The notes under the pieces are model-generated. The model made no database searches. It was given only the letters and a program-made list of their open reading frames with translations, and was not told the DNA's origin. A stretch of 64,000 nucleotides of DNA from assembly GCA_019454145.1 (NCBI GenBank), contig CP075366.1, positions 847,564 through 911,563 of the forward strand, read 5' to 3'. Positions 1-64,000 of the stretch are shown here, piece by piece. The number at the start of each line of letters is the position of its first letter. Position 1 is the first letter of the stretch. The position numbers and the translations under genes were made by a program. Source of the stretch: Fimbriimonadaceae bacterium. Lineage in GTDB: Bacteria > Armatimonadota > Fimbriimonadia > Fimbriimonadales > Fimbriimonadaceae.

Positions 1-10
1 GTATCGGTTA

Positions 11-922
11 CTATTCCGTTAGCCATTCGTCCTCCTGCATACGAGCGATTTCGAGAATCGCCCCTTCCCTCACTCCGTATCGGCTGACCTGGACTTCACT
101 GTGCCCAAACATTCCCATGAGGTAACGCAAAGTGAGCGAACCAGCAAGCAAAGTCCTCGCGCGGTTGATCTTCACGTCGTACCGGTCTACGATGACTTCA
201 GTGGTCAAACGGGCGCAATCCCAACTGAGGAATTCAAGTTCTTCCACGCTCAACGTTTGGTCGCCATCAGGGTGCAATGCCCGCCAAAGCCCCCGCGAAA
301 CTCCGCCGCAGGCTACGATTCGCTTAGGTGTCGGATAGCTGGCAACTTCTTGACATTCCGATTCTATGATCTCGTTGACGCGAGCAAGGCTGTATTCATT
401 GGCGGGTTGATCCAGGCCCGACCGCGCGCGCAGGGTTCCCGACCCGATGGGCAAACTGGTGAGTTCTTGGATCTCCCCGTTCTCACAATAAGCGACCTGA
501 ACACTTCCCCCGCCTGCTTCGATCAGTACCGTCGGCTCTGTACTCGCGCAATCCATTTGAGTGCTGAGATAACTAAGTTCTGCCTCTCGGCGCGGAGAAA
601 TTATTTCGACTTTGATATCAAATTTTTCGCGGATTTGCTCAAGAATTTCGTCGTGGTTTTCCGCGCGACGCATCGCCTCGGTGGCGAAAAATGCGGCATC
701 TTTGACCTTGTACTGGTCAAGCATCGCTCGAAATCGGCCGATCGTGGTCATGAGCTCTTTGAGCTTGGTATCGGAAATCCGCCCTTCGCGGCTCACGACT
801 TCGCCGAGGGAAAGCCATTCGCTTTCATTTACCAGCCGTTTCAGCCCAGAATTTGTGATGTGAGCAATAAGAAGATGGGCCGTGTTACTCCCGACATCTG
901 CTGCCGCAATTAACCGACCCAT
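11..922 (-). CDS. Ppx/GppA family phosphatase
   Basis: Exopolyphosphatase/pppGpp phosphohydrolase of the ASKHA (actin/Hsp70) fold, which removes terminal phosphate from polyphosphate or guanosine pentaphosphate in the cytoplasm. Visible family motifs are the N-terminal phosphate-1 loop ADVGSNTAHLL (about residues 8-18), the FATEAMRRA segment (about 79-87), the phosphate-2 loop EAGGGSVQV (about 135-143) and the CGGVSRG segment (about 205). At 303 aa it is the short form, with only the two catalytic domains and no C-terminal HD-like extension. It is the last gene of a minus-strand run behind the DUF4139 gene (40 nt gap). Polyphosphate versus pppGpp preference cannot be read from the sequence. 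Confidence 0.88.
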   Translation of the reverse strand: MGRLIAAADVGSNTAHLLIAHITNSGLKRLVNESEWLSLGEVVSREGRISDTKLKELMTTIGRFRAMLDQYKVKDAAFFATEAMRRAENHDEILEQIREKFDIKVEIISPRREAELSYLSTQMDCASTEPTVLIEAGGGSVQVAYCENGEIQELTSLPIGSGTLRARSGLDQPANEYSLARVNEIIESECQEVASYPTPKRIVACGGVSRGLWRALHPDGDQTLSVEELEFLSWDCARLTTEVIVDRYDVKINRARTLLAGSLTLRYLMGMFGHSEVQVSRYGVREGAILEIARMQEDEWLTE

Positions 923-962
923 ATCGTTTTTTAGTATGGCAGGTTCCCCTGCTCCTTAACAT

Positions 963-2396
963 TTACCAGCGGGTTTCAACCGTGAAGGTCACTTTTTTGA
1001 CCTCGTTTGGCTTGAGCGTTACCGAAAACTCGTAAGTGTTGCTATCAAGTTTCTTGGGTTCCATCGAAGGATTTTTGATGCTGAACTCGCCCCAGAACCG
1101 TTCGATCAAAGTGACGGTTTCCGTCGTTTCTTTCCGGTTTCGTAACTCCACTTCAAACATTTCAGTCATACCGTGGCGAGTATTGTTCACCGTGTACCAT
1201 TTGAAGTCAGTTCGTTTTCGTTCGACCGAGATATCAAACGCCCGACCAACAGTTAATGTGACTTTCTCATCTTTTGGCGTATGGTCAATACGGTCTTCGC
1301 CAAGTAGCTGGAGAGAACCCGAACTATCAGTTTGGTAAACCTTCACAGTTCCGGCAGGGAGAGGCATTCCCATATTGTTCGCCTTGCTGTTTACCATCTG
1401 AAGCTGGATCGTAGGCTTGATGATGCCCGTGCCGACTTCCCCTTCGCTTGGGCGGTAGCCGGTGTAGTACTTCATCGGGTCAACCACTAATCGCTTGGTA
1501 AACGGAACCTTAAACCCTTCGAGCAAACTCACTTGTTTGATTTCTTTGTTCTTAACCGTGGTTGGCCTGCCGAGCGTGTAGAGGTGATAATCGGCGAACG
1601 ATTCTTCGCTGAACTCATTTTTGGCCGCTGCATTCATCGGGGCACCAAAACCACCAGATCCGCCTCGTCCTGGTTGTTGCACTCGTTGCACATCCCCAGC
1701 AAGTAACTTTAGAGTTTTGACATTAAAGCTCGTCCCGCAGTTGTTTGTCAAAGTGACCCAACCCTTCACATCGGCGAACTTCCCGGCCGCATCAAGCGAA
1801 ACGACGTAGTCGCTTTTCCAGTTCACCCCCTGGGTGAGATAACTCAGCTCAACTGTCTGCATTCCGGCAGTTGCCGCTTCTAATAACCAAACCAAAGTTG
1901 GTTTGCTGATCAAACCGTTGGGAATCGAATTCACTTCAATCTCGCCTGTAGGGTTCAAAATCACCTTTCCATCGCTGGTTTGAATCACCATGCCGTTCCA
2001 AGTGAAGTTCTGGCCGCCGTCTTCATTACTAACCATTGAAGTCGGCGAGCTCATCAATCGCCCGGTCAATCGCTCTTTTTGACCGTTCGGCAAGATGCGG
2101 GTAAAGGTGATTTCCGATCCGACTGCTTTATTGAGAATTGCCAGTGGGCTGATGAGATCGTATTGGTAGTTTTGTTCTAAAACAGAAAACGAACCCGGTG
2201 CGGAAATACCCTTGATCGCCACGCTGTTGGCCTCGATCATCTGAGCGACGTCTTCCACCGCGACCTCTTGAATGCCAGATTTCAGCGTAAAACTGCGCTG
2301 TTCTTTAACTAAAGCAAATCCACCGTTGTAAATGGTGAGATCGGTCGTATTGGGCTGAAGGGCGGCGGTGACACCAAATAGAATCGCATTGACCAT
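963..2396 (-). CDS. DUF4139 domain-containing protein
   Basis: A 477-aa protein of the DUF4139 type, a family of mostly beta-strand proteins of unknown function. The N-terminus has a hydrophobic stretch (about residues 3-13) that may be a signal peptide, followed by the characteristic DLTIYNGGFALVKE opening seen in this family. The middle contains the segment TVELSYLTQGVNWKSDYVV and a Gly/Pro-rich linker (about residues 243-255), and the C-terminal half is a beta-rich domain ending in TVETRW. It lies 61 nt after the RecB-like nuclease gene in the same direction. No catalytic motif is seen. Envelope location is inferred from the N-terminus only. Confidence 0.72.
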   Translation of the reverse strand: MVNAILFGVTAALQPNTTDLTIYNGGFALVKEQRSFTLKSGIQEVAVEDVAQMIEANSVAIKGISAPGSFSVLEQNYQYDLISPLAILNKAVGSEITFTRILPNGQKERLTGRLMSSPTSMVSNEDGGQNFTWNGMVIQTSDGKVILNPTGEIEVNSIPNGLISKPTLVWLLEAATAGMQTVELSYLTQGVNWKSDYVVSLDAAGKFADVKGWVTLTNNCGTSFNVKTLKLLAGDVQRVQQPGRGGSGGFGAPMNAAAKNEFSEESFADYHLYTLGRPTTVKNKEIKQVSLLEGFKVPFTKRLVVDPMKYYTGYRPSEGEVGTGIIKPTIQLQMVNSKANNMGMPLPAGTVKVYQTDSSGSLQLLGEDRIDHTPKDEKVTLTVGRAFDISVERKRTDFKWYTVNNTRHGMTEMFEVELRNRKETTETVTLIERFWGEFSIKNPSMEPKKLDSNTYEFSVTLKPNEVKKVTFTVETRW

Positions 2397-2457
2397 AGTT
2401 CGAGATACCTCTGCCTAGTTGGACGTTAGGCTCTAACTCGGCGTTTCTACGCCTGGG

Positions 2458-3234
2458 TTACTCGGCAGCAGCAGGAAGTTCAAAATCTGGATGTTGCAAA
2501 CACAAAGCTTTGAAGTCGCAAGTCGGGCACAGAGCTTTGGGAACGGGCTCTTCATTGTCCCAATCTCGGTTCAAAATCTGATTGCCAAGTTCGGTGAGCA
2601 TTTGCTGGAATTCCGCCATTTCTGCTTCATCCAAATGCGCGGTAGCTTTCGTATTGCTCCGCAAAGCGATGATCGAAGCGACGATTTTTCTATCCGTAAA
2701 ATGCTCCCGCAAAATGAGTTGGTAACTACTCATGGCAAGGTCATTCTTGACCTCCTCTTCCATGACACCTTCTCGCCCGCTTTTGTAGTCAATGATTTCA
2801 ATCGTGCCGTCTTCGTGCTCATCAATCCGGTCAACCCGCCCTATGAGAACAAACGGGCCGAGGTCGCGGCGGTACAGTTTTTCAACAACGATGGTTTGAG
2901 CGGTGATCGGTTCACGCATCACACGCTCGACATGAGCTTCAACAATCGCCTTGCCTTCTGCAAGTTGCTGCATCATTTCGTCTTGGCTAGAGTAACCCGC
3001 TTCGATCCAGCTTTCTTCGAGAGCCGCGACTGCTTCTTCGGTTGTTGTTACTCCGTGATCGCCAGAATCATGAAACCGCTGCAATACATTGTGCAGGCTT
3101 GTTCCAAACGAAAAATAGCTTTTTGAACGCAGATACCATTTCCCTTTCGGGTTTACGTAAGTCCAATAGTATTTAGTTGGGCAAGCCAGATACGTTGTGA
3201 TTTTGCTCGGGCTCAACGTATCTTTTCGTGCCAT
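2458..3234 (-). CDS. RecB/Cas4-like PD-(D/E)XK nuclease with probable Fe-S cluster
   Basis: A 258-aa stand-alone nuclease domain of the PDDEXK_1 type. Visible are the N-terminal SPSKITTYLACP motif (residues 8-19), FGTSLHNVLQRF (about 43-54), and the catalytic core RVDRID followed by EIIDYKSG (about 133-151), which supplies the D...E-x-K residues. Cys18 together with Cys236, Cys239 and Cys245 makes the four-cysteine arrangement that binds a 4Fe-4S cluster in AddB, Cas4 and related nucleases. There is no helicase domain and no cas gene nearby, so a role in DNA repair is more likely than one in CRISPR adaptation. Its ATG shares one base with the stop of the upstream PH-domain gene, indicating an operon. 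Confidence 0.82.
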   Translation of the reverse strand: MARKDTLSPSKITTYLACPTKYYWTYVNPKGKWYLRSKSYFSFGTSLHNVLQRFHDSGDHGVTTTEEAVAALEESWIEAGYSSQDEMMQQLAEGKAIVEAHVERVMREPITAQTIVVEKLYRRDLGPFVLIGRVDRIDEHEDGTIEIIDYKSGREGVMEEEVKNDLAMSSYQLILREHFTDRKIVASIIALRSNTKATAHLDEAEMAEFQQMLTELGNQILNRDWDNEEPVPKALCPTCDFKALCLQHPDFELPAAAE

Positions 3235-4796
3235 CAGAAACCATCCACAAGCGAATCTCGCGAATCGCCAGATTTAGTATGCACGCGCTTGGCTAAAGCA
3301 AATGCTTCTTCAATTGGCATATCGTCAATTTCGGTTTTTTGGAACGTTGGAGCGGCGGAATCGAAATCAACCGTTGCCAACTTGAACCATCTCTGGGCTG
3401 GGCTTTGGCTGACACTGACGAGTTGCACCTTGTCCATCGGCAGATAATTCCACCGTCTCTTAAACCAGCCAAGCCGGGTGATGATAACCGAATGTGCATC
3501 TGACCAGCGCGCACACTTCCAGTAAATCCAGCCTGAAAGTAGAGCCAGCAGCATTAATCCAGTGAAGGTGAGATAAGGGCCGAATTGATCCCAGAATGGC
3601 TGAATCTTTACGACTCCTCGCGTAAACGGCTGGCGGTAAATCCAAAAAACTAATGCCATCAACCCGGAAAAGAATAGCGAAGGCCACAACCCAGTTCTCA
3701 AGTGGCGGTAGATCGTATTTTTGCTTACCGGTTGCCATTCTGGGTTAGAAACATCGGCCTTTGGCAATGCAGTTTTGAGCAATGAATCGCGCATATCATC
3801 ACGCAAAACTGGAGTCAGCAACGGCGCAGTCGCAATCTGCGCTTGGTTCGCTTCGCTTTTCTTTTCTTGAACCATGCCTCCCGCAGTTGCCGCGTACATC
3901 TTGCAGATTTTCAGCCACCGCTGAATAAAGTTCTGGTCGATGTGAACCGTCTGAATCCGCTTGATCGGCAACATATTCTCGAAGTGGTTGATCAGCCCGT
4001 AAGTGCGTTTGAGGTTGCCATCTTTTTGAGAGAGTTCAAAGTTGTAATACTTCACAAAAGCAGAGATGATCGAAATGATCCATCCGATAAGGATGAACAC
4101 AAATATCCCAGCAAAGATCAGTTGCCACCCAGCTGGAGGCAGGCTTCTCGCATTCCGGGCAACCTGTTTCCCTTCTTGTTCAAAAAAGCTTTGGAGCATC
4201 GGCTGAAATGCACCAAAGCCGAGTACGGCAGCGATCATGGCTCCAGCCCGGTTTTCACTGGCTCCGACAAGCAGAAGTTCCTTTACCGTTGGGCGATAGA
4301 TAACTGTACGATCCAGTTCTCGGTCAACCCGCGAGAACGACTGAACCTTGGTTCCCATAAGCTGAGCTTTTAAAACGTGAGCTTGCTCATCGGTTAGTGC
4401 GGAAATAGATGCCTCGGCCTTAACCCCCGCCGCCGTTTCGATCTCAAGATCAACTAAGCCCAGAATCCGGTGCAAAAGCGACCGCGTGAGATTGATATTT
4501 TGAATACGGTCAAGTGGAATGGTGCGAAGGTTCTTTTGGAGAATCCCCGATTTAACAAGAAGCTTGCCTTCGTGGATTGCATAGCCAAAAGAGTAATAGC
4601 GAAGCAATGGTGGGACAATGACAAGCAAACCAAGCCCGGCGGCAACTACCTCAAATCCTAATTCCTCGCTTAACCCTCCTTTGCGGGTGAACTGAAAGAT
4701 AACGAGAATAATCGCGACGAAAAGTTGCTTAATAACCCGTGGCAGTTCCACCACCATCGTGAGCGGGTGAATGCGGTGATAGACCGGTTCAGCCAT
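3234..4796 (-). CDS. bacterial PH (YdbT-like) membrane protein
   Basis: A multi-pass membrane protein with repeated bacterial pleckstrin-homology (bPH2, DUF304) domains. Repeats of the type GKLLVKSGILQKNLRTIPLD, FELSQKDGNLKRTYGLINH and SVIITRLGWFKRRWNYLPMD are each flanked by hydrophobic segments. The family is typified by Bacillus YdbT, always paired with YdbS. I chose the ATG at 4796 (MAEPVYHRIHP), which has a GGAG box 7 nt upstream inside the end of the previous gene and overlaps it by 8 nt. A more upstream in-frame start at 4835 would need a larger overlap. Function is unproven: in Bacillus the pair is linked to antimicrobial resistance under SigW control. Confidence 0.8.
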   Translation of the reverse strand: MAEPVYHRIHPLTMVVELPRVIKQLFVAIILVIFQFTRKGGLSEELGFEVVAAGLGLLVIVPPLLRYYSFGYAIHEGKLLVKSGILQKNLRTIPLDRIQNINLTRSLLHRILGLVDLEIETAAGVKAEASISALTDEQAHVLKAQLMGTKVQSFSRVDRELDRTVIYRPTVKELLLVGASENRAGAMIAAVLGFGAFQPMLQSFFEQEGKQVARNARSLPPAGWQLIFAGIFVFILIGWIISIISAFVKYYNFELSQKDGNLKRTYGLINHFENMLPIKRIQTVHIDQNFIQRWLKICKMYAATAGGMVQEKKSEANQAQIATAPLLTPVLRDDMRDSLLKTALPKADVSNPEWQPVSKNTIYRHLRTGLWPSLFFSGLMALVFWIYRQPFTRGVVKIQPFWDQFGPYLTFTGLMLLALLSGWIYWKCARWSDAHSVIITRLGWFKRRWNYLPMDKVQLVSVSQSPAQRWFKLATVDFDSAAPTFQKTEIDDMPIEEAFALAKRVHTKSGDSRDSLVDGF

Positions 4797-5343
4797 TTGG
4801 GAACTCCGGCGGAGCAGGCGGAGGCGTTGAGGCACTTATAGAATCGGGCGGAATCACTTCTGTCGAAGCCTTGATTAGTTTGCTTCGGAGCATTTCAGCA
4901 TCGTGAGTGGATAGCCCGGGAATTGAAACGGCCGCCGCCTGCATCCCACCAACAAACACGGAAACATGAACCAATCCGAGCGCCCGTGCGATTGGCCCGC
5001 TACTGAGGTCAACGTGCTGAATACGGTTGCGGTTTACGAATCGCCAGCTTTTCCAAAAAACGCCTTTGGCGACGGCGAGGTCATCTTCCCCTAATTCATA
5101 ACGGTAGCACTCAAAACTACGACCGATAATCCATTGCCCTAAACCAACGACCAGAACGAGAACAAACAACGGTATGGCGAACGGAAAAAAGGGCCATTTC
5201 TCTGCTGACTTCCGAATGATCAAATCGGGAATCACAGCGAATCCGGCAACTACAACACCAGTGATTAAGTTTGAAATTCGCCAAAGCTTTCGCACGTTCT
5301 CGTGCAAGTGTTTCCAGCCAGAAATATCCGTTGCCCCGTTCAT
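4789..5343 (-). CDS. bacterial PH (YdbS-like) membrane protein
   Basis: A 184-aa partner of the following YdbT-like protein. It has two hydrophobic segments (about residues 20-40 and 52-70) followed by one bPH2 domain with the recognisable YRYELGEDDLAVAKGVFWK and NRNRIQHVDLSSGPIARALG strands. The C-terminus is Pro-rich. The two genes overlap by 8 nt, so they are almost certainly co-translated and form a membrane complex. A TAGAGT hexamer lies 7 nt before the ATG, which suits a leaderless transcript starting here, although an AAGGG also precedes the ATG. Confidence 0.78.
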   Translation of the reverse strand: MNGATDISGWKHLHENVRKLWRISNLITGVVVAGFAVIPDLIIRKSAEKWPFFPFAIPLFVLVLVVGLGQWIIGRSFECYRYELGEDDLAVAKGVFWKSWRFVNRNRIQHVDLSSGPIARALGLVHVSVFVGGMQAAAVSIPGLSTHDAEMLRSKLIKASTEVIPPDSISASTPPPAPPEFPNG

Positions 5344-5409
5344 TACCCTTACTCTATTCGATTTGAATCAGTAAAAAGATTCATTCGGCGGCCTTTGTAC
5401 CAAACTGAA

Positions 5410-6111
5410 TCATTCTTCTCCGGCTTTTAACCATTCCATAAGTGGATTATCGTTGATTCCCTCGATCAAATCTTCGACCTTTTCGTCGCCCTTCACCCAG
5501 CGCAGAATCTGGAACGGTTTGGTTGCAACTTGCAACTCAGTAAGAGGTTCGGGCCAGCTAAGTTGGGTGATCGGTAGATCAGTTTTGAATTCAACATCCC
5601 TCATTAGGCTCACAATCCTTACAGATGGACTAAGGTGGTGACGCACTTTTGCGAATGCTTCAAGAATAACTTCTTGGCGTGTGCTCCCCAACTGTACTGG
5701 GGCACCAAGAATGCGTTTTGTATGGTCAGATAAGTTTTCGACCGGGGTTGGTTTGTTTGGGTCGCCACCAAAGAACGAACGCTCTTGAGTTTCCTCAAAA
5801 AAGTCGAGCGATTCCGCCCGGTTTCCGCCGACCATCCGGCGTGAACAGTCTTCGTTCAAACATACGATCAGATCAGTGGTTCCATCCATTGCTTCAGTTA
5901 GATCACTCCCGGAGGAGAGACGCACTTCTGAATTCCAAAGGTCAAAGAGTTGCCGACCCAGCATGTCCATGAGATCCAGGCGTTCTTCATTACTATCAAA
6001 CAACTTTACAGAAATCGGAACATCTGGATACCAGCGGCACAAAGTAGCAAGAACCAAAGAACCGCACCGCAGATTCCCAATTCCGATAATAGTTACGATT
6101 CGCTCTGGCAC
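5410..6111 (-). CDS. Rossmann-fold protein resembling the GH4 N-terminus
   Basis: A 233-aa cytoplasmic protein that I do not recognise as a named gene. It opens with a nucleotide-binding beta-alpha-beta unit (RIVTIIGIGNLRCGS, about residues 4-18) followed by a second strand ending in an acidic residue and the segment LFDSNEERLDLMD (about 38-50). This layout resembles the NAD-binding start of glycoside hydrolase family 4 enzymes (IGxGS...LyDidexRl). The later GH4 metal-site Cys and His are not obvious and the protein is about half the normal GH4 length, so enzymatic activity of that kind is doubtful. The start is a GTG with TAAACT 6 nt upstream. It faces the divergent DUF4173 gene across a 93-nt gap. 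Confidence 0.5.
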   Translation of the reverse strand: MPERIVTIIGIGNLRCGSLVLATLCRWYPDVPISVKLFDSNEERLDLMDMLGRQLFDLWNSEVRLSSGSDLTEAMDGTTDLIVCLNEDCSRRMVGGNRAESLDFFEETQERSFFGGDPNKPTPVENLSDHTKRILGAPVQLGSTRQEVILEAFAKVRHHLSPSVRIVSLMRDVEFKTDLPITQLSWPEPLTELQVATKPFQILRWVKGDEKVEDLIEGINDNPLMEWLKAGEE

Positions 6112-6204
6112 CGTTCAAGTTTACCGATGTGAATATGATTCCGGCTGAATAAACTCATTCTCATATTTTTACCAAAGGACTCTCCCGGGAACCAAGGAAT
6201 TCTG

Positions 6205-7686
6205 TTGTGGGTTGCATCGGTCAAGATGGACAGGGCACGGCTGGTCAACCGAGTCTTCTTTACGGCGATCGCAATTGGGGCGGTGAGTGCCGCCTTATTA
6301 GCAAAAGCTGAATGGGGATTAAACATTGCACTCATCGCTATTCTTACTTTTGGAGCAGGATATTGGTGCTTAGAAGATTCACCGATTGCAATCAGCCGAT
6401 CTTCCAAACTCATGATTGCGTGCGCGGTTTTATTTGCCTCTCTTTTTGCATTCCGTGATGCAACAGGCTTACAGATCGCTAACGGGTTCGCCATCATCAC
6501 CGCACTCGGGTGCGCACTTGCCTTCGCTCGTAGTGGAGGAATTGCGAATGCGCCGATTTCAAAAGTTTTCGGTGAATCACTCGGCAAATTTTTGACAATT
6601 CCAATGGAATTCAGTCGCCACTCAAAAGAGGTGAAGTTTCCGAAATCTGAAGATAACGTTCAGCGAAAAATTGCCGCCTCAACACTTCGAGGATTGTTGA
6701 TTTCTGCGCCCCTTCTATTCGTCTTTGGCGGACTTTTCTATTCTGCCGATGCAATATTTAAATCAGGTGTCGATAATCTCTTTAACTTCAATCTGGATTT
6801 TGAGTTCATTTTCCAATACATTTTTGTATTTCTTTGCGTATGGGTAGGCGGTGGTGGAGTTCTCTCGCGGTTTATTCTTTCGCCGTACGATTACCCTCCC
6901 ATGAGCGGCAAGAACTTCATCGGGCCACCTAAATACGGAACTCCTCCGACTGACCCAAACAAGCAGAAAATTGGCGTGATTGAAGTCAATATGGCACTTG
7001 GCTCACTGGTCGTTTTATTTGCCAGCTTCATTGCAGTGCAGTTTCGCTATCTGTTTGCGGGAAATCAGGCGATTGCCACAACTGCAGGGCTCTCTTACGC
7101 AGAATATGCTCGCAGCGGATTTTTCCAACTTTGCTGGGTTGCGGGCCTTGCCTTGCTGGTGGTTTTGGGAATTGACTCGATCAAACTAACTAACGGGCGG
7201 CTTTATACATGGCTCACTAGATCGCTTATCGTGCTCGTGTTTTTTGTCATTGCGTCGGCTGGCTTGCGGATGAAAATTTACACGGACGCATTCGGCCTTA
7301 CTGAATTGCGTTTGTACACAACGGCGTTTATGGGCTGGCTTGCGATCACTTTTGCTTGGCTTCTCCCGACCGTAACCGCGAATCGCCCAAACCGATTCGG
7401 ATTTGGGGCAATCATGGCAGGCTTCATTGTGATCTTGGGTCTCAACGTTATAAACCCGGAAGGATTGATTGCGCGCATAAATCTTGCCCACCAGAATCCA
7501 GACATTGCCTACCTGCAAAACCTAAGTGCAGATGCAACGAGCGTCATGCAATCTTCCAAGTTGATTAAACAATCACAACCAGACGCACCGATCCATCAAG
7601 TAGTCACGGCTGAAATCGAAAACGACGCAACTCACGACTGGCGATCCCTCAACCTTTCAAAATTCTTGCTAAAGAGAGGGCATTAG
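6205..7686 (+). CDS. DUF4173/DUF4153-type polytopic membrane protein
   Basis: A 493-aa integral membrane protein with about twelve hydrophobic segments, matching the general pattern of the DUF4173 family: a long N-terminal membrane bundle, a short cytoplasmic Pro-rich loop around residues 225-255 (PYDYPPMSGKNF, PPKYGTPPTDPNKQ), then a second bundle and a soluble tail ending LSKFLLKRGH. Function is unknown; the family is often near two-component or sporulation-type regulators, but none is nearby here. Start choice is uncertain: the TTG at 6205 has an AAGGA six bases upstream, while the ATG at 6226 has none. The stop overlaps the stop of the convergent metallo-hydrolase gene by 4 nt. Confidence 0.65.
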   Translation: MWVASVKMDRARLVNRVFFTAIAIGAVSAALLAKAEWGLNIALIAILTFGAGYWCLEDSPIAISRSSKLMIACAVLFASLFAFRDATGLQIANGFAIITALGCALAFARSGGIANAPISKVFGESLGKFLTIPMEFSRHSKEVKFPKSEDNVQRKIAASTLRGLLISAPLLFVFGGLFYSADAIFKSGVDNLFNFNLDFEFIFQYIFVFLCVWVGGGGVLSRFILSPYDYPPMSGKNFIGPPKYGTPPTDPNKQKIGVIEVNMALGSLVVLFASFIAVQFRYLFAGNQAIATTAGLSYAEYARSGFFQLCWVAGLALLVVLGIDSIKLTNGRLYTWLTRSLIVLVFFVIASAGLRMKIYTDAFGLTELRLYTTAFMGWLAITFAWLLPTVTANRPNRFGFGAIMAGFIVILGLNVINPEGLIARINLAHQNPDIAYLQNLSADATSVMQSSKLIKQSQPDAPIHQVVTAEIENDATHDWRSLNLSKFLLKRGH

Positions 7687-8717
7687 TGCAGGCGAAACGC
7701 AGAGCCGATTGAAGGAACTCTCGCATAGTTCTCAAACAAAAAGGGCCTTACAGTGGAATCACCACAAAAGGCTTTCTTTTGATCTTCAAACTTAAGGGTC
7801 TTGATCATTTCATCCAGAGAGACTTTGGCATTCATTTGCTCATGAACCGTCGTTGTCACCTCAGAATAAAATGATCGTAACTGGCTTAAGTATTTGGTGT
7901 CTCGCATAACGGGGCCATGACCTGGCACTAACGTTTTGAATCCAAGTTTTTCAACTTCGGCTAAGGTTTTTGACCAAGCGGGCACGTTTGATTGGTTATC
8001 TCCTACTAGCGGTACTGGCCACACAACCAAATCTCCAGAAGCAACTACTTTTTCTTGCGGGAGCCAGACGACTAAATCTGCTGGTGTATGCCCTTCGCCC
8101 AAATGCAGAATTTCTATCGTGCGCTTGCCCCTTTTTAGTACCATTTTTGAATCCACGCTCTTTGTTGGAAATGGCAAAGGAATATCTTTCATTTCTACTG
8201 CGTATCTATCCGCAATACGGATATCGCTTTCATAACTAACACGTTGCTCGTCGGTAATCGGTGTTCCCTCCGCACTCTTTCCAGCGGCGATCAATCCTTT
8301 TAACCAGCCTGTCATTTGCGGAGCCACAGCTATCATTCCTTCTCTTGCTGGCTTTAACAGATTGACTATTGCTTCGTTTGCAGACTTGTGAGCGATCAGT
8401 TCGACTTTGGGGAATCGTTGGCGGACGGTTGCAACACCACCCATGTGATCGTCGTGATAATGCGTTGCGATTATCGCCGAAACAGGTTTATCTGTTATCT
8501 CGGCTAGAGCGTTTAATGTGGCGGTTGCGCTTTCTGGCCCGATATTGGCATCAACCATCACCACGTCTTGCTCGTTGACAATCAACAAAACATTGCAATC
8601 CACCGCCAAACCAGGAGGCTCGTTACGGATAACAGCGTAAACCTCGTCGGCAACTTTTTCGATGTGAAAGAAAGTGGATTGACTCATGGCAAATGCAACC
8701 GAAGCGGCAAGAAGCAT
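7683..8717 (-). CDS. secreted metallo-beta-lactamase-fold hydrolase
   Basis: A 344-aa MBL-superfamily enzyme. The metal site is complete to the eye: THYHDDH at residues 85-91 gives the HxHxDH motif. A later His follows in LGEGHTPADLVVW, an Asp in VASGDLVVWP, and a final His in VPGHGPV. A short hydrophobic N-terminus (MLLAASVAFA) suggests export. The family hydrolyses varied substrates (lactams, lactones, thioesters), and B3-type lactamases and quinoprotein-relay hydrolases share this layout, so substrate is not assigned. It is convergent with the DUF4173 gene, sharing a 4-nt stop overlap. Confidence 0.82.
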   Translation of the reverse strand: MLLAASVAFAMSQSTFFHIEKVADEVYAVIRNEPPGLAVDCNVLLIVNEQDVVMVDANIGPESATATLNALAEITDKPVSAIIATHYHDDHMGGVATVRQRFPKVELIAHKSANEAIVNLLKPAREGMIAVAPQMTGWLKGLIAAGKSAEGTPITDEQRVSYESDIRIADRYAVEMKDIPLPFPTKSVDSKMVLKRGKRTIEILHLGEGHTPADLVVWLPQEKVVASGDLVVWPVPLVGDNQSNVPAWSKTLAEVEKLGFKTLVPGHGPVMRDTKYLSQLRSFYSEVTTTVHEQMNAKVSLDEMIKTLKFEDQKKAFCGDSTVRPFLFENYARVPSIGSAFRLH

Positions 8718-8794
8718 TCACTTCTCTACTTCGCAAATAACTATCTTTGTTCCGAAAAACAACTTGAGAATAGCAGTAGACTACTGTTTCACAC

Positions 8795-9907
8795 ATGGCA
8801 GAACCGCTTAAAAATTCGTTTGGCCCGGAAATCCCCGAGCGACTTTCTAGGATGATTTTGGAAGTCCACCCGGCGTTCCCTGTAGCTCAATTCATGGAGC
8901 AGGTTTTGCACGGATATGAGCCGCTCGAACTTATGCCGCGAGCACGCCATATTGCGAAAGTTCTGCGCGAAACACTCCCAAGCGATTACGCTGAAGCAAC
9001 AAGAATTCTGATCGAAAGTTCAGGGCCGAGACCGCAATCTGCTGAAGGCGATGGTGGAATGGCAACCTTTTTCTATCTGCCCCACACTACGTTCATCGGA
9101 AGCTACGGCGCAGATGACTTTGAGACTTCAATCGAAGCGAATTACCACTTCACAAAACTTTTTACCGCCGAATTCAGCATCCGCCCGCTACTCATCCATC
9201 ATCAAGCGCGAACAGTGGAAAAACTCAGGACTTGGGCGACAGATGATAATGTTCATGTGAGGAGACTGGTCTCGGAAGGCACAAGACCGCGACTACCCTG
9301 GGCTCCTAGACTGCCTGAATTCCAGCGCGATCCAACGCCAGTTTTGGAACTCTTAGAGTTACTCAAAGATGACCCCGAGCTTTACGTGCGCCGGTCAGTT
9401 GCTAACAATCTCAACGACATTGGGAAAGATAATCCCGATCAACTCATCGACACTGCAAAGCATTGGATGAAAGATGCCCACCATGAACGTAAGTGGGTGA
9501 TCAAGCACGCTCTACGGTTTGCGATCAAGGCAGGAAATCCGGAAGCACTTGCAGTTCTCGGTTTTTCTAACGATTCCCCAATTACGGTAGAAAACACGGT
9601 GATTCCTGCAGATGCGCATATCGGTGGCTCAGTGCTCATCCAGTTTGATGTCGTGAATCCAAGTGATCAACCGCATACAGCAAACATTGACTTTCAAATT
9701 CATTACATCAAATCAAATGGGAAGTCATCAGCTAAAGTTTTCAAACTGAAGTCCACGACCCTGTATGCGAATGAGAGGCTAACCGCCAAAAAGAGGGTTT
9801 CGCTTGAAGAAATGACGACGCGAAAGCACTTCCCCGGAGAACATAGGGTTGATGCGCTTATCAACGGGCAAGTGCACCCAATCGGCATATTTCAGCTCAG
9901 CAAGTAG
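8795..9907 (+). CDS. AlkC-like DNA alkylation repair protein (HEAT-like)
   Basis: A 370-aa member of the AlkC/AlkD HEAT-like superfamily of DNA glycosylases that remove alkylated bases. Family landmarks are the N-terminal PLKNSFGPEIPERLSRM, the block EFSIRPLLI, and the helical stretch VRRLVSEGTRPRLPWAPRL (about 150-168). The latter is followed by YVRRSVANNLNDIGKDNP (about 193-210) and an HxxxKWVIKHALRF helix. Residues from about 265 form an added beta-strand domain (ITVENTVIPADAHIG onward), as known for AlkC proteins with an Ig-like tail. TACTGT sits 7 nt before the ATG. No other repair gene is adjacent. The adduct handled (3-methyladenine or 3-methylcytosine) is inferred only from the family. 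Confidence 0.85.
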   Translation: MAEPLKNSFGPEIPERLSRMILEVHPAFPVAQFMEQVLHGYEPLELMPRARHIAKVLRETLPSDYAEATRILIESSGPRPQSAEGDGGMATFFYLPHTTFIGSYGADDFETSIEANYHFTKLFTAEFSIRPLLIHHQARTVEKLRTWATDDNVHVRRLVSEGTRPRLPWAPRLPEFQRDPTPVLELLELLKDDPELYVRRSVANNLNDIGKDNPDQLIDTAKHWMKDAHHERKWVIKHALRFAIKAGNPEALAVLGFSNDSPITVENTVIPADAHIGGSVLIQFDVVNPSDQPHTANIDFQIHYIKSNGKSSAKVFKLKSTTLYANERLTAKKRVSLEEMTTRKHFPGEHRVDALINGQVHPIGIFQLSK

Positions 9908-9908
9908 C

Positions 9909-10784
9909 CTATTTGGGGAATTCAAACGATTCAGCTTTTGCCGTATAGAGCAAAACCGGAGTTCCTATTGTTGCTCGAATTGTGCGACCTTTGAAAATTC
10001 CGCGCACTTTGTGATCAATTGAAGATGTGAGGTCGGCAAGTTCCCCAACCGCTTGCGCCGCAAGAACTGCCTGGACACCGTCCAAGGAACCTGTATCACC
10101 CTTACGCATCATATCTAAAGCCGAAATAAAATCTAACCCTTGAACAGATTTTCCCGGCTCGGAGGCAAGTTCACTCGTGTGCTCTAACCCAAGCCGATCC
10201 GCAAGATTTTTGATCTGCTTTTGCTGTTCCTCTAACCCTTTGCCGGTAATTGCGCCTTCTGCGATTTTCAGCAAAGAACCTCTCGCTTCTGGGTCATTCC
10301 ACAGGTTGTCAATCTTTGCGGAATCAATCCGGTCAGCGGTGTTTTCTTGAGTGAAGATGTAAATTTCTTTGCCTTCGTTGGCCCGCACCGGAATCTCGCG
10401 CCCATCAGAAAGAACTACGTGTTTCAGAGTCATTTCTAAGCGGGCGGGAGTGTTGCTAATCGCATTTAGAAGGCTTGCCCCGCGAGACCTGCTGATTTCT
10501 GCAATGACCTTGGTTCCCATTGGAATCACGGTTTTTCCGCCAGCCTTGACGTCTTTGAGTACGCCAAGTGTAACTTCTTGCCCAACTTTGCTTCCCCCTG
10601 CATCCAGGCCTTCCAACAAGAGGCACTCGACTTGAGATTCAGCTGGGAGAGTGATTTTCTGGGTTTGAACCACTTTCTCGGCGGCTTCCCACGGGAGCTT
10701 GCCGTCGTTATTCCGCATGGAGAAAGCGAGGTATCCAAACCCGCCGACCGCGATCAATCCAAGAATGGCCTTCCAGTACTTCAT
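9909..10784 (-). CDS. membrane-anchored hypothetical protein
   Basis: A 291-aa protein not recognised. It begins with one transmembrane or signal-anchor segment (about residues 5-21) and a charged periplasmic region. Next comes a beta-rich section with the segment GGKTVIPMGTKVIAEI (about residues 84-99), which recalls the soft Pro-Gly-Thr motif found in TrbI/VirB10-type and other envelope proteins. The rest is helical with Gln/Lys-rich stretches and ends in another beta section. A GGTGAG box lies 3 nt before the ATG. It follows the lipoprotein gene by 72 nt on the same strand and may be the last gene of the VanZ-to-lipoprotein operon. Its stop is 1 nt from the stop of the convergent AlkC-like gene. 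Confidence 0.55.
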   Translation of the reverse strand: MKYWKAILGLIAVGGFGYLAFSMRNNDGKLPWEAAEKVVQTQKITLPAESQVECLLLEGLDAGGSKVGQEVTLGVLKDVKAGGKTVIPMGTKVIAEISRSRGASLLNAISNTPARLEMTLKHVVLSDGREIPVRANEGKEIYIFTQENTADRIDSAKIDNLWNDPEARGSLLKIAEGAITGKGLEEQQKQIKNLADRLGLEHTSELASEPGKSVQGLDFISALDMMRKGDTGSLDGVQAVLAAQAVGELADLTSSIDHKVRGIFKGRTIRATIGTPVLLYTAKAESFEFPK

Positions 10785-10856
10785 GTGCTCACCAAAATAA
10801 ACGCATTTTGAGGGTTAATGGTTGTCAGGTTGGTCAAAAATCCCTGGTTCTTGAGT

Positions 10857-11351
10857 CTAGTCTTTGGTTTCTTCTATGATTTGAACTTCGATTTTTGAAC
10901 CAGTAGTGCCTTCGTCAATGACAGTGACGACCGCGCTCATATCACCCAATCGACCGGAGATGATTGTGCCAATTTCGCCACCAGTAGCCGCTTTGTTTTT
11001 GAGTTCAGACTCGTAAAACGCCGTGACCTTCTTAGTATCGTCTTTGGTGTGCAAAGTGTAGTAGGTGGTGATCGTGTTGCCCGCGGTTTTGCGGTAGGCG
11101 TTCCCTTTTTTGGCATCCGAAGCAGGATAAACGTTCAGCCCGAAATCGCTGAAATTCGTCTCTTCCAGCATTGCGGTGGTGGTGCCGTCGGCTCCGGTGA
11201 CAACCTGGTTTCCATCACCTTGATGGGAGTACTGGTCGCGCCGCAACCCAGCTTGCTTTGCCGCTTCATCCGGATCCATTTTGTCGGATTTAGGGCCACA
11301 TGCCACCAAACACAAACCAACTAGAACGGCAATTCCCCACTTCATTTTCAT
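10857..11351 (-). CDS. small lipoprotein, function unknown
   Basis: A 164-aa predicted lipoprotein. The start at 11351 gives a basic MKMK N-terminus, a hydrophobic core and a lipobox LVAC with Cys18, followed by Gly. An AAAGG box lies 5 nt upstream within the end of gmhA, and the gmhA stop is one base away, so the two are translationally coupled. An upstream in-frame ATG at 11390 would bury the signal sequence and is rejected. The mature part has a charged linker, then an alpha/beta region with ENFSDFGLNVYPASDAKK and TTYYTLHTKDDTKKVTAFYE. No enzyme motif is seen. Confidence 0.68.
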   Translation of the reverse strand: MKMKWGIAVLVGLCLVACGPKSDKMDPDEAAKQAGLRRDQYSHQGDGNQVVTGADGTTTAMLEETNFSDFGLNVYPASDAKKGNAYRKTAGNTITTYYTLHTKDDTKKVTAFYESELKNKAATGGEIGTIISGRLGDMSAVVTVIDEGTTGSKIEVQIIEETKD

Positions 11352-11352
11352 A

Positions 11353-11934
11353 TCAACCTTTGTTAAACAACAGACGTTCCGTGAGTGCAATCAGGATGTG
11401 CACTACCTTAATATGAAGCTCTTGGACCCGGTCGGCGTACTGCCCACCTTGCGTGACAATACAGACATCGGCAAGAGGATCAAGCGGAGAACCTGACTTA
11501 CCCGTGAGAACCAAAACTTTCACTTGCTGATTCTTGGCCTGGTTTGCCGCAGCAATAATATTCGCGCTTTTTCCGCTAGTTGAAAACAAAACCAAAACGT
11601 CGCCAGCTTTGCAATGAGATTCCACCGCTCTAGTGAACACTTTTTCGTATCCGAAATCGTTCGCCGCGCAGGTCAGAAACCCAGGGTCGCTAAATGCAAC
11701 AGCGGCCAAACCTGGGCGATCTTCCCGGTAGCGACCACTGAGTTCTTCGGCAAAGTGCATGGCATCGCACATTGAGCCTCCGTTCCCCGCCGACCACACT
11801 CGATTCCCTGCTCCTAATGCGTGAGCCATCATCTGACCCGCTTGTTCAATTTGGGCAAGAGTCGCCTGATCTTCAAGCAATCGCTGTAGAGCCGAGTGAG
11901 CTTCTTGCAATTCTGATTGGATGAAATCCTTCAA
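11353..11934 (-). CDS. gmhA: D-sedoheptulose-7-phosphate isomerase (SIS domain)
   Basis: A 193-aa SIS-domain protein of normal GmhA length. GmhA converts sedoheptulose 7-phosphate to D-glycero-D-manno-heptose 7-phosphate, the first step of ADP-heptose for LPS core or other heptose glycans. Visible are SAGNGGSMCDAMHFAEELSG (about residues 48-67), the second phosphate loop LFSTSGKSANIIAA (about 115-128) and the C-terminal DRVQELHIKVVHILIAL helix. These include the His and Glu used by GmhA. It starts within the last 4 nt of the HIT-like gene and is followed after 1 nt by a lipoprotein gene. No other heptose genes (gmhB, hldE) are in the window, so DiaA-like roles cannot be fully excluded. Confidence 0.82.
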   Translation of the reverse strand: MKDFIQSELQEAHSALQRLLEDQATLAQIEQAGQMMAHALGAGNRVWSAGNGGSMCDAMHFAEELSGRYREDRPGLAAVAFSDPGFLTCAANDFGYEKVFTRAVESHCKAGDVLVLFSTSGKSANIIAAANQAKNQQVKVLVLTGKSGSPLDPLADVCIVTQGGQYADRVQELHIKVVHILIALTERLLFNKG

Positions 11935-12362
11935 AAACCAAGCTCCCTTTTCAGAGCCGTGTGATCATCACCGTGAATGGTCAAGTCAAATTTTCCCGCC
12001 GCCTCAAAATCTTCAAACCAGATAGGTTTGTGCCGGATTTCTGGCGGTTCTGAAACCCATCTTGGAAAAACGTGTGCGTGCAATGCAGGCTCCAAGTTCC
12101 CAAGTATTTCGTAGTTAATCCGGTCGGCTCCCGAAACTTTTAGCACTGCATCGCCCAGAGTCGCCATATCAGCGAGAAACTGCGCCCTTTCATCGCCGCT
12201 GAGATCGTTAAGAGTGGCAACGACAGGATCGGGATAAAGTAAGCAATACGCCTCCCGCACTTGCGGGTCACCCATTACCGCCCAGCCAGATTTCATTCTG
12301 CCCAAGCACCGAGCCATCGTTCGGGCGCGGCACTCTTCAACAAATTTGTGAATCAGGGTCAT
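11931..12362 (-). CDS. HIT-like nucleotide hydrolase/transferase
   Basis: A 143-aa protein of the histidine-triad superfamily. The key segment NYEILGNLEPALHAHVFPRW spans residues 83-102: His95 and His97 are present, but the third triad position (99) is Phe, giving HAHVF rather than HxHxH. The central His (97), which is the nucleophile in true HIT proteins, is kept. HIT proteins act on nucleoside-5'-phosphoryl bonds (AMP esters, dinucleoside polyphosphates). The start ATG overlaps the stop of the 902-aa repeat protein gene by 4 nt and its own stop overlaps gmhA by 4 nt, so it is embedded in the operon. Substrate is unknown. Confidence 0.68.
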   Translation of the reverse strand: MTLIHKFVEECRARTMARCLGRMKSGWAVMGDPQVREAYCLLYPDPVVATLNDLSGDERAQFLADMATLGDAVLKVSGADRINYEILGNLEPALHAHVFPRWVSEPPEIRHKPIWFEDFEAAGKFDLTIHGDDHTALKRELGF

Positions 12363-15067
12363 GGTTTCACCTTCTTTGCAACTCTGGCAACACTCGGCAC
12401 AGGATCATTCTGCAACGCAATCATTTTTTCTTTAGACTCCGGCGGACACTTTCCGTTGAGCAACAACAGTGCAGAAATTCTCATTCCTGGTCGAGGATCG
12501 TTCAGGGCCTCTGCAACCTTTAGAAGCGAGTTATACATATCCAGCTTGGCCAGAATCAGCAGTCCAGTGCGAGCTTTCCTCTCATCAATGTCTTCAATCA
12601 GCGTTTTCCCTATGAGTTCCGCTTGCTGAGGAGATTGCAAGATCAAACGAACCGCCGAATCGCGGACAAATGGGTCATCGGAATTGACGAAGCTTGCGGC
12701 GGTACCAACTGCATCACCGTCACCAATATCCGCCAGAGCGGACATCGCGGTTCTAATCAAGACTGGATCAGCATTGAACAACAAAGGCAAAATCGTCTGA
12801 CTAGCCGCAATTGCCTTTAGCGAACCTGCCGCCCGGATTGCCAGGGTTCGCAAGTTTGGTTTTGTCGAAATGATATTGGGTAACAATGCCCCAATATCTT
12901 TGATCTGCCCTTCTATACCAATGCGGATAATCGCTGTAAGTTCTGTCTCATTTGCCGTGAGTGCCTTGCGCCCAAGAGCGGTGATCGCATCGGCTCCGAT
13001 TCCATTTGTGATACGCGCCCAAGCACGAACTTCTAAACGCTGAACCGCCGCGAGCTTTTTGCTAATCATCCAATCAAATGCTGGTGCCCCTATTGCGATG
13101 AGTTCACGAATAGCTTCGCTTACGCTATCAGTAGCAGAGCCAACTCCCCACTGGCTGGCGAGGCGGTAGAGCCTTTCGAGTTCAGCGTCGGCAGGTTTCG
13201 GTTTAGAACCAGGTTTTGGATCGGCGATTACTGGAGGTTGGGCCGGTGCTTCACCAGGTTGCGCGAATGGCGTTCGGTCATCCCGAATCGAGGCGACATC
13301 CGTAATCTCAAATTCGCCTTCCCCTCGCGCTTCGGGATACAAGTCTGCACCACCTAAATCAGCGAAAACACTGAGTGAAATCATCGACCGATCGCGACGA
13401 GCATAGGCGGGCCAGGTTGCGTAGCGGTCAATCCCATCGCCTTCCAAGAAGATTCCAACCCCGTTGGCAATCGCTGTGGCGGGCCGTGCATCACGGCTCG
13501 CATAAACATCGTTCCCCGACCGATCTAGTAAAAAAGCGAGACCGTAGTCGTGGCCAATCGCTTGCGCGGCACCGTACTGCGTTGTGTAAGAATCCTCACC
13601 CGCAAGATCGAAAAGATAAGCAGAAGTCATGTGCATCGCACTAGACTGAACATAGTGGTGACCTTTATAAGTATCGTTCCCAGACTTATCGTAAAGCGAA
13701 CCGACCGCGAACCAATACGATGCAGCCTGAGCATAAGTTTCGGCTAAATAGTTATCGCGCCCTGCTCCATCGGTGAGCAGTCCGCAACCGCCCGGCGAGC
13801 CACCTGCATCATCACGAAATCCCATTCCGAAACCTTGAGCAAACGAATAATTCACGTCTGTAAATAAGGGTGAATTGAGGATTAGCCCCCCTGCCCGATA
13901 AATGTCGGCTCCCTTTGCATCAATCAGCCAACCTAGCCCTTTGAGCCGACCCGCTCCCTGGCCCATCAGGTTAATCTTATACAAATCGTCGCCGCCCGAA
14001 TCTGTACAGATTCCCGCGCCAAACATTCCAAAACCTTGTCCTGCCGCAACCGTGGAGTAGTAGTCATCGCCGCCAGACTTGCTGAAAACGCCTAGCCCAC
14101 CGATGCCACATCCGTAGTTCAAAGATTGGCCCCAAAATTGATCGTTACCGCCAAGGTCAACCGCGCATCCTGCCCCTAAAACGCCAACTCCAATGCTGAT
14201 ATCTGGCACATTGTAGCGATCATCGCCACTAATGTCGATCAGAACAGACGAATAGCCAACTCCTGCCCCTGCGCGACCCGTGTAAGTATCATCACCGCCA
14301 AGGTCAATAGTGATGCGAGCATCAAGTTCGTCATGAATATCATTTCCCGAACTCCCAATGACGACTATCAATCCATTCACCGTTAGCCGCTGTTTTTTGG
14401 GAAAAGAAATATTTGCCGCTTTTAGCGCGGCGGCGGCTTGTTCGACTTCCACTTGAAGCTTCCAACCCGCCGTCATAATCGCCGCGATATTAACCTTTTT
14501 CATTAAGGCCTCGCATTCTGCAAGACTTGCCACTCGTCCGCGGACAAATCCTAGCTTGATTCTAGGTTCTTCAATCGCTTGAGAAGGCAGGCTCTCGATG
14601 AGCAGGCGGAGTTCTTCGGGTTTGAGTTTTTCTAGCGCCGTGCGGATTTCTAAGTCGGTTTGGGAAACTGTCCCTACCAGAGAATCTACGATCTTGCCAA
14701 GCGGTTCTGGTAAGCCAGATTTAGCGGCAAACTTCTCGCCCGAATTGGGAAACTGAGCATCAATGCCAGTAGCCGACTTGAGATAGTTCTTGATCAAATC
14801 TGACACTTTGGCGGTAAGCCCAGATTCATGTGCCTTCATCAACGAACTTGAAGATGCGATTGGGTCGCCCAGTCCAGATTTCACCCAATCGGATAGATCC
14901 ATTGTGCGAAACGGATTACGATCCGTTGCCAGATCTTTGAGAGTTAGATTTGCCAAGAAAAGCGAATCTTCCAATCCCGCCAATTCTCGTTCGTTGAGTT
15001 GGGCAAACGCTGGGCAACTCACGAGTGCCATTCCGAGCGTTAACCATTTCCTAACCCCACAAGCCAT
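12359..15067 (-). CDS. secreted GGDD-repeat and HEAT-repeat protein, function unknown
   Basis: A 902-aa protein with no recognised name. A signal peptide ends near AFA-QL (residues 20-24). An all-helical region follows to about 235. Residues 240-580 hold about thirteen repeats of 25-28 residues (one longer), each keyed by D-x-[GS]-G-x-D-x-Y (for example LGGDDTY, ISGDDRY, SGGDDLY, KSGNDTY). The stretch between keys is Gly-rich with GQGFGMFGAG-type cores. After a Pro-rich linker (600-625), residues 630-902 are HEAT-like helices with PVLIRTAMSALADIGD and DPFVRDSAVRLIL. The Asp clusters recall calcium-binding beta-solenoids such as RTX, but the repeat is three times longer. It is coupled to the HIT gene by ATGA. 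Secreted, calcium-dependent adhesion or scaffold is a guess only. Confidence 0.8.
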   Translation of the reverse strand: MACGVRKWLTLGMALVSCPAFAQLNERELAGLEDSLFLANLTLKDLATDRNPFRTMDLSDWVKSGLGDPIASSSSLMKAHESGLTAKVSDLIKNYLKSATGIDAQFPNSGEKFAAKSGLPEPLGKIVDSLVGTVSQTDLEIRTALEKLKPEELRLLIESLPSQAIEEPRIKLGFVRGRVASLAECEALMKKVNIAAIMTAGWKLQVEVEQAAAALKAANISFPKKQRLTVNGLIVVIGSSGNDIHDELDARITIDLGGDDTYTGRAGAGVGYSSVLIDISGDDRYNVPDISIGVGVLGAGCAVDLGGNDQFWGQSLNYGCGIGGLGVFSKSGGDDYYSTVAAGQGFGMFGAGICTDSGGDDLYKINLMGQGAGRLKGLGWLIDAKGADIYRAGGLILNSPLFTDVNYSFAQGFGMGFRDDAGGSPGGCGLLTDGAGRDNYLAETYAQAASYWFAVGSLYDKSGNDTYKGHHYVQSSAMHMTSAYLFDLAGEDSYTTQYGAAQAIGHDYGLAFLLDRSGNDVYASRDARPATAIANGVGIFLEGDGIDRYATWPAYARRDRSMISLSVFADLGGADLYPEARGEGEFEITDVASIRDDRTPFAQPGEAPAQPPVIADPKPGSKPKPADAELERLYRLASQWGVGSATDSVSEAIRELIAIGAPAFDWMISKKLAAVQRLEVRAWARITNGIGADAITALGRKALTANETELTAIIRIGIEGQIKDIGALLPNIISTKPNLRTLAIRAAGSLKAIAASQTILPLLFNADPVLIRTAMSALADIGDGDAVGTAASFVNSDDPFVRDSAVRLILQSPQQAELIGKTLIEDIDERKARTGLLILAKLDMYNSLLKVAEALNDPRPGMRISALLLLNGKCPPESKEKMIALQNDPVPSVARVAKKVKP
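13328..14350 (-). repeat. coding repeats: about 13 GGDD-type units
   Basis: This section of the 902-aa protein gene encodes about thirteen units of 25-28 residues (one longer), each with the key D-x-[GS]-G-x-D-x-Y. The DNA copies have diverged, so the repeat is clear only at protein level, which points to an old duplication under selection rather than a recent expansion. Confidence 0.8.
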
Positions 15068-15097
15068 AGGTTCAAGTATGCCCGATGGCGAACCCGA

Positions 15098-16180
15098 TCA
15101 GGTGAGCGATTCAGCAACAATCTCAAACGTTCGCTGGGTGCTGAGGCGGGGATCATCTAAAACGCGGGCATCAAACGGGAAACTACCTTGAGTCGTGTTT
15201 TTTACGACTATTCCAAGGCCAACTTCAGTTTGACTCGGGCACAGAATTACAACTTCCGACCGCTTTTCTTGGCGAATTTCGGTGGCCCACGGTTCAAAAA
15301 TCAATCGGTCTAGCTCTTCCAAACCAAACCTGGCTTCATCATCTCTACCTGCTTGCAAGATTTCGCCTAAACCTGAATAAATCAACAGTCCAGATTTTGC
15401 GGATTTGAACTCTTTGACAACACTCTCAGCAATGTGAATTCCCTTACGAAAACCAGTTCTATCTGAGTGCTGATAACCGACCATTCGCGACAGTCCTTGC
15501 ATTGCAATTGATTCACTCCATACGTAACCAGGTGCGCCGCGCCGAATGGCAAGATTAGGAAGATTCGGCTTAAATCCAAATGAATGGGGCCAGAGCAAAT
15601 TTGCCTTCGCAAGTCCTTCTCCTTCGCGAATTCGGTTGAATTCCAAACCGTCAAGCAGATTCAGTGAATCGTCAATGAGTTGCCTCAACTTAAGTTCACC
15701 GTCGCCTTCTGGCAAACCATATCCATAGACTTTGCCAAAAATATCGTTTGGCGCGGTCACTCCCAGCTCAAGCGAACCGTTCTCCCAAACCAATCCGTGC
15801 GTGGTGAGTTCGCCGAACACGGGAGTTAAATCTTTTGTCGCGAGTTTGGCGAACTCCTTGTCTAATCCCCTCAGTTTACTAGAAGAAATTTTCCCAACTT
15901 CCCCAATCAACCCCTCATCACTTACGCTGAGCAGGGACATTTCAAACTGCACGCTTCGCTCGGGAGGATCAACTCCGAATGCACTCAGCACGAGCGGGCC
16001 GCGCGGTAACTTGCTTACGCCAGAAAGACCAACGTATTCTAATTCCGGCGTTGCTTCCAGTAGCGAGAGTTTGAAGACTTCTCCGTGATCAGCGAAGTAG
16101 CGCAGTCCGACCGGTGGTTCTTCCCAAATCGAACCAACACCCTGCTTTAATGCTTCTGGCAAGATCAAAACCGACCGCAT
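15098..16180 (-). CDS. degenerate ApgM-like phosphoglycerate mutase homologue
   Basis: A 360-aa protein whose segment order follows archaeal-type cofactor-independent phosphoglycerate mutase (ApgM, alkaline phosphatase superfamily). It opens MRSVLILPEAL where ApgM has a strand ending Asp-Gly. Then come a PRGPLVLSAFGVDPPERSVQFEMSL-like block (written here only in outline), a VSDEGLIG strand and a middle domain. After these follow an AIRRGAPGYVW segment, GLSRMVGYQHSDRTGFRKG, and finally SGLGEILQAGRDDEARFGLEELDRLI in outline, where active enzymes carry the metal-binding TDxAGHxGD. The expected catalytic Asp/Ser and metal His/Asp residues are missing. It starts on the last base of the VanZ-like stop codon. 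I infer a non-catalytic or repurposed binding protein; homology is judged by eye. Confidence 0.5.
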   Translation of the reverse strand: MRSVLILPEALKQGVGSIWEEPPVGLRYFADHGEVFKLSLLEATPELEYVGLSGVSKLPRGPLVLSAFGVDPPERSVQFEMSLLSVSDEGLIGEVGKISSSKLRGLDKEFAKLATKDLTPVFGELTTHGLVWENGSLELGVTAPNDIFGKVYGYGLPEGDGELKLRQLIDDSLNLLDGLEFNRIREGEGLAKANLLWPHSFGFKPNLPNLAIRRGAPGYVWSESIAMQGLSRMVGYQHSDRTGFRKGIHIAESVVKEFKSAKSGLLIYSGLGEILQAGRDDEARFGLEELDRLIFEPWATEIRQEKRSEVVILCPSQTEVGLGIVVKNTTQGSFPFDARVLDDPRLSTQRTFEIVAESLT

Positions 16181-16956
16181 TACTGCTTCTCCACTTCTTT
16201 GCGTTTGATTCTGAGGTTCTGCACGAATGCAAAAACGCCAAGAAACACAAGCATCCCGCAGAGGTCAAGAACAACGTCGCGTGCCATTCCTGTTCGGTTA
16301 GCGGCGAATTGCTGCTGGTGTTCATCAAAAATCGCCAGCGGCAACGGCCACGCGATACCCAAAAGCACGGCTCGGTTAACAGTCGCGCCAGCTTTTCTCG
16401 CCGCGACGGCCGCGGCTAACGCCGCTAAACCGTAACCGGTGAAGTGCAACGATTTGCGAATCATGTAAACAATGGAGTTCCGGTATTCCCATTGGTCGTC
16501 TCGTAAACCAAGCCACTTTTGAACCATTTCCGCCATCCAATCTGGCCCGCCGCGCGGCCCGGAAATCAGAGCAATCAGCAACCCAAACCCTACGGTTGCG
16601 AGCAGAGCCATCAGCCAAACCCACCCGTTTTTTCCGCGAGTGTTCCAAACGATGATCCCCGCCAGAGACGCGCAGGCAAGCAGAGTCACAAGCCACGTTC
16701 GGCCCGGCACAAGCTCAACGCCCGGATGGCTGACCGCCCAGATCAAAAAGAAAGTTGCGCCGTACGCGCAAACAAATAAAACGTGATTGCGGAACGGGAA
16801 TTCATTCTTGAATCCCGCCACCACCAGCCCGATAACCAAAATTAACAACAACGGCCCTTGGATGGGGAGCTGCATCGCACCCCACTTCACCGCCTGCAAG
16901 ATGCACAAAACCGCGAATGCCGCCGCCGCAAACCACCGCACTCGATCTTGCTGCAT
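16180..16956 (-). CDS. VanZ-like membrane protein
   Basis: A polytopic membrane protein of about 258 aa with seven or eight hydrophobic segments. The C-terminal part carries the VanZ-type pattern: MIRKSLHFTGYGLAALA, an inward helix, then FDEHQQQFAANRTGMARDVV and a last helix (RK-x-x-HF...DE-x-x-Q-x-F-x-x-x-R-x-x-x-x-x-D). VanZ-like proteins are linked to glycopeptide (teicoplanin) tolerance in some Firmicutes, but most family members have no known role. The ATG at 16956 is preferred; an in-frame ATG at 16980 is also possible. It heads the minus-strand operon and is divergent from surE. Confidence 0.72.
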   Translation of the reverse strand: MQQDRVRWFAAAAFAVLCILQAVKWGAMQLPIQGPLLLILVIGLVVAGFKNEFPFRNHVLFVCAYGATFFLIWAVSHPGVELVPGRTWLVTLLACASLAGIIVWNTRGKNGWVWLMALLATVGFGLLIALISGPRGGPDWMAEMVQKWLGLRDDQWEYRNSIVYMIRKSLHFTGYGLAALAAAVAARKAGATVNRAVLLGIAWPLPLAIFDEHQQQFAANRTGMARDVVLDLCGMLVFLGVFAFVQNLRIKRKEVEKQ

Positions 16957-16996
16957 TGGTTCATTGTGACACCCGACCATCTTCTCATTTGGTAGC

Positions 16997-17767
16997 ATGA
17001 GCCGTGCCATGAGAATCTTGATTACCAACGACGACGGAATCCACGCCGAAGGCCTTAAGGTTCTCACCCGAGTCGCCAAAAACTTTGGCGATGTTGTGGT
17101 CGTTGCACCAGACTACGAAAAGAGCGCTTGCGGTCACGGAATGACTCTGCACGACCCGCTTCGTGTTAAAGAAACCACTCTTGAAGACTGCCCCGCTTAC
17201 ATGGTCAACGGCTTACCTGTTGACTGCGTGAACGTTGGCCTCACCGTTGCCTACCCCGATGGCTGTGATCTGGTTCTCAGCGGTATCAATAACGGCCCGA
17301 ATCTGGGATTCGATGTCACTTACTCCGGCACAGTGGCTGGGGCAATGGAAGGCGCAATCAATGGCATTCGATCCATCGCGGTGAGCATGGCGTTTTTTGT
17401 GGGCGGTGCCCCACTCCATTACGAAACTGGGGAGTGGTGGCTACGGGAAAACCTGGGCAAACTGTTAGAGCTTCCGCACAAGCCGCTGACTTTTCTCAAT
17501 GTGAATGTTCCCGCCATCGCTAAAGAAGAAATTGAAGGGATGAAGGTGGTCGGCATGGGCAAGCGCGTTTACGAAGACCGCGTCGAACGCCGCGACGACC
17601 CTTGGGGCCGCCCTTATTACTGGCAAGGCGGAGTCGTGATCATGCGGCCCGATGAAGCCAATTCCGACGTCTGGGCCGTGAGCAACCGATTTGTTGCCGT
17701 CACGCCGATCAGTTTGGATTGGACAGATCACGCTCAGATAAACGAACTTCAAACTATGCTCAAATGA
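16997..17767 (+). CDS. surE: 5'/3'-nucleotidase SurE
   Basis: Metal-dependent survival protein SurE, which dephosphorylates nucleoside monophosphates and short polyphosphates. The protein has the typical length (256 aa) and the invariant motifs: ILITNDDGIHAEGL with the metal-binding Asp pair near the N-terminus, VVVAPDYEKSACGHG, and SGINNGPNLGFDVTYSGTV with the Asn-Gly and Ser ligands. Most SurE proteins begin at MRILITNDDG, so the second ATG at 17009 may be the true start; the first ATG at 16997 adds four residues. The stop overlaps the ferredoxin start by 4 nt (ATGA). Confidence 0.93.
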   Translation: MSRAMRILITNDDGIHAEGLKVLTRVAKNFGDVVVVAPDYEKSACGHGMTLHDPLRVKETTLEDCPAYMVNGLPVDCVNVGLTVAYPDGCDLVLSGINNGPNLGFDVTYSGTVAGAMEGAINGIRSIAVSMAFFVGGAPLHYETGEWWLRENLGKLLELPHKPLTFLNVNVPAIAKEEIEGMKVVGMGKRVYEDRVERRDDPWGRPYYWQGGVVIMRPDEANSDVWAVSNRFVAVTPISLDWTDHAQINELQTMLK

Positions 17768-18021
17768 TCGAATTCTGCGGAGAAAATTACGAATCTAAGC
17801 CTAGTGAAACAGTGCTCGAGACCCTGCTCCGCCACAAAGTTCAGGTCGGATACTCATGCATGCAGGGCGATTGCCTTTCATGCGTATTGCGGTGCGTGGA
17901 AGGTACGCCGACTGCCGAATCGCAAGAAGGCTTAACGCGGCGGATGCAACGTACGGGACACTTTAAAGCCTGTGTTTGCCCTGCGGAGTTGGTTCAGGTC
18001 GTCACCCGGGCGGGCGGCTAG
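17764..18021 (+). CDS. plant-type [2Fe-2S] ferredoxin
   Basis: An 85-aa ferredoxin. Cys32, Cys37 and Cys40 (SCMQGDCLSC, the C-x4-C-x2-C motif) plus Cys70 (FKACVCP) make the plant-type [2Fe-2S] site. The start at 17764 overlaps the surE stop as ATGA; a longer reading upstream would sit inside surE and is rejected. Such small ferredoxins pass electrons to oxygenases or assembly enzymes. The coupling with surE (a nucleotidase) and the HD hydrolase 19 nt downstream has no obvious redox logic, and the electron partner is unknown. Confidence 0.85.
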   Translation: MIEFCGENYESKPSETVLETLLRHKVQVGYSCMQGDCLSCVLRCVEGTPTAESQEGLTRRMQRTGHFKACVCPAELVQVVTRAGG

Positions 18022-18040
18022 CAAAAGCTACACTCAGTTC

Positions 18041-18616
18041 ATGCTCGACCAACAAATCACCTTCCTCACCGAAACCGATAAGCTCAAAAGCGTCGAGCGG
18101 AAAACTTCCCCCATCGGGCTTAAGCGCAAAGAAAACTCCGCCGAACACTCCTGGCAAGTCATTCTAGCGGCGATGATTCTCGCCGGACACTCTAAGGAAC
18201 CAATTATTCTCCTGCGCGTGATCCAAATGCTGGCGATCCACGACATCGTGGAAATTGATACGGGCGACGTGTTCCACTACGCTAAGCAAGATGTCTCCGA
18301 TTTGGAAGCCCAGGAACAATTGGCGGCGAATCGCATCTATGGGCTTCTTCCAGCGCACCAAGCCCAAGAACTAGAATTGCTACGCCAAGAGTTTGAAGCG
18401 CGCGAAACGCCCGAATCCAAGTTTGCCCACTCGGTGGATCGGCTGATGGCTTTTATCATGAATGCCAATAATGAAGGCGGAACCTGGCGGGAATTCAACC
18501 TCACACGCGAGCAAGTATTGGATAAGAACTCCCACGTCGCAGAGGGTGCGCCGACGCTATATTCTTATATCGAATCCATTACCGCTCAGGCGGTTGAACA
18601 ACGATTTTTGAAGTAA
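18041..18616 (+). CDS. HD-domain hydrolase (YfbR/HDDC2-like)
   Basis: A 192-aa protein of the HD_3 group typified by the 5'-deoxyribonucleotidase YfbR. The metal ligands are visible: His in KENSAEHSWQVIL, the His-Asp pair in QMLAIHDIVEIDTGD, and a distal Asp in FAHSVDRLMAFI. These proteins dephosphorylate deoxynucleoside monophosphates. The ATG at 18041 is chosen because TACACT lies 6 nt upstream and the protein then begins LDQQITFLTETDKLK as in relatives; a longer frame from 17972 would overlap the ferredoxin gene. Nearness to surE, another nucleotidase, suggests a shared role in nucleotide turnover. Confidence 0.82.
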   Translation: MLDQQITFLTETDKLKSVERKTSPIGLKRKENSAEHSWQVILAAMILAGHSKEPIILLRVIQMLAIHDIVEIDTGDVFHYAKQDVSDLEAQEQLAANRIYGLLPAHQAQELELLRQEFEARETPESKFAHSVDRLMAFIMNANNEGGTWREFNLTREQVLDKNSHVAEGAPTLYSYIESITAQAVEQRFLK

Positions 18617-18648
18617 TGCTAAGTCCCTGCCTCATGTAGAATGCGCGC

Positions 18649-20850
18649 ATGCGCCGCGCGGTTTTGTTTACTGCCCTCATCACTTGTTCGTTGGGTTGGG
18701 CACAGCTCACTCCCTACAAACCAACACCAGATGAACTCCGGGAAAACTACCGCCGCGCTGATTCGGTAGGCAACCAAGCCGCGGGACAAGTGCTCAACCT
18801 CAATGTGAGTTTTATTTGGATTGGGAATGAAGCAGTGGCTTTCCGAAAACAGACCGCAGTCGGAGTCCATGAATTCGTCAAAGTGCTGGTTAAGTCACCT
18901 AAAGAATCACCTCTTTTTGACCACATGAAGCTCGCAAAAGCATTATCTGATCTGACAAAAACTGACATCAAAGCCGACCGCTTACCCATCAATCTAACGC
19001 TCGCAACGAATGAAATCGTTCGTTTTAGCCATAGCCAAAAATCGTACGACTGGAATCTGAAAACCGAGACACTCGCCGAAACACCGACTCCTGAAAGGCC
19101 AAACAATCCGCGTTTCGGCGGCAATGTATCGCCAGATCGAAAGTGGGTTGCTCGTATTCAAGAAGGCAAACTCGAAATCCGCCAGGCCAATGAAAATGCC
19201 GCTTGGATACCGATTGGGAAGGCTACGAATTTAGTACGCATCAATTGGTCGCCTGATTCTAAGTACATTCTTGTTCAATCCCAAATTCCTGGTGACCGAA
19301 AGCAAGTTTCTACGCTCAACTCAACGATCAAAGATGCCACCCGTGCAGAGCTAAAAACCAGGCTATACGACCAGCCAGGCGACAAGCTGGATATGAGCGA
19401 AATCTATTCAATCAATGTCGAAAAACAGACCGAAACAAAGATTGATATTGATCCAATCATCTGCGGTGGGCATCCGTGGTCATCACCGCCAAATATCGTG
19501 TGGTGGCAGCCCAAGGGACAATCTACGCCAACTGCACTCATAGATTTCAGTATTAGAGGGTTCCAGGAGCACAAGGTTCTTGAAATCAATCCTGCAACTG
19601 CGGAGGTAATGACCTGGGTTGATGAAGTGTCGCCAACGTTTATTCATCTCAGTCAGTTGTTCTGGCAAAAACTGCCAACAACTCGGGGGCTGGTCTGGCG
19701 ATCGGAGCGCACAGGTTGGGCGAATCTCTACCTATACACCGGCCCAGGGGCTTTCAAGCCGATTACAAACAAAAACTTCGTAGTACGCACGGTTCAAGAC
19801 CTCACGGACAAGCAGGTTATTTTCTCTGCTAACCATTTAGAATCCGGCGATCCCTACTTTATTCATTACTACAAATCTAATCTTGATGGTACAGGCTTTA
19901 CAAAGTTAACCGAAGCAACTGCCACTCACGCTGCAAGTTGGTCACCCGATAATCAGTACTTCGTTGATACATATAGTACGGTTGTGAACGCGCCGATTTC
20001 GGAACTCCGAGACATAAACGGCAAAAAGCTAGCAACACTTGTAACGAGCGATGCATCACCGGTTCGTAAGGCTGGAATCACTGGCCCGGTTGAGTTTGTT
20101 GCTAAGGGTCGCGATGGTAAGACCGATATCTACGGCCTGATTACCTTCCCTACTCACTTCGACAAAACCAAATCTTATCCAGTCGTTGAAGATATTTACG
20201 CTGGGCCACACGATTCCTTTGTGCCAAAGTCGTTCCGACCCGTATTTTGGTATCAACGCCTAGCCGAACTTGGGTTCATCGTTGTTCAAGTAGATGGCAT
20301 GGGAACCGCTAACCGAGGCAAGGCATTCCATGATGTCTGTTGGAAGAACATCGCCGATGCCGGATTTCCCGACCGCATTGCCTGGATGAAAGCAGCGGCA
20401 GAAAAGTATCCACAAATGAATTTATCCAAAGTCGGCATATATGGCACTAGCGCGGGCGGTCAGAACTCGACCGGTGCTCTTCTCTTCCATCCAGAGTTTT
20501 ACAAAGTCGCCGTGAGTTCTTGCGGTTGCCACGATAATCGGATGGACAAGTTCTGGTGGAACGAACAGTGGATGGGCTACCCAGTGGGAGATCATTACGA
20601 TCACCAATCCAATATCACCAACGCAGCAAAACTGAAAGGCGACCTCCTGCTCATGGTCGGCGAAGTGGACACCAACGTGCCGCCAGAGTCCACTTTCCGG
20701 CTCGCCGATGCCCTCATTAAAGCAGGCAAAGAATTTGATTTCGTTTACTTGCCCGGAACAGATCACACCTCGGGTGGAGCGTTCGGTGAACATAAACGGC
20801 GAGATTTCTTTGTCAAACATTTGCTGGGAGTTGATCCGCCGCGCTGGTAG
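18649..20850 (+). CDS. S9 family peptidase (dipeptidyl-peptidase IV-like)
   Basis: A 733-aa secreted serine peptidase. A signal peptide (about residues 1-18, MRRAVLFTALITCSLGWA) precedes a DPP-IV-type beta-propeller (about 60-470, with repeated SPDxKYILVQS and WSPDNQYFVDTYS blades). The C-terminal alpha/beta-hydrolase domain carries the nucleophile in IYGTSAGGQNS (about residue 600), Asp in MVGEVDTNVPPE and His in LPGTDHTSGG. It cleaves dipeptides or short peptides from N-termini in the periplasm or outside. TAGAAT lies 6 nt before the ATG. Confidence 0.9.
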   Translation: MRRAVLFTALITCSLGWAQLTPYKPTPDELRENYRRADSVGNQAAGQVLNLNVSFIWIGNEAVAFRKQTAVGVHEFVKVLVKSPKESPLFDHMKLAKALSDLTKTDIKADRLPINLTLATNEIVRFSHSQKSYDWNLKTETLAETPTPERPNNPRFGGNVSPDRKWVARIQEGKLEIRQANENAAWIPIGKATNLVRINWSPDSKYILVQSQIPGDRKQVSTLNSTIKDATRAELKTRLYDQPGDKLDMSEIYSINVEKQTETKIDIDPIICGGHPWSSPPNIVWWQPKGQSTPTALIDFSIRGFQEHKVLEINPATAEVMTWVDEVSPTFIHLSQLFWQKLPTTRGLVWRSERTGWANLYLYTGPGAFKPITNKNFVVRTVQDLTDKQVIFSANHLESGDPYFIHYYKSNLDGTGFTKLTEATATHAASWSPDNQYFVDTYSTVVNAPISELRDINGKKLATLVTSDASPVRKAGITGPVEFVAKGRDGKTDIYGLITFPTHFDKTKSYPVVEDIYAGPHDSFVPKSFRPVFWYQRLAELGFIVVQVDGMGTANRGKAFHDVCWKNIADAGFPDRIAWMKAAAEKYPQMNLSKVGIYGTSAGGQNSTGALLFHPEFYKVAVSSCGCHDNRMDKFWWNEQWMGYPVGDHYDHQSNITNAAKLKGDLLLMVGEVDTNVPPESTFRLADALIKAGKEFDFVYLPGTDHTSGGAFGEHKRRDFFVKHLLGVDPPRW

Positions 20851-20860
20851 TAATGATACT

Positions 20861-20888
20861 TTGAACTTTTAAGCATCGTTGTTACACT
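20861..20888 (+). promoter_or_regulatory. promoter of the DUF2330 gene
   Basis: A -35 TTGAAC (20861-20866) and a -10 TACACT (20883-20888) are separated by 16 nt. The -10 ends 8 nt before the ATG at 20897, so transcription would start at or next to the start codon. Confidence 0.6.
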
Positions 20889-20896
20889 AAGTCACT

Positions 20897-21865
20897 ATGA
20901 GAAACTGGGTTATCGTTCCACTCCTAGCAGTTCCGGCACTCTCTCAGCCTTGTTGCGGGATTTCTTCTGCGGGTGAGAAAGTCCTCTTTGGACAGCAGGA
21001 AAACATTATCGTCTGGAACCCGACAACCAAAACCGAATACTTTATCCGTAATGCGCGGTTTAGCACGGAGAGCAAAGAGTTCTCTTTTGTCGCGCCAACG
21101 CCAACCGAACCAACAATGAGTAAATCAAGCTCTGAGGCGTTTCGCTTCCTACAAAGCAAACAACCCCGCACTGATACCAAAGGAATGGATGCTGCCGCAG
21201 GTACTGCTAGCTCCCCGGCGGCAAACGTAGAAATCATCAGCGAAACCGAAGTTGCAGGTTATAAGGCAACAGTCATCAAAGCTGGAGATTCCAAAGCATT
21301 TACCGATTGGCTGAATGCAAACGATTACTCAACGACTCCCTCAACCCAAAAGTGGGCAGATACCTATATTAAAAAAGGCTGGTATCTCACCGCATTCAAG
21401 GTGATCAACAAAGATGAAGCCGCAGAAACTGGCATTATCTGCATGAAGTTTAAGGCGGAAAAGCCGTTCAACCCCTACTACGTTCCTGACGATAATATTG
21501 ACGTTGGTCAGGGCCTGCAACTCTATTTTATTACCGATGGCAAAGTTGACGGACATATCGGCGAGGATGCGGGCAAATCTTGGAGAAAAGCATCGTGGAC
21601 AAATTCGATGACTCACGATGACATGACCACTTTGGCAGAACATCTAGAAATTCCCGCCGGTGATATTCCTTTCACAGGAACAGTTATGGCTTTTACCGAT
21701 TACAGCTTTCCAAAAACTGGTCAGGATGACATCTTCTTTACACCCGTGCCAGGCACCACTGCAAAAGAACAGAAGCAAAAGGCTGTTATGCTCGGAACCG
21801 CAGCCGGAGCCGGTATCGGGATCGCAGTTGCGCTTCTCTATTCAAAAAGGCGCAAGATTCTGTGA
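20897..21865 (+). CDS. DUF2330 domain-containing surface protein
   Basis: A 322-aa exported protein. A signal peptide is followed at once by CCGISSAGEKVLFGQQENII and a stretch FSFVAPTPTEPTM, both typical of DUF2330 proteins (a Cys near the mature N-terminus, then a xxQxxI strand and a P-x-P loop). The body is beta-rich. The C-terminus has a Gly/Ala-rich transmembrane helix (about residues 296-314) and a short basic tail KRRK, suggesting anchoring with the domain outside. Function of the family is unknown. It has its own promoter and its likely partner is the DinB-like gene 37 nt downstream. Confidence 0.75.
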   Translation: MRNWVIVPLLAVPALSQPCCGISSAGEKVLFGQQENIIVWNPTTKTEYFIRNARFSTESKEFSFVAPTPTEPTMSKSSSEAFRFLQSKQPRTDTKGMDAAAGTASSPAANVEIISETEVAGYKATVIKAGDSKAFTDWLNANDYSTTPSTQKWADTYIKKGWYLTAFKVINKDEAAETGIICMKFKAEKPFNPYYVPDDNIDVGQGLQLYFITDGKVDGHIGEDAGKSWRKASWTNSMTHDDMTTLAEHLEIPAGDIPFTGTVMAFTDYSFPKTGQDDIFFTPVPGTTAKEQKQKAVMLGTAAGAGIGIAVALLYSKRRKIL

Positions 21866-21902
21866 AACCAAAGGCGCAAAAATAAAAGTATTCTTATTCA
21901 GC

Positions 21903-22373
21903 ATGTCTGAACTCAAAGAATTCATCAGCGAGAAAATCGCCCAAGCCTCTGGCTTTTATGTGAACGACATTGAAGCCCTTGAACACGAGACTCTAGATAA
22001 GTCGCCGGGCGGAAAGGCGCGATCAGGCTACGATTTCACCCACGAAGTCATCGTCGTCAACAACCGAATTGCAACCCAGCTACGAGGCGAAGACCCGGGT
22101 GCGTGGCCTTTTGAAGATGGATGGGCAGTCTGCCCAGATTCTGACCGCAACAAAGAAACCGCTATCGCGCAAATAAAATCTTCTACACAGGCGATTCTGG
22201 ATGCTCTCAAAAACGTTCCAAGCGAAAAGTTCAACGAGAAATTTAAGATCGGAGAGCGTGAAACCACGTTCTCGTCAATGGCTAATCTTGCCGGCGTGCA
22301 CATGATGTACCACGCAGCCCAGCTCAATTATCTTCAAGCCATGCAAGGCGATGAAGAAGTGCACTGGAGCTAA
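21903..22373 (+). CDS. DinB-like protein (first of three in the window)
   Basis: A 156-aa four-helix-bundle protein of the DinB/YfiT superfamily. The metal-site histidines are placed as expected: His in GYDFTHEVIVVNN (about residue 46) and two in GVHMMYHAAQLNYLQ near the C-terminus. Relatives are thiol transferases using bacillithiol or mycothiol, or have unknown activity. The start at 21903 is preferred because TATTCT sits 8 nt upstream; the frame extends further upstream into the DUF2330 gene without support. The C-terminal YHxxQxNYxQ segment is shared with the DinB-like protein at 51385. Confidence 0.7.
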   Translation: MSELKEFISEKIAQASGFYVNDIEALEHETLDKSPGGKARSGYDFTHEVIVVNNRIATQLRGEDPGAWPFEDGWAVCPDSDRNKETAIAQIKSSTQAILDALKNVPSEKFNEKFKIGERETTFSSMANLAGVHMMYHAAQLNYLQAMQGDEEVHWS

Positions 22374-22386
22374 ATTCAGTATCTTT

Positions 22387-22420
22387 GGAACAGGTTGTTC
22401 GCTTTATAACAGCCTGTTCC
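22387..22420 (+). other. hairpin after the DinB-like gene
   Basis: Arms GGAACAGG (22387-22394) and CCTGTTCC (22413-22420) pair perfectly, and the inner bases extend the stem to about 13 bp with a loop around 22400-22407. There is no U-run after it, so it is not a standard terminator. A second, purely AT-rich inverted repeat follows at 22439-22462 (ATTAAGAA/TTCTTAAT). Both lie in the 217-nt gap before the Ig-like lipoprotein gene and may insulate it or regulate it. Confidence 0.5.
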
Positions 22421-22507
22421 CGAAAGATCGTTGATTTTATTAAGAAGCTGTTTTTTCTTAATAGTAATTGCCAATCTAAATTCATTTTCTCCCACAGCAC
22501 CCATACA

Positions 22508-22531
22508 GAATGCCCGTAAAATTACTATAAT
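22508..22531 (+). promoter_or_regulatory. promoter of the Ig-like lipoprotein gene
   Basis: A perfect -10 TATAAT lies at 22526-22531, with a weak -35 (CATACA, about 18 nt upstream). It is followed by a leader of about 55 nt that contains a small hairpin (CGGTC-GTTA-GACCG) and an AGAGGA box before the ATG at 22591. This is one of the few genes here with a conventional leader. Confidence 0.55.
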
Positions 22532-22590
22532 AGAGGAGAGGCACGTCGGTCGTTAGACCGCTCGGTTGTGTCCAGAGGAACAAACATTCA

Positions 22591-24411
22591 ATGCAAAAAC
22601 TTGCCAATTACCTGCTTTTAGGAGCGGCGGCTGCGGTTTTAACGGGTTGTGGAGGATCTGGCGGTTCGTCAGCATTTTCACAGACTCGTATTGTCGCAGG
22701 CTACGTTTACGTAGAGAACAACAACGGCATCGATGCTGGCCCTAGCGTCATCGTTGCTCCAACTTCAACTGCTCCAGATGGCTATTTCAAGCCAACGGAT
22801 GGATCGCTCACTCTGTCAGTAACTAACGGTGACATCACGCGTTCGCCAGATTCAACCACATTTGATCTTTCGGTTTCTAACGAAATCATCGCATCTGTTG
22901 AATCTAACGATCAAAATCCTTCGTTCGATGTCGCTGGCTCTGGTTTTGAACTTGATGGACAAAGCAAAGGCAATCTTGGCTCTACAAACCACTCTCTTGG
23001 ACTTCCAGCTACAAATGGCACAGTTCTTGGCTTGACTGTCAACGCCCCAGGCGTTTATACACCGGGTGCAATCGCAGCAATCCGAGTGGCAGTTCGAGAT
23101 AACGGCTCCGGCAACGGAATCTTCGGTGCACCTGAAGACATCCTGACCGACGGTCTGATTTCTGGAAACACTTATTCGCTCGCTGTTGTTGGCCTAGATG
23201 CCAACGGCGTTGTCGTTACAGGCGCAACTCCAAACGTTGTTTCCGATAACGCAGCGGTTGTTGTTGGCGGTTCAACCCTGCTCACCCCTGCTACCGGAAC
23301 TGGTGCAGCGGCTGGTGCGGTCAATATCACATCCGATTTCGGTGGTGATGTGAGCCACAACATTCTTTCCGACTTCAACTACGGAACGATCACTTCTGTC
23401 AGCCTTGCTCCTTCTGGCCCAACCAGTCTTCTTTGGAACACTGGCGTAGCAGTTCCGGCAACGATCAACTACACGGCTACCGTTACCAATGAATTTGGTG
23501 CTCCAGTTCCTGGCGCAACCGTTAACTTCACTGGCAACAAGCTCATTTCAAACGTGTGGGATACGACCACTGGCGGTACTGCATTTGCACCAGCAAGTGA
23601 CACCACTGGCAACAACGGTCAAGTGGCGACCGTTCTTTCAGCTCCAACTTCAGTCAACGGCGTTCTCACCGGTTCTGATAAGAATCCTAAGGGCGCTGGC
23701 ACTCTGACCGCAACTTCTGGCTCGGCAAGCGGTAACGCTTCCATCAATGTCACTCGACCACTTGCATCGGTTGCAATCACCGGTCCAAGCCGACTCGACG
23801 TTGGTACTTCTAGTAGCACCGTTGTTGGTTCTGGTCAGCGATACGTCATCACTGGCGGACTCGACGTTGACAACGATGCAGTTGCCGCTCCAACTGGCGC
23901 GACAACCTGGTCAGTCAGCAACGTTGCTGGTGTGGGCAACATCGGCGACTTGGATGATGCTTCGGCTCAATCCACATCAGTCTCTACGATCAATGCTGGT
24001 ACTGGTCAAGTCACCGCAGGTGCTGTTCCTGGACAAGCTCAAGTGAGCGTGACCGTTGGCGGAACTCCTTCCAACGTCATCACCACTAACGTCTTTGGTG
24101 CTCCAACCAAGATCGTGTACACCCCTGCAACCGCAATTAACGGTTACACCGGTGCTCAAATCGGTGCTCAGTTCAACCTCATGGACAACTGGGGCCACAT
24201 CATCCCAACTGGCGAATACTCATTCACCAAGGTTGGAACCGCTGACTCCCTCTCGGGTGCTCAGTTCATCGACCAAGGCGGTCGGTTCTTCGACATCATC
24301 CCAGGCTCAAGCACGGGAACGTTCACTATCACAGTAACCGGTACATGGACTGGTGCTCAAGGCGGTAGTGCTTCGATCGGTAAGACCCGAACGACTGACA
24401 TCAACCCTTAA
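22591..24411 (+). CDS. large secreted lipoprotein with Ig-like repeats
   Basis: A 606-aa lipoprotein: signal with lipobox LTGC (Cys20), a Gly/Ser linker, then a body rich in Val, Thr, Ala, Gly and Asn. It is built from bacterial Ig-like (Big) beta-sandwiches, for example VTVTNEFGAPVPGATVNFTG in outline near residue 295 and repeated VAITGPSRLDVGTS and VSVTVGGTPSN strands. No catalytic motif or Cys beyond the lipid anchor is present. Codon choice is unusually uniform, with many CCA, GTT, GGC and AAC. It has a perfect -10 and a strong terminator. I infer an abundant surface or S-layer-like structural protein; an adhesin is the alternative. Confidence 0.72.
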   Translation: MQKLANYLLLGAAAAVLTGCGGSGGSSAFSQTRIVAGYVYVENNNGIDAGPSVIVAPTSTAPDGYFKPTDGSLTLSVTNGDITRSPDSTTFDLSVSNEIIASVESNDQNPSFDVAGSGFELDGQSKGNLGSTNHSLGLPATNGTVLGLTVNAPGVYTPGAIAAIRVAVRDNGSGNGIFGAPEDILTDGLISGNTYSLAVVGLDANGVVVTGATPNVVSDNAAVVVGGSTLLTPATGTGAAAGAVNITSDFGGDVSHNILSDFNYGTITSVSLAPSGPTSLLWNTGVAVPATINYTATVTNEFGAPVPGATVNFTGNKLISNVWDTTTGGTAFAPASDTTGNNGQVATVLSAPTSVNGVLTGSDKNPKGAGTLTATSGSASGNASINVTRPLASVAITGPSRLDVGTSSSTVVGSGQRYVITGGLDVDNDAVAAPTGATTWSVSNVAGVGNIGDLDDASAQSTSVSTINAGTGQVTAGAVPGQAQVSVTVGGTPSNVITTNVFGAPTKIVYTPATAINGYTGAQIGAQFNLMDNWGHIIPTGEYSFTKVGTADSLSGAQFIDQGGRFFDIIPGSSTGTFTITVTGTWTGAQGGSASIGKTRTTDINP

Positions 24412-24430
24412 TCTAATCGGTTGACCAACA

Positions 24431-24472
24431 GAAACGGGGTGCATTCACTATATGCACCCCGTTTCGTTTTTT
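24431..24472 (+). terminator. strong intrinsic terminator of the lipoprotein gene
   Basis: A perfect 14-bp stem runs from 24431-24444 to 24452-24465, with a 7-nt loop and a G+C-rich core (CGGGGTGC/GCACCCCG). It is followed by GTTTTTTAT on the plus strand. It lies 19 nt after the stop codon and separates the gene from the convergent DinB-like gene. Confidence 0.93.
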
Positions 24473-24483
24473 ATCTGAGTCGT

Positions 24484-25026
24484 TTATTGCTTGACTATCT
24501 TTGCTCGTTCTTCAATCTGCCGAACGTGCCGCTCTGTGTGGGCCACGCCGACAGTTAAGCCGTCTGTTACGTTCATTTTCATAAATCCAATAAATGGATT
24601 ATTAAATTTGGCTCGATTAATATCCTTTCCTTCTGCCTCTTGAGCAACCGCAATCAAGTCGCGGGTGATTTTAATCCAGCGATCTACCACCTCATGCGTG
24701 AATTCTTTAGCCTCTGGAATCATCTGCTTAGGTGCTGGCGCGTTCCCTTCTGGGCCAGCTATCTTGGCAAGAGTTCGTCCCCAGAATCCAGTTTTGGGCG
24801 TATTTCCCGAATCACTTGGTGCCGAGGCTAAGGCTTGTCGCATTACTTTAATGTAGGGTTCATTAGCGATGTTCATGTGCTCCAGCACTCGCCCAACGCC
24901 CCACAAGCCAGAATCCAAATCTTTGCTCAACTGAGCATCTGTCATCCCTTCTGTAACTGCTTCAATACGCTTGATGTGTGATTCAAGCTTTTCAATTGAA
25001 TCCTTCAAAAATTCTGACTGTTTCAT
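24484..25026 (-). CDS. DinB-like protein (second of three)
   Basis: A 180-aa helical protein of the DinB superfamily. The first helices carry LESHIKRIEAVTEGMTDAQL and WGVGRVLEHMNIANEPYI (His near residue 50), and the C-terminal helix has VGVAHTERHVRQIEERAK with two further His. This matches the three-His layout of the family. The C-terminal motif AHxxRHxxQI is closer to the DUF664/DinB_2 type than the other two copies in the window. An AGAAGG box is 5 nt before the ATG. It is divergent from smc. Confidence 0.7.
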   Translation of the reverse strand: MKQSEFLKDSIEKLESHIKRIEAVTEGMTDAQLSKDLDSGLWGVGRVLEHMNIANEPYIKVMRQALASAPSDSGNTPKTGFWGRTLAKIAGPEGNAPAPKQMIPEAKEFTHEVVDRWIKITRDLIAVAQEAEGKDINRAKFNNPFIGFMKMNVTDGLTVGVAHTERHVRQIEERAKIVKQ

Positions 25027-25157
25027 AGTGCCCTTCTACTATTTCTACGTTACCCCCAAGGCAGTTGAGAACTACGGTGGAAAACTCCCGCAGATTCCTA
25101 CGGCGTCGGCTTATACTGCACCGTCCGAACTAATGCTCGGATTGGGCTAGCGCGCGT

Positions 25158-28100
25158 ATGAAACTGAAAAGGGTCAAAATCTTCGGATTCAAAACCTTTG
25201 CCGAACGGACGGAAGTGGAACTTGATGGCAACATCATTTCGATTATCGGACCGAATGGGTGTGGCAAATCAAATATCGTTGATTCCATTTTGTGGGGACT
25301 CGGCGAAACCAACGCTCGTAATCTCCGCGCGCAGACTTCAAAGGAAGTCATCTTCTCCGGTTCTGGCACCCGCCGACCGCTCGGTTTCGCCGAAGTCTCC
25401 TTGTTCTTTGACAACGAAGACGGCACTCTTCCAATTGATGCCGCCGAAGTAGTTGTGACCCGCAAACTCGACCGCGCTGGAGATTCTGATTACAGCATCA
25501 ACAAACGATCTTGCCGCCTGCGGGATGTCAACGAACTACTCGCTGACTCGGGGTTAGGTCGTGCGGGATACGCAATTGTAAGCCAGTCGGATATTGACCA
25601 AGCTCTTAGCGCATCGGCTCTGCAGCGCCGAGCCTGGATTGACGAAGCCGCTGGCGTTCAACGATATCGCGCGCGTAGAACTGAATCACTCCGACGCCTG
25701 GAATCCGCTGAGGGGCACCTGCAACGGGTTCACGATATCCTCAACGAAATCGAGACTCAACGCGAACCTCTACGTGAAGAAGCCGAAGTCGCCAAAGCTT
25801 ACAAAGTTGCCCTCTCGACCCTACGAGAAATTGAATGCAGTCTGCTCGGTAAAGAACTCGCCGAAGCATTAGCTGAACTTGATCAATTGGAAGCTCGCAT
25901 CAACGCCACCATGAGCGATATTGACCGCGAAAACGACCGCGCAGAATCGCTCCGCGAAGAATATCGAGAATCTAATCGCAAAGTCGGCATCACCGATAGC
26001 GAAATCGAAAAGTACCGCGAACTGCTCCTCGCTACTCAAACGAAGCTGGAACAGGCAATCAGCCAACTCCACCTGAACGAGCACAAACTAGAATCGCTCG
26101 GCACTTTAGAGCAAACCCTGCGAGAAGAAAAAGATTCTTCTGCCGAACAACTAGCTGGTGCCGAATCTGACCTCGAAAAAGCCACGGCCCAAGCGAAAAC
26201 CGATCACGATTCGTTTATTGCCTTGGAAATGTCTATGGCGGGAGTTGACGAAGAAGCCAAAGCCCTCGCAACCGAGCTTCAGTCAATCGAGATAGAACTC
26301 AACGACGCCCGCCAATCGCAAACTGAATACGAACGCTGGAAACTTGAACAAGGCCACACGAAATCTCGCATCCGCCAAGTGCGTGAAGAACTTGAAGGCA
26401 TCATCGCTACTCTTCCCGATCTAAAAGAAGCAGTCGCCGAAAGTGAAGCGACTACAAACGAGCTTCTCACTAAAGTCGAAGCGTATAAAGCGACCATCGC
26501 AGAGCAAGATTCCGCTCTCCGCAACTTACAAGTTCTGGAAGATCAGCATGCGGCGGAATCGCGAAAACTTCTTGCCCAAGTTGCGGCTCTTGACGGTCGA
26601 CGGCGCGGGATTGAAGCCACGATTGAAGCAAACGAAGGCTTGGCTCAAGGCACTCGAGCCGTATTGGAAGCTGTCAAAGCCGGCAAGCTTCCCGCCGATT
26701 ATACGCCGGTTGCCCATGCAATCCATATCGAACCTGACTTAGTGCAGGCCATTGAAACTGCACTCGGAGCCGCCGGAAACGACCTCATCGTTCCCGATGA
26801 ATCATGCGCCAAACGAGCAATTCAGTTTCTTAAGGAATACCGAGCTGGTCGAGCCACATTTCAGCCGATTCCGCTCATGCGGCCTTCGCAAAATTCGCCC
26901 GAACTACGTCAGCTTCTCAATCAAAGCGGGATTATCGGATTGGCTTCTGAATTAGTCGAGTGCGACGCAAAACATCGCCCGGTCATAGATTCCCTGCTTG
27001 GTCGAACCGTTATTGTTGAAGACCTCGATACCGCTCTTAAGCTCGCCAAAACTCGCGGCTGGAGCAAAATGGTCACGCTAGAAGGAGAGCTTGTTCATGC
27101 ATCCGGTGCGGTGACCGGCGGTGCGGCTCGCTCCCACGGAACAGGCGTAGTCCAGCGTAAATCTGAACTGGATGAAGTCATCAAAGAACTCTCTGCTCTT
27201 CAGAATCAACTCAAAAAATCGCAGGCTTGGAACCAAGATAGTGCACGCAAAGAATTCACGGCAAAACGAGAATCCGCTCAAGCCGGTCTGAAGGAAATCC
27301 AGACCGAATACGACGAAGCTCGCACATGGCTGATGAGTCTCAAACACGAATTAACGACGACTGAATCCAGCCAAACCAAGCTGGAGGCCGAACTCGCCCG
27401 CCTCAAACACCCCAATCAGCCTGAGCGGGTCAGCGTGGATGTCGCTTCCATCGAAGCACGACGAGACGACGTGATGCGTGGTCTGGCCGCCAAATCTTCT
27501 GACGCTGAAACCGCTCAAGCGAGGCTCCAAGAATCCCATGCACGCTCAGTAGAGTCTGCCGAACGAGCGAAAGAAGCGGCTCGCCGATTAGAAGCAATGC
27601 GGAGCAATTCTGAATCGCGCAAAGCTCGCCTCCAACACATTGAGCCAGAGCGTGAACGAGTTCGGATTGCGATTACCGAATCAGCCCAAACCCGTGAGCT
27701 CACTGAAAAAGAAGTCGCCGAAATCCGCGCGAAAATTCTTGAGCTTACAGAGCACCGCAAGTCTCTGATTGAGCAAACGCAAGCACTATCTGACCAAGCA
27801 GAAGCCGCTCAAAAAGCATCTCAATCCTGTGGTGAGATACTCCACCAATGCGAAATCAAGCGTGCTCGTGCGGACAGTCGCCGATCTGCCGCCACCGAGC
27901 GACTGCTGGAAGAATATGGACTTGATCCGGATGAAGCAGTCGCCCAGTCGGAAGAAGCTCTCATCGCTCCGGATGCTCCTGCGGTCGTCGCAAAGCTGCG
28001 ACGCGATCTCAAAGCAATGGGTGATGTCAACCTCGGCGCGATTGATGCGTTTGAACGTCTTACCGAACGCCACGACGAACTTCACGGACAGGTTGAAGAT

Positions 28101-28664
28101 ATTGAATCGGGAATGAAGGAAATCAAATCTACAATCCGCGAACTTGATACTCTCACTCGCCAGCGATTCGTTGAAACTTTCCAAAAACTACAAGTTGCAT
28201 TTGGCGAAGTCTTTGTCCGGCTACTCGGCGGTGGCGAGGCTTCTCTCGAACTCACCGATCCCGAAAATATCTTGGATAGCGGTGTAGAAATTTCCGTGAC
28301 CATCCCAGGCAAAAAACGACAACGCCTTGAACTCCTCAGCGGTGGTGAAAGGGCGATGTCTGCCCTTGCTTTCTTGTTCAGCTTGCTCAAGGTTAAGCCT
28401 TGCCCGCTCGTGATTCTTGATGAAGTTGATGCCCCGCTGGATGGTCGCAACGTCGAACGATTCATCTCCATGATGCGCGAGTTCAACCAAGAAACTCAGT
28501 TCATCTTGATCACACACAACAACGTGACGATTGAAAGTGCAGATGTTTGGCTCGGCGTCACCATGCAAGAGCCAGGGGTTTCAACCGTGGTACCATTCCG
28601 GGTGCCAAGCCAAGCTCCGGCCCCTGAACCAGAATCGTTGCCAACCTCGGTCAGCTTTGCTTAA
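25158..28664 (+). CDS. smc: chromosome partition protein SMC
   Basis: Full-length SMC ATPase (1168 aa) that dimerises and, with ScpA/ScpB, extrudes and condenses chromosomal DNA. Walker A is GPNGCGKS (31-38). Two long coiled coils (about 170-490 and 670-1000) flank a hinge (about 500-660, with AIETALGAAGNDLIV). The C-terminal head has the ABC signature LLSGGERAMSALAFLF and Walker B PLVILDEVDAPLD. ScpA and ScpB are not in this window. Its stop codon overlaps the stop of the convergent DUF481 gene (shared TTAA). Confidence 0.97.
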   Translation: MKLKRVKIFGFKTFAERTEVELDGNIISIIGPNGCGKSNIVDSILWGLGETNARNLRAQTSKEVIFSGSGTRRPLGFAEVSLFFDNEDGTLPIDAAEVVVTRKLDRAGDSDYSINKRSCRLRDVNELLADSGLGRAGYAIVSQSDIDQALSASALQRRAWIDEAAGVQRYRARRTESLRRLESAEGHLQRVHDILNEIETQREPLREEAEVAKAYKVALSTLREIECSLLGKELAEALAELDQLEARINATMSDIDRENDRAESLREEYRESNRKVGITDSEIEKYRELLLATQTKLEQAISQLHLNEHKLESLGTLEQTLREEKDSSAEQLAGAESDLEKATAQAKTDHDSFIALEMSMAGVDEEAKALATELQSIEIELNDARQSQTEYERWKLEQGHTKSRIRQVREELEGIIATLPDLKEAVAESEATTNELLTKVEAYKATIAEQDSALRNLQVLEDQHAAESRKLLAQVAALDGRRRGIEATIEANEGLAQGTRAVLEAVKAGKLPADYTPVAHAIHIEPDLVQAIETALGAAGNDLIVPDESCAKRAIQFLKEYRAGRATFQPIPLMRPSQNSPELRQLLNQSGIIGLASELVECDAKHRPVIDSLLGRTVIVEDLDTALKLAKTRGWSKMVTLEGELVHASGAVTGGAARSHGTGVVQRKSELDEVIKELSALQNQLKKSQAWNQDSARKEFTAKRESAQAGLKEIQTEYDEARTWLMSLKHELTTTESSQTKLEAELARLKHPNQPERVSVDVASIEARRDDVMRGLAAKSSDAETAQARLQESHARSVESAERAKEAARRLEAMRSNSESRKARLQHIEPERERVRIAITESAQTRELTEKEVAEIRAKILELTEHRKSLIEQTQALSDQAEAAQKASQSCGEILHQCEIKRARADSRRSAATERLLEEYGLDPDEAVAQSEEALIAPDAPAVVAKLRRDLKAMGDVNLGAIDAFERLTERHDELHGQVEDIESGMKEIKSTIRELDTLTRQRFVETFQKLQVAFGEVFVRLLGGGEASLELTDPENILDSGVEISVTIPGKKRQRLELLSGGERAMSALAFLFSLLKVKPCPLVILDEVDAPLDGRNVERFISMMREFNQETQFILITHNNVTIESADVWLGVTMQEPGVSTVVPFRVPSQAPAPEPESLPTSVSFA

Positions 28665-29374
28665 AACTTATAGCCAAGAGTTAAAGCATAGGTTCGGCTT
28701 TGCTTGACCGATCCAACTGACGGCGTCGAATCAAAGTTCACAATCCATCGGAATCCTGCGCTGAGCGAACCATTCAATTTATAGCTCAAGCCAAGGACAG
28801 AGGCAAAGAAATAGTCGCTGAAGTCATCGGTGTTCGGTACGAACAAAAAGGTGTGCTCCACCGATAGTTTTTCCGTAAGATTCCGCGAGTAATCTGATTG
28901 CGCCTGCAAACCAAAGAAATCCTCATTGCTCGAATCGTAGTCCTCTATTACTTGCGAGACACCTAAACTTATCCGCCAGTTGCTGACTGGAGTATCAAAA
29001 AGCGTGTAGCCCAGACCAGCACCGTATACTTGGCGCAGATTGAGGTTGTTCACGCCGTCGCGATCAAATCGAGCACTCGCGTACCAAAACGATTTATTAG
29101 CGAAATTGCGTTCGTACCGCCCGCCCAATGTCATGACATCAGTTGATGTTTCTAAAAATCCGCCTGTTCCTGATTGGCGAGAATAGCTATACAGAAAATC
29201 AAGCAATACACGGTCTTCGCTACGTTCTTGGCGGGCTTTTGCCAAGATTAGGGCCGACTCAGATTTCTTATTACTGTCTATGAAGGTGAGACTGCTTTCA
29301 ACTGAACCTTTCCACTGCGCTGAGCCAACAACCACTAACCCGAATACCAACAAACCAACTGAGAAGACCTTCAT
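28661..29374 (-). CDS. DUF481 outer-membrane beta-barrel protein
   Basis: A 237-aa protein with a signal peptide (about residues 1-19) and alternating amphipathic strands typical of DUF481 (YdiY, salt-induced outer membrane protein). The visible pattern is WKGSVESSLTFIDSNKKSES, then repeated strand pairs, and a C-terminal strand ending in Phe (LTLGYKF), the outer-membrane barrel signature recognised by the BAM machinery. This supports a diderm envelope. TAGAAT lies 7 nt before the ATG. It shares its stop tetranucleotide with smc on the other strand. Confidence 0.8.
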   Translation of the reverse strand: MKVFSVGLLVFGLVVVGSAQWKGSVESSLTFIDSNKKSESALILAKARQERSEDRVLLDFLYSYSRQSGTGGFLETSTDVMTLGGRYERNFANKSFWYASARFDRDGVNNLNLRQVYGAGLGYTLFDTPVSNWRISLGVSQVIEDYDSSNEDFFGLQAQSDYSRNLTEKLSVEHTFLFVPNTDDFSDYFFASVLGLSYKLNGSLSAGFRWIVNFDSTPSVGSVKQSRTYALTLGYKF

Positions 29375-29468
29375 CGCCGGGATTCTAACACAGATATTTA
29401 CTGACCGTCCGAGACTTGCCGGGCGTTAATATTCCATTTCAACTATCAGAACTGCTAATCTAAAATTC

Positions 29469-30920
29469 ATGCTCACGTACCGCCATGCCGCTTTAGGAAC
29501 GTTGCTTCTCTTTTCTGCGTTAGCGAATGCCCAAGCCGATCAAGCCACCATTGACCGTATCGTTAAGGAAGGCAAAATGAACAATCAGGTCATGAGCCAC
29601 TTGGAGTTCGTGTCCGTAGGAATTGGTCACAGGTTAACTACTTCCCCTGGCCTCGACCGCGCATACCACTGGGCAATGGCGAAGTTCAAAGAATTCGGTT
29701 GCGTGAACGTGCACTTAGAAGAATGGGGTGAGTGGCCCGTGGGGTTCCATCGCGGCCCTAGCTACGCAAAAATGACTTCCCCGGAAGAATTCAACTTTGA
29801 ATTCACTACCGCTTCTTGGAGCCAAGGTACGAATGGTCCAACAAAGGCGAAGGCAGTTCCTGCTCCAACAACTATGGAGGAATTTGAGAAAATTGAATCT
29901 CAGCTCAAAGGGGCTTGGGTTGTTTACAAAGTCGCGCCTCCTCGCCCGCCGAGAACTCAGCCTGGACAGAACCCACCTGAACTCACTGCCGCTCAAAAAG
30001 ATCGGCAGGCAGTTGAAAACGAAATCGCCAATGCGGGAATCCTTGGACGAGTTCTGCCCAGCAATAACGAGCTTGTTCTAACTTCTGGCAGCTACGCCAA
30101 TAAAACCGCCGCTAACCATCCAAAAGATATCAACGTGACGATCCGTAAATCGGATATGGCAAAGGTTTTCGAGCACATTGACGGCGGTAAGCCAGTTGAA
30201 CTGGAATTTGATCTCAACAACCGGTTCATCGAGGGCCCCATTAAAAATTACAACGTCATCGCAGAGATTCCTGGAACTGAAAAACCGGATGAAGTAGTCA
30301 TCCTTGGTGCCCATATTGATTCTTGGGATGGGCCAGGATCGCAAGGCGCGGCAGATAACGGAACGGGTGTTTCTACTGTGCTTGAAGCCGCTCGAATTCT
30401 GAATGCAGTAGGAGCAAAGCCCAAGCGAACGATTCGATTCATTCTCTTTTCTGGCGAAGAGCAGGGCCTACATGGGTCACGTCGGTACGTAGAAATGCAC
30501 AAGGATGAACTCGATAAGATTTCGTGTGTGTTTATTGAAGATGGCGGTGCCAACTACGAAGGTGGTGCGCCTGCTTTGGAATCAATGATTCCGATGTTCC
30601 AGCAACTGATGGACACGATGAATGCAGCTTTTCCGGACATGCCGGTCAAGATGCGAACCGTAGCTCAAATGCCACGTGGAGGCGGCAGCGACCATGCTCC
30701 GTTTAACGCGGTTGGCGTGCCAGGATTTTTCTGGGACGAAGTTGGTACGTTCGATTACACATTCATTCATCACACACAGCATGATTACTTTAGCCGAGTG
30801 CCAGCCAACTACATGATTCAATCAGCGACAAACAGTGCGGTTGCTTGTTATGTGATGGCGAATGCGGCAACGATGATGCCGCGCGCTCCAAAACCAGCTA
30901 ACCCACCGACAAGTAACTAA
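29469..30920 (+). CDS. secreted M28 family aminopeptidase/carboxypeptidase
   Basis: A 483-aa zinc peptidase with a signal peptide (cleavage near ANAQA). The M28 metal ligands are visible: His and Asp in ILGAHIDSWDGPGSQGAADNGTG (given in outline: HxD at about 271-273, bridging Asp in AADNGTG), the Glu pair in FSGEEQGLHGSRRY, Asp in FIEDGGANY and a final His in FIHHTQHDYFSR. A PA-type insert (about 135-260) lies between. It removes N- or C-terminal residues from peptides outside the cytoplasm. TAATCT lies 7 nt before the ATG. Its stop overlaps that of the convergent GGDEF gene. Confidence 0.87.
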   Translation: MLTYRHAALGTLLLFSALANAQADQATIDRIVKEGKMNNQVMSHLEFVSVGIGHRLTTSPGLDRAYHWAMAKFKEFGCVNVHLEEWGEWPVGFHRGPSYAKMTSPEEFNFEFTTASWSQGTNGPTKAKAVPAPTTMEEFEKIESQLKGAWVVYKVAPPRPPRTQPGQNPPELTAAQKDRQAVENEIANAGILGRVLPSNNELVLTSGSYANKTAANHPKDINVTIRKSDMAKVFEHIDGGKPVELEFDLNNRFIEGPIKNYNVIAEIPGTEKPDEVVILGAHIDSWDGPGSQGAADNGTGVSTVLEAARILNAVGAKPKRTIRFILFSGEEQGLHGSRRYVEMHKDELDKISCVFIEDGGANYEGGAPALESMIPMFQQLMDTMNAAFPDMPVKMRTVAQMPRGGGSDHAPFNAVGVPGFFWDEVGTFDYTFIHHTQHDYFSRVPANYMIQSATNSAVACYVMANAATMMPRAPKPANPPTSN

Positions 30921-33190
30921 GCCGCCATTGGATGATAAACAGTGCCAGGGCCACGATCGTGAGCCTTGGCCATTTGCATTGAAAGTTCATTAAGCAGAGT
31001 CGTTGCATCGGATGATTCGTTGGACACCGTAATGATTCCGATACTGAGTGACATTCCGTGACCGTGCTGTTGTGCAAATTGTTGCTGGATTCGCTCCGCG
31101 ATCACAACTGAATCGCTAGCATTTGCCTCGGGCAAAATCACCAAGAACTCTTCTGAGCCGAGGCGACCGCAGATGTCTTCTTCTCTACAAGTCGTTTGAA
31201 TTACGTTAGCAAGGGAGATGAGGAGTTCGTCGCCTTCCTCAAAGCCTGCCTCCATGTTGAATTCCTTAAAATTGTCAACGTCTACAAAGGCAACTGAGAA
31301 GGTGCCGCCTGTTGCGGCATATTCGCAAATTGCGCCGAGATATTCCAGAACTGCTTTGTGATTCAGAGTTCCTGTGAGCGAATCTTGCATCGCCACTTGG
31401 CGAAGCTGTTCATTGCGCGATTCAAGTTCAATAAGCTTATGCTGCAGTTCAGATTCCAGGCGTCGGCGTTCGGTAATGTCACGCAGATTGAACACGATAG
31501 CATTCACCGCTTCTTTGTGAATCAGGTTTCGAGCGTTAACCTCAACTGAATGACTCACACCATCGGCCGCGAGTAGTTGGATAACGAATCTGCTTGTTGT
31601 TCCTGGTTGGGTAAGTAAGTTGAATAATGCCGCCTCGACAACTTCCTTATCATTTTCAGCCGTTAACTCTAGAAGTTCTTTGCCGATGATTGAATTTTCG
31701 TTCACACCCAGCATAAAAGCGATGGCGGGACTTGCGTAGTCAATTCTTCCCTGTTCATTGAGCAATACGATGGCGTCGGCCGAGCCATTGATAAGTTCTT
31801 GGAAGCGTAACTGACTCTTTTGTTCTGCTTGCAACGCACGCTCTCGGTCGCTGAGGTCGGTGATGACGGCTAAGGCATCTGATTGTCCACTCACTGTGAC
31901 TCGCACTTCCAGTGCAACTCCTCGGCTACCTATTAAGCCTCTGTATTCAAAAATGTATGGCTTTTGCGAGACCCGAGTTTGCTTAATGCCATCTTGAATT
32001 AGACCAACCAACTCTTGGGTAAGTTCTGTTTTCCAGCCGAGTCCGCCGCATTTGCTTCTTATTTCGCATAAGAAGTCACCGTTGTCATGGATTTCTACAA
32101 GCTCGGAGTTAGCATTGAATCTTAGAATTGAATCTGGTAAGGATTTGAGAATTGCCGATTTCGCCATATCGTTGGCGACAAAGAGTTCTTGGCGGGTTTT
32201 TTCCTGCGTGACATCGCGGATGATTCCGACTGCACTTCGGATCGATCCACCGCCATCGTGTACCACTGCAAACGATGCCGAAAGCTCAAGTTCGGTGCCT
32301 TTTGCGTTTTTGTAGCTCCACTCAAGCCCGTTCACATCTTCGCCCGTAAACAATCTACGAATTGTCGAGCGTGCCATTTCTTTGGCGTTAGACCAACCAA
32401 TTCCCTCGATCAGGCCACGACGCATTGCAAGATCAGCGGTTAGACCCGTGAGTTCTTCCATTGCCGAGTTCCAGCGAAGGATACGGCCATCCGATTCAAA
32501 TTCAACCAATGCCACGGGCATATTTCGTAAAATCGCGGCTGACTTTTTCCGGTCCACTCCTCCGATTGGTTCTTTGCGGTCATGGAATCCACGCTCCAAT
32601 CTCTGAACAACTAGTGTTGTAGAACCACGCCGTAGTGCAGAGAGTGAGAGAATAAAGCAAGCGAACAAGCTGATGAATAAGGCACTGCCAACTGAATAAA
32701 CCGCAACCTTGAGTTGCTTAAGCCTTGAGTTGAACGCTTTGATCGCATGGTCAGTAGATTGCTTTGCTCGCCTAATGAGGCCTTCATCAAGGCTAGGCAC
32801 AAGCGCTTCCCGGCGGACATCTGTCCAGGCAGTTCCAACTGCGGCAGCCAGAGTACGGTCTGCCCCTCGAACCGAAGGCTCATTACGCTGAATTCCTACT
32901 TTTTCTTTGAGAATGAGGGCAAGCTGAGTGCTCTGATCAACATTCTCAAGAAATGCCATTTCGTCTGAAAAATGCTCAAGGTGCAAAACTGCCTTTTGAG
33001 TTGACTGAATCCGAACGGAGAGGACAATGAGCGATGCGGTGAGGACAAATGTAAGTCCGAAAAATAGTGCTAAGAACCACGAAGTTTGCCAAAACTTTTT
33101 CTTCCGAAGAACATCTCCGGCACCCGTGAGAGCATCATCTTCAATATCGTCCCAATCAATACTGCGGACGTTGACGCCGGATTTGTTCAA
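30917..33190 (-). CDS. membrane PAS-GGDEF signalling protein with GSEEF site
   Basis: A 757-aa sensor protein. Two transmembrane helices (about residues 38-60 and 163-185) flank a periplasmic helical domain. Three PAS domains follow (about 210-340, 345-465, 475-600), then a GGDEF domain. The active-site loop reads GSEEF (678-682) instead of GGDEF, and an inhibitory c-di-GMP site RxxD is present at 669-672, exactly five residues before it. The second Gly is replaced by Ser, so cyclase activity is uncertain; the intact RxxD and the DVDNFKEFN segment argue that nucleotide binding is kept. The ATG overlaps the stop of the DUF167 gene by 4 nt. Confidence 0.88.
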   Translation of the reverse strand: MNKSGVNVRSIDWDDIEDDALTGAGDVLRKKKFWQTSWFLALFFGLTFVLTASLIVLSVRIQSTQKAVLHLEHFSDEMAFLENVDQSTQLALILKEKVGIQRNEPSVRGADRTLAAAVGTAWTDVRREALVPSLDEGLIRRAKQSTDHAIKAFNSRLKQLKVAVYSVGSALFISLFACFILSLSALRRGSTTLVVQRLERGFHDRKEPIGGVDRKKSAAILRNMPVALVEFESDGRILRWNSAMEELTGLTADLAMRRGLIEGIGWSNAKEMARSTIRRLFTGEDVNGLEWSYKNAKGTELELSASFAVVHDGGGSIRSAVGIIRDVTQEKTRQELFVANDMAKSAILKSLPDSILRFNANSELVEIHDNGDFLCEIRSKCGGLGWKTELTQELVGLIQDGIKQTRVSQKPYIFEYRGLIGSRGVALEVRVTVSGQSDALAVITDLSDRERALQAEQKSQLRFQELINGSADAIVLLNEQGRIDYASPAIAFMLGVNENSIIGKELLELTAENDKEVVEAALFNLLTQPGTTSRFVIQLLAADGVSHSVEVNARNLIHKEAVNAIVFNLRDITERRRLESELQHKLIELESRNEQLRQVAMQDSLTGTLNHKAVLEYLGAICEYAATGGTFSVAFVDVDNFKEFNMEAGFEEGDELLISLANVIQTTCREEDICGRLGSEEFLVILPEANASDSVVIAERIQQQFAQQHGHGMSLSIGIITVSNESSDATTLLNELSMQMAKAHDRGPGTVYHPMAA

Positions 33191-33483
33191 TGACTGCCTC
33201 CACTTACGATTTGGTCAACTTGGATTCGGTTTAAGCCATTAATGTAAAGGACTTTGTTACGGCTCTTTTCGCCTTTGTGTAAAGTAACTCGTGATGGAGC
33301 GAGGTTCAATTGCTTAGCTACCAGACGGCAAACGGCAAGGTTCGCTTCCCCATCAACTGGAGGAGCGTTCACCCAGACCTTAAATGTGCCGTCGGCGCAA
33401 ACTTCCATTCTCTCACGAGTAGATCGTGGGTTCACGCGGACTTCGATCAGGCAAAAAAACTTCCCTATCCATGATCCAAGCAT
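33187..33483 (-). CDS. DUF167 (YggU-type) protein
   Basis: A 98-aa protein of the small DUF167/YggU family, known from structures but without an assigned function. It shows the conserved order VRVNPRSTRE, then KVWVNAPPVDGEANLAV (the APPVDGxAN hallmark), then GEKSRNKVLYING. The ATG at 33483 with GGGA 5 nt upstream is chosen; an in-frame TTG lies 21 nt further up. It is translationally coupled to the PAS-GGDEF gene (ATGA overlap). Confidence 0.85.
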   Translation of the reverse strand: MLGSWIGKFFCLIEVRVNPRSTRERMEVCADGTFKVWVNAPPVDGEANLAVCRLVAKQLNLAPSRVTLHKGEKSRNKVLYINGLNRIQVDQIVSGGSH

Positions 33484-33534
33484 CAAAATCCCAGGAATCC
33501 TCAACTGGTATTCTTGGCAGGTTAAAGCAAAACT

Positions 33535-34119
33535 CTAGCTTTTACCGTCAGAAATCTTACTTTTCACTTTATCTCTGTTCACTTTTGCCGCTGCATCATC
33601 CGGTGCGAGGGCGATATACATTTCCCAAATCTTCAGAGAATCTTCAAGTCGGCCAATCCGATCCAGTGAATGCGCAAGCAATCGGTAAGTATTTGGATGA
33701 GGCTTCTTATCCATACTGACCGTCGGTTCCAGCAGATTGACGGTTTGACTGTACTTTTTCAACTTAAAATAGAATTCTGCTTCTGGATAATAAGCTTCAG
33801 GATCTTTTGGAAACGCCTCACGGAAACGGATATACGTGGCAAGTTCTAAATCTTTTCTCTCAATGTTGCCGTACATCCAACCTAAATCAGTGACAGTTTG
33901 ATAATCGTAAGGTCTCCAAATGACTTCCATCGCCAACATGGCAATCGCGGCAGGAAAATCTCCGTCTTCAAACCAGGCATCCTTTTGCTGGCTCATGCGC
34001 CAATACGCAGCCCCAAGAATTTTGTTCGTCCCCTCCGAGTTCCCCGATGGAATCACATTGACCTGAGCAAATGCCGATGAACTCAGCAAAAGTGTCAATC
34101 CGAGGAGGAAGTTTTTCAT
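33535..34119 (-). CDS. secreted TPR-like protein
   Basis: A 194-aa exported protein (signal peptide to about FAQ, residue 19) whose mature part is a helical repeat solenoid. Segments such as YQTVTDLGWMYGNIERKDLE, DPEAYYPEAEFYFKLKKYSQ and TYRLLAHSLDRIGRLEDSLK have the W-LG-Y-A-F-A-P spacing of tetratricopeptide repeats (four to five units). It is likely a periplasmic protein-interaction module. The ATG follows GatB by 3 nt with a GAGAA box, so it belongs to the gatB transcript, though no functional link is evident. Confidence 0.68.
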   Translation of the reverse strand: MKNFLLGLTLLLSSSAFAQVNVIPSGNSEGTNKILGAAYWRMSQQKDAWFEDGDFPAAIAMLAMEVIWRPYDYQTVTDLGWMYGNIERKDLELATYIRFREAFPKDPEAYYPEAEFYFKLKKYSQTVNLLEPTVSMDKKPHPNTYRLLAHSLDRIGRLEDSLKIWEMYIALAPDDAAAKVNRDKVKSKISDGKS

Positions 34120-34122
34120 TTG

Positions 34123-35598
34123 TTATTCTCTTAATGCCGCGCGTAATGCGTCTTGCACAGTTTTAGGATCGGCACGTCCTTCGGTTTGCCTCATCACTTG
34201 ACCAACAAAAAATCCGATTAAGCTTTCTTTGCCTTCCTTAAATTGTGCAACTTGCGTTGGGTTAGCCGCTAACACCTGTTGAACCACAGCATCAATCGCC
34301 GATGAATCGTTGATAACGGTTAACCCTTGTTCTTCTACAACGGCTGAGGGCATCTTTCCGGTTCCAAAACACTCTTCAAAAACCGTTTTTGCAATCTTCC
34401 CGCTGATCTTTCCTGATTCAATCAGAGAGACCAATTCAATCAAATGGGCAGGTCGAATTTTGCTGCCGGGTTTATCTTCAACTGCCAAACCATCGACCGT
34501 GCCGACTTGACCGGTTTCGTTGAGCAGTCTGGCAAATTCTCCGTTCATCCAGTTGCAGATCGCTTTGGCTTCCCCACCTTGCTTGATTGTTTCTTCAAAA
34601 AAGTGAGCCCAATATTGTTCGGAAACCAAAACACCTGCATCGTAGGAGCTAAGCCCGAATTCCTTTTCGTACCGTCGTTGCTTGGCGAGTGGTAATTCCG
34701 GCAAGCTCTCTCGCACGCTTTGAATTTTCTCGTCAGTGAAGTGCATCGGAATCAAATCTGGGCATGGGAAATAGCGATAATCCGCCTCGGATTCCTTGAC
34801 CCGCATCGGGTAACTGCTCTGAGTTTGCTCGTTCCAACCACGGGTTTCTTGTAGAAGCGTTTCTCCTTTTTCGAGTAATTCGGACTGGCGTTTTGCTTCA
34901 AATTCAATCCCTAGCTGGACTGACTTAAAGCTATTTAAATTCTTGAGCTCGGACTTGGTTCCGTAGGTTTCCGAACCTTTTGGACGCACGGAAATATTCG
35001 GTTCGCACCGCATGGAGCCTTGCTCCAACTTCCCATCGCACACCCCGATGTAGATGAGAATCGCACGGAGTTGAACCATGTATTCCCTGGCTTCCTCGGA
35101 GCTTTCAATATCCGGCGGAAACTCGGTAACGATCTCCATCAAAGGAACTCCAGCGCGGTTGTAGTCAACGCCGCTCCCGCCACCTGGAAAGTGCATTAGC
35201 TTGCCCGTATCTTCTTCCAGGTGAACGCGGCGAATCTTAATCTGCTTGGTTCCACCGTCGCTAGTTGGAATTTCAAGGTAGCCGTTATAGCCAATCGGGT
35301 TCGTGTCGCCGTATTGGCTCACCTGATAACCCTTCGGCTGATCGGGATAAAAATAGTTCTTGCGGTGGAATACGCTGTCGGTCGGAACGGTGCAGTTGAG
35401 AGCCAGCGCGGCTTTCATCACCATATCCACGGCTCGCTCGTTAGGCACGGGGAGCGTTCCAGGGAGACCAAGGCAGACCGGGCATGTGCGGGTGTTTGGC
35501 ATTCCACCAAACGCCACCGGACACCGACAAAACATTTTGCTTTCGGTCATTAACTCGGCGTGGACTTCCATTCCAACGCTGACCACGTACTCTGCCAT
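34123..35598 (-). CDS. gatB: Asp-tRNA(Asn)/Glu-tRNA(Gln) amidotransferase subunit B
   Basis: GatB (491 aa) is the kinase/tRNA-binding subunit of GatCAB, which phosphorylates mischarged Glu-tRNA(Gln) or Asp-tRNA(Asn) before amide transfer. The N-terminal signature [19 protein letters not shown] with zinc-type cysteines ([15 protein letters not shown]), [17 protein letters not shown] and the long HLEEDTGKL section are unmistakable. The C-terminal YqeY-like tail ends AAL. The ATG at 35598 gives the standard start [19 protein letters not shown] lies 8 nt upstream. gatA and gatC are not in the window. Confidence 0.96.
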
Positions 35599-35649
35599 TG
35601 CAAACGATTTTACATTCAATTCAACTGATAGCAGAAGTACAATAGGCGA

Positions 35650-35784
35650 ATGTCTGGGCTTGGCGTTCAAGAACTACTTATTGTCGCCTTAATAGGATGC
35701 TGTCTCGGCCTACCTATAATTATCGGAGTAATAATATTCTTTGCCATGCGGGCAAATAAGCTAAAGCAAGGCCCACGCCAATAG
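35650..35784 (+). CDS. 44-aa single-span membrane peptide
   Basis: A small open frame between divergent gatB and guaB. The 44-residue product opens [18 protein letters not shown] and continues as a long hydrophobic helix to about residue 33, then has a basic tail with [11 protein letters not shown]. This hydrophobic-then-basic layout and the start [10 protein letters not shown], loosely like the TatA/E opening, suggest a real inner-membrane peptide. There is no amphipathic helix after the membrane part, so it is not a TatA. The ribosome site is weak (AGG 3 nt before ATG). Expression is unproven. Confidence 0.45.
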
Positions 35785-35838
35785 TTTCTAACTGCCCCAT
35801 AACCCACATAGACAAACTGCCATACTAAATTGCACGTT

Positions 35839-37314
35839 ATGCCAATCTTCCGCGAAGGCCTTAGCTTCGACGACGTGCTGCTCCTCCCCAAACGCACGGA
35901 AGTCCTCCCCAAAGATGTCACCACCAGCACTGAGCTTTTGCCGGGGATTGTGTTAAATGTTCCGATTGTTTCCGCACCAATGGATACAGTCACCGAAGCC
36001 AGACTCGCTATTGCAATTGCCCGCGAAGGCGGCGTAGGTGTCATCCACCGCAATATGCCGATTGAAGAACAAGCCCGGCAAGTGGATCGGGTGAAACGCT
36101 CTGAGCACGGGGTCATCACTAATCCCATTCAGCTCACCGCCGACAAATTGCTCCAGGAGGCCGTTGACCTCATGGAGCATTTTCATATTAGCGGGGTACC
36201 AATTACTGATGCGGCTGGAAAACTCGTTGGAATCCTGACCAACCGAGACATTCGTTTTGAATCGAACTTCAACCGCTTGATCTCCGAGCGCATGACCACC
36301 AAGGATTTGATCACTGGCGAACCAGGCACAACCCTTGACCAAGCCGAAAAACTGTTGGCCGAGCACCGAATTGAAAAGCTCCCGATTGTGGATGCTGAAG
36401 GATTCTTGAAAGGACTGATCACGATCAAAGACATCGAGAAAGTCAAACGCCACCCGTCCGCAACTAAAGATAGCAAGGGACGCTTAGTGTGCGGTGCCGC
36501 CATCGGGCCGCTCCGCGAGCCTTACGAACGGGCAAAAGCTCTGCAAGATGCAGGCGTGGACTTTATCGTGATAGATGCCGCGCACGGTCAAAGCAAAGGC
36601 GTTATCGAGTGCGTGAAAATGCTTAAAAACAAGCTGCCTGACCTCAAGGTGATCGCCGGAAACGTCGCCACAAAAGAAGGAGTCAAGGATCTCCACGCAG
36701 TTGGCGCGGATGCTCTTCGACTTGGAATCGGGGCTGGTTCTATCTGCACCACTCGGGTTGTTGCTGGCGTAGGGGTTCCACAGTTCACCGCCGTTTTAGA
36801 TTGCGCCGAAGAGGCCAATAAACTCAACCTTCCGACCATCGCCGATGGCGGAATCCGCAGCAGCGGCGACGTGGTAAAGTCGCTCGCCGCCGGCGCCAGC
36901 ACGGTCATGATGGGCAATATGTTCGCGGGATGTGAAGAATCTCCGGGCGAGATGGAAATCTATCGCAACCGGGCGTACAAGGTTTACCGAGGAATGGGCA
37001 GTGTAGGAGCTATGAAGCAAGGCTCATCCGACCGCTACTTTGCTGTGAAGGAAGCGGGAGCTACCCTGGTTCCAGAAGGCGTCGAAGGCCGGGTGCCGTT
37101 CAAAGGGCCTCTCGGTGACACAGTCGCCCAACTGGTGGGCGGATTACGATCCGGTATGGGTTACTGCGGAGCAGGCTCATTAAAAGAACTTGCCGAAACT
37201 GCCGAGTTTGTGAAGATCACCAACGCCGGATTGCTCGAATCGCATCCTCACGACGTTTGGATTACTAAAGAGCCACCCAACTACTCCAGTCCATACGCCC
37301 AGACTAGCGATTAA
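35839..37314 (+). CDS. guaB: inosine-5'-monophosphate dehydrogenase
   Basis: IMPDH (491 aa) oxidises IMP to XMP with NAD in the committed step of GMP synthesis. It is full length: N-terminal LSFDDVLLLPKRTEVLP, two CBS domains (about residues 90-210, regulatory, ATP/GTP binding), the catalytic loop GAGSICTTRVVAGVGVPQ with the active Cys, DGGIRSSGDVVKSLAAGA, and the flap YRGMGSVGAMKQGSSDRY. The ATG at 35839 gives MPIFREGLSFDD as in relatives; a TTG nine bases upstream is less likely. TAAATT lies 7 nt before it. Confidence 0.97.
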   Translation: MPIFREGLSFDDVLLLPKRTEVLPKDVTTSTELLPGIVLNVPIVSAPMDTVTEARLAIAIAREGGVGVIHRNMPIEEQARQVDRVKRSEHGVITNPIQLTADKLLQEAVDLMEHFHISGVPITDAAGKLVGILTNRDIRFESNFNRLISERMTTKDLITGEPGTTLDQAEKLLAEHRIEKLPIVDAEGFLKGLITIKDIEKVKRHPSATKDSKGRLVCGAAIGPLREPYERAKALQDAGVDFIVIDAAHGQSKGVIECVKMLKNKLPDLKVIAGNVATKEGVKDLHAVGADALRLGIGAGSICTTRVVAGVGVPQFTAVLDCAEEANKLNLPTIADGGIRSSGDVVKSLAAGASTVMMGNMFAGCEESPGEMEIYRNRAYKVYRGMGSVGAMKQGSSDRYFAVKEAGATLVPEGVEGRVPFKGPLGDTVAQLVGGLRSGMGYCGAGSLKELAETAEFVKITNAGLLESHPHDVWITKEPPNYSSPYAQTSD

Positions 37315-37319
37315 ATCGC

Positions 37320-39206
37320 CTAGTCGCTTCGGTGGAAAATCTTGTACGGCTCCATCTTGGCTATGGCTTTTTTGGCATCGCCATTCTTGCTCGGCAGAAT
37401 TCGGACATCTGCCGTTGTCCAAAGCTCAAGTTCAGGGAATAGGTTTCGAGTCAGGGCAATAAACTGGTCGTCTGCATCTTTGTAGAACTTGCCCAAGTTG
37501 ATAATCACCAGCAGAACACGGCGATAGAGACCAGGAACATCTGGCCTTTCCAACTTGGCGTAATATGCGGATTCAACCTGCTTGTGCTCGTCTAGGATCA
37601 GGCGTAATTTGTTCCTTTCCGTTTCGGTTATCGGCGTTGCTGAAACAACCGAAAAATTATCCCAAGGCATCACCGTTTCAACGGTTCGATCCCACTCCTG
37701 ACTAGCACTACGAAGCTGTTTAGCAAGTTGCTCGGCATCGTTCGTGCGTCCATTCCGTTGGTACCAGCCGTATCGGATTTCATCCGTTTCGAAGCGAAAC
37801 GCAGGCACCTCGTACAATCTGTCGAGTAACTCTTCCGTTCTAGGGTCATCAATTGAAATAGCTGCCAGCGCAAATGCACGCAGAACTGGCAGATCATTAG
37901 GAAATTCCCGATTCGATTTTTCGAGATATTCCACTGCCTTTTCTTTTTTGCCAATGATTCCTAGATGGTAGGAATATTCGGCTCGCTCCTGCGGCACAAG
38001 GGGAATTGACCGGGATTCATACTCTTCAACGATTGCCCGGCTGTATGCTCTCTGCTCTCTATAGCTTTTCCAAGTGGATTCAAACTCTTTGCTCCATTCG
38101 GCATCTAACTTTTTAGCGATTGGCGAGTTGGATCCGCCAAGATATTCATCAAGTGCGTTTTCAGTCAGCGGCTCCTGCATTTCTCTGTGCCACTGCTGAA
38201 TCTGCTCAGAATCAACGGTGAGTGGGTAACCAAGGGACGCCAAACGCTCTGCTAGCGACGGGTGGGAATCACCGGTGAGACTAACTCGCCGCGCTTCGGC
38301 CTCCAGCGAGGTCATTGTCACTTCGGTGGGTTGGTGGGCAATCGCGACCATCCGTGCAGTTCGGTCGGGGAAGGGAGTTTCCGATTCATCAACACTTTCA
38401 ACCAGAACTTCAGATTGCTTCTTCCGGCGGTTCCTCGCCGGAAAAGTGAGCCGCATGAGCGACCGAGCGGTAACGTCATTCCCCACTGCTAGCCCCGCCA
38501 AGCGGTCGGCAGCGAACTCCATATCGCGCGAAAGAACATCGGACATGGCAGCAATGCGGGGGTAGTACCAGCGAGCAAAAAACGGCGACCAATCAATCCA
38601 AGTACCTTTGGATTGCGCGAGAATCCGCCAAGTTTCCATCACGCGATGAACCTTGAGCGAGATATCCGTATCGCGGTTTGTGTGGTGAGCAAGTTCGTGC
38701 GCCAGTACCGAATCCAACTCATCGGTTTTCATGTATGCCATCAGTGGGACGCCCACGGCAACGTGGAGATCAGGCTTGCCAAATAAGAAGAACTTCGGCA
38801 CGGCCGCTGCGTAAGCATTGAGTTCATCAATCAAGCGCACAGCTTTGATTGGCGGAGCCCCGATTTTCTTGCCCAGTTCATCCAGTCGGCTAAAAAGCTT
38901 GGGTGCCGCTTGGGGGGAGAGCGTTTCGCCTTCCGGCGCCGGGTGACGGAGGAACACCATTTTTAGCACTGTATAGAAACCAATCGCCCCGGCGATGACG
39001 AGATAAATAGTGAGGCGGTTGATGCTCCCTGCAACGATCAACAAAATGGCTAAGCCTAGCAACCCGGTGAAAAATAAAGTGATAACGGCAAAAAACATAA
39101 ATCCGAGCGCAATAAACCGGCGGACTTTCCCATGAAACGCTGCAGGATTTGCGTTCTTTTCTGATTCAAATTGGGCGAGAATGGCTGAATACTCGTCGTT
39201 CGTCAT
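37320..39206 (-). CDS. M48 family membrane metallopeptidase with helical tail
   Basis: A 628-aa peptidase. Two transmembrane segments (about residues 30-55 and 63-85) are followed by the M48 catalytic domain: VLAHELAHHTNRDTD (HExxH, about 167-181) and the downstream EFAADRLAGLAVG giving the third zinc ligand. The C-terminal half (about 360-628) is a helical repeat region (EKAVEYLEKSNREFPND-type) likely to bind substrates or partners. HtpX/Ste24-like members of this clan degrade misfolded membrane proteins. The stop is 5 nt from that of the convergent guaB. No heat-shock element is seen upstream. Confidence 0.82.
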   Translation of the reverse strand: MTNDEYSAILAQFESEKNANPAAFHGKVRRFIALGFMFFAVITLFFTGLLGLAILLIVAGSINRLTIYLVIAGAIGFYTVLKMVFLRHPAPEGETLSPQAAPKLFSRLDELGKKIGAPPIKAVRLIDELNAYAAAVPKFFLFGKPDLHVAVGVPLMAYMKTDELDSVLAHELAHHTNRDTDISLKVHRVMETWRILAQSKGTWIDWSPFFARWYYPRIAAMSDVLSRDMEFAADRLAGLAVGNDVTARSLMRLTFPARNRRKKQSEVLVESVDESETPFPDRTARMVAIAHQPTEVTMTSLEAEARRVSLTGDSHPSLAERLASLGYPLTVDSEQIQQWHREMQEPLTENALDEYLGGSNSPIAKKLDAEWSKEFESTWKSYREQRAYSRAIVEEYESRSIPLVPQERAEYSYHLGIIGKKEKAVEYLEKSNREFPNDLPVLRAFALAAISIDDPRTEELLDRLYEVPAFRFETDEIRYGWYQRNGRTNDAEQLAKQLRSASQEWDRTVETVMPWDNFSVVSATPITETERNKLRLILDEHKQVESAYYAKLERPDVPGLYRRVLLVIINLGKFYKDADDQFIALTRNLFPELELWTTADVRILPSKNGDAKKAIAKMEPYKIFHRSD

Positions 39207-39274
39207 TTTTAATCACGCGAGTCTATCTAGCGGGAGACGTGCGAAGCTACTGCTAACCATAGTAATCAAAGTTA

Positions 39275-39311
39275 TCCTCCCCAATTCTGGGGAGGAATGA
39301 AAGGAGGGGTT
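39275..39311. repeat. REP-like palindrome with GGGGAGG arms
   Basis: Arms CCTCCCC (39276-39282) and GGGGAGG (39289-39295) enclose a 6-nt loop. A third copy of the motif on the plus strand, AAAGGAGGGGTTAATC, follows at 39301-39315. The unit sits in the 122-nt gap between the aminotransferase and M48 genes. Read on the minus strand it follows the aminotransferase stop but has no U-run. Its form resembles repetitive extragenic palindromes. Copies elsewhere in the genome cannot be checked here. Confidence 0.45.
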
Positions 39312-39328
39312 AATCGCCCTTCCTAAAA

Positions 39329-40582
39329 TTAAGCAAACTGAGCCAACAACTCCGCCGTCTCACCGACCGCTTCATCCAGAATCTGCAACGCTTGGTCAAT
39401 CTGATGATCTGAAACGATGAGTGGTGGTTCGAGCCGAATGACTCGCGGGTTGTTGAGCGTGTAGGCCGCGACCATTCCCCGCTTCACCATCTGACCGATC
39501 ACGAGTTCGCCCACTTCATCCATTGTGAATTCCACACCAATCATCAGACCCTGGCCACGCACTTCGCCGATCAAATCATGCTTGGCCTGAATCGCCTTGA
39601 GACCGTTCATGATCTTCTCTCCCTTGAAGCGAGACTGTTCAACCAAACCTTCTTCTTCGATTACTGCGATCGCGGCAAGCCCCGCTGAACAAGCAAGCGG
39701 ATTTCCGCCGAAAGTTGATGTATGCGCCAGCGGATTTTCGCTGAAAATCGCGTCGCACACCTGCTGGGTGAACATCGTTGCGCCAATCGGCATCACGCCG
39801 CCCCCGAGTGCTTTGGCCAGGGTCATGATGTCCGGGGAGACGCCTTCGTGGTCGCAACCGAACATTTTTCCTGTGCGACCAAGCCCGGTTTGCACTTCAT
39901 CCACGATCAAAAGCGCGCCGACTTCAGTGCATCGTTCCCGAACCGCCTTGAGGTAGCCAGCGGGTGGAACGTGGATTCCGCCTTCACCTTGCAACGTTTC
40001 GACAATGAAGCAAGCCGTGTTTTCATCGATCGCCGCACATGCCGCCGCCGCATCACCGTATTTGACAAATTCAACTCCTGGCATCAACGGTAAAAACGGC
40101 TTTTGATATTTTTCTCGACCTGTAGTCGCCAAGGCTCCCAATGTTTTGCCGTGGTATCCGCCGTGTGTGCTCACGATTTTCGCCCGGCGTGTGGTGCCTT
40201 TCGCGAATTTGAGAGCGGCTTCAACGGCTTCGGCTCCACTGTTACTGAAAAACGAATACTGCAATCCTTCGGGAGTGATCTGCGCCAGTTTTTCTGCGAG
40301 ATCGGCTTGCTTGGAACCGAAAAACGTCTTGCCGCTGAGTGGCATTTGGTCAAGCTGATCTTTAACCGCCTGGACGACCTTCGGGTTTCTGTGCCCCAGC
40401 GAAAACACGCCGTATCCGCCCAGAAAATCTAGGTACTCGCGGCCTTCTTGGTCACGCATGATGCACCCTTCCGCCTGGATTTCCACGCCAAACCCGGCGA
40501 AGTTCATCAGCCGCGCGAGGTACGGGTTGATGTGCTCACTGTACTTACGGACAACATCGGCTTGCAGCTGATCGGGAGTCAT
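39329..40582 (-). CDS. class III PLP aminotransferase (ornithine/putrescine type)
   Basis: A 417-aa aminotransferase of the ornithine/acetylornithine/putrescine group. Visible are FLGGYGVFSLGHRNPKVV near the N-terminus, FFSNSGAEAVEAALKFAKG (PLP phosphate site), HGGYHGKTLGALATTG, the cofactor Asp in LIVDEVQTGLGRTG and the Schiff-base Lys in MTLAKALGGGVMPIGA. The C-terminal RLEPPLIVSDHQID is typical. The start at 40582 has a perfect TATAAT 7 nt upstream, strong support for a leaderless start; other in-frame starts lie further up. Neighbours give no pathway, so the amino donor (ornithine, putrescine or other) is unresolved. Confidence 0.9.
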   Translation of the reverse strand: MTPDQLQADVVRKYSEHINPYLARLMNFAGFGVEIQAEGCIMRDQEGREYLDFLGGYGVFSLGHRNPKVVQAVKDQLDQMPLSGKTFFGSKQADLAEKLAQITPEGLQYSFFSNSGAEAVEAALKFAKGTTRRAKIVSTHGGYHGKTLGALATTGREKYQKPFLPLMPGVEFVKYGDAAAACAAIDENTACFIVETLQGEGGIHVPPAGYLKAVRERCTEVGALLIVDEVQTGLGRTGKMFGCDHEGVSPDIMTLAKALGGGVMPIGATMFTQQVCDAIFSENPLAHTSTFGGNPLACSAGLAAIAVIEEEGLVEQSRFKGEKIMNGLKAIQAKHDLIGEVRGQGLMIGVEFTMDEVGELVIGQMVKRGMVAAYTLNNPRVIRLEPPLIVSDHQIDQALQILDEAVGETAELLAQFA

Positions 40583-40635
40583 ATGCTGGATTATACGTCT
40601 CCACATCAATCCGGGTTTGACTTGTTGGCATGGTT

Positions 40636-41172
40636 TTACGGTCTGTAATCAAATTCAACTTCAGGTGAATACGCGCCGCCTTCCCAAAAAGTAAGCAGTT
40701 TATTCCCAGCCAAATCTGGATTGTCATAAACCAACCCAGTTCCTACGAAGTGCGCTCTGACTTTGTAAGTGCCCGGCTGCGGTCGCCTTCCTCCTGGCCC
40801 TTTTGTCGTGTAGATATTCAAGTTCAGCACTAGCTCATAACTTGCTTTGGGAGCGAGCGAAACTAGGTAGTCATCCATTCGACCAGAAATCCGTCCAAAC
40901 CCGCTCGGTGCATAAAGCCAGTCAACTTTTGAGCCATTAACTTCGGCAATTAGTTTTACAGACGTTGGCCGAAGTGTTTGACCATTTGCAAGCGAACTGC
41001 CGAGGTTAAGATGAATCGCCTGGTCCGATTCATTGATAAACTTCAGATGAAACTCACCTTGCGAATTGGTCGGTTCAAGTATCAATCCTAGCGGAGGAAG
41101 TTGTGCAGTTGAATCAAGTGCCGGAGTAGAGGCTACTCCTAGCAATGCGGAAGCGATCAAGGTTGTTATCAT
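40636..41172 (-). CDS. secreted hypothetical protein, beta-sandwich-like
   Basis: A 178-aa exported protein (signal peptide to about STPA, residue 18). The mature chain alternates strands and turns, such as GLILEPTNSQGEFHLKFINE, HLNLGSSLANG and YELVLNLNIYTTKGPGG, in the manner of an immunoglobulin-like or C2-like domain. It has a Gly/Arg-rich turn (GPGGRRPQPGTY) and a C-terminal acidic strand. No Cys. A GGAGAAGG purine run precedes the ATG by 7 nt. It follows MetH on the same strand after 65 nt. I do not recognise a family. Confidence 0.55.
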   Translation of the reverse strand: MITTLIASALLGVASTPALDSTAQLPPLGLILEPTNSQGEFHLKFINESDQAIHLNLGSSLANGQTLRPTSVKLIAEVNGSKVDWLYAPSGFGRISGRMDDYLVSLAPKASYELVLNLNIYTTKGPGGRRPQPGTYKVRAHFVGTGLVYDNPDLAGNKLLTFWEGGAYSPEVEFDYRP

Positions 41173-41237
41173 CGGTGCGCCTTCTCCAACTGCCCTTACT
41201 GCACAATAGACGCCTTTTGTGCAAATAGGTTACTGAA

Positions 41238-42905
41238 TTACTTGATATTAAAATACTTCGCCGCTGGGTGGTGGACGATGATGGCCGACGTGCTCTGCTC
41301 CGGTTCTAGCATAAATTCCTCGCTCAATTTGATCCCAATATCCTCCGGCTGGAGCAGTTCCATCAGCATGGATTGGTCTTCCAAATTGGGGCATGCGGGG
41401 TAGCCAAACGAATAGCGGCTACCTTGATACCGCGCGGCGAACAGCAGCCGCTTATCTTCGGGATCGTTGTGGCCGAATCCCATTTCGTGACGCATGGATT
41501 TGTGCCAATACTCTGCAAGCGCTTCGGCGGTTTCTACCCCCATTCCGTGAGTGTAAAGGTATTCCTGAAAATCTCCATCGGCGAACTGATTGCGCTCGTG
41601 TTCGCTTACTTCTCCACCAACGGTGACGATGCTAAACCCGACAACATCGACTTCTCCGCTTTCTGTACTCCTAAAAAAGTCACTGAGGCACAGACGCTTG
41701 CCATCGCGTTGGCGCGGAAATTGGAATCGGCAACGCTCGGACTTTGCATCCTCTTGCAAAATGATCAGGTCATTCCCTTCGCTTTGGCAATAAAAGTAAC
41801 CCCACTTTACTGCTGGCTTCATGATATTGGCGAGTTCGCGTTGTTTACGAACAAAAATTGGGCGCACGTTTTCTTCTAACCAAGCTGTGAACTGTGGATT
41901 CGTTAAATCTTCCGGCTTTTTGTACTGCCACTGACCTCTAAAAAGCGCGACAGGATTGATATATTGGTAAAGCTCAAATATGTCAAAGTCTGTACGTTTC
42001 TTTACTCCATAAAACGGGATATCTGGCACGGTTTCAGCTGGTTCAATCGCGCTCTTGGTGCCATCAAAAACATACAATTCTGGATCACGGTCGGGCAACC
42101 GATGGCTCAAAACCCGTACTTGCGCCTTTGGTTCGGCTTTTACCGGATTTTCTGCCGTTTCTGAGCATAATTCGCCCATTAAGTGCAGACCTTCAAAGGC
42201 ATCTTGAGCATAAAATACTCGCCCATTATAGATGCTCCGGAGGTCTTCTTCGACGTATCCACGAGTTAATGCGGCACCACCCAGAATTACGGGATAATGT
42301 TGTAAATTTCGCGCATTCATTTCCAGCAAATTATCGCGCATTACCAACGTACTCTTAACAAGTAAGCCGCTGAGACCGATCACTTGGCAGTTGTTAACTT
42401 CTGCTTCGCTCAAGATATTGTTAATCGGTTGTTTAATACCAATATTGACAACTCGATAACCATTATTACTCAGAATAATATCAACTAAGTTTTTACCAAT
42501 ATCATGAACATCGCCCGCAACAGTAGCTAGCAGAATTGATCCTTTTTCAGAGCCTTCAACCTTCTCCATCAGGGGTTCAAGGTGCCGCACCGCTGCCTTC
42601 ATCACTTCCGCTGACTGCAGAACAAACGGCAATTGCATTTTGCCCGCCCCGAACAGCTCTCCAACTGTTTTCATCCCGTCGAGAAGAATGTCGTTGATAA
42701 TCGCAAGCGGTTCGTAAGTTTTGAGCGCATCGTCTAAGTGCGCGTCTAGGCTCTTTTTAATGCCTTCAATGATGTGCTTTTTCAGGCGATCTTCGGCCGA
42801 GAGCTCAGCAAATGGATCGACACTGGTATCCACTGCTTTCACGTTTTCAAACCGCGCCATCAATTCAATCAGCGGGTCGTAAATAACTTCTCTTTCGTCG
42901 GGCAT
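41238..42905 (-). CDS. C-terminal half of cobalamin-dependent methionine synthase (split MetH)
   Basis: A 555-aa protein equal to the last three modules of MetH. Residues about 35-120 are the helical cobalamin cap, and 120-250 the B12 domain with DVHDIGKN (132-139, His134 being the lower axial cobalt ligand) and IGLSGLLVKS. Residues about 290-555 are the AdoMet-dependent reactivation domain, with RYSFGYPACPNLEDQ (497 onward). The homocysteine-binding and methyltetrahydrofolate barrels that make up the N-terminal half are absent, and the reading frame does not continue. They must be encoded elsewhere for methionine synthesis. There is no cobalamin riboswitch in the 55-nt gap upstream. Confidence 0.88.
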   Translation of the reverse strand: MPDEREVIYDPLIELMARFENVKAVDTSVDPFAELSAEDRLKKHIIEGIKKSLDAHLDDALKTYEPLAIINDILLDGMKTVGELFGAGKMQLPFVLQSAEVMKAAVRHLEPLMEKVEGSEKGSILLATVAGDVHDIGKNLVDIILSNNGYRVVNIGIKQPINNILSEAEVNNCQVIGLSGLLVKSTLVMRDNLLEMNARNLQHYPVILGGAALTRGYVEEDLRSIYNGRVFYAQDAFEGLHLMGELCSETAENPVKAEPKAQVRVLSHRLPDRDPELYVFDGTKSAIEPAETVPDIPFYGVKKRTDFDIFELYQYINPVALFRGQWQYKKPEDLTNPQFTAWLEENVRPIFVRKQRELANIMKPAVKWGYFYCQSEGNDLIILQEDAKSERCRFQFPRQRDGKRLCLSDFFRSTESGEVDVVGFSIVTVGGEVSEHERNQFADGDFQEYLYTHGMGVETAEALAEYWHKSMRHEMGFGHNDPEDKRLLFAARYQGSRYSFGYPACPNLEDQSMLMELLQPEDIGIKLSEEFMLEPEQSTSAIIVHHPAAKYFNIK

Positions 42906-42960
42906 TTCAGTGGTCGCGAACTGAAATTATGACAGTCTCCAGTTCAATGCCCCGGGAAGC

Positions 42961-43437
42961 TCACAAATCACGAAGACAAGCCAAAATAGCATCACGATCC
43001 GGAACATCCCGCAACTGCGCGGTTACTTCGCTGTACCGAATCACGCCTTCACTATCGATCACAAAGGCTGCGCGTAAACTGCTCGGCCCAAGCCCGGCGA
43101 AATCTTCTAGAACTACATCGTAGGCCGTTACAACCTCACGCTTGAAATCACTGAGAAGCGGAATCTTGATTCCGGCGGATTTTGCCCAGCCCGCTTGGGC
43201 GAACGCCGAATCAACACTGATCCCATATACAGCTGCACCAGCATCCTCGAACTCATCTAATCCGCCGGAATCGTCGCAGAGTTGGGCCGTGCAAACTCCA
43301 GTGAATGCCCCGGGAACAAAGAGTAGTAATACGGGCTCTCGACCAATATGGTCGTGTAGCCGTACCTCTTCAAGTCCGCGTTTGCCCATGGTGAGCAACG
43401 TAAAATCTGGTGCAAACTCGCCCACCTGTAAAGCCAT
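42961..43437 (-). CDS. peroxiredoxin (AhpE/BCP type)
   Basis: A 158-aa thiol peroxidase that reduces hydrogen peroxide and organic peroxides in the cytoplasm. The peroxidatic site is FVPGAFTGVCTAQLC: Cys49 in the PxxxTxxC motif and Cys54 five residues on, the C-x4-C arrangement of BCP-type enzymes where the second Cys can resolve the sulfenic acid. Downstream GISVDSAFAQAGWA and FVIDSEGVIRYS are family strands. TAGGAT lies 8 nt before the ATG. It may be a one- or two-Cys enzyme; the reducing partner is not in the window. Confidence 0.88.
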   Translation of the reverse strand: MALQVGEFAPDFTLLTMGKRGLEEVRLHDHIGREPVLLLFVPGAFTGVCTAQLCDDSGGLDEFEDAGAAVYGISVDSAFAQAGWAKSAGIKIPLLSDFKREVVTAYDVVLEDFAGLGPSSLRAAFVIDSEGVIRYSEVTAQLRDVPDRDAILACLRDL

Positions 43438-43483
43438 GACTCAGTATCCTAAATATCCATGGCATTCTCGCAGGACTATTCTC

Positions 43484-43538
43484 ATAGAATTGTGATTAAG
43501 GAACGATTCACAACTGCACAATCGTATAGAATTGTGCA
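43484..43538 (+). promoter_or_regulatory. repeat-rich control region of the serine hydrolase gene
   Basis: A direct repeat ATAGAATTGTG occurs at 43484-43494 and 43526-43536, 42 bp (four helical turns) apart. The second copy lies in an inverted repeat TGCACAAT-N8-ATTGTGCA (43515-43538) that abuts the ATG at 43539. TAGAAT (43527-43532) would serve as a -10 placed 6 nt before the ATG. The layout fits an operator for a dimeric repressor over a leaderless promoter. Confidence 0.55.
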
Positions 43539-44894
43539 ATGATTCTCTCTTTACTAGCGGTCGCACTCGCAGATCCTTCCCCCGCAGTCACTAGCTACTT
43601 TGAGGATTTCCTCAAGCAATCCCGTATTCCCGGTATTGCCGTTCAATACGACGTTGATGGCGACGTCACGGTGCTAACAAAAGGAATTGCTGACCTTGAA
43701 AAGAAAAATGCAGTCACCCCGAATATGCTTTTTGATAGTGGATCCATCGGCAAGATGTTCACGACGGTTGTCACGCTGAAGCTAGTAGAACAAGGCAAAC
43801 TCAAGCTTACCGATACTCTGGGTAAGTATGTGAAGGAAGTTCCAAACGAGTGGAAATCGACCACAATTCAACAGTTACTATCACATACCTCTGGTTTGCC
43901 CGAATACGTCCTCTATCCTCGCATCGGGCTAATTGATTCATTTGATATGAAGACCTGGTACGAGGTGATGGCAGATAAGCCACTGGATTTTAAGCCAGGC
44001 ACCGAGTTCCAGTACAGCAACTCCAACTTTTTTATGCTGAAGGTGATTGATGAATCCGCTTCGGGCAAGAAATTTGATGATTTGCTGAAATCGAGTGTAT
44101 TCACCCCCGCCAAAATGACCGAAACAGGGCCATTGCTCACCGCCAAAGATGAAGATCGAAAACCAACCGGCTACTGGATCACACAAGAAGTCCAACCTAT
44201 CGGACCAGCAGGAGATTCCCCCGACAAAGGTTCGGGCGGTCACTTCACTACTGTTAGCGACCTAAGCAAGTTCAGCCACGCTTTATTTGGTGGCAAGCTC
44301 CTCAATGCAGAAAGTATGAAGCTCATGACCACGCCTATGGCACTCCCTAAAGGACGGAAATCTGGCTATGGGCTAGGATTATTTATCCGCAAGGTCAATG
44401 GAATAGAAATTTGGAGCCATGGCGGCAACAGCGTTGGCTACGCGGGAAGCGTGACCTATATTCCTAGTAAGAAATTAACGATCACGCTTTTAGGCAACGC
44501 ATATCAAATGACCGGTGATAATGTTGCGCTCGGCTTAGCTAGAGTTCTCTACCCAGAGCTTAACCCTAAAACTTATCAACCTGAAACCGATCCAGATAAA
44601 GAGTTTTCGCAAAAGCTCATCAGCGTAATTAAAAGCCTCGCTGCGCGCAAAATTGATGATCCGATGATGAGTGCAGAAATGCAAATGCGACTTGCCCGCC
44701 CACGCGGTCAGATGCAAGTTGGCGGATATGCTCCCTTTGCAACGGCGGAATATGATGCTTACATGGGTAGCGAACCTGCTGACCCTGATAAGATCATTCG
44801 ACTGCGAGTGAAAGTCGGCGAACGTCTTTACCTGGCGTCGTTCACTGTTGATACAGAAGGCAAAGTCTTTACTGTGGGTATGAGTCCTCTGTAA
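43539..44894 (+). CDS. serine hydrolase (class C beta-lactamase-like)
   Basis: A 451-aa penicillin-binding-fold hydrolase. The Ser-x-x-Lys nucleophile motif is SIGK (residues 69-72). The Tyr-x-Asn-type motif lies in QYSNSNFFMLK (about 166-171), and the third motif is HGG in SHGGNSVGYAG. The N-terminus is only weakly hydrophobic (MILSLLAVALADPSP), so export is likely but not certain. It may be a carboxypeptidase, esterase or peptidase rather than a resistance enzyme. A C-terminal extension of about 110 residues is rich in Ala/Arg. Its start is flanked by repeats suggesting regulated, leaderless expression. Confidence 0.85.
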   Translation: MILSLLAVALADPSPAVTSYFEDFLKQSRIPGIAVQYDVDGDVTVLTKGIADLEKKNAVTPNMLFDSGSIGKMFTTVVTLKLVEQGKLKLTDTLGKYVKEVPNEWKSTTIQQLLSHTSGLPEYVLYPRIGLIDSFDMKTWYEVMADKPLDFKPGTEFQYSNSNFFMLKVIDESASGKKFDDLLKSSVFTPAKMTETGPLLTAKDEDRKPTGYWITQEVQPIGPAGDSPDKGSGGHFTTVSDLSKFSHALFGGKLLNAESMKLMTTPMALPKGRKSGYGLGLFIRKVNGIEIWSHGGNSVGYAGSVTYIPSKKLTITLLGNAYQMTGDNVALGLARVLYPELNPKTYQPETDPDKEFSQKLISVIKSLAARKIDDPMMSAEMQMRLARPRGQMQVGGYAPFATAEYDAYMGSEPADPDKIIRLRVKVGERLYLASFTVDTEGKVFTVGMSPL

Positions 44895-44931
44895 TCTCAA
44901 CGCACCGGATCGGTTTTGCGTCTTAAATAGC

Positions 44932-45258
44932 GTGAAACCGATCTTTTTTTGTGCTCTCGCCCTGCTTATGGCGGGTTGTAATCCCACCGATGCCAAAGAT
45001 ATCACCCAAGATGCAGGCAAACTTGCGGAATCGGCGGGCCGATCTGCCGCTAACGCCAGCGTGGCGGCCAAGGTGAACACTGCCCTTGGCCTTCGAAAGA
45101 GTGTAGATATGAGCGGACTTCATGTTGAAGCTGATGGCGGAACAGTGAAAATCGGCGGTCATGTGAAAAGCAAGAAAGAAAAGGCGTTAGTGCTCGAAAT
45201 CGCCCGCGACACGCGCGGTGTTGATAAGGTGATTGACGAAATTCGAGTCGAACCTTAA
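44932..45258 (+). CDS. BON-domain lipoprotein
   Basis: A 108-aa protein starting at GTG, with a lipobox MAGC (Cys16) and one BON domain (about residues 38-106) with the usual VAAKVNTALG, LHVEADGGTVKIGGHV and IARDTRGVDKVIDEIRV segments. BON proteins such as OsmY and Kbp bind phospholipid membranes or stabilise the envelope during osmotic stress. It follows the serine hydrolase after 37 nt and may share its transcript. Between its stop and the rRNA terminator there is about 70 nt of AT-rich sequence without features. Confidence 0.8.
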   Translation: MKPIFFCALALLMAGCNPTDAKDITQDAGKLAESAGRSAANASVAAKVNTALGLRKSVDMSGLHVEADGGTVKIGGHVKSKKEKALVLEIARDTRGVDKVIDEIRVEP

Positions 45259-45323
45259 CAGTTAAGGAATTTATCAACTACTACCTAGTATTAGGTTCAA
45301 AATAAGGGATTTATTAAACGGAC

Positions 45324-45353
45324 AAATTAAAAAACCCCACCGAAGTGGGGTTT
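45324..45353 (-). terminator. terminator of the 23S-5S rRNA unit
   Basis: Read on the minus strand, AAACCCCAC-TTCG-GTGGGGTTT forms a 9-bp stem with a UUCG tetraloop, followed by TTTTAATTTG. It begins about 13 nt after the 5S end. Confidence 0.92.
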
Positions 45354-45365
45354 AGAAAATTGTAT

Positions 45366-45481
<116 letters not shown>

Positions 45482-45521
45482 AAACTCGCAATGTGCTTTA
45501 ACCGATGTTGGCTAAAAACAC

Positions 45522-45577
45522 TTTGAAAGCCTAATTACTGTTTGTGGACTGCCCGTAAAAGATCACCGGACGCTGCT
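45522..45577 (-). other. 3' arm of the pre-23S processing stem
   Basis: This segment is the near-perfect reverse complement of 48506-48562 on the other side of the 23S gene (about 50 of 56 positions, for example TTTGAAAGCCTAAT and GTTTGTGGACTGC in both). The two flanks pair in the precursor to make the long duplex cut by RNase III to release 23S rRNA. Confidence 0.85.
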
Positions 45578-45589
45578 CGAAGCTTAATT

Positions 45590-48496
<2,907 letters not shown>

Positions 48497-48505
48497 TTCT
48501 CTTGA

Positions 48506-48562
48506 GAGTAGCTTCCGGTGTCTTTTACGCGCAGTCCACAAACCGCTATTAGGCTTTCAAAA
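48506..48562 (-). other. 5' arm of the pre-23S processing stem
   Basis: Pairs with 45522-45577 to form the RNase III substrate around the 23S rRNA. It lies between the P2 promoter and the mature 5' end. Confidence 0.85.
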
Positions 48563-48614
48563 TGCTCTTTGGCCAATCGGCCACCGCGTTACTTTCGTTC
48601 AGCGGCGAAGAGGA

Positions 48615-48643
48615 ATAATACCAGTGGCTCCCTCAGGAGTCAA
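48615..48643 (-). promoter_or_regulatory. rRNA promoter P2 of the 23S-5S unit
   Basis: Minus strand -35 TTGACT (48638-48643) and -10 TATTAT (48615-48620) are separated by exactly 17 nt, each matching the sigma-70 consensus at 5 of 6 positions. Transcription would start near 48608, giving a leader of about 110 nt before 23S. It is the best conventional promoter in the window. Confidence 0.85.
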
Positions 48644-48700
48644 GGACCCCCAGGAACTTTTCGGAAAACCGGGACCACTGCCATAGGTTCCCTCCCCTAA

Positions 48701-48729
48701 ATCGTACAACAAACCCGCATTTTCACCAA
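48701..48729 (-). promoter_or_regulatory. possible rRNA promoter P1 of the 23S-5S unit
   Basis: Minus strand -35 TTGGTG (48724-48729) and -10 TACGAT (48701-48706) with a 17-nt spacer. It is weaker than P2. Between P1 and P2, CAGTGGTCCC and its near-complement GGGAGCCACTG (around 48622-48632 and 48671-48680) could form a hairpin in the P1 transcript. Confidence 0.45.
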
Positions 48730-48846
48730 AACCAGGTTCAAAAACAATATTTGCTACCCGGGACTACAATTCGGGACAACCGGCCCGAACTATTACCCAG
48801 CAACCACGATTGAGTGGTAATCGTACTGATTAGCAGAGATATTTCC

Positions 48847-49128
48847 ATGTGGTTTCCGTGGAGTGGGTTTTTCCTCAAATTTAGTTCTAACCACATTGTG
48901 GTTAGAATATCACTCTATGTGGCCGCTGGCTTTCTCCTCTTTTATTGCACGGGAGGTTTATTGGAATCGCTCAGCGTTTTCAGATTAGCCTTCTGGTATG
49001 GCCGAGAAATTGATTCTCCAGGAAAGCATATTTCCAACATAATCTGGATGCTTTTCTGCGGCGCAATGATTATCTATGCAACACGCTGGGCGCTAAGATA
49101 CATTGATGGCGAAAGTAGCGAGGTCTAA
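48847..49128 (+). CDS. small membrane protein
   Basis: About 93 aa. It starts MWFPWSGFFLKFSSN and has two hydrophobic segments (about residues 18-45 and 66-85), with a charged end YIDGESSEV. Not recognised. The ATG at 48847 has a weak GAGA box; an in-frame GTG lies 33 nt upstream. It is divergent from the rRNA promoters and its stop codon overlaps that of the next gene on the other strand (shared CTAA). Confidence 0.5.
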   Translation: MWFPWSGFFLKFSSNHIVVRISLYVAAGFLLFYCTGGLLESLSVFRLAFWYGREIDSPGKHISNIIWMLFCGAMIIYATRWALRYIDGESSEV

Positions 49129-49607
49129 AACCGCTCTTCCCAACTGCCCTTCGGGGTCTTGACCTGACCCTTCCCGGTTCGGCGATACAGATTCACGATC
49201 AGTGGTAAAGCAAATCCTGCTAACAGAACAGCCACTGGAGAAATCATGATCGGGGCCAAGCTTGGAGTCACCTCCTCTGGATGAATCAGCAATCCCACCA
49301 ATTGTAGCGGAACCATCACTAAGAACAGCCCCATCGCCAAAGCATAGTATCTATAAGGTGGATAGATCGAATAGACAAATCCGCTAGAAACCCCTCCGCA
49401 AACCAATCCTGGAATCACACCGACCAAGATCAAAGGCAACACATGTGAGCTCGCACCAACTCCATAGACTATAAAGAGTCCGGTCATGAAGAAAGATCCA
49501 GTAATAAGCGCGGTCAAAAAGAAAGTAGCAAACCAAATCCCGATTCCTGGGCGTTCGTAAAGAGCCTTTTCAATACTCGGAACTAATTTAGGTTCTTCTT
49601 CGCTCAC
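49125..49607 (-). CDS. polytopic membrane protein, unknown
   Basis: A 160-aa protein with four transmembrane segments (about residues 24-46, 54-76, 88-110, 116-140) and a short basic tail (YRRTGKGQVKTPKG). The N-terminus is acidic (MSEEEPKLVPSIEKALYERPG). It starts at a GTG with TAAATT 6 nt upstream. No family motif was recognised. It may belong with the two paralogous membrane proteins upstream, from which it is separated by 46 nt. Confidence 0.6.
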   Translation of the reverse strand: MSEEEPKLVPSIEKALYERPGIGIWFATFFLTALITGSFFMTGLFIVYGVGASSHVLPLILVGVIPGLVCGGVSSGFVYSIYPPYRYYALAMGLFLVMVPLQLVGLLIHPEEVTPSLAPIMISPVAVLLAGFALPLIVNLYRRTGKGQVKTPKGSWEERF

Positions 49608-49653
49608 ACTTCTAATTTACTTGACTCTTGCAATGTCCACTACGCCCTTGCTT

Positions 49654-50466
49654 TCAGTCATCATTCTTAATTTCAACGCCACGCTGAAGCAACTTTAACC
49701 AAAAGAACCAGATCAGGAGGGCAATAATAATGAGGATTGCGCCCGGAAACCCACCGGATTCAAATTCAATATATCTGTAGCCGTATGTGCCCGATAAATG
49801 CCGTGTAACGCCCCACGGCAAAGTTCGGCCAGTAAGAACGATTAGAACCGCAGCTGACAGGAGCATTCCCGAGAACGTAAAAATAACTAGAGAAAGCAAC
49901 CATTTCCAAAGTTGTATGGAGTAGGTGCCGTAGGCTCTCAGGAAAGGAGCGATTTCCCTGTCATCTCCCCATGAAAGAGCACGCCCTCTGATATCACCTT
50001 TGGCATCCTCCGGAACTGCGCGATAACTCTCTACGTATGGCCCGATGACATACAAATGGACACAATCGCCGACTGAAAGCCCATCATATTCTCCCAGGTC
50101 ACACTCAAATTCCTCTTCATGTCCACTCGGTAAGCGAATCAGCACGAAATACCGTTTTAGACCAAGCTCGCTTTCTTGTATGAATTTTTGTTGAACGTAA
50201 GCTTCTAGAATGAGCTTGCGCATACCTTTGGGTTCCCAACCCAAGCGCAGTAGTAATTCAATGACCAAACAAACTATCAGAAGAATCCCGAAAACAATAG
50301 AACTGATCAACGATGAAAACTTCAGGCTTTCCCATGCATTCCAACTCAAACCCCAAAATGCCAAGTCTAAAGCTGATCGGCTTGATTCAGAGTAAGTAAA
50401 CAAACTGCCAACTAACAAGACATAGCAAAGAGAACTTAACCAGCCGAGTGGCAACCTTAATCTCAT
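49654..50466 (-). CDS. membrane protein, second copy of a tandem paralogous pair
   Basis: A 270-aa protein with two N-terminal transmembrane helices, a soluble middle domain (about residues 75-180) and two C-terminal helices. The soluble part holds the same blocks as the neighbouring copy: GWEPKGMRKLI, YFVLIRLPSGHEEEFECD, GDCVHLYVIGPYVES and FLRAYG. Its N-terminus MRLRLPLGWLS is nearly identical to that of the copy (MRLRLPFGWLS). TACAGT lies 9 nt before the ATG, and a 15-nt gap separates it from the upstream copy. Family and function unknown. Confidence 0.62.
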   Translation of the reverse strand: MRLRLPLGWLSSLCYVLLVGSLFTYSESSRSALDLAFWGLSWNAWESLKFSSLISSIVFGILLIVCLVIELLLRLGWEPKGMRKLILEAYVQQKFIQESELGLKRYFVLIRLPSGHEEEFECDLGEYDGLSVGDCVHLYVIGPYVESYRAVPEDAKGDIRGRALSWGDDREIAPFLRAYGTYSIQLWKWLLSLVIFTFSGMLLSAAVLIVLTGRTLPWGVTRHLSGTYGYRYIEFESGGFPGAILIIIALLIWFFWLKLLQRGVEIKNDD

Positions 50467-50481
50467 TCAACTCACACTGTA

Positions 50482-51339
50482 CTAAAAGAACGGAAACCGG
50501 GTTCGGAAATTCCACCAGTCGTCGCCATCCCGCCCCGATTCAATGTCAACTCCATTTCCTACTGATCTCATCAGCAGCATCCAAATGATTCCAATCACCA
50601 GGATGACACCTATGCCAATTACGCGTATGTAATCCTCCCGGAATACATATTCAACGTATTCAGTCGAGTACCTCGATCTCTTCGCCCGGTAAAAGAACTC
50701 CGACGTGATCGTCATGACCAGGCCCTGTTCAAGGAAGAATGCACTGATCGTTGCGGCGACGATTGATGTCCACCAACCACGGAACGCACTCGGATTGGAA
50801 CCATACGCCCTTAGATAAGGAATTACGTCAATATCTTTCTTCCAGCGCTGAGCACGCAATCTGATTCCCTCAGCCGCCTCCGCTGGTACCGGCAAGAAAC
50901 TCTCTACGTACGGCCCTATATGATAGAGGTGCACGCAGTCTCCTGCTTCTACTGCTTCGTACTCGTCGGGATCACATTCAAACTCATCTTGTTGCCCGTT
51001 TGAGAGCCGCACTAATATGAAGCGTCGCTCGAATCCTAGATCGGTGGTAGTTCGGAACTTCTTTTCGACGTAAACACCAGGAATGAGCTTACGCAGTCCC
51101 TTGGGTTCCCATCCTCTGCGAAAGGCAATCTCTACGAAAAGAATGATAAAGAAAGCGGTTCCGCAAAGAGCTGATAATGCTAACCCACCTCGCCCCATCG
51201 AATCAGCGAATGAGCGATCTGCATGCCAGCTGGCATTTGATTCGGAAACTGCTGCCGCATCGAAAAATAGAATAAGCCCGGTGAGTATCCCGAGTAATAA
51301 AGCCGCACTTAGCCATCCAAAAGGCAATCGTAACCGCAT
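50482..51339 (-). CDS. membrane protein, first copy of a tandem paralogous pair
   Basis: A 285-aa paralogue of the next gene, with the same order: MRLRLPFGWLS, two transmembrane helices, GWEPKGLRKLI, the soluble domain with RRFILVRLSNGQQDEFECD and GDCVHLYHIGPYVES, then FLEQGLVMTITSEFF and a final helix. Its C-terminus is longer, with an acidic and Trp-rich tail (SGRDGDDWWNFRTRFPFF). The Arg/Lys in RxGWEPKGxRKL and the FECDxxEY and GDCVHLY segments are the conserved core. Its arrangement suggests membrane tethering of a cytoplasmic beta domain. Unknown function. Confidence 0.62.
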   Translation of the reverse strand: MRLRLPFGWLSAALLLGILTGLILFFDAAAVSESNASWHADRSFADSMGRGGLALSALCGTAFFIILFVEIAFRRGWEPKGLRKLIPGVYVEKKFRTTTDLGFERRFILVRLSNGQQDEFECDPDEYEAVEAGDCVHLYHIGPYVESFLPVPAEAAEGIRLRAQRWKKDIDVIPYLRAYGSNPSAFRGWWTSIVAATISAFFLEQGLVMTITSEFFYRAKRSRYSTEYVEYVFREDYIRVIGIGVILVIGIIWMLLMRSVGNGVDIESGRDGDDWWNFRTRFPFF

Positions 51340-51384
51340 TGAATTACAGTGAATACGGTTGAACAGTATTTATGGTGGCAATTC

Positions 51385-51852
51385 CTAATGCATTTCTCTA
51401 TCACCAAGAGCGGTCTGAATGTAATTGACTTGCCCAAAATGATAAACCAGATTCCAATAATGCAGACCGATGACTTCCGCCATGGTGAACACTACGCCTG
51501 GCCCAAAAGGAAGAGTCACCTCGTCGTCGAGGCGGTCATCTGGAAACGACAGGATCGCTTGGCAAAGTTCGGAAGTTGCATGGAGTGCGGCTTCGCGACC
51601 TGATTCAAAATCCCGAAGTTGAGCGGCCTTGGCTTGTAACTCAGCATGGAGTTCGGGCGGGACACCTTGCCCGGAAATCAGGCGAAGATGAAATTCGGGC
51701 ACCACTGCCACTTCCTGAACCATGCTCATCGCGCTCCGCACAACTTCAACTGGCGACCAGTCTCGACGATCTTCCGGCAATGACTCCACCGCACGTAGGA
51801 AATCTCCAAGTGCCTTCTGAGTTTGCCGCACGGTCAAGTCTTGGATTTTCAT
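51385..51852 (-). CDS. DinB-like protein (third of three)
   Basis: A 155-aa helical protein. The last helix carries HYWNLVYHFGQVNYIQTALG, with the His spacing and YHxxQxNYxQ pattern of the DinB-like gene at 21903; the first His lies in VPEFHLRLISGQGV (about residue 53). The N-terminus LTVRQTQKALGDFLRAVE is a typical first helix. It is followed by the tandem membrane pair on the same strand and is divergent from the next gene. Confidence 0.68.
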   Translation of the reverse strand: MKIQDLTVRQTQKALGDFLRAVESLPEDRRDWSPVEVVRSAMSMVQEVAVVPEFHLRLISGQGVPPELHAELQAKAAQLRDFESGREAALHATSELCQAILSFPDDRLDDEVTLPFGPGVVFTMAEVIGLHYWNLVYHFGQVNYIQTALGDREMH

Positions 51853-51921
51853 CTAATTCAAGTATGGCTAAATTCTAAACAGATGGAACTCTATTTCATT
51901 CATCGCGTATAGTGAATGGTC

Positions 51922-52608
51922 ATGGGAGTCGCGAGTTCACTTATTGCCTTACTCACCCTGTCTGCGCCAGCAACTTATCAGGAACAGCCAGATCAAACTG
52001 GGCTGCCTGCGCTTAAAGAAGTCATGGCTCGGTTCCAAGTCAAAGATTCGGCAATTGTTCAAGTAGATCGCCTTGATAAAACCGGAGATGCAATTGAATA
52101 TAACGGCGCTCTCACGATCTGGCGGAAAGGCAGCAAATTCAAGTGGATGTTCGGCGGTATGTGGGGAGACGGTCTGACCTATATCTGCGACGGCAAGCAG
52201 ATGGCGATTGATAACCAAGAACAAAGTGGCATCGAAATCGTGCCGGCTCCAAAAACGTTTGCCGAGGTTGGTCAGGCAGGCAACGGCTCTAACTGGCAAA
52301 ATTTTGCACTTGCAATGTTTACAAAACCGGAGGACATTGCAACATTTGTTGACCTCAAAGCGGACATATCTGTTAAAGATGAAGCCGACAAAAAGGTTGT
52401 GTCGTTCAAACACATTGCTGGCTCGATCATTACCGTTGAGTTGTTCAAAAACGGGCTAATTGAAGTTTCATATCCCCGCCGAGGTTTTCAAGGCGGATTT
52501 GGGGGCGGCAATAACAACGCGGTAATAGATCGTATCAAGCTTGCCGAAGTTGGGCCAAATATTCCGGAAAGTATGTTCACCTTGCCGAAAGGCAAATCTG
52601 GTGCCTAA
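51922..52608 (+). CDS. secreted LolA-like / DUF2092-like protein
   Basis: A 228-aa exported protein. The start at 51922 (MGVASSLIALLTLSAP) is chosen because TATAGT is 8 nt upstream; an in-frame ATG lies six bases before it. The mature part has the half-barrel features of LolA/LolB-like proteins: ALKEVMARFQVKDSAIVQVD, EYNGALTIWRKGSKFKW, YICDGKQMAIDNQEQSG and IDRIKLAEVGPNIPESMFTL. Such proteins bind lipid or lipoprotein acyl chains in the periplasm. A Gly-rich loop (RRGFQGGFGGGNNN) precedes the last strand. Ligand unknown. Confidence 0.66.
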   Translation: MGVASSLIALLTLSAPATYQEQPDQTGLPALKEVMARFQVKDSAIVQVDRLDKTGDAIEYNGALTIWRKGSKFKWMFGGMWGDGLTYICDGKQMAIDNQEQSGIEIVPAPKTFAEVGQAGNGSNWQNFALAMFTKPEDIATFVDLKADISVKDEADKKVVSFKHIAGSIITVELFKNGLIEVSYPRRGFQGGFGGGNNNAVIDRIKLAEVGPNIPESMFTLPKGKSGA

Positions 52609-52611
52609 AAT
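52582..52611 (+). promoter_or_regulatory. possible tRNA promoter
   Basis: TTGCCG (52582-52587) and TAAAAT (52606-52611) with an 18-nt spacer, ending 27 nt before the tRNA. It overlaps the end of the preceding gene. Confidence 0.4.
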
Positions 52612-52638
52612 CCGGTCAAGGTAATATGCCTTGTCAGC

Positions 52639-52714
52639 GGGAGTGTAGCTCAGTGGTCAGAGCAGGAGGCTCATAATCTCTTGGTCGTGGGTTCAAATCC
52701 CACCGCTCCCACCA
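52639..52714 (+). tRNA. tRNA with CAT anticodon (elongator Met or lysidine-Ile2)
   Basis: A 76-nt cloverleaf with encoded CCA. The acceptor stem GGGAGTG pairs with CGCTCCC (one G-U). The D arm is GCTC/GAGC, the anticodon loop CTCATAA (CAT), the variable TGGTC and the T arm GTGGG-TTCAAAT-CCCAC. The three G-C pairs expected of an initiator anticodon stem are absent, so it is not tRNA-fMet. The stretches CTCATAATC and TTGGTCG are similar to tRNA-Ile2 (lysidine-modified), so its identity (Met or Ile) is open. Confidence 0.94.
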
Positions 52715-52767
52715 ATATTCGTTAGATTTTCGTGTAACCACTATTTGCCACCAATGTCTAAAAAGTT

Positions 52768-54372
52768 ATGTGGGCTTTACTGTCGCTCGTGCCAATTCTT
52801 TGCTCAGTTTCAGTCACCGATTCCGTTCCCCTTCAGCAAGGCGGAGCGGGTGTGAGCCTTTCGGATACTGAAACCCAAACCCAAACTTTGATTCTCACAC
52901 CAGGGCAAACTGCGGAAATCAAGCTGGAAGCCAAGCCTAACGATGTAATTCTCGCAACGGTGGATAGCCAACAATTCGATCCTGCGGTTCAGTTGCAGGA
53001 TAAAGATGGAAACGTCTTAAACGAAAACGACGATATTGCAACCGGGAACCAATCCGCGCAGATTATCAGCCGACTCACCACTGAAGGCGACTACAAGTTA
53101 GTTGTTTCTGGGTTCAAGGGTGCAGCCGGAGGACAGTTCACGATCCGAACTCGGCGGTTCAATGCCCCGCCAATCACCGGGCCAAATAATTCCGCCGACT
53201 TTGAAGACAACAAGCCAGCCTGGCGTTCGATTCAAGTTAAGAAAAATACTCCGGCTGTCATCGGGATTTATGGTTCGCGTTCCAATGTTCCGACCGGTTT
53301 TGATTCTCGCGGGGTACAGATCGACAACCGTCGGGATGCTTACAGTTTTGATTTAGGCGGTCGCTTTATTCACGAATCTGAAACGGATCAAGAAATCTAT
53401 ATCCTCGTGCCTCGCGCGGGATACAAAAACTATACGTTAGATTACATCCCAGTCAAATACGAAACCATTGAATTCAACAAAAAGGTTAGCGGTTCTCTTC
53501 CTAGGAGTCAAGCGATCATCTACCGATTCAGAGCCAACGCGGGTGACCTTCTCAGAACGCAGGTAGGGCCAGGACGATACGGTTATCAAATAACAACCCG
53601 TTCTTATAAACTCAATAATGAAAGGAACGGTCCGGGAATTCTTCCCCTTGATGGACAAGTTAAAACCAACAATCAGAACACCGTTTTTATTCGAGAATCC
53701 GGCGAATTTGAAACTCTCGTCGTTCATTCTGAATTTCGTGCCAAGGAGTACGAGTTTGAAGTGATGGACTACGCCAAAAGTTGGAACAATACGACTCAGA
53801 GCGAATTCCTCCCTATCGGCGAAAACCTTTATTACAAATGGCAAATGCCACTGGGTGTGCTCCTTGACGTTTCAGCAACCAGTTCATTGTTCGATATCGG
53901 CTTTAAGCTCATGATGCCAAACGGCGATATTATTGCCAATAAAGATGACGATGGGGAATCTACAAATCCCACTCATCAAGTGCTCATTACTCAGTCAGGA
54001 ACCTACTACTTGCAAATAGGTTCATTTGGAGATGGCGGAGGCGGACAGTTCACAATTTCACGTCACATTACACAGCCATCGGAGTTTTCCAGCGGTGCTT
54101 CCTTCAAAATTACCAACGCGAAGCCAGAGCTTCGGCTTCTTCCCGCAAAGAAGGGTGAATTCTTCTACTTAGCTCTGGAATCCTCGAATGAAGATGTCCG
54201 CGTGCAGTTATTTGATCCCAATGGCAAGAATGTATCGGTTTCTATCGTGAAAGAACCATCTGGTCGGCAGATACTGCTGATCAATCCTCAAATGGATGGA
54301 AATCACTTGCTGACAATAGCAACGAATTCCGCTTCCAATGATGTGAAATTGACCAAGGTTACGATTAAATAA
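52768..54372 (+). CDS. secreted protein with PPC-like domains
   Basis: A 534-aa exported protein (signal peptide to about SVSVTDS, residue 18). It is composed of beta-sandwich units like bacterial pre-peptidase C-terminal (PPC) domains. The first, residues about 40-130, has DVILATVDSQQFDPAVQLQDK, ENDDIATGNQSAQI and GDYKLVVSGF, the DxDxx...GxYxLxV pattern. A later unit at about 350-430 has the same pattern with DGESTNPTHQVLITQSGTYYL. PPC domains often follow a peptidase, but here no catalytic domain is visible, so it may be a stand-alone surface or adhesion module. The start ATG is 53 nt after the tRNA. Confidence 0.66.
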   Translation: MWALLSLVPILCSVSVTDSVPLQQGGAGVSLSDTETQTQTLILTPGQTAEIKLEAKPNDVILATVDSQQFDPAVQLQDKDGNVLNENDDIATGNQSAQIISRLTTEGDYKLVVSGFKGAAGGQFTIRTRRFNAPPITGPNNSADFEDNKPAWRSIQVKKNTPAVIGIYGSRSNVPTGFDSRGVQIDNRRDAYSFDLGGRFIHESETDQEIYILVPRAGYKNYTLDYIPVKYETIEFNKKVSGSLPRSQAIIYRFRANAGDLLRTQVGPGRYGYQITTRSYKLNNERNGPGILPLDGQVKTNNQNTVFIRESGEFETLVVHSEFRAKEYEFEVMDYAKSWNNTTQSEFLPIGENLYYKWQMPLGVLLDVSATSSLFDIGFKLMMPNGDIIANKDDDGESTNPTHQVLITQSGTYYLQIGSFGDGGGGQFTISRHITQPSEFSSGASFKITNAKPELRLLPAKKGEFFYLALESSNEDVRVQLFDPNGKNVSVSIVKEPSGRQILLINPQMDGNHLLTIATNSASNDVKLTKVTIK

Positions 54373-54373
54373 G

Positions 54374-55216
54374 TTAACCCATAACCTGACGTCGCCGAAT
54401 CGCGACCTTACGCAAACCATCCTCGATCTCACCGAGTTCGAGGATGAACAAATCACCAAATTCATCGAATTCAAACGGGCCAGAATCATCTGGTTTACGT
54501 ACCAGTTGGAAGGCCAGCCGCATCATGAGACCGGTAATCAGAACCTCGCGGTCAGATTCTTGAGGATCGCTTTTGAGTTCGGCTAAGCCAACCTTTCTCA
54601 AACCGTAGGTTCGCGCGTAGCAAGAGTCTTCGTCCCGCTTCCATTGAACGCGCACATGGAATTCCGGCCGCTCTGTGTTACTGGTTTGTTGAAGCATGGA
54701 ACGGAAATCTTCCGCTGTCCACATCTTTTCGCCGATATGGTCGAACACCACTTGCCCGTTCATCATTTCAGCGATGGCGTCAGTCATATGCGGCACAAAC
54801 TGCAAGTGCCGATTATCTTTCAGCACGGCCTCGCTGGCATAACGAACCTTTACCAGCGCATCGCAGTTGGCAAGTCGGCCCAGAATTTCCCCCGTTGGCT
54901 CAACATCTTCTTCAAACAAATCTGGTCGAAAGACCAGCGCATTTTTTTCTTTAAGAGCAACTGCCAGGTGCAAGCGGACATCAGTGAACAACATCCCTTC
55001 CCTAGCACCAATCGAAGGTCGTCCTGGCTTATTGTGTGGGTTTGAGCTGATCATTCGATCCATCAATTTTGTTTGATCGGGCAGCTTTTTTTCGGTTGTG
55101 TAAATCCAGTATTCAGTGAGCGCCAGATAACCCGGCTCTCTACGACCAACTAAGATCCGCCAGCCAACTAACCCCGCCAATATGCCGACGAGAGCAACGG
55201 GAATCAGCCAGCCCAT
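54374..55216 (-). CDS. membrane-anchored hypothetical protein
   Basis: A 280-aa protein with one N-terminal transmembrane helix (about residues 3-22), then a soluble domain. Segments include EYWIYTTEKKLPDQTKLMDRMI, LFTDVRLHLAVALKEKNALV, HMTDAIAEMMNGQVVFDHIG and a C-terminal EFGDLFILELGEIEDGLRKV. No known family was recognised. It starts directly after the stop of the 72-aa CxxC protein, so they are one transcription unit. Convergent with the PPC-like gene. Confidence 0.55.
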   Translation of the reverse strand: MGWLIPVALVGILAGLVGWRILVGRREPGYLALTEYWIYTTEKKLPDQTKLMDRMISSNPHNKPGRPSIGAREGMLFTDVRLHLAVALKEKNALVFRPDLFEEDVEPTGEILGRLANCDALVKVRYASEAVLKDNRHLQFVPHMTDAIAEMMNGQVVFDHIGEKMWTAEDFRSMLQQTSNTERPEFHVRVQWKRDEDSCYARTYGLRKVGLAELKSDPQESDREVLITGLMMRLAFQLVRKPDDSGPFEFDEFGDLFILELGEIEDGLRKVAIRRRQVMG

Positions 55217-55435
55217 CTACGGCGCGACCCCAGAAGTCCACCGAAGTGCTAGTTCGGTTTCTTTATCATCTAAAAAAGTAAAACAAACATCGCAAAGTCC
55301 AGCTTCGTTGACTGATTTATTTCGGCACAATAAACACTGATCAATTCGCACGGCCACTTTTACGAAGCGAGCTTGAGTTAAAACCCATGCTAACTGGCTT
55401 CGTTCTACCCCTTCTGGATGCAAGCGATCGTTCAC
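55217..55435 (-). CDS. 72-aa putative zinc-ribbon protein
   Basis: A small protein starting at GTG (TAGAAT 6 nt upstream). It carries two CxxC knuckles 12 residues apart (CLLC and CDVC, about residues 34-37 and 48-51), separated by RNKSVNEAGL, the pattern of a rubredoxin-like zinc ribbon. The rest is helical and rather acidic. Its gene sits tight against the membrane-anchored hypothetical gene, which suggests a two-part complex. Function not known. Confidence 0.55.
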   Translation of the reverse strand: MNDRLHPEGVERSQLAWVLTQARFVKVAVRIDQCLLCRNKSVNEAGLCDVCFTFLDDKETELALRWTSGVAP

Positions 55436-55477
55436 TATTCGATTCTACTCCCGCCCAGCCACAGGTAACCTCAAGTT

Positions 55478-56251
55478 ATGCGAATCGCGACGTTTAATGT
55501 GAACTCAATACGGGCCAGAATGCCACGACTCATCGAATGGTTGGATTCTGCTCAGCCTGATATCGTCGCGATTCAAGAAACCAAGGTCGAAGACGCCAAA
55601 TTCCCGTTTGCCGACCTTGAATCAACTGGCTATATTGTCAACATTCACGGGCAACCTCGTTACAACGGCGTTTGCTTTCTTTCCAAAGAACCACTCGAAG
55701 ATATTCAAACTGGATTCCTTGACCCAGATATGCCAACTGATGCCCGAATTATCCGTGGCGTTTATAAAGGAGTTCATATCATCAATACTTATGTACCCAA
55801 CGGCACTCAGGTAGGCATTGATAAATGGGATTACAAAATGCGCTGGCTGGAAAAGTTCAAAGATTTCATTAGCGAACTAGGCAACACCAGTGAGAAGTTC
55901 ATTTGGCTTGGGGACATTAACATTGCGCCCACGCCAGGCGATGTTTATGAATCAGAAAAGCATTTAGGCGACGTTGGTCATCACCCAGACGAATTTGAAC
56001 GTCTTGCCCGAATTGTTGATTGGGGTTGGACGGACTGCTTCCGCAAATTCAATCAAGAGCCAGAGCACTACACATTCTTTGATTTCAGAATCCCAATGAG
56101 TGTTGCCCGCAACCTCGGCTGGCGAATTGACCACATCTATGCCTCGGAAGCACTTAAGGATTCAGTAACGAGCTGCTGGACTGACCTAGAAGCACGCACT
56201 AAAGAACGCCCCAGCGATCACGCTCCTCACCTGGCGGAATTCGATATTTAA
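55478..56251 (+). CDS. xth: exodeoxyribonuclease III
   Basis: A 257-aa ExoIII/APE-type enzyme that cleaves 5' to abasic sites and removes 3'-blocking groups in base excision repair. Landmarks are ATFNVNSIRARMPRLIEW at the start, IVAIQETKVED (catalytic Glu), IINTYVPNGTQ, the Asp-Asn pair in WLGDINIAPTPGDV, GWTDCFRKF and the C-terminal SDHAPHLAEF (Asp-His). TAACCT lies 6 nt before the ATG. A terminator follows. Confidence 0.95.
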   Translation: MRIATFNVNSIRARMPRLIEWLDSAQPDIVAIQETKVEDAKFPFADLESTGYIVNIHGQPRYNGVCFLSKEPLEDIQTGFLDPDMPTDARIIRGVYKGVHIINTYVPNGTQVGIDKWDYKMRWLEKFKDFISELGNTSEKFIWLGDINIAPTPGDVYESEKHLGDVGHHPDEFERLARIVDWGWTDCFRKFNQEPEHYTFFDFRIPMSVARNLGWRIDHIYASEALKDSVTSCWTDLEARTKERPSDHAPHLAEFDI

Positions 56252-56256
56252 GTACA

Positions 56257-56290
56257 AAAACACCCCGGTAAATGCCGGGGCGTTTTGTTT
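56257..56290 (+). terminator. bidirectional terminator between xth and the anti-sigma gene
   Basis: Arms CACCCCGG and CCGGGGCG (one mismatch) are flanked by A-runs on the left and T-runs on the right (GTTTTGTTTC), so it works for xth on the plus strand and, with TGTTTTTG after the stem, for the minus-strand sigma operon. Confidence 0.88.
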
Positions 56291-56318
56291 CTTTTGGAGA
56301 GGACGATGAAAAAATCGT

Positions 56319-57035
56319 TTAGCGAGCCATTTGCTCGGCAAGAGCAACCAGCTCATCTGGAGTTCGTTCTCCAAATAGAATGCACGTGTTGTTGCCTAGG
56401 TTCCATGTAACGCAATTGACTCCGTTCATTTGGCCCTTGCGGATTCCTGGATTCTGGGTTGGATTGTCAACGCCCTCCACTCGGTCAGCACCAGCAACAA
56501 CAACCACTGAAAGGCCGCCTAAGCCATTACGATCTCTGAGGCCAAACCGGACAAACTCGCGGTTGTCCAGTCTTCCCCCAATGGAACTGGTCATCGTAAA
56601 CCCTTGAAGGTTTAACTGCCTTGCCGCCGATATATCTGGATTGCGGCTTACTGCAACACCAGAACCGATGGGGTCAAGGACACTTGCGATCTGGGTCGAG
56701 GTCACAACGCGAGAGCTCACCATTCTATTGGCAAAACCGCCCGCTACAATCATGAGCATCAAAGCTCCGCAGAGTGCCCATGCATACTTTCCAACAAATC
56801 CTTCTGCTCGCTTAACTCGGTCAAGTTCATCCAGCCGGCCAACGCACGACTTCCAGCCTTCCTCGTTAGCAATCGGCTTACAGCCATCCGCTAGCGCGGC
56901 CTTCATAGAAAGCGCCCATTCGTATTCAGCTCGGCACTGGGCATCTGTTTCCAGCAGCCGCTTGGCTTCTGCCGCTTCCGATGCAGAGACTTCTCCATCG
57001 GCGTATGCGTGCATCAACTCAAATTCATGACTCAT
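56319..57035 (-). CDS. putative anti-sigma factor without the zinc motif
   Basis: A 238-aa single-pass membrane protein. The cytoplasmic part starts FELMHAYADGEVSASEAAEA, the usual opening of zinc-binding anti-sigma domains, and there is a transmembrane helix at about residues 84-106. The normal HxxxCxxC zinc motif is not present; only one Cys (about residue 33) lies in that region. The periplasmic part ends CVTWNLGNNTCILFGERTPDEL, with two Cys nine residues apart. It overlaps the sigma gene by 4 nt. It most likely binds the ECF sigma factor upstream. Confidence 0.75.
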   Translation of the reverse strand: MSHEFELMHAYADGEVSASEAAEAKRLLETDAQCRAEYEWALSMKAALADGCKPIANEEGWKSCVGRLDELDRVKRAEGFVGKYAWALCGALMLMIVAGGFANRMVSSRVVTSTQIASVLDPIGSGVAVSRNPDISAARQLNLQGFTMTSSIGGRLDNREFVRFGLRDRNGLGGLSVVVVAGADRVEGVDNPTQNPGIRKGQMNGVNCVTWNLGNNTCILFGERTPDELVALAEQMAR

Positions 57036-57601
57036 TTCTCGCTTTCCTGCTTAATGTAACCCTCTTGGAGGGCAAATCGTTCCAGTTCCCGACGGAGAAT
57101 TGCTCGTCCTCTGGCAATGCGCGAACGCACGGTTCCAACCGGAACATCTGTTGCAAGTGCGATTTCATCGTAGCTCAACCCTTGTAAGTCGCTGAGAATC
57201 ACCGCAATCTTAAAAACGTCCGGTACTTGGGACAAGGCTTCTTCAACTTCGGCCCCCAACATTTCATCAAATACCAACCGGTCAGGGCTGTATTCGGCTG
57301 GCCCTACTGGTTCGTACGAATTCTCGTCATCGTCCAGCGAAACCACCAATCCCGTGCGCTTTTTTCGTCGGTACTTGTTAATGTAGAGGTTGGTAAGAAT
57401 GCGCAGTATCCATGCCTTAAAATTCTGCCCATCAAAGCGTTCAAACGCTTCGTAGGCTCGCACGATCGCTTCCTGCGCCAAGTCCTCTGCTTCCTCGCGA
57501 TCACGGGTCAGGCGGAGCGCCGTACCGAAAATCGATGGGTAAGCGTCTTCAGCCTGTCGTTGAAAGCGATCGCGTAGAGAGTTGGCTCTAGAAAAGAGCA
57601 T
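57032..57601 (-). CDS. ECF-family RNA polymerase sigma factor
   Basis: A 189-aa ECF sigma factor of the SigE/RpoE type. Region 2 contains RDREEAEDLAQEAIVRAYEA and WILRILTNLYINKYRR (promoter melting and -10 recognition). Region 4 contains DVPVGTVRSRIARGRAILRR after YDEIA (-35 recognition). The linker of about 35 residues is rich in acidic residues. It is followed by the anti-sigma factor with an ATGA overlap. Target genes are unknown. TAGAAT lies 12 nt before the ATG; no clear GGAAC-type autoregulated -35 was found. Confidence 0.92.
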   Translation of the reverse strand: MLFSRANSLRDRFQRQAEDAYPSIFGTALRLTRDREEAEDLAQEAIVRAYEAFERFDGQNFKAWILRILTNLYINKYRRKKRTGLVVSLDDDENSYEPVGPAEYSPDRLVFDEMLGAEVEEALSQVPDVFKIAVILSDLQGLSYDEIALATDVPVGTVRSRIARGRAILRRELERFALQEGYIKQESEK

Positions 57602-57719
57602 GGATGCTGCGCGATTCTACCTCTGACCAGGTTCAACCCGTTCAGTGCCAGTGACGTTCCCGTAGTAAAAAGAAATTGCGAATAACCGCAAATATGCTGG
57701 GACTGTTAGACTTGCGTAA

Positions 57720-58571
57720 CTAGGCTGCGATATTGAACGACGCCATCACTTTATCAAGCTCTTGCTGAACGACTTGCAAAATGATCGGTATCTGCTCGAC
57801 CGGAAGTTCCACATCTTTGGCAAACTGAGCCACATCTGGAACCTTGGTCACCCCTGGGCCAGCATAGCCGCACATCACCGCGACCTTTTCGCCAAGATTC
57901 ACGAGTTTGGTTGACTCATAGTATTGACCGTCTTTGTTTGGCTCCCGGTGATACCGAATTCCGTTGCGCATGAGGTCATTGAGATGCCATTTTTCTGCAA
58001 GCAGTCCACCAACTTCTGTATGGTCGTAGCCAACAATATTCGTTTCAGCATCGTAAAGAGGAATCCCGGTTTTGAGACTGAGTTCAATCGCGGCATCAAG
58101 TTCTTTTGGCATGAATCGCTCAAAAATGAGAAGTCCGATGTCATGCATCATTCCCGTGCAATAGAGTTCTTCGCTCTTCACTGGCAACCGGAGCTTGCCA
58201 ATGACTCGGCATGCGATAGCGGTTGCAGTGGAATGCTGCCAGTACTGCAACTTATTAAAATGCTTTGATTCGGATTTATTCCCTGTCATCTGCTGGAACG
58301 AAATCCCAATCACCAGCGAGCGGATTGCCGACATCCCGAGAAAACTAATCGCCCGCCCTATGGTTGGTGCGCTGTTTCCCCCGTAGTAAGAGGAGTTTGC
58401 AACCTTCAGAATCTTTGCCGTTATTGCCGGATCCTGTTCAAATGCTTTTTCAAGATGTCGCTGATTCGCATTTGGGTCGTCGGCGAGTCTCATGATTTCG
58501 CTGACCGCTTGTGGAAGCACCGGAAGATTCTCGCTTCGGGCCATCCTTATTTCTAGACTCGCTAGTTGCAC
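57720..58571 (-). CDS. HDOD domain signalling protein
   Basis: A 283-aa HDOD-domain protein (stand-alone, without a receiver or GGDEF domain). It shows LPVLPQAVSEIMRLADDPNA, then DPAITAKILKVANSSYYGG, which is the hallmark of the family, and FLGMSAIRSLVIGISFQQM. These modules lack most metal ligands of true HD domains and regulate motility, nitrate and stress responses in other bacteria. The start at the GTG (58571) has TAATAT 6 nt upstream. An ATG 27 nt inside with AAGG nearby is an alternative. Confidence 0.85.
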   Translation of the reverse strand: MQLASLEIRMARSENLPVLPQAVSEIMRLADDPNANQRHLEKAFEQDPAITAKILKVANSSYYGGNSAPTIGRAISFLGMSAIRSLVIGISFQQMTGNKSESKHFNKLQYWQHSTATAIACRVIGKLRLPVKSEELYCTGMMHDIGLLIFERFMPKELDAAIELSLKTGIPLYDAETNIVGYDHTEVGGLLAEKWHLNDLMRNGIRYHREPNKDGQYYESTKLVNLGEKVAVMCGYAGPGVTKVPDVAQFAKDVELPVEQIPIILQVVQQELDKVMASFNIAA

Positions 58572-58666
58572 AGGTAAATATTAGGCAACTGTTCACTCCG
58601 TCTTCAGACTGAACCTGAACGAATTGTAAGAATATTCACCAGACCTATTGTTGAAACTTAACTGGC

Positions 58667-58701
58667 TTGAAAATTGTCTACTTGAGTGTATAGCACTAAA
58701 G
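58667..58701 (+). promoter_or_regulatory. promoter and HAIR operator of dnaJ-hspR
   Basis: A possible -35 TTGAAA (58667-58672) and -10 TATAGC (58689-58694) have a 16-nt spacer. Over the -10 lies CTTGAGT-N7-ACTAAAG (58681-58701), which matches the HspR inverted repeat HAIR (CTTGAGT-N7-ACTCAAG) at 13 of 14 bases. A further half-site CTTGAGC is at 58704-58710. The position over the -10 fits repression by the downstream HspR. Confidence 0.82.
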
Positions 58702-58712
58702 TGCTTGAGCGC

Positions 58713-59708
58713 ATGAATGCAATGAAGAATGATTATTACGCTCTCTTAGGCGTCAGTAAAAAGGCAGATGAAAAAGAAATCAAAGCTGCTTATCGCAAAC
58801 TTGCGCGTAAATATCACCCAGATTTGAACCCAAATAACCCTGAAGCCGAACAGAAGTTCAAAGAAGTTAGCGAGGCGTACGAAGTGCTATCGGATCCCGC
58901 AAAGCGGAAGAAATACGATATGTTTGGCTCAAACTGGGATCAAGTCGCTCAGCCAGGAGGAGGCGGAAATCCGGGGGGAGTTCGTTTCGAAGACATCGGC
59001 GGAGCCGGATTCGGCACGATTTTCGAGCAATTTTTTGAAGGGTTTGGTGCGCGAGGCGGTGATCCTTTTGCCGCTCAACGCCGTGTGATCCCCGCAACCG
59101 ACCTAGAACAGGCAATCACTTTGACTCTTGAAGAAATTGATTCCGGGGTTCGGCGAACACTCACCTATAACGCAAAAGATGCCTGCGTGAAGTGCAAAGG
59201 CTCGGGTCAAGTGCAAACCAACGACCGCCAAATGGCCGCGTGCCCCAACTGCAATGGAACTGGAATTGTTTCTCGCTCCCGCCGGGTTGAAGTCACGATC
59301 CCCGCAGGAATCGCTGATGGCAAGCGACTGCGAGTTTCGGGCGGCGGCACAAAGGGTTCAGATGGTCGGCAAGGCGACCTCTATGTTCTCATCAACCAGG
59401 CGCCTCACCCTAAATTCACACGAAAAGGCGACGACCTGGAAACTGAAATCGAAGTTGATTACTTAGAAGCCGTGCTCGGAGGAGAATCAAAAGTGCCGAC
59501 TCTGCGTTCTAGCGGAACAGTCACGATTCCACCAGGAACCTCAAGCGGAAAGCTGTTCCGGTTGAAAGGCCAGGGCTTAACGAAAGCGAGTGGAACTGGC
59601 AAAGGTGACCTCATCGCTAGGGTCAAAATTACAATTCCGACAGAACTTTCACCTAACGAGCGAAAGCATCTTGAAGCTGCTCGAAAATCAAGGATTAGCC
59701 AAAAATGA
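58713..59708 (+). CDS. DnaJ-like co-chaperone with a half-size zinc domain
   Basis: A J-domain protein of about 331 aa. The J domain (residues about 7-70) has [12 protein letters not shown] with the HPD signature. A Gly/Phe-rich linker follows, then a cysteine region with only two of the four CxxCxGxG motifs (CVKCKGSG and CPNCNGTG, about 20 residues apart). Two substrate-binding beta domains complete it. Type I DnaJ has four such motifs and two zincs, so this protein should bind one zinc. It stimulates DnaK ATPase. It has a HAIR operator and is coupled to hspR by ATGA. Start at 58713 or 58722; GTG at 58686 lies inside the operator and is rejected. Confidence 0.87.
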
Positions 59709-60106
59709 GAAACACAAAACAACCTGTTTACATGATTGGCGTAGCCGCCGAACTGTGTGGCACTCACCCCCAAACACTACGCCAATACGAAAAACTTGGG
59801 CTTATCATTCCTGCCCGAGTTGGAGCGAAGAACCGACTCTACAGCGAAAACGACATTGCCCGCGTGAAGCAAATTCAACGCTTAACCCAGCAACTCGGCG
59901 TCAACCTTGCTGGCGTTGACATTATTCTAAAGCTTCTAGATGATATGGAAGATATGCGAACGGATTTTGAAGACCAGTTCAACGAATTCGCGAAAGATGT
60001 TGAATTGCGGATTCAATCTATGTCCGCAAATTCCAATGCCCCAGTTCGCCAAGATACGCCGTTAGTTCCCGTCCCTAAACTCAGGGTTCGCCGACGGTTC
60101 GAATAA
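59705..60106 (+). CDS. hspR: MerR-type heat-shock repressor HspR
   Basis: A 133-aa MerR-family regulator matching Hsp[21 protein letters not shown] (winged helix recognition), [30 protein letters not shown] and [14 protein letters not shown]. HspR of Streptomyces, Mycobacterium and Deinococcus represses dnaK-type operons by binding HAIR and is itself released when DnaK is titrated by damaged proteins. It shares an operon with dnaJ and its site is found upstream. The C-terminal about 30 residues are Pro/Arg-rich and overlap the end of the DUF418 gene on the other strand by 45 nt. Confidence 0.92.
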
Positions 60107-61327
60107 CTGGGGCGGCACCGCTCCTCCAGTTGAAACTTCGGCGATTGCTTGGGTGGCACTGCGACCCATTGCCATGGATCTCCACACCCATTCAACTGGC
60201 CCCATCGGGAATTTTTTAAGCCAAAGATGAGCAAACATAAGGTTCACCGCCCAAACCGCGGGAACAACCGCGAGAATCTGCAGGAACGAAAGTCGGGCAA
60301 ATAAACCGCCGCCCCAGCTGTAGAAGAGCGCAGTGCAGATCAAACTCTGCATAAGGTAGCAAGTCAGGGCCATTTTGCCGACTGGAGAAATGAAGTTCGT
60401 GAACCCCTTGGCAATCCCTCGTTCTATTAGTATTGCGCCCCAGATTGCGTAGCCGATTGATAGAGGCGCATTAAATCCAAATTCAATCAGCGGGTCGAGA
60501 ACCTGCCCGCCGGGAATTAATCGCCAGAATGCCAAGGCAAAATTCAAAACCAGGCCAGCTATGCCGACGAAACTTAATTGCTTTGTTAGCTTCAGATTGC
60601 CGCTCGGTTTAGAGAACAATCCTTTCTTCGCCATCAAGAATCCAAACGCAACCATGGCCCCCAGTTCCAAGCAGATGAATGGAAGGCTCATCAAACTGAT
60701 CCCAAAAATCTTTAATCTGAACAGAATTTGCTCCAGATATGTGCCCGCTTGGTAAACGTGCTGCTCAGATGCGTGGTCACCCCACGCAAGAAATGAAGCA
60801 ATCGGATCCCCTGTGGCACTCATATCTGCCCGCGCTGATAGCTGACCGAAACCGCCCATGATCGAAAGGATCAGCATACTGATCGCAAGCCAAAACATCG
60901 CTCGGTCGGAAATCCGCACGCAAATCATGGCAAATAGCGCAACTACGGAATAAGCGAAAAGAATATCGCCGTACCAAATGAAAATCCCGTGTATCAGCCC
61001 AATTCCAAGTAGCAAAACTGTGCGCCAGGCGTAGCTCCCAGGCCAAGATTGCCCCGCCGAAAGCCTTTTACGGTACTGCAGATAAATCCCGGCTCCGAAC
61101 AAAACACAAAGCAAAGCCCGGGCTTTTCCCGTAATGAACGTCACCCGTAAGGCTTCAATAAGCGGGATTTCGCCCGGGAGGCTCCTGTGGCCCGCTATCT
61201 CATTTGCAATTCCGAACCAGCCAAAGGCGAAGATGTTCGCGAGCAGAATTCCAAGAATCGCCATTCCACGCAGAAAATCCAGACTTTCAATCCGATTTTT
61301 CACGGTTGGCAGAACGACGCTACTCAT
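60062..61327 (-). CDS. DUF418 family membrane protein
   Basis: A 421-aa protein with about ten transmembrane helices. The N-terminus ESLDFLRGMAILGILLANIF and later LLGIGLIHGIFIWYGDILF (Gly-Leu-x-His-Gly) are typical of the DUF418/YeiB family. The C-terminal GKMALTCYLMQSLICTALFY and a FPMGPVEWVWR motif complete the fit. Function of the family is unknown; a transport or acyl-transfer role is suspected because the topology is similar to acyltransferase-3 proteins. Its last 45 nt overlap hspR on the opposite strand. TAGTCT lies 9 nt before the ATG. Confidence 0.85.
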   Translation of the reverse strand: MSSVVLPTVKNRIESLDFLRGMAILGILLANIFAFGWFGIANEIAGHRSLPGEIPLIEALRVTFITGKARALLCVLFGAGIYLQYRKRLSAGQSWPGSYAWRTVLLLGIGLIHGIFIWYGDILFAYSVVALFAMICVRISDRAMFWLAISMLILSIMGGFGQLSARADMSATGDPIASFLAWGDHASEQHVYQAGTYLEQILFRLKIFGISLMSLPFICLELGAMVAFGFLMAKKGLFSKPSGNLKLTKQLSFVGIAGLVLNFALAFWRLIPGGQVLDPLIEFGFNAPLSIGYAIWGAILIERGIAKGFTNFISPVGKMALTCYLMQSLICTALFYSWGGGLFARLSFLQILAVVPAVWAVNLMFAHLWLKKFPMGPVEWVWRSMAMGRSATQAIAEVSTGGAVPPQLFEPSANPEFRDGN

Positions 61328-61370
61328 GAACAGTAAAGACTACGGAATCGGTCGGAAGTCGTTGAGACTT

Positions 61371-62072
61371 TTACTTTTTTATCGCGACACCCACGATCAA
61401 TGCATCACCCACAACGCGGATGACTTCACCCTTGTGCAAGACAACCCACTCCGAGCTATCTAGCCCGATCCATTGCCTGCACCCAGTTTGTTTGATTCCG
61501 TTTTCCAGCCTTGCGGCACGATTGCGTTCTCGAAAGTGGGTGTCAATCAAAGCCTTGGTTAACCCGATTCCTGGAACGATTTCTACCGTATCTTTTTCTT
61601 TTCCCGGCCCAGCGATCATAGGATTGCTCATGATCATCGCTCCGGCACTCGTGCCAAAAAAATTCGTGCCTCGTTTGAGAGCACTGCTGAATTCCTTTTG
61701 TAGCCACCCTGCCCCCCAGCGATCCATGAACAGCTTTTGGTCGCCACCTGGAATCCAAATTCCGCGTGCTTGTACGAGTTCTTTGCCTACCGCTTTGCGT
61801 CGATCATTATTTGGTTCACTATCTGATACCAGCCGCACGTTTTCCGCTCCGTTTTCCTTCAGCAACTCAACGCTTCCTGCGCCATTTGATGGTTCCTGGC
61901 GGGTTTGTGACATGACAATAATGAGCGATTTGGGGCCGCCGCACTCCGCGATAAACGCCTTGGCGACTTCAGGAGTGGTTGAACCTCCTCCCATCAGAAA
62001 CAGTTTGCCTTCCCTGCTTTCTACGGAAGGCAAACTCACCAACATCAAACTCGCAAGCGCGATTACAACCAT
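61371..62072 (-). CDS. peptidase S51 family protein (cyanophycinase/dipeptidase E-like)
   Basis: A 233-aa exported serine peptidase of clan PC. The signal peptide spans about residues 1-15. GGGSTTPEVAKAFI is at the start of the mature part, IPGGDQKLFMDRWG in the middle and the nucleophile Ser in FFGTSAGAMIMSNPMIAG. The last region has GLTKALIDTHFRERNRAARL with the conserved His and Arg. Cyanophycinases cut Asp-Arg chains; dipeptidase E cuts Asp-X. Which one cannot be decided. Its start overlaps the end of the esterase gene by 10 nt. Confidence 0.85.
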   Translation of the reverse strand: MVVIALASLMLVSLPSVESREGKLFLMGGGSTTPEVAKAFIAECGGPKSLIIVMSQTRQEPSNGAGSVELLKENGAENVRLVSDSEPNNDRRKAVGKELVQARGIWIPGGDQKLFMDRWGAGWLQKEFSSALKRGTNFFGTSAGAMIMSNPMIAGPGKEKDTVEIVPGIGLTKALIDTHFRERNRAARLENGIKQTGCRQWIGLDSSEWVVLHKGEVIRVVGDALIVGVAIKK

Positions 62073-62917
62073 TTAGAAATCGATTTTTCGCCCATCAGTT
62101 GCTTCGTCAAAAACTCAACTGATTCTTTGACGGCCTTGTCACATTCAGGAATCGTGAGCTTTATCTCATGCCCCATGCCTGGAATAACGCGCAATGTGTG
62201 CTCCACTCCGACTACCTTCATCGCATCATCCAATCGGTTAGCTTGTTTAGGCGGAACGGTTGTATCGGCGTCACCTTGGATGGTGAATACAGGGGCCGAT
62301 TTTTTATCAATAAAAGTGATCGGGCTAAAGCTCTTGATCGCTTCGCCCGCCGGGTCGTACTGCTTGCCCGTAACCTGCATCGAAAGGTAGCTCGCCACCG
62401 CCGTGTTAAAGTCTTTGGAGAGATCAACTGGGCCGAAAAAGTTCACAACGGCTTGAACCCTGCTCGATTGGGTTGGGTTATCCTTCGCTGTAGCATCACG
62501 GGTATCGGTGAAGCCAAGAAGTAATGCCAAGTGTCCACCCGCGCTTGCCCCGAGCGCACCCATCTTTGTTGTGTTGATTCCGTATTTTTTCGCGTTCGCT
62601 CTAAAGTAGCGAACCGCGCCTTGAACGTCATCAAGCATCGCCGGATATTTAGATTGGGGGGCGAGGCGGTAGGAGATCGTCGCCGAAGCAAAACCGTACT
62701 TAGCTAAATTTTCGCAGACAAGTGCCATGTCTTGCCGTTGACCGCCGACCCATGCACCACCGTGAATCACGATCACCATTGGATCACCATCTGGATTTCT
62801 CAAAGCTGGCGGGTAAAAGTCGGCTTTGATCTGGGATCCATCCAAATCTCGATAGATAATATCTTTTTGAATTTCAGCCTGCGAACAAGCCAGTGCGAAC
62901 AGAAAATTGGCGACCAT
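62063..62917 (-). CDS. secreted alpha/beta-hydrolase esterase
   Basis: A 284-aa alpha/beta hydrolase of the BD-FAE/esterase type. The HGGAWVGG oxyanion loop is near residue 52, the nucleophile elbow GASAGGHLALLLG near 123, and Asp in IQGDADTTVPPKQAN and His in IPGMGHEIKLT complete the triad. The N-terminus MVANFLFALACSQAEI is a signal peptide, possibly with a lipobox-like LAC. TACAAT lies 6 nt before the ATG. It is co-transcribed with the S51 peptidase; together they look like a small secreted degradative pair. Confidence 0.87.
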   Translation of the reverse strand: MVANFLFALACSQAEIQKDIIYRDLDGSQIKADFYPPALRNPDGDPMVIVIHGGAWVGGQRQDMALVCENLAKYGFASATISYRLAPQSKYPAMLDDVQGAVRYFRANAKKYGINTTKMGALGASAGGHLALLLGFTDTRDATAKDNPTQSSRVQAVVNFFGPVDLSKDFNTAVASYLSMQVTGKQYDPAGEAIKSFSPITFIDKKSAPVFTIQGDADTTVPPKQANRLDDAMKVVGVEHTLRVIPGMGHEIKLTIPECDKAVKESVEFLTKQLMGEKSISKWL

Positions 62918-62960
62918 TACAATATTGTAACGTTTCAGCTTGGATAAGGTTGACTAAATC

Positions 62961-62996
62961 TTAACTCGATTCGGCGTTTGAGGCTAAAATAGCCTC
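62961..62996 (+). promoter_or_regulatory. promoter of the RimK-associated gene pair, with palindrome over the -10
   Basis: A -35 TTAACT (62961-62966), spacer 18, and -10 TAAAAT (62985-62990) ending 7 nt before the ATG. A palindrome GAGGCT-AAAAT-AGCCTC (62980-62996) covers the -10 and reaches the start codon, so a dimeric regulator could block it. Confidence 0.55.
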
Positions 62997-62997
62997 C

Positions 62998-63429
62998 ATG
63001 GAATCTGACGCGGGCAAAGCCAATCTCATCCGAATTGGGTGGCTGGAACGCGTTTCTTTTCCTGAATGGGGTGTCAATAAAATCATTGCCAAGATCGATA
63101 CCGGTGCGAAAACGAGCTCAATTCACGCTGAAAACATTACTGAACGTGAGGATGGACAGATTGAATTTGACGTGGTCACCAAGATCAATCGCGAGCACAC
63201 TTGGGTTCGTGTCACCTGCCCTATCACCCGCAAGACCACCGTTCGATCTTCATCGGGCCGTGCCCAAACCCGTTATGTCGTAACCACTACAATTGTGCTT
63301 GGGGGAATTTCTAAGCTCGTTGAGATCACTTTGAACTCACGGAAAAAGATGCTCCGCCGAATGCTTGTTGGTCGTTCAACTCTCGAAGGCACCTTTGTTG
63401 TTGACGCTAGCGAATCCCATCTCACCTAA
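62998..63429 (+). CDS. RimK-associated ATP-dependent zinc protease-like (DUF785)
   Basis: A 143-aa protein of the retropepsin-like DUF785 group often next to RimK. It reads IGWLERVSFPEWGVNKIIAK, then KIDTGAKTSSIHAE, where DTGA is the aspartic-protease-like catalytic motif, and MLRRMLVGRSTLEGTFVVD at the end. Relatives are called ATP-dependent zinc proteases or RimB and process glutamate tails added by RimK. The gene precedes rimK by 23 nt. Confidence 0.85.
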   Translation: MESDAGKANLIRIGWLERVSFPEWGVNKIIAKIDTGAKTSSIHAENITEREDGQIEFDVVTKINREHTWVRVTCPITRKTTVRSSSGRAQTRYVVTTTIVLGGISKLVEITLNSRKKMLRRMLVGRSTLEGTFVVDASESHLT

Positions 63430-63452
63430 TCCCAGTAATAAAAGAGCCTGAT

Positions 63453-64000
63453 ATGAAGGTCGCCATTCTCAGCCGCAATCGCAATTTGTATTCCACGCGA
63501 CGCCTGCGCGAGGCGGCGGTTAACCGTGGTCATAACGTGAAAGTTTTAGATACTCTCAAGTTCAGCATCCACATCGAACACCAGCATCCGGAATTATTCT
63601 ATCGTGGGCGAAGGCTCTCCACTTACGATGCAATCATCCCTCGGATTGGAGCATCCATCACTTCCTACGGAACTTCCATCGTCCGCCAGTTTCAGCAAAT
63701 GGGCGTGTTTACCGCGAACACCTCTAATGCCATTGGGAATACACGCGACAAGCTCCGCTGTCTGCAAATACTGAGCAAATACGATATCGGGATCGCTCCT
63801 ACGAGCTTTGTGCGCGACCGCAAAGATATTCTTCACGCGATTGAAAGCGTGGGTGGCGCGCCAGTCATTATCAAACTGCTCGAAGGAACTCAGGGAGTCG
63901 GCGTTATTCTCGCCGAGACTCAAAAAGTCGCGGAAGCGATTATCGAAACTCTGCATGGCGCCAAGCAAAACGTTTTGATTCAAAAGTTTGTCGCTGAATC
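63453..64000 (+). CDS. rimK: RimK-family ATP-grasp glutamate ligase (5' part)
   Basis: The first 182 codons of an ATP-grasp ligase; the gene runs off the window. The N-terminal domain reads MKVAILSRNRNLYSTRRLRE, then PRIGASITSYGTSIVRQFQQ and NTSNAIGNTRDKLRCLQILS. The ATP-grasp part begins with PVIIKLLEGTQGVGVILAE (nucleotide-binding Lys and Gly loop). RimK adds glutamate residues to the C-terminus of ribosomal protein S6 or makes poly-glutamate. The upstream DUF785 protease supports the call. Confidence 0.92.
   Translation, partial: MKVAILSRNRNLYSTRRLREAAVNRGHNVKVLDTLKFSIHIEHQHPELFYRGRRLSTYDAIIPRIGASITSYGTSIVRQFQQMGVFTANTSNAIGNTRDKLRCLQILSKYDIGIAPTSFVRDRKDILHAIESVGGAPVIIKLLEGTQGVGVILAETQKVAEAIIETLHGAKQNVLIQKFVAE

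Follow-up and report, generated by a model that had tools for sequence, protein, structure and literature searches.

A palindrome abutting the start codon of a putatively leaderless hydrolase gene in Fimbriimonadaceae is a probable operator of a TetR-family repressor

Autoregulated modules of the TetR family, such as those of DarR and QacR, consist of a regulator with a TetR_N helix-turn-helix domain and a palindrome that recurs in the promoter of the regulator gene and in those of a few targets. For DarR, one study places sites within the promoters of darR and of other genes, and it describes binding as a dimer of dimers on overlapping palindromes, two dimers being described for both DarR and QacR (PMC10636190). 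Leaderless promoters, in which the -10 element is adjacent to the ORF, are described for Deinococcus-Thermus in another study (PMC12340547). In BlaI-regulated beta-lactamase genes, a repressor acts in front of a gene whose product belongs to the beta-lactamase fold superfamily, which was the comparison drawn in the original prediction for the locus studied here. How does this locus compare with these systems? The kind of switch that it seems to encode is a familiar one, and its palindrome would be a well-supported new example. Its operator, TGCACRN-N10-NYGTGCA, differs in sequence and spacing from the DarR operator ATACT-N4-AGTAT given in PMC10636190. As in the Deinococcus-Thermus promoters covered by PMC12340547, there is no obvious -35, and a candidate -10 hexamer is separated by 6 nt from the start codon; unlike those, the hexamer lies inside a putative repressor palindrome, and the host belongs to Fimbriimonadaceae. 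Unlike BlaI systems, the site is tied by comparison to a TetR gene and not to BlaI, and the enzyme is closer to D-peptidases. Linkage of a TetR-family module to an S41 peptidase and to an S12-like hydrolase was not found in the literature searched, nor did that search bring up an account of a regulon like this one for Fimbriimonas or Fimbriimonadaceae.

The window, which is the whole stretch of DNA that was analysed, covers 64 kb (G000:C1:847564-911563) of the studied genome G000, a single contig of 2,758,789 bp (2.76 Mb). The original prediction had described a direct repeat with copies 42 bp apart and an inverted repeat ending just before an ATG, and both are present exactly as claimed. The inverted repeat, which we call O2 (43515-43538, no strand assigned), is formed by TGCACAAT at 43515-43522 and ATTGTGCA at 43531-43538 with 8 nt between them, and its last base adjoins the ATG at 43539; it can be written as TGCACAA-N10-TTGTGCA. 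Note that inverted repeats as such are not rare, since the window holds 51 perfect pairs with 8-bp arms and spacers of 3-20; it is the particular sequence of this palindrome that is special. When its 16-base form was searched with up to 3 mismatches, 2 matches were found where the mean is 0.31, a number that was equalled or exceeded in 7 of 100 shuffles; this test, confined to the window, is a weak one. The direct repeat ATAGAATTGTG, with copies at 43484-43494 and 43526-43536 (no strand assigned), fared differently. Its first copy is identical at only 6 of 11 positions in the closest relative, G004, and its form with up to 2 mismatches shows no enrichment in the window (17 occurrences against 15.7 expected). 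We therefore regard it as probably incidental and reject it as an operator.

The candidate -10 element, TAGAAT at 43527-43532 on the plus strand, lies within the palindrome, as had been predicted, and 6 nt before the ATG, with no match to a -35. Its first three bases (43527-43529) are an in-frame TAG stop, so that translation of the hydrolase can begin no earlier than the ATG at 43539; and because the palindrome touches this ATG, there is no Shine-Dalgarno-like stretch between the two. A scan with the sigma-70 -35/-10 consensus found no promoter at the hydrolase start. Is this -10 spacing peculiar to one gene? Among the 48 ORFs of at least 150 aa in the window, the hydrolase included, TANNNT starts 12-15 bases before the first ATG in 16 cases (5, 5, 3 and 3), while as a control the 26 offsets from 20 to 45 in the same ORFs give 14 cases altogether. 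Transcription of the hydrolase gene is thus likely to be leaderless. The divergent peroxiredoxin gene (AhpC/TSA, 42961-43437, minus strand) starts 77 nt from O2 and is probably not a target. On the other side of the hydrolase gene, a terminator-like hairpin of 15 pairs followed by T's (44907-44944) extends over the GTG that is annotated at 44932 as the start of a BON-domain lipoprotein gene.

The gene behind the palindrome (43539-44894, plus strand) encodes a secreted serine hydrolase resembling S12 peptidases, which matches the Pfam family Beta-lactamase (PF00144) with 194.9 bits against a cut-off of 27. It had been called a class C-type enzyme of the beta-lactamase fold, and a true beta-lactamase is not what the comparison points to: the score against NF033085 bla_class_C is 97.1 bits, far under the cut-off of 415, and the nearest solved structures in PDB are an alkaline D-peptidase (4y7p) and a DD-carboxypeptidase (9s7k). 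S69-x-x-K72, Y159-x-N161 and H294-G-G align with 4y7p, and we take SxxK, YxN and HGG to be the motifs of the S12/PF00144 serine hydrolase superfamily. The enzyme would be better named an S12-like serine hydrolase.

With its 14 specified bases, TGCACAA-N10-TTGTGCA has two exact places in 2,758,789 bp, where a calculation at equal base use expects about 0.01. Both copies are inside the window, 2.3 kb apart. To look for the same palindrome elsewhere in the genome had been part of the original prediction, and the second exact copy, TGCACAATAGACGCCTTTTGTGCA, is the site that we call O1 (41200-41223, no strand assigned). It is placed 27 nt upstream of the start of a minus-strand gene (40636-41172) for a protein of 178 aa with a signal-peptide-like start and no Pfam family, which is a probable second target. 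Homologues of this protein, with 27-31% identity, occur in 2 of 40 other genomes, and no site of 11/14 or better was found upstream of them in G023 and G004. O1 and the 178-aa gene are absent at the corresponding place in G004. There, other small secreted or membrane protein genes (L062, 4130-5701) replace the stretch 40636-41238, accompanied by a second match, of 37 bp, to the end of the adjoining B12-domain gene, which suggests a local rearrangement. Searches that tolerate mismatches admit background: up to 2 mismatches give 17 places in the G000 genome against 6 for a reversed-pattern control, and 1 mismatch gives 13 places in 41 genomes against 8 for the control. The argument is therefore based on exact sites. 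Two of the inexact sites may be recorded here. One, with 1 mismatch (G000:C1:1005009; L047, 4010-5737), is upstream of a TPR-S41 peptidase gene in whose 5' part stops interrupt the reading frames, and an intact paralogue of this gene lies about 3 kb from the TetR gene discussed below. The other, with 2 mismatches (TACACAATAATAGTTTTTTGTGAA on the minus strand, G000:C1:956192-956215; L048, 3693-3716; matrix score 20.7), overlaps the GTG start of a gene for a 362-aa protein with a C-terminal PEP-like motif.

The conservation of O2 was compared in the closest relative, whose hydrolase is 93% identical. The 101-bp intergenic regions of G000 and G004 align without gaps and with 80 of 101 bases identical; the palindrome is identical at 24/24 positions, against 56/77 for the remaining bases, and the identical run extends over 27 bases with the ATG included. 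Column shuffling produces a run of at least 24 identical bases in 3.2% of trials, so that conservation taken by itself is modest evidence. The palindrome is kept in the one close relative found to carry the same gene, and its absence from such relatives was what the original prediction would have taken as refutation. Among 30 hydrolase-homologue loci scanned, the site is present at 2, the window locus and that of G004 only, where 29 of the other loci scanned are distant and one locus, L014, has only 17 nt of upstream sequence.

Which regulator might read this palindrome? In 41 genomes the exact sequence TGCACAA-N10-TTGTGCA has 5 places: two are those of G000, G004 has one at its hydrolase orthologue, and G003 and G007 have one apiece. 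In the latter two, which are other species of the same genus, it is at the start of a TetR-family gene that lies between glpX and an S41-peptidase gene. The orthologue of this TetR gene in G000 (G000:C1:1474441-1475061, minus strand) is about 580 kb from the hydrolase. Its product matches the Pfam families TetR_N (PF00440, 2.8e-15) and TetR_C_27 (1.5e-6), its nearest solved structures by sequence are DarR proteins, a weak match with E about 1e-9, and its stop codon is overlapped by the ATG of the next gene, an S41 peptidase with a signal peptide. Thus a TetR-type regulator, as had been proposed, is tied to the palindrome by comparison, while its expected place nearby did not hold up: none of the 5 TetR_N matches of G000 is in the window, and a TetR regulator inside the window was rejected. 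Neither did a Pfam scan of 5 window proteins (the hydrolase and its four neighbours) reveal a regulator, and a PADLOC scan of three proteins gave no match at E <= 1e-4. Of the five TetR_N genes, the glpX-linked one alone has a site of at least 11/14 within 300 bases upstream. Another of them (L104, G000:C1:1002094-1002234) begins beside a different palindrome-like stretch, ATACCAACTGGTCGGTAT, which is possibly its own operator.

A search of 85 genomes for orthologues of the TetR protein gave matches at E <= 1e-30 in 21, and the 20 rows at E <= 2.5e-40 were used. A matching palindrome of 24-25 bp is present in the promoters of 18 of these 20 orthologues, which come from Fimbriimonadaceae genomes. 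The spacer is 10 in 14 of the 20 (at least 10 of 14 consensus bases) and 11 in four (G000, G013, G041 and G042), the last three of which, from one genus, have imperfect arms. Across the 18 orthologues, between 0 and 11 of 300 base shuffles came up to the best site. The promoters in G020 and G011 have no convincing site, the best one being reached in 78/300 and 18/300 shuffles, and for three more distant TetR paralogues the numbers are 22/300, 87/300 and 91/300. In 13 of the 20 promoters TANNNT is followed after 5-7 nt by an ATG or GTG, a count made with start codons not checked individually and with no control for chance; the three distant paralogues show the same arrangement. The S41 gene adjoins the TetR gene in 16 of the 20 loci, one of the four others being a short contig end, and glpX adjoins it in five, all of them in the genus of G000. 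When both spacings were allowed, exact TRCACAA-N10/N11-TTGTGYA was found at 7 places in 8 genomes of this genus (four TetR promoters, two hydrolase genes and one 178-aa gene), against a calculated expectation of about 0.7. Exact TRCACRA-N10-TYGTGYA has 8 places in 41 genomes, including G007:C163 and G026:C29.

Could the sites in the window be recognised from other genomes only? A matrix was made from 13 TetR sites with spacer 10, two of which have the same sequence and none of which came from G000 or G004. In a scan of the 64-kb window O1 ranked first (20.4) and O2 second (18.3), followed by a third site at 9.2, while the best of 20 shuffled windows reached 15.6. Both window sites score below every training site (22.3-32.4). 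A non-training site in G004 (L135), upstream of a TPR-S41 gene at a distance of about 3 kb from TetR, scores 23.4, and the corresponding place in G000 (L136) scores 14.1. These positions suggest secreted peptidase genes as a common theme of the sites.

Taken with the comparison, the palindrome is, with a probability of roughly three in four, the operator of the glpX-linked TetR-family repressor, lying over the -10 and the start of a leaderless hydrolase gene. The original suggestion of a repressor binding across a leaderless start appears well supported by the palindromes at TetR starts and by the -10 spacing. A TetR dimer, or a pair of dimers, would bind 43515-43538, covering the -10 and abutting the start codon; it would exclude RNA polymerase and so keep the serine hydrolase gene off, until it is released by a ligand. 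Two further binding sites are predicted for this protein, one at 41200-41223 in front of the gene for the 178-aa secreted protein and the other at the TetR-S41 promoter itself. Repression is suggested by the position of the operator at the -10 and start, and we infer binding, repression rather than activation, leaderless transcription and ligand release from sequence comparison.

The main difficulty for this repressor lies in its own promoter. In both G000 and G004 that promoter carries the variant TACACAA-N11-TTGTGTA, in which the spacer is longer by one base and TAC replaces TGC, so that one protein would have to accept spacers of 10 and 11. In G000 this site is the sole exact match of the variant in the genome, and there is no 12/14 N10 site beside it. 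These promoters give room to another explanation, that the palindrome at the hydrolase belongs to a different regulator sharing the half-site, either another TetR or a member of another helix-turn-helix family, and that the glpX-linked TetR now prefers the wider variant. The recognition region would agree with such a shift, as it reads RRTIYHHF in G000 and G004 against RRTIYNFF or RRTIYNLF in the spacer-10 genomes G007, G003 and G001. We consider this rather unlikely, because the other four TetR genes of G000 lack any site of at least 11/14 in the 300 bases before them, spacer 10 is the one in 14 of 20 orthologues, and the TetR promoter of G004 has both spacings, including an N10 site with 12/14.

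The palindrome might instead act in RNA. Transcription would then start from the other TAGAAT, at 43485-43490, and the palindrome would fold into a hairpin of 8 base pairs with an 8-nt loop right before the ATG, controlling translation at the ribosome-binding region. This upstream TAGAAT is not conserved in G004, however, where the palindrome is, and the same palindrome is found upstream of -10-like elements of TetR genes, where transcription would not cover it; control at the RNA level is accordingly very improbable. Least credible is a chance palindrome with no regulator at all. Perfect inverted repeats are common in the window, and column shuffling gives 3.2% for conservation alone, but chance would have to account for two exact genome copies that both front window genes and for a further exact copy at the start of a TetR gene in each of two other species.

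What might the glpX-linked repressor do in the cell? A wider scenario, plausible but tentative, is that this TetR, which is conserved in part of Fimbriimonadaceae and shares its locus with an S41 peptidase, controls a small regulon whose products are secreted serine peptidases and hydrolases (the S41 partner, TPR-S41 proteins, the S12-like hydrolase and the 178-aa exported protein) and senses a ligand derived from the envelope or from peptides. In this species the operator may have come to lie over the -10 and the start codon of leaderless genes, where a single bound protein would block RNA polymerase at the first codon. From a repeat that was spotted by eye, the analysis arrives at a regulator and target whose pairing can be tested, in the little-studied phylum Armatimonadota, and at a 24-bp operator motif conserved across the family; the locus would illustrate one way of joining a repressor site to a leaderless promoter.

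Follow-up and report, generated by a model that had tools for sequence, protein, structure and literature searches.

The dnaJ-hspR locus and its neighbors

The window, i.e. the whole stretch of 64,000 nucleotides that was analyzed, belongs to the genome of a little-studied bacterium in the family Fimbriimonadaceae (phylum Armatimonadota), of which its close relatives are members too. On its forward strand it carries dnaJ (58722-59708) followed by hspR (59705-60106). The dnaJ product contains a J domain and a DnaJ_C domain, as identified with Pfam and NCBIfam, and two of the four CXXCXGXG motifs. The hspR-linked DnaJ proteins of the family relatives contain zero, two or four of these zinc-binding motifs; a second DnaJ with all four is encoded at C1:164293. 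The ATG at 58722 is most likely the start codon of dnaJ, because a near-identical sister genome has AAG in place of the ATG at 58713 and most relatives start at the position equivalent to 58722. The ATG of hspR (59705) and the stop codon of dnaJ (59706-59708) form a 4-bp overlap, so the two genes are probably translated together.

The product of hspR is a MerR-type repressor, identified by alignment and by its match to the NCBIfam model NF047375 (HeatShock_HspR), where it reaches 109.4 bits and thus lies above the NCBI equivalog cut-off of 105. Over the helix-turn-helix it was aligned with relatives that include the HspR proteins of Helicobacter and Campylobacter, and the segments TLRxYE and GVNLAGV are nearly invariant. 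The sister genome carries an identical HspR.

Upstream of dnaJ, the 21-mer CTTGAGTGTATAGCACTAAAG (58681-58701, forward strand) reads CTTGAGT-N7-ACTAAAG. It has a single mismatch, over 14 defined positions, to CTTGAGT-N7-ACTCAAG, the HAIR consensus for HspR of Streptomyces (PMC6102357). The chance of a site with at most one mismatch is about 1.6e-5 per 100-bp promoter, by our own arithmetic of 43/4^14 per position with uniform bases. An earlier reading of the window, made from the sequence only, had reported this near-consensus site over the dnaJ-hspR promoter, and the observation is real. It is best read as the predicted operator to which HspR would bind and repress its own operon. The sequence-only reading had also proposed a closed feedback loop; the gene order, dnaJ followed by hspR, agrees with it.

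About 1.1 kb from dnaJ, on the reverse strand, lies a gene for an ECF sigma factor (57032-57601) that is a candidate activator of the regulon described below. Its product contains Sigma70_r2 and r4_2 and has an orthologue throughout the family. The best NCBIfam matches are SigE (PRK09647, 2e-37) and SigH_actino (7e-37), both below the equivalog cut-offs (128 against 265 bits and 127 against 252 bits, respectively); the protein is of the same type as SigE/SigH and is not filed as either. The next gene on the reverse strand (56319-57035) and the sigma gene have 4 bp in common. Its product gave a weak match to the antisigma model NF052375 (1.8e-5, below cut-off) and no match in a Pfam search; by its position and the weak model match it is a probable anti-sigma factor. 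The sigma gene and hspR are found within about 3 kb of each other. The sigma gene adjoins dnaJ-hspR only within the genus of the window, and linkage of sigma and hspR was therefore rejected as a family-wide trait.

HAIR sites in the genome and in the family

A scan of the whole 2.76-Mb genome for HAIR sites, which the sequence-only reading had suggested, yielded two sites identical to the consensus and two more that deviate from it at one base, against one site for the control pattern. The perfect sites lie upstream of dnaK and clpB: the first (C1:581256) belongs to the only full-length dnaK and ends 46 bp ahead of its start codon, and the second (C1:470996) ends one base ahead of the start codon of clpB. 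The sites with one mismatch are the dnaJ-hspR operator and C1:2467884, the latter within an amidase-like gene. This distribution is not due to chance, and the earlier view of the J-protein as the sole chaperone linked to the repressor has to be given up. Sites with two mismatches were considered as extra HspR targets and rejected, as those that were placed fall inside reading frames. No HAIR site was found at grpE, at the groESL loci or at the other J-protein genes tested.

Across the family, a HAIR-like site with at most four mismatches is present in all 26 dnaJ promoters, all 29 dnaK promoters and 25 of the 27 aligned clpB promoters; one more clpB promoter has none. Shuffled promoters reach the same threshold in about 3-4% of cases. 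In the 26 dnaJ promoters the site precedes the J-domain DYY codons, nearly always by 46-54 bp. Since the sites at dnaJ-hspR, dnaK and clpB are all conserved in the family, the best reading is that HspR controls a predicted regulon of these three loci.

The operon had been called unusual for its lack of dnaK and grpE. Within the family, however, separation of dnaJ-hspR from dnaK is the rule, and an HspR-CbpA operon has been reported in epsilon-proteobacteria (PMC4063869). In the sister families (f2-f5) hspR is part of dnaK-dnaJ-hspR or dnaK-hsp20-dnaJ-hspR, and dnaK is preceded by a HAIR-like site; in the family of the window, dnaK is located apart from dnaJ-hspR and each fragment has an operator. 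In the simplest history, the presumed direction of change included, one operon would have been split and its operator duplicated or re-created. The family would then form a natural series for the splitting of an operon with the operator kept on each fragment.

A further half-site just downstream of the HAIR site, also mentioned in the sequence-only reading, is indeed present. It reads CTTGAGC (58704-58710, forward strand) and begins after a gap of 2 bp. At the corresponding offset of +23, at least five of the six bases of CTTGAG are found in 17 of 25 dnaJ promoters, which makes this the second-best conserved half-site position among them; all other offsets except 0 reach at most one promoter. 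In dnaK promoters a third half-site is found at offset 24 in 5 of 29. An RNA hairpin formed by half-sites 2 and 3 was rejected: compensatory changes are absent, and T stands opposite T in 10 of 25 promoters. The lack of co-variation between the two half-sites favors a DNA element over an RNA element, and the third half-site may extend the operator at dnaJ promoters. A tentative extension of this view, which we hold to be somewhat less probable than its opposite, is that the dnaJ-hspR operator of the family consists of three half-sites, i.e. HAIR plus CTTGAGY at a rigid distance of 2 bp (3 bp in some dnaK promoters), and that an additional HspR dimer, or a higher oligomer, is thereby placed asymmetrically on the start region of the operon that encodes HspR. 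If true, extended HspR binding, whose determinants in the flanking DNA are not known for H. pylori (PMC6102357), would find an explanation in the sequence of such an operator.

Promoter type and candidate sigma factor

The sequence-only reading had placed the -10 element in the operator, which is probably wrong. A sigma-70 scan of 58560-58740 found no promoter, and the dnaJ-hspR promoter is better read as one of the ECF SigE/SigH type, GAAAC-N18-GTC (58653-58678, forward strand), with its -35 element at 58653-58657, its -10 element at 58676-58678 and the HAIR site covering the expected start site. The consensus GGAAC-N18-19-GTT has been described for SigE promoters of Corynebacterium, and mycobacterial SigE has the identical one (PMC10012870). 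In the dnaK and clpB promoters of the genus of the window, a GTCCC element recurs about 10 bp ahead of the GAAAC box.

The motif GRAAC-N18/19-GTY was found in 57 of 82 dnaJ, dnaK and clpB promoters, against an expectation of 0.46 by dinucleotide shuffling; as the genomes are related to each other, these counts do not represent independent events. By gene, it occurs in 18 of 26 dnaJ, 18 of 29 dnaK and 21 of 27 clpB promoters (0.14, 0.24 and 0.08 expected, respectively). Spacers of 18 and 19 alone are enriched, and random windows from the same loci contain the motif in 1% of cases. About a third of the 82 promoters have no strict match. The dnaK promoter of the genome itself has GCAAC in place of GRAAC. 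When GCAAC and GTAAC are allowed, the motif is found in the genus of the window at the same place in all three loci wherever an alignment was possible. In the dnaJ promoters of other genera, GTY takes one of two positions that differ by about one helical turn, namely 3-5 bp before the HAIR site or 7 bp into it; dnaK promoters revealed no strict phasing of GTY against HAIR. The family thus also forms a series of operators moved relative to a promoter of fixed spacing. A genome-wide count of the strict pattern GRAAC-N17-CGTYA showed no enrichment over the control and was dropped as a definition of the regulon; the motif is therefore meaningful solely where it occurs at these promoters and because it is conserved.

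The upstream region of the sigma gene contains GGAAC-N18-GTT (57635-57660, reverse strand; GGAACGTCACTGGCACTGAACGGGTT). Within the family the motif precedes 26 of the 30 orthologues of this gene (0.62 expected) and 1 of 20 paralogous ECF genes. Its presence both here and at the chaperone promoters ties the sigma factor to the same promoter type via likely autoregulation, and this protein is the most likely candidate for reading the promoters of dnaJ, dnaK and clpB. Control by HspR together with another ECF sigma factor of the genome is unlikely. Several ECF genes are present per genome, that of the window included, and in f5 a different ECF sigma gene with an anti-sigma gene (zf-HC2 in one genome) is located upstream of dnaK-hsp20-dnaJ-hspR; against this stands the marked difference in motif frequency between orthologues and paralogues. 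In four f5 genomes the head of the dnaK operon has the same layout of ECF motif and HAIR site. A test based on the joint presence or absence of motif and sigma orthologue was dropped, as f2 lacks a close orthologue and also has GGAAC-N18-GTA/GTT at dnaK. The stretch from the GGAAC-N18-GTT motif to the sigma start codon contains an AGGTAxAATC-like block (about 57608-57625, reverse strand) that is conserved in nearly all orthologues.

It is rather improbable that HspR represses a housekeeping sigma-A promoter with its -10 TATA in the HAIR spacer, the ECF-like motif then being incidental or a second promoter. A conserved TATA within the spacer of many dnaJ promoters, common as TATA(C)T in other genera, would allow a housekeeping promoter there, and the HAIR-like site that precedes dnaK in f2 and f4 overlaps with a sequence resembling TTGACA/TATAAT. 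However, the sigma-70 scan was empty, and the TATA is missing from some of the dnaK and clpB promoters; GRAAC-N18/19-GTY, in contrast, is common to all three loci at fixed spacing. In f2, the GGAAC-N18-GTA/GTT motif has no HAIR site on it and lies downstream of the HAIR site that covers the sigma-A-like sequence; the dnaK operon of this family seemingly has two promoters. That the HspR-like protein acts mainly as a modulator of the J-protein, as CbpM does on CbpA, with the HAIR match a relic, is highly improbable: the dnaJ-MerR pairing resembles cbpA-cbpM and the protein gives a MerR_2 match, but it scores above the HspR equivalog cut-off, and reaches only 26.8 bits with the CbpM model, and at three separate loci the HAIR sites are conserved throughout the family.

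The favored reading of the comparative sequence evidence, held with good but not full confidence, is that an autoregulated ECF sigma factor, the one encoded in the window, switches dnaJ, dnaK and clpB on and that HspR represses them via HAIR. In the absence of stress, HspR would cover the transcription start and block it, and DnaK would probably act as its co-repressor or DnaJ as its modulator. Under stress such as heat, by which the three loci would be induced, the chaperones would be titrated and HspR released, and the sigma factor, released from its probable anti-sigma factor, would initiate transcription; fresh DnaK, DnaJ and HspR would then close the loop. Chaperone feedback on HspR is known for DnaK as co-repressor in Streptomyces and for CbpA in Helicobacter (PMC4063869, PMC7074700).

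Comparison with known systems

In Streptomyces and Mycobacterium, hspR is located inside the dnaK operon, dnaK-grpE-dnaJ-hspR. The HspR/HAIR regulon of these organisms (dnaK operon, clpB, and lon or acr2) has the same operator consensus and repressor family (PMC2687793). It likewise includes dnaK and clpB as targets and an autoregulated hspR (PMC2687793), features that are predicted here from sequence. Here, unlike in these organisms, dnaK is split from dnaJ-hspR, and grpE lacks a HAIR site.

In C. glutamicum, the promoters of dnaK, dnaJ2 and clpB have the consensus GGAAC-N18-19-GTT and are under SigH/SigE, and HspR is one of their other regulators (PMC10012870, PMC3489674). The likeness extends to the promoter consensus at dnaK, dnaJ and clpB and to an ECF sigma factor with a neighboring anti-sigma gene, the latter probable here. 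The differences are the phylum, the distance of about 3 kb within which sigma and hspR genes lie in the genus of the window, and the motif that, almost throughout the family, stands ahead of the sigma gene; among corynebacteria, autoregulation of sigE seems to be rare (PMC10012870).

With H. pylori the locus shares a J-protein gene in one operon with hspR and a HAIR-like site upstream. No ECF sigma factor is known to be involved in the H. pylori HspR system. There, cbpA-hspR is one operon, autoregulated via a HAIR-like site, and CbpA binds and modulates HspR (PMC7074700, PMC4063869). HspR of H. pylori occupies a stretch of 70-80 bp around an imperfect HAIR, and the promoters of groES-groEL and hrcA-grpE-dnaK are bound by it as well (PMC6102357).

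A search of the literature for any member of the Armatimonadota retrieved no expression, binding or heat-shock data and nothing on HspR or ECF promoters. Control by an ECF sigma factor plus HspR is known from Corynebacterium and Mycobacterium and is apparently undescribed in the Armatimonadota; such two-key control of chaperones appears to have been known hitherto mainly from Actinobacteria. The present reading predicts a heat-shock circuit for the Armatimonadota, and the occurrence of this promoter design outside the Actinobacteria would mean that it is either ancient or independently assembled.

CIRCE was considered as the operator at dnaJ-hspR and rejected; CIRCE-like sites are located near two groESL loci instead, as a tandem pair at C1:185143/185197 and as a single site at C1:393622. 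A gene for hrcA is present at C1:658053. Streptomyces divides the chaperonins, controlled by HrcA, from the chaperones controlled by HspR (PMC2687793). From the CIRCE-like sites at groESL and the presence of hrcA, the genome seems to make the same division between chaperonins (HrcA) and dnaK, clpB and dnaJ (HspR).
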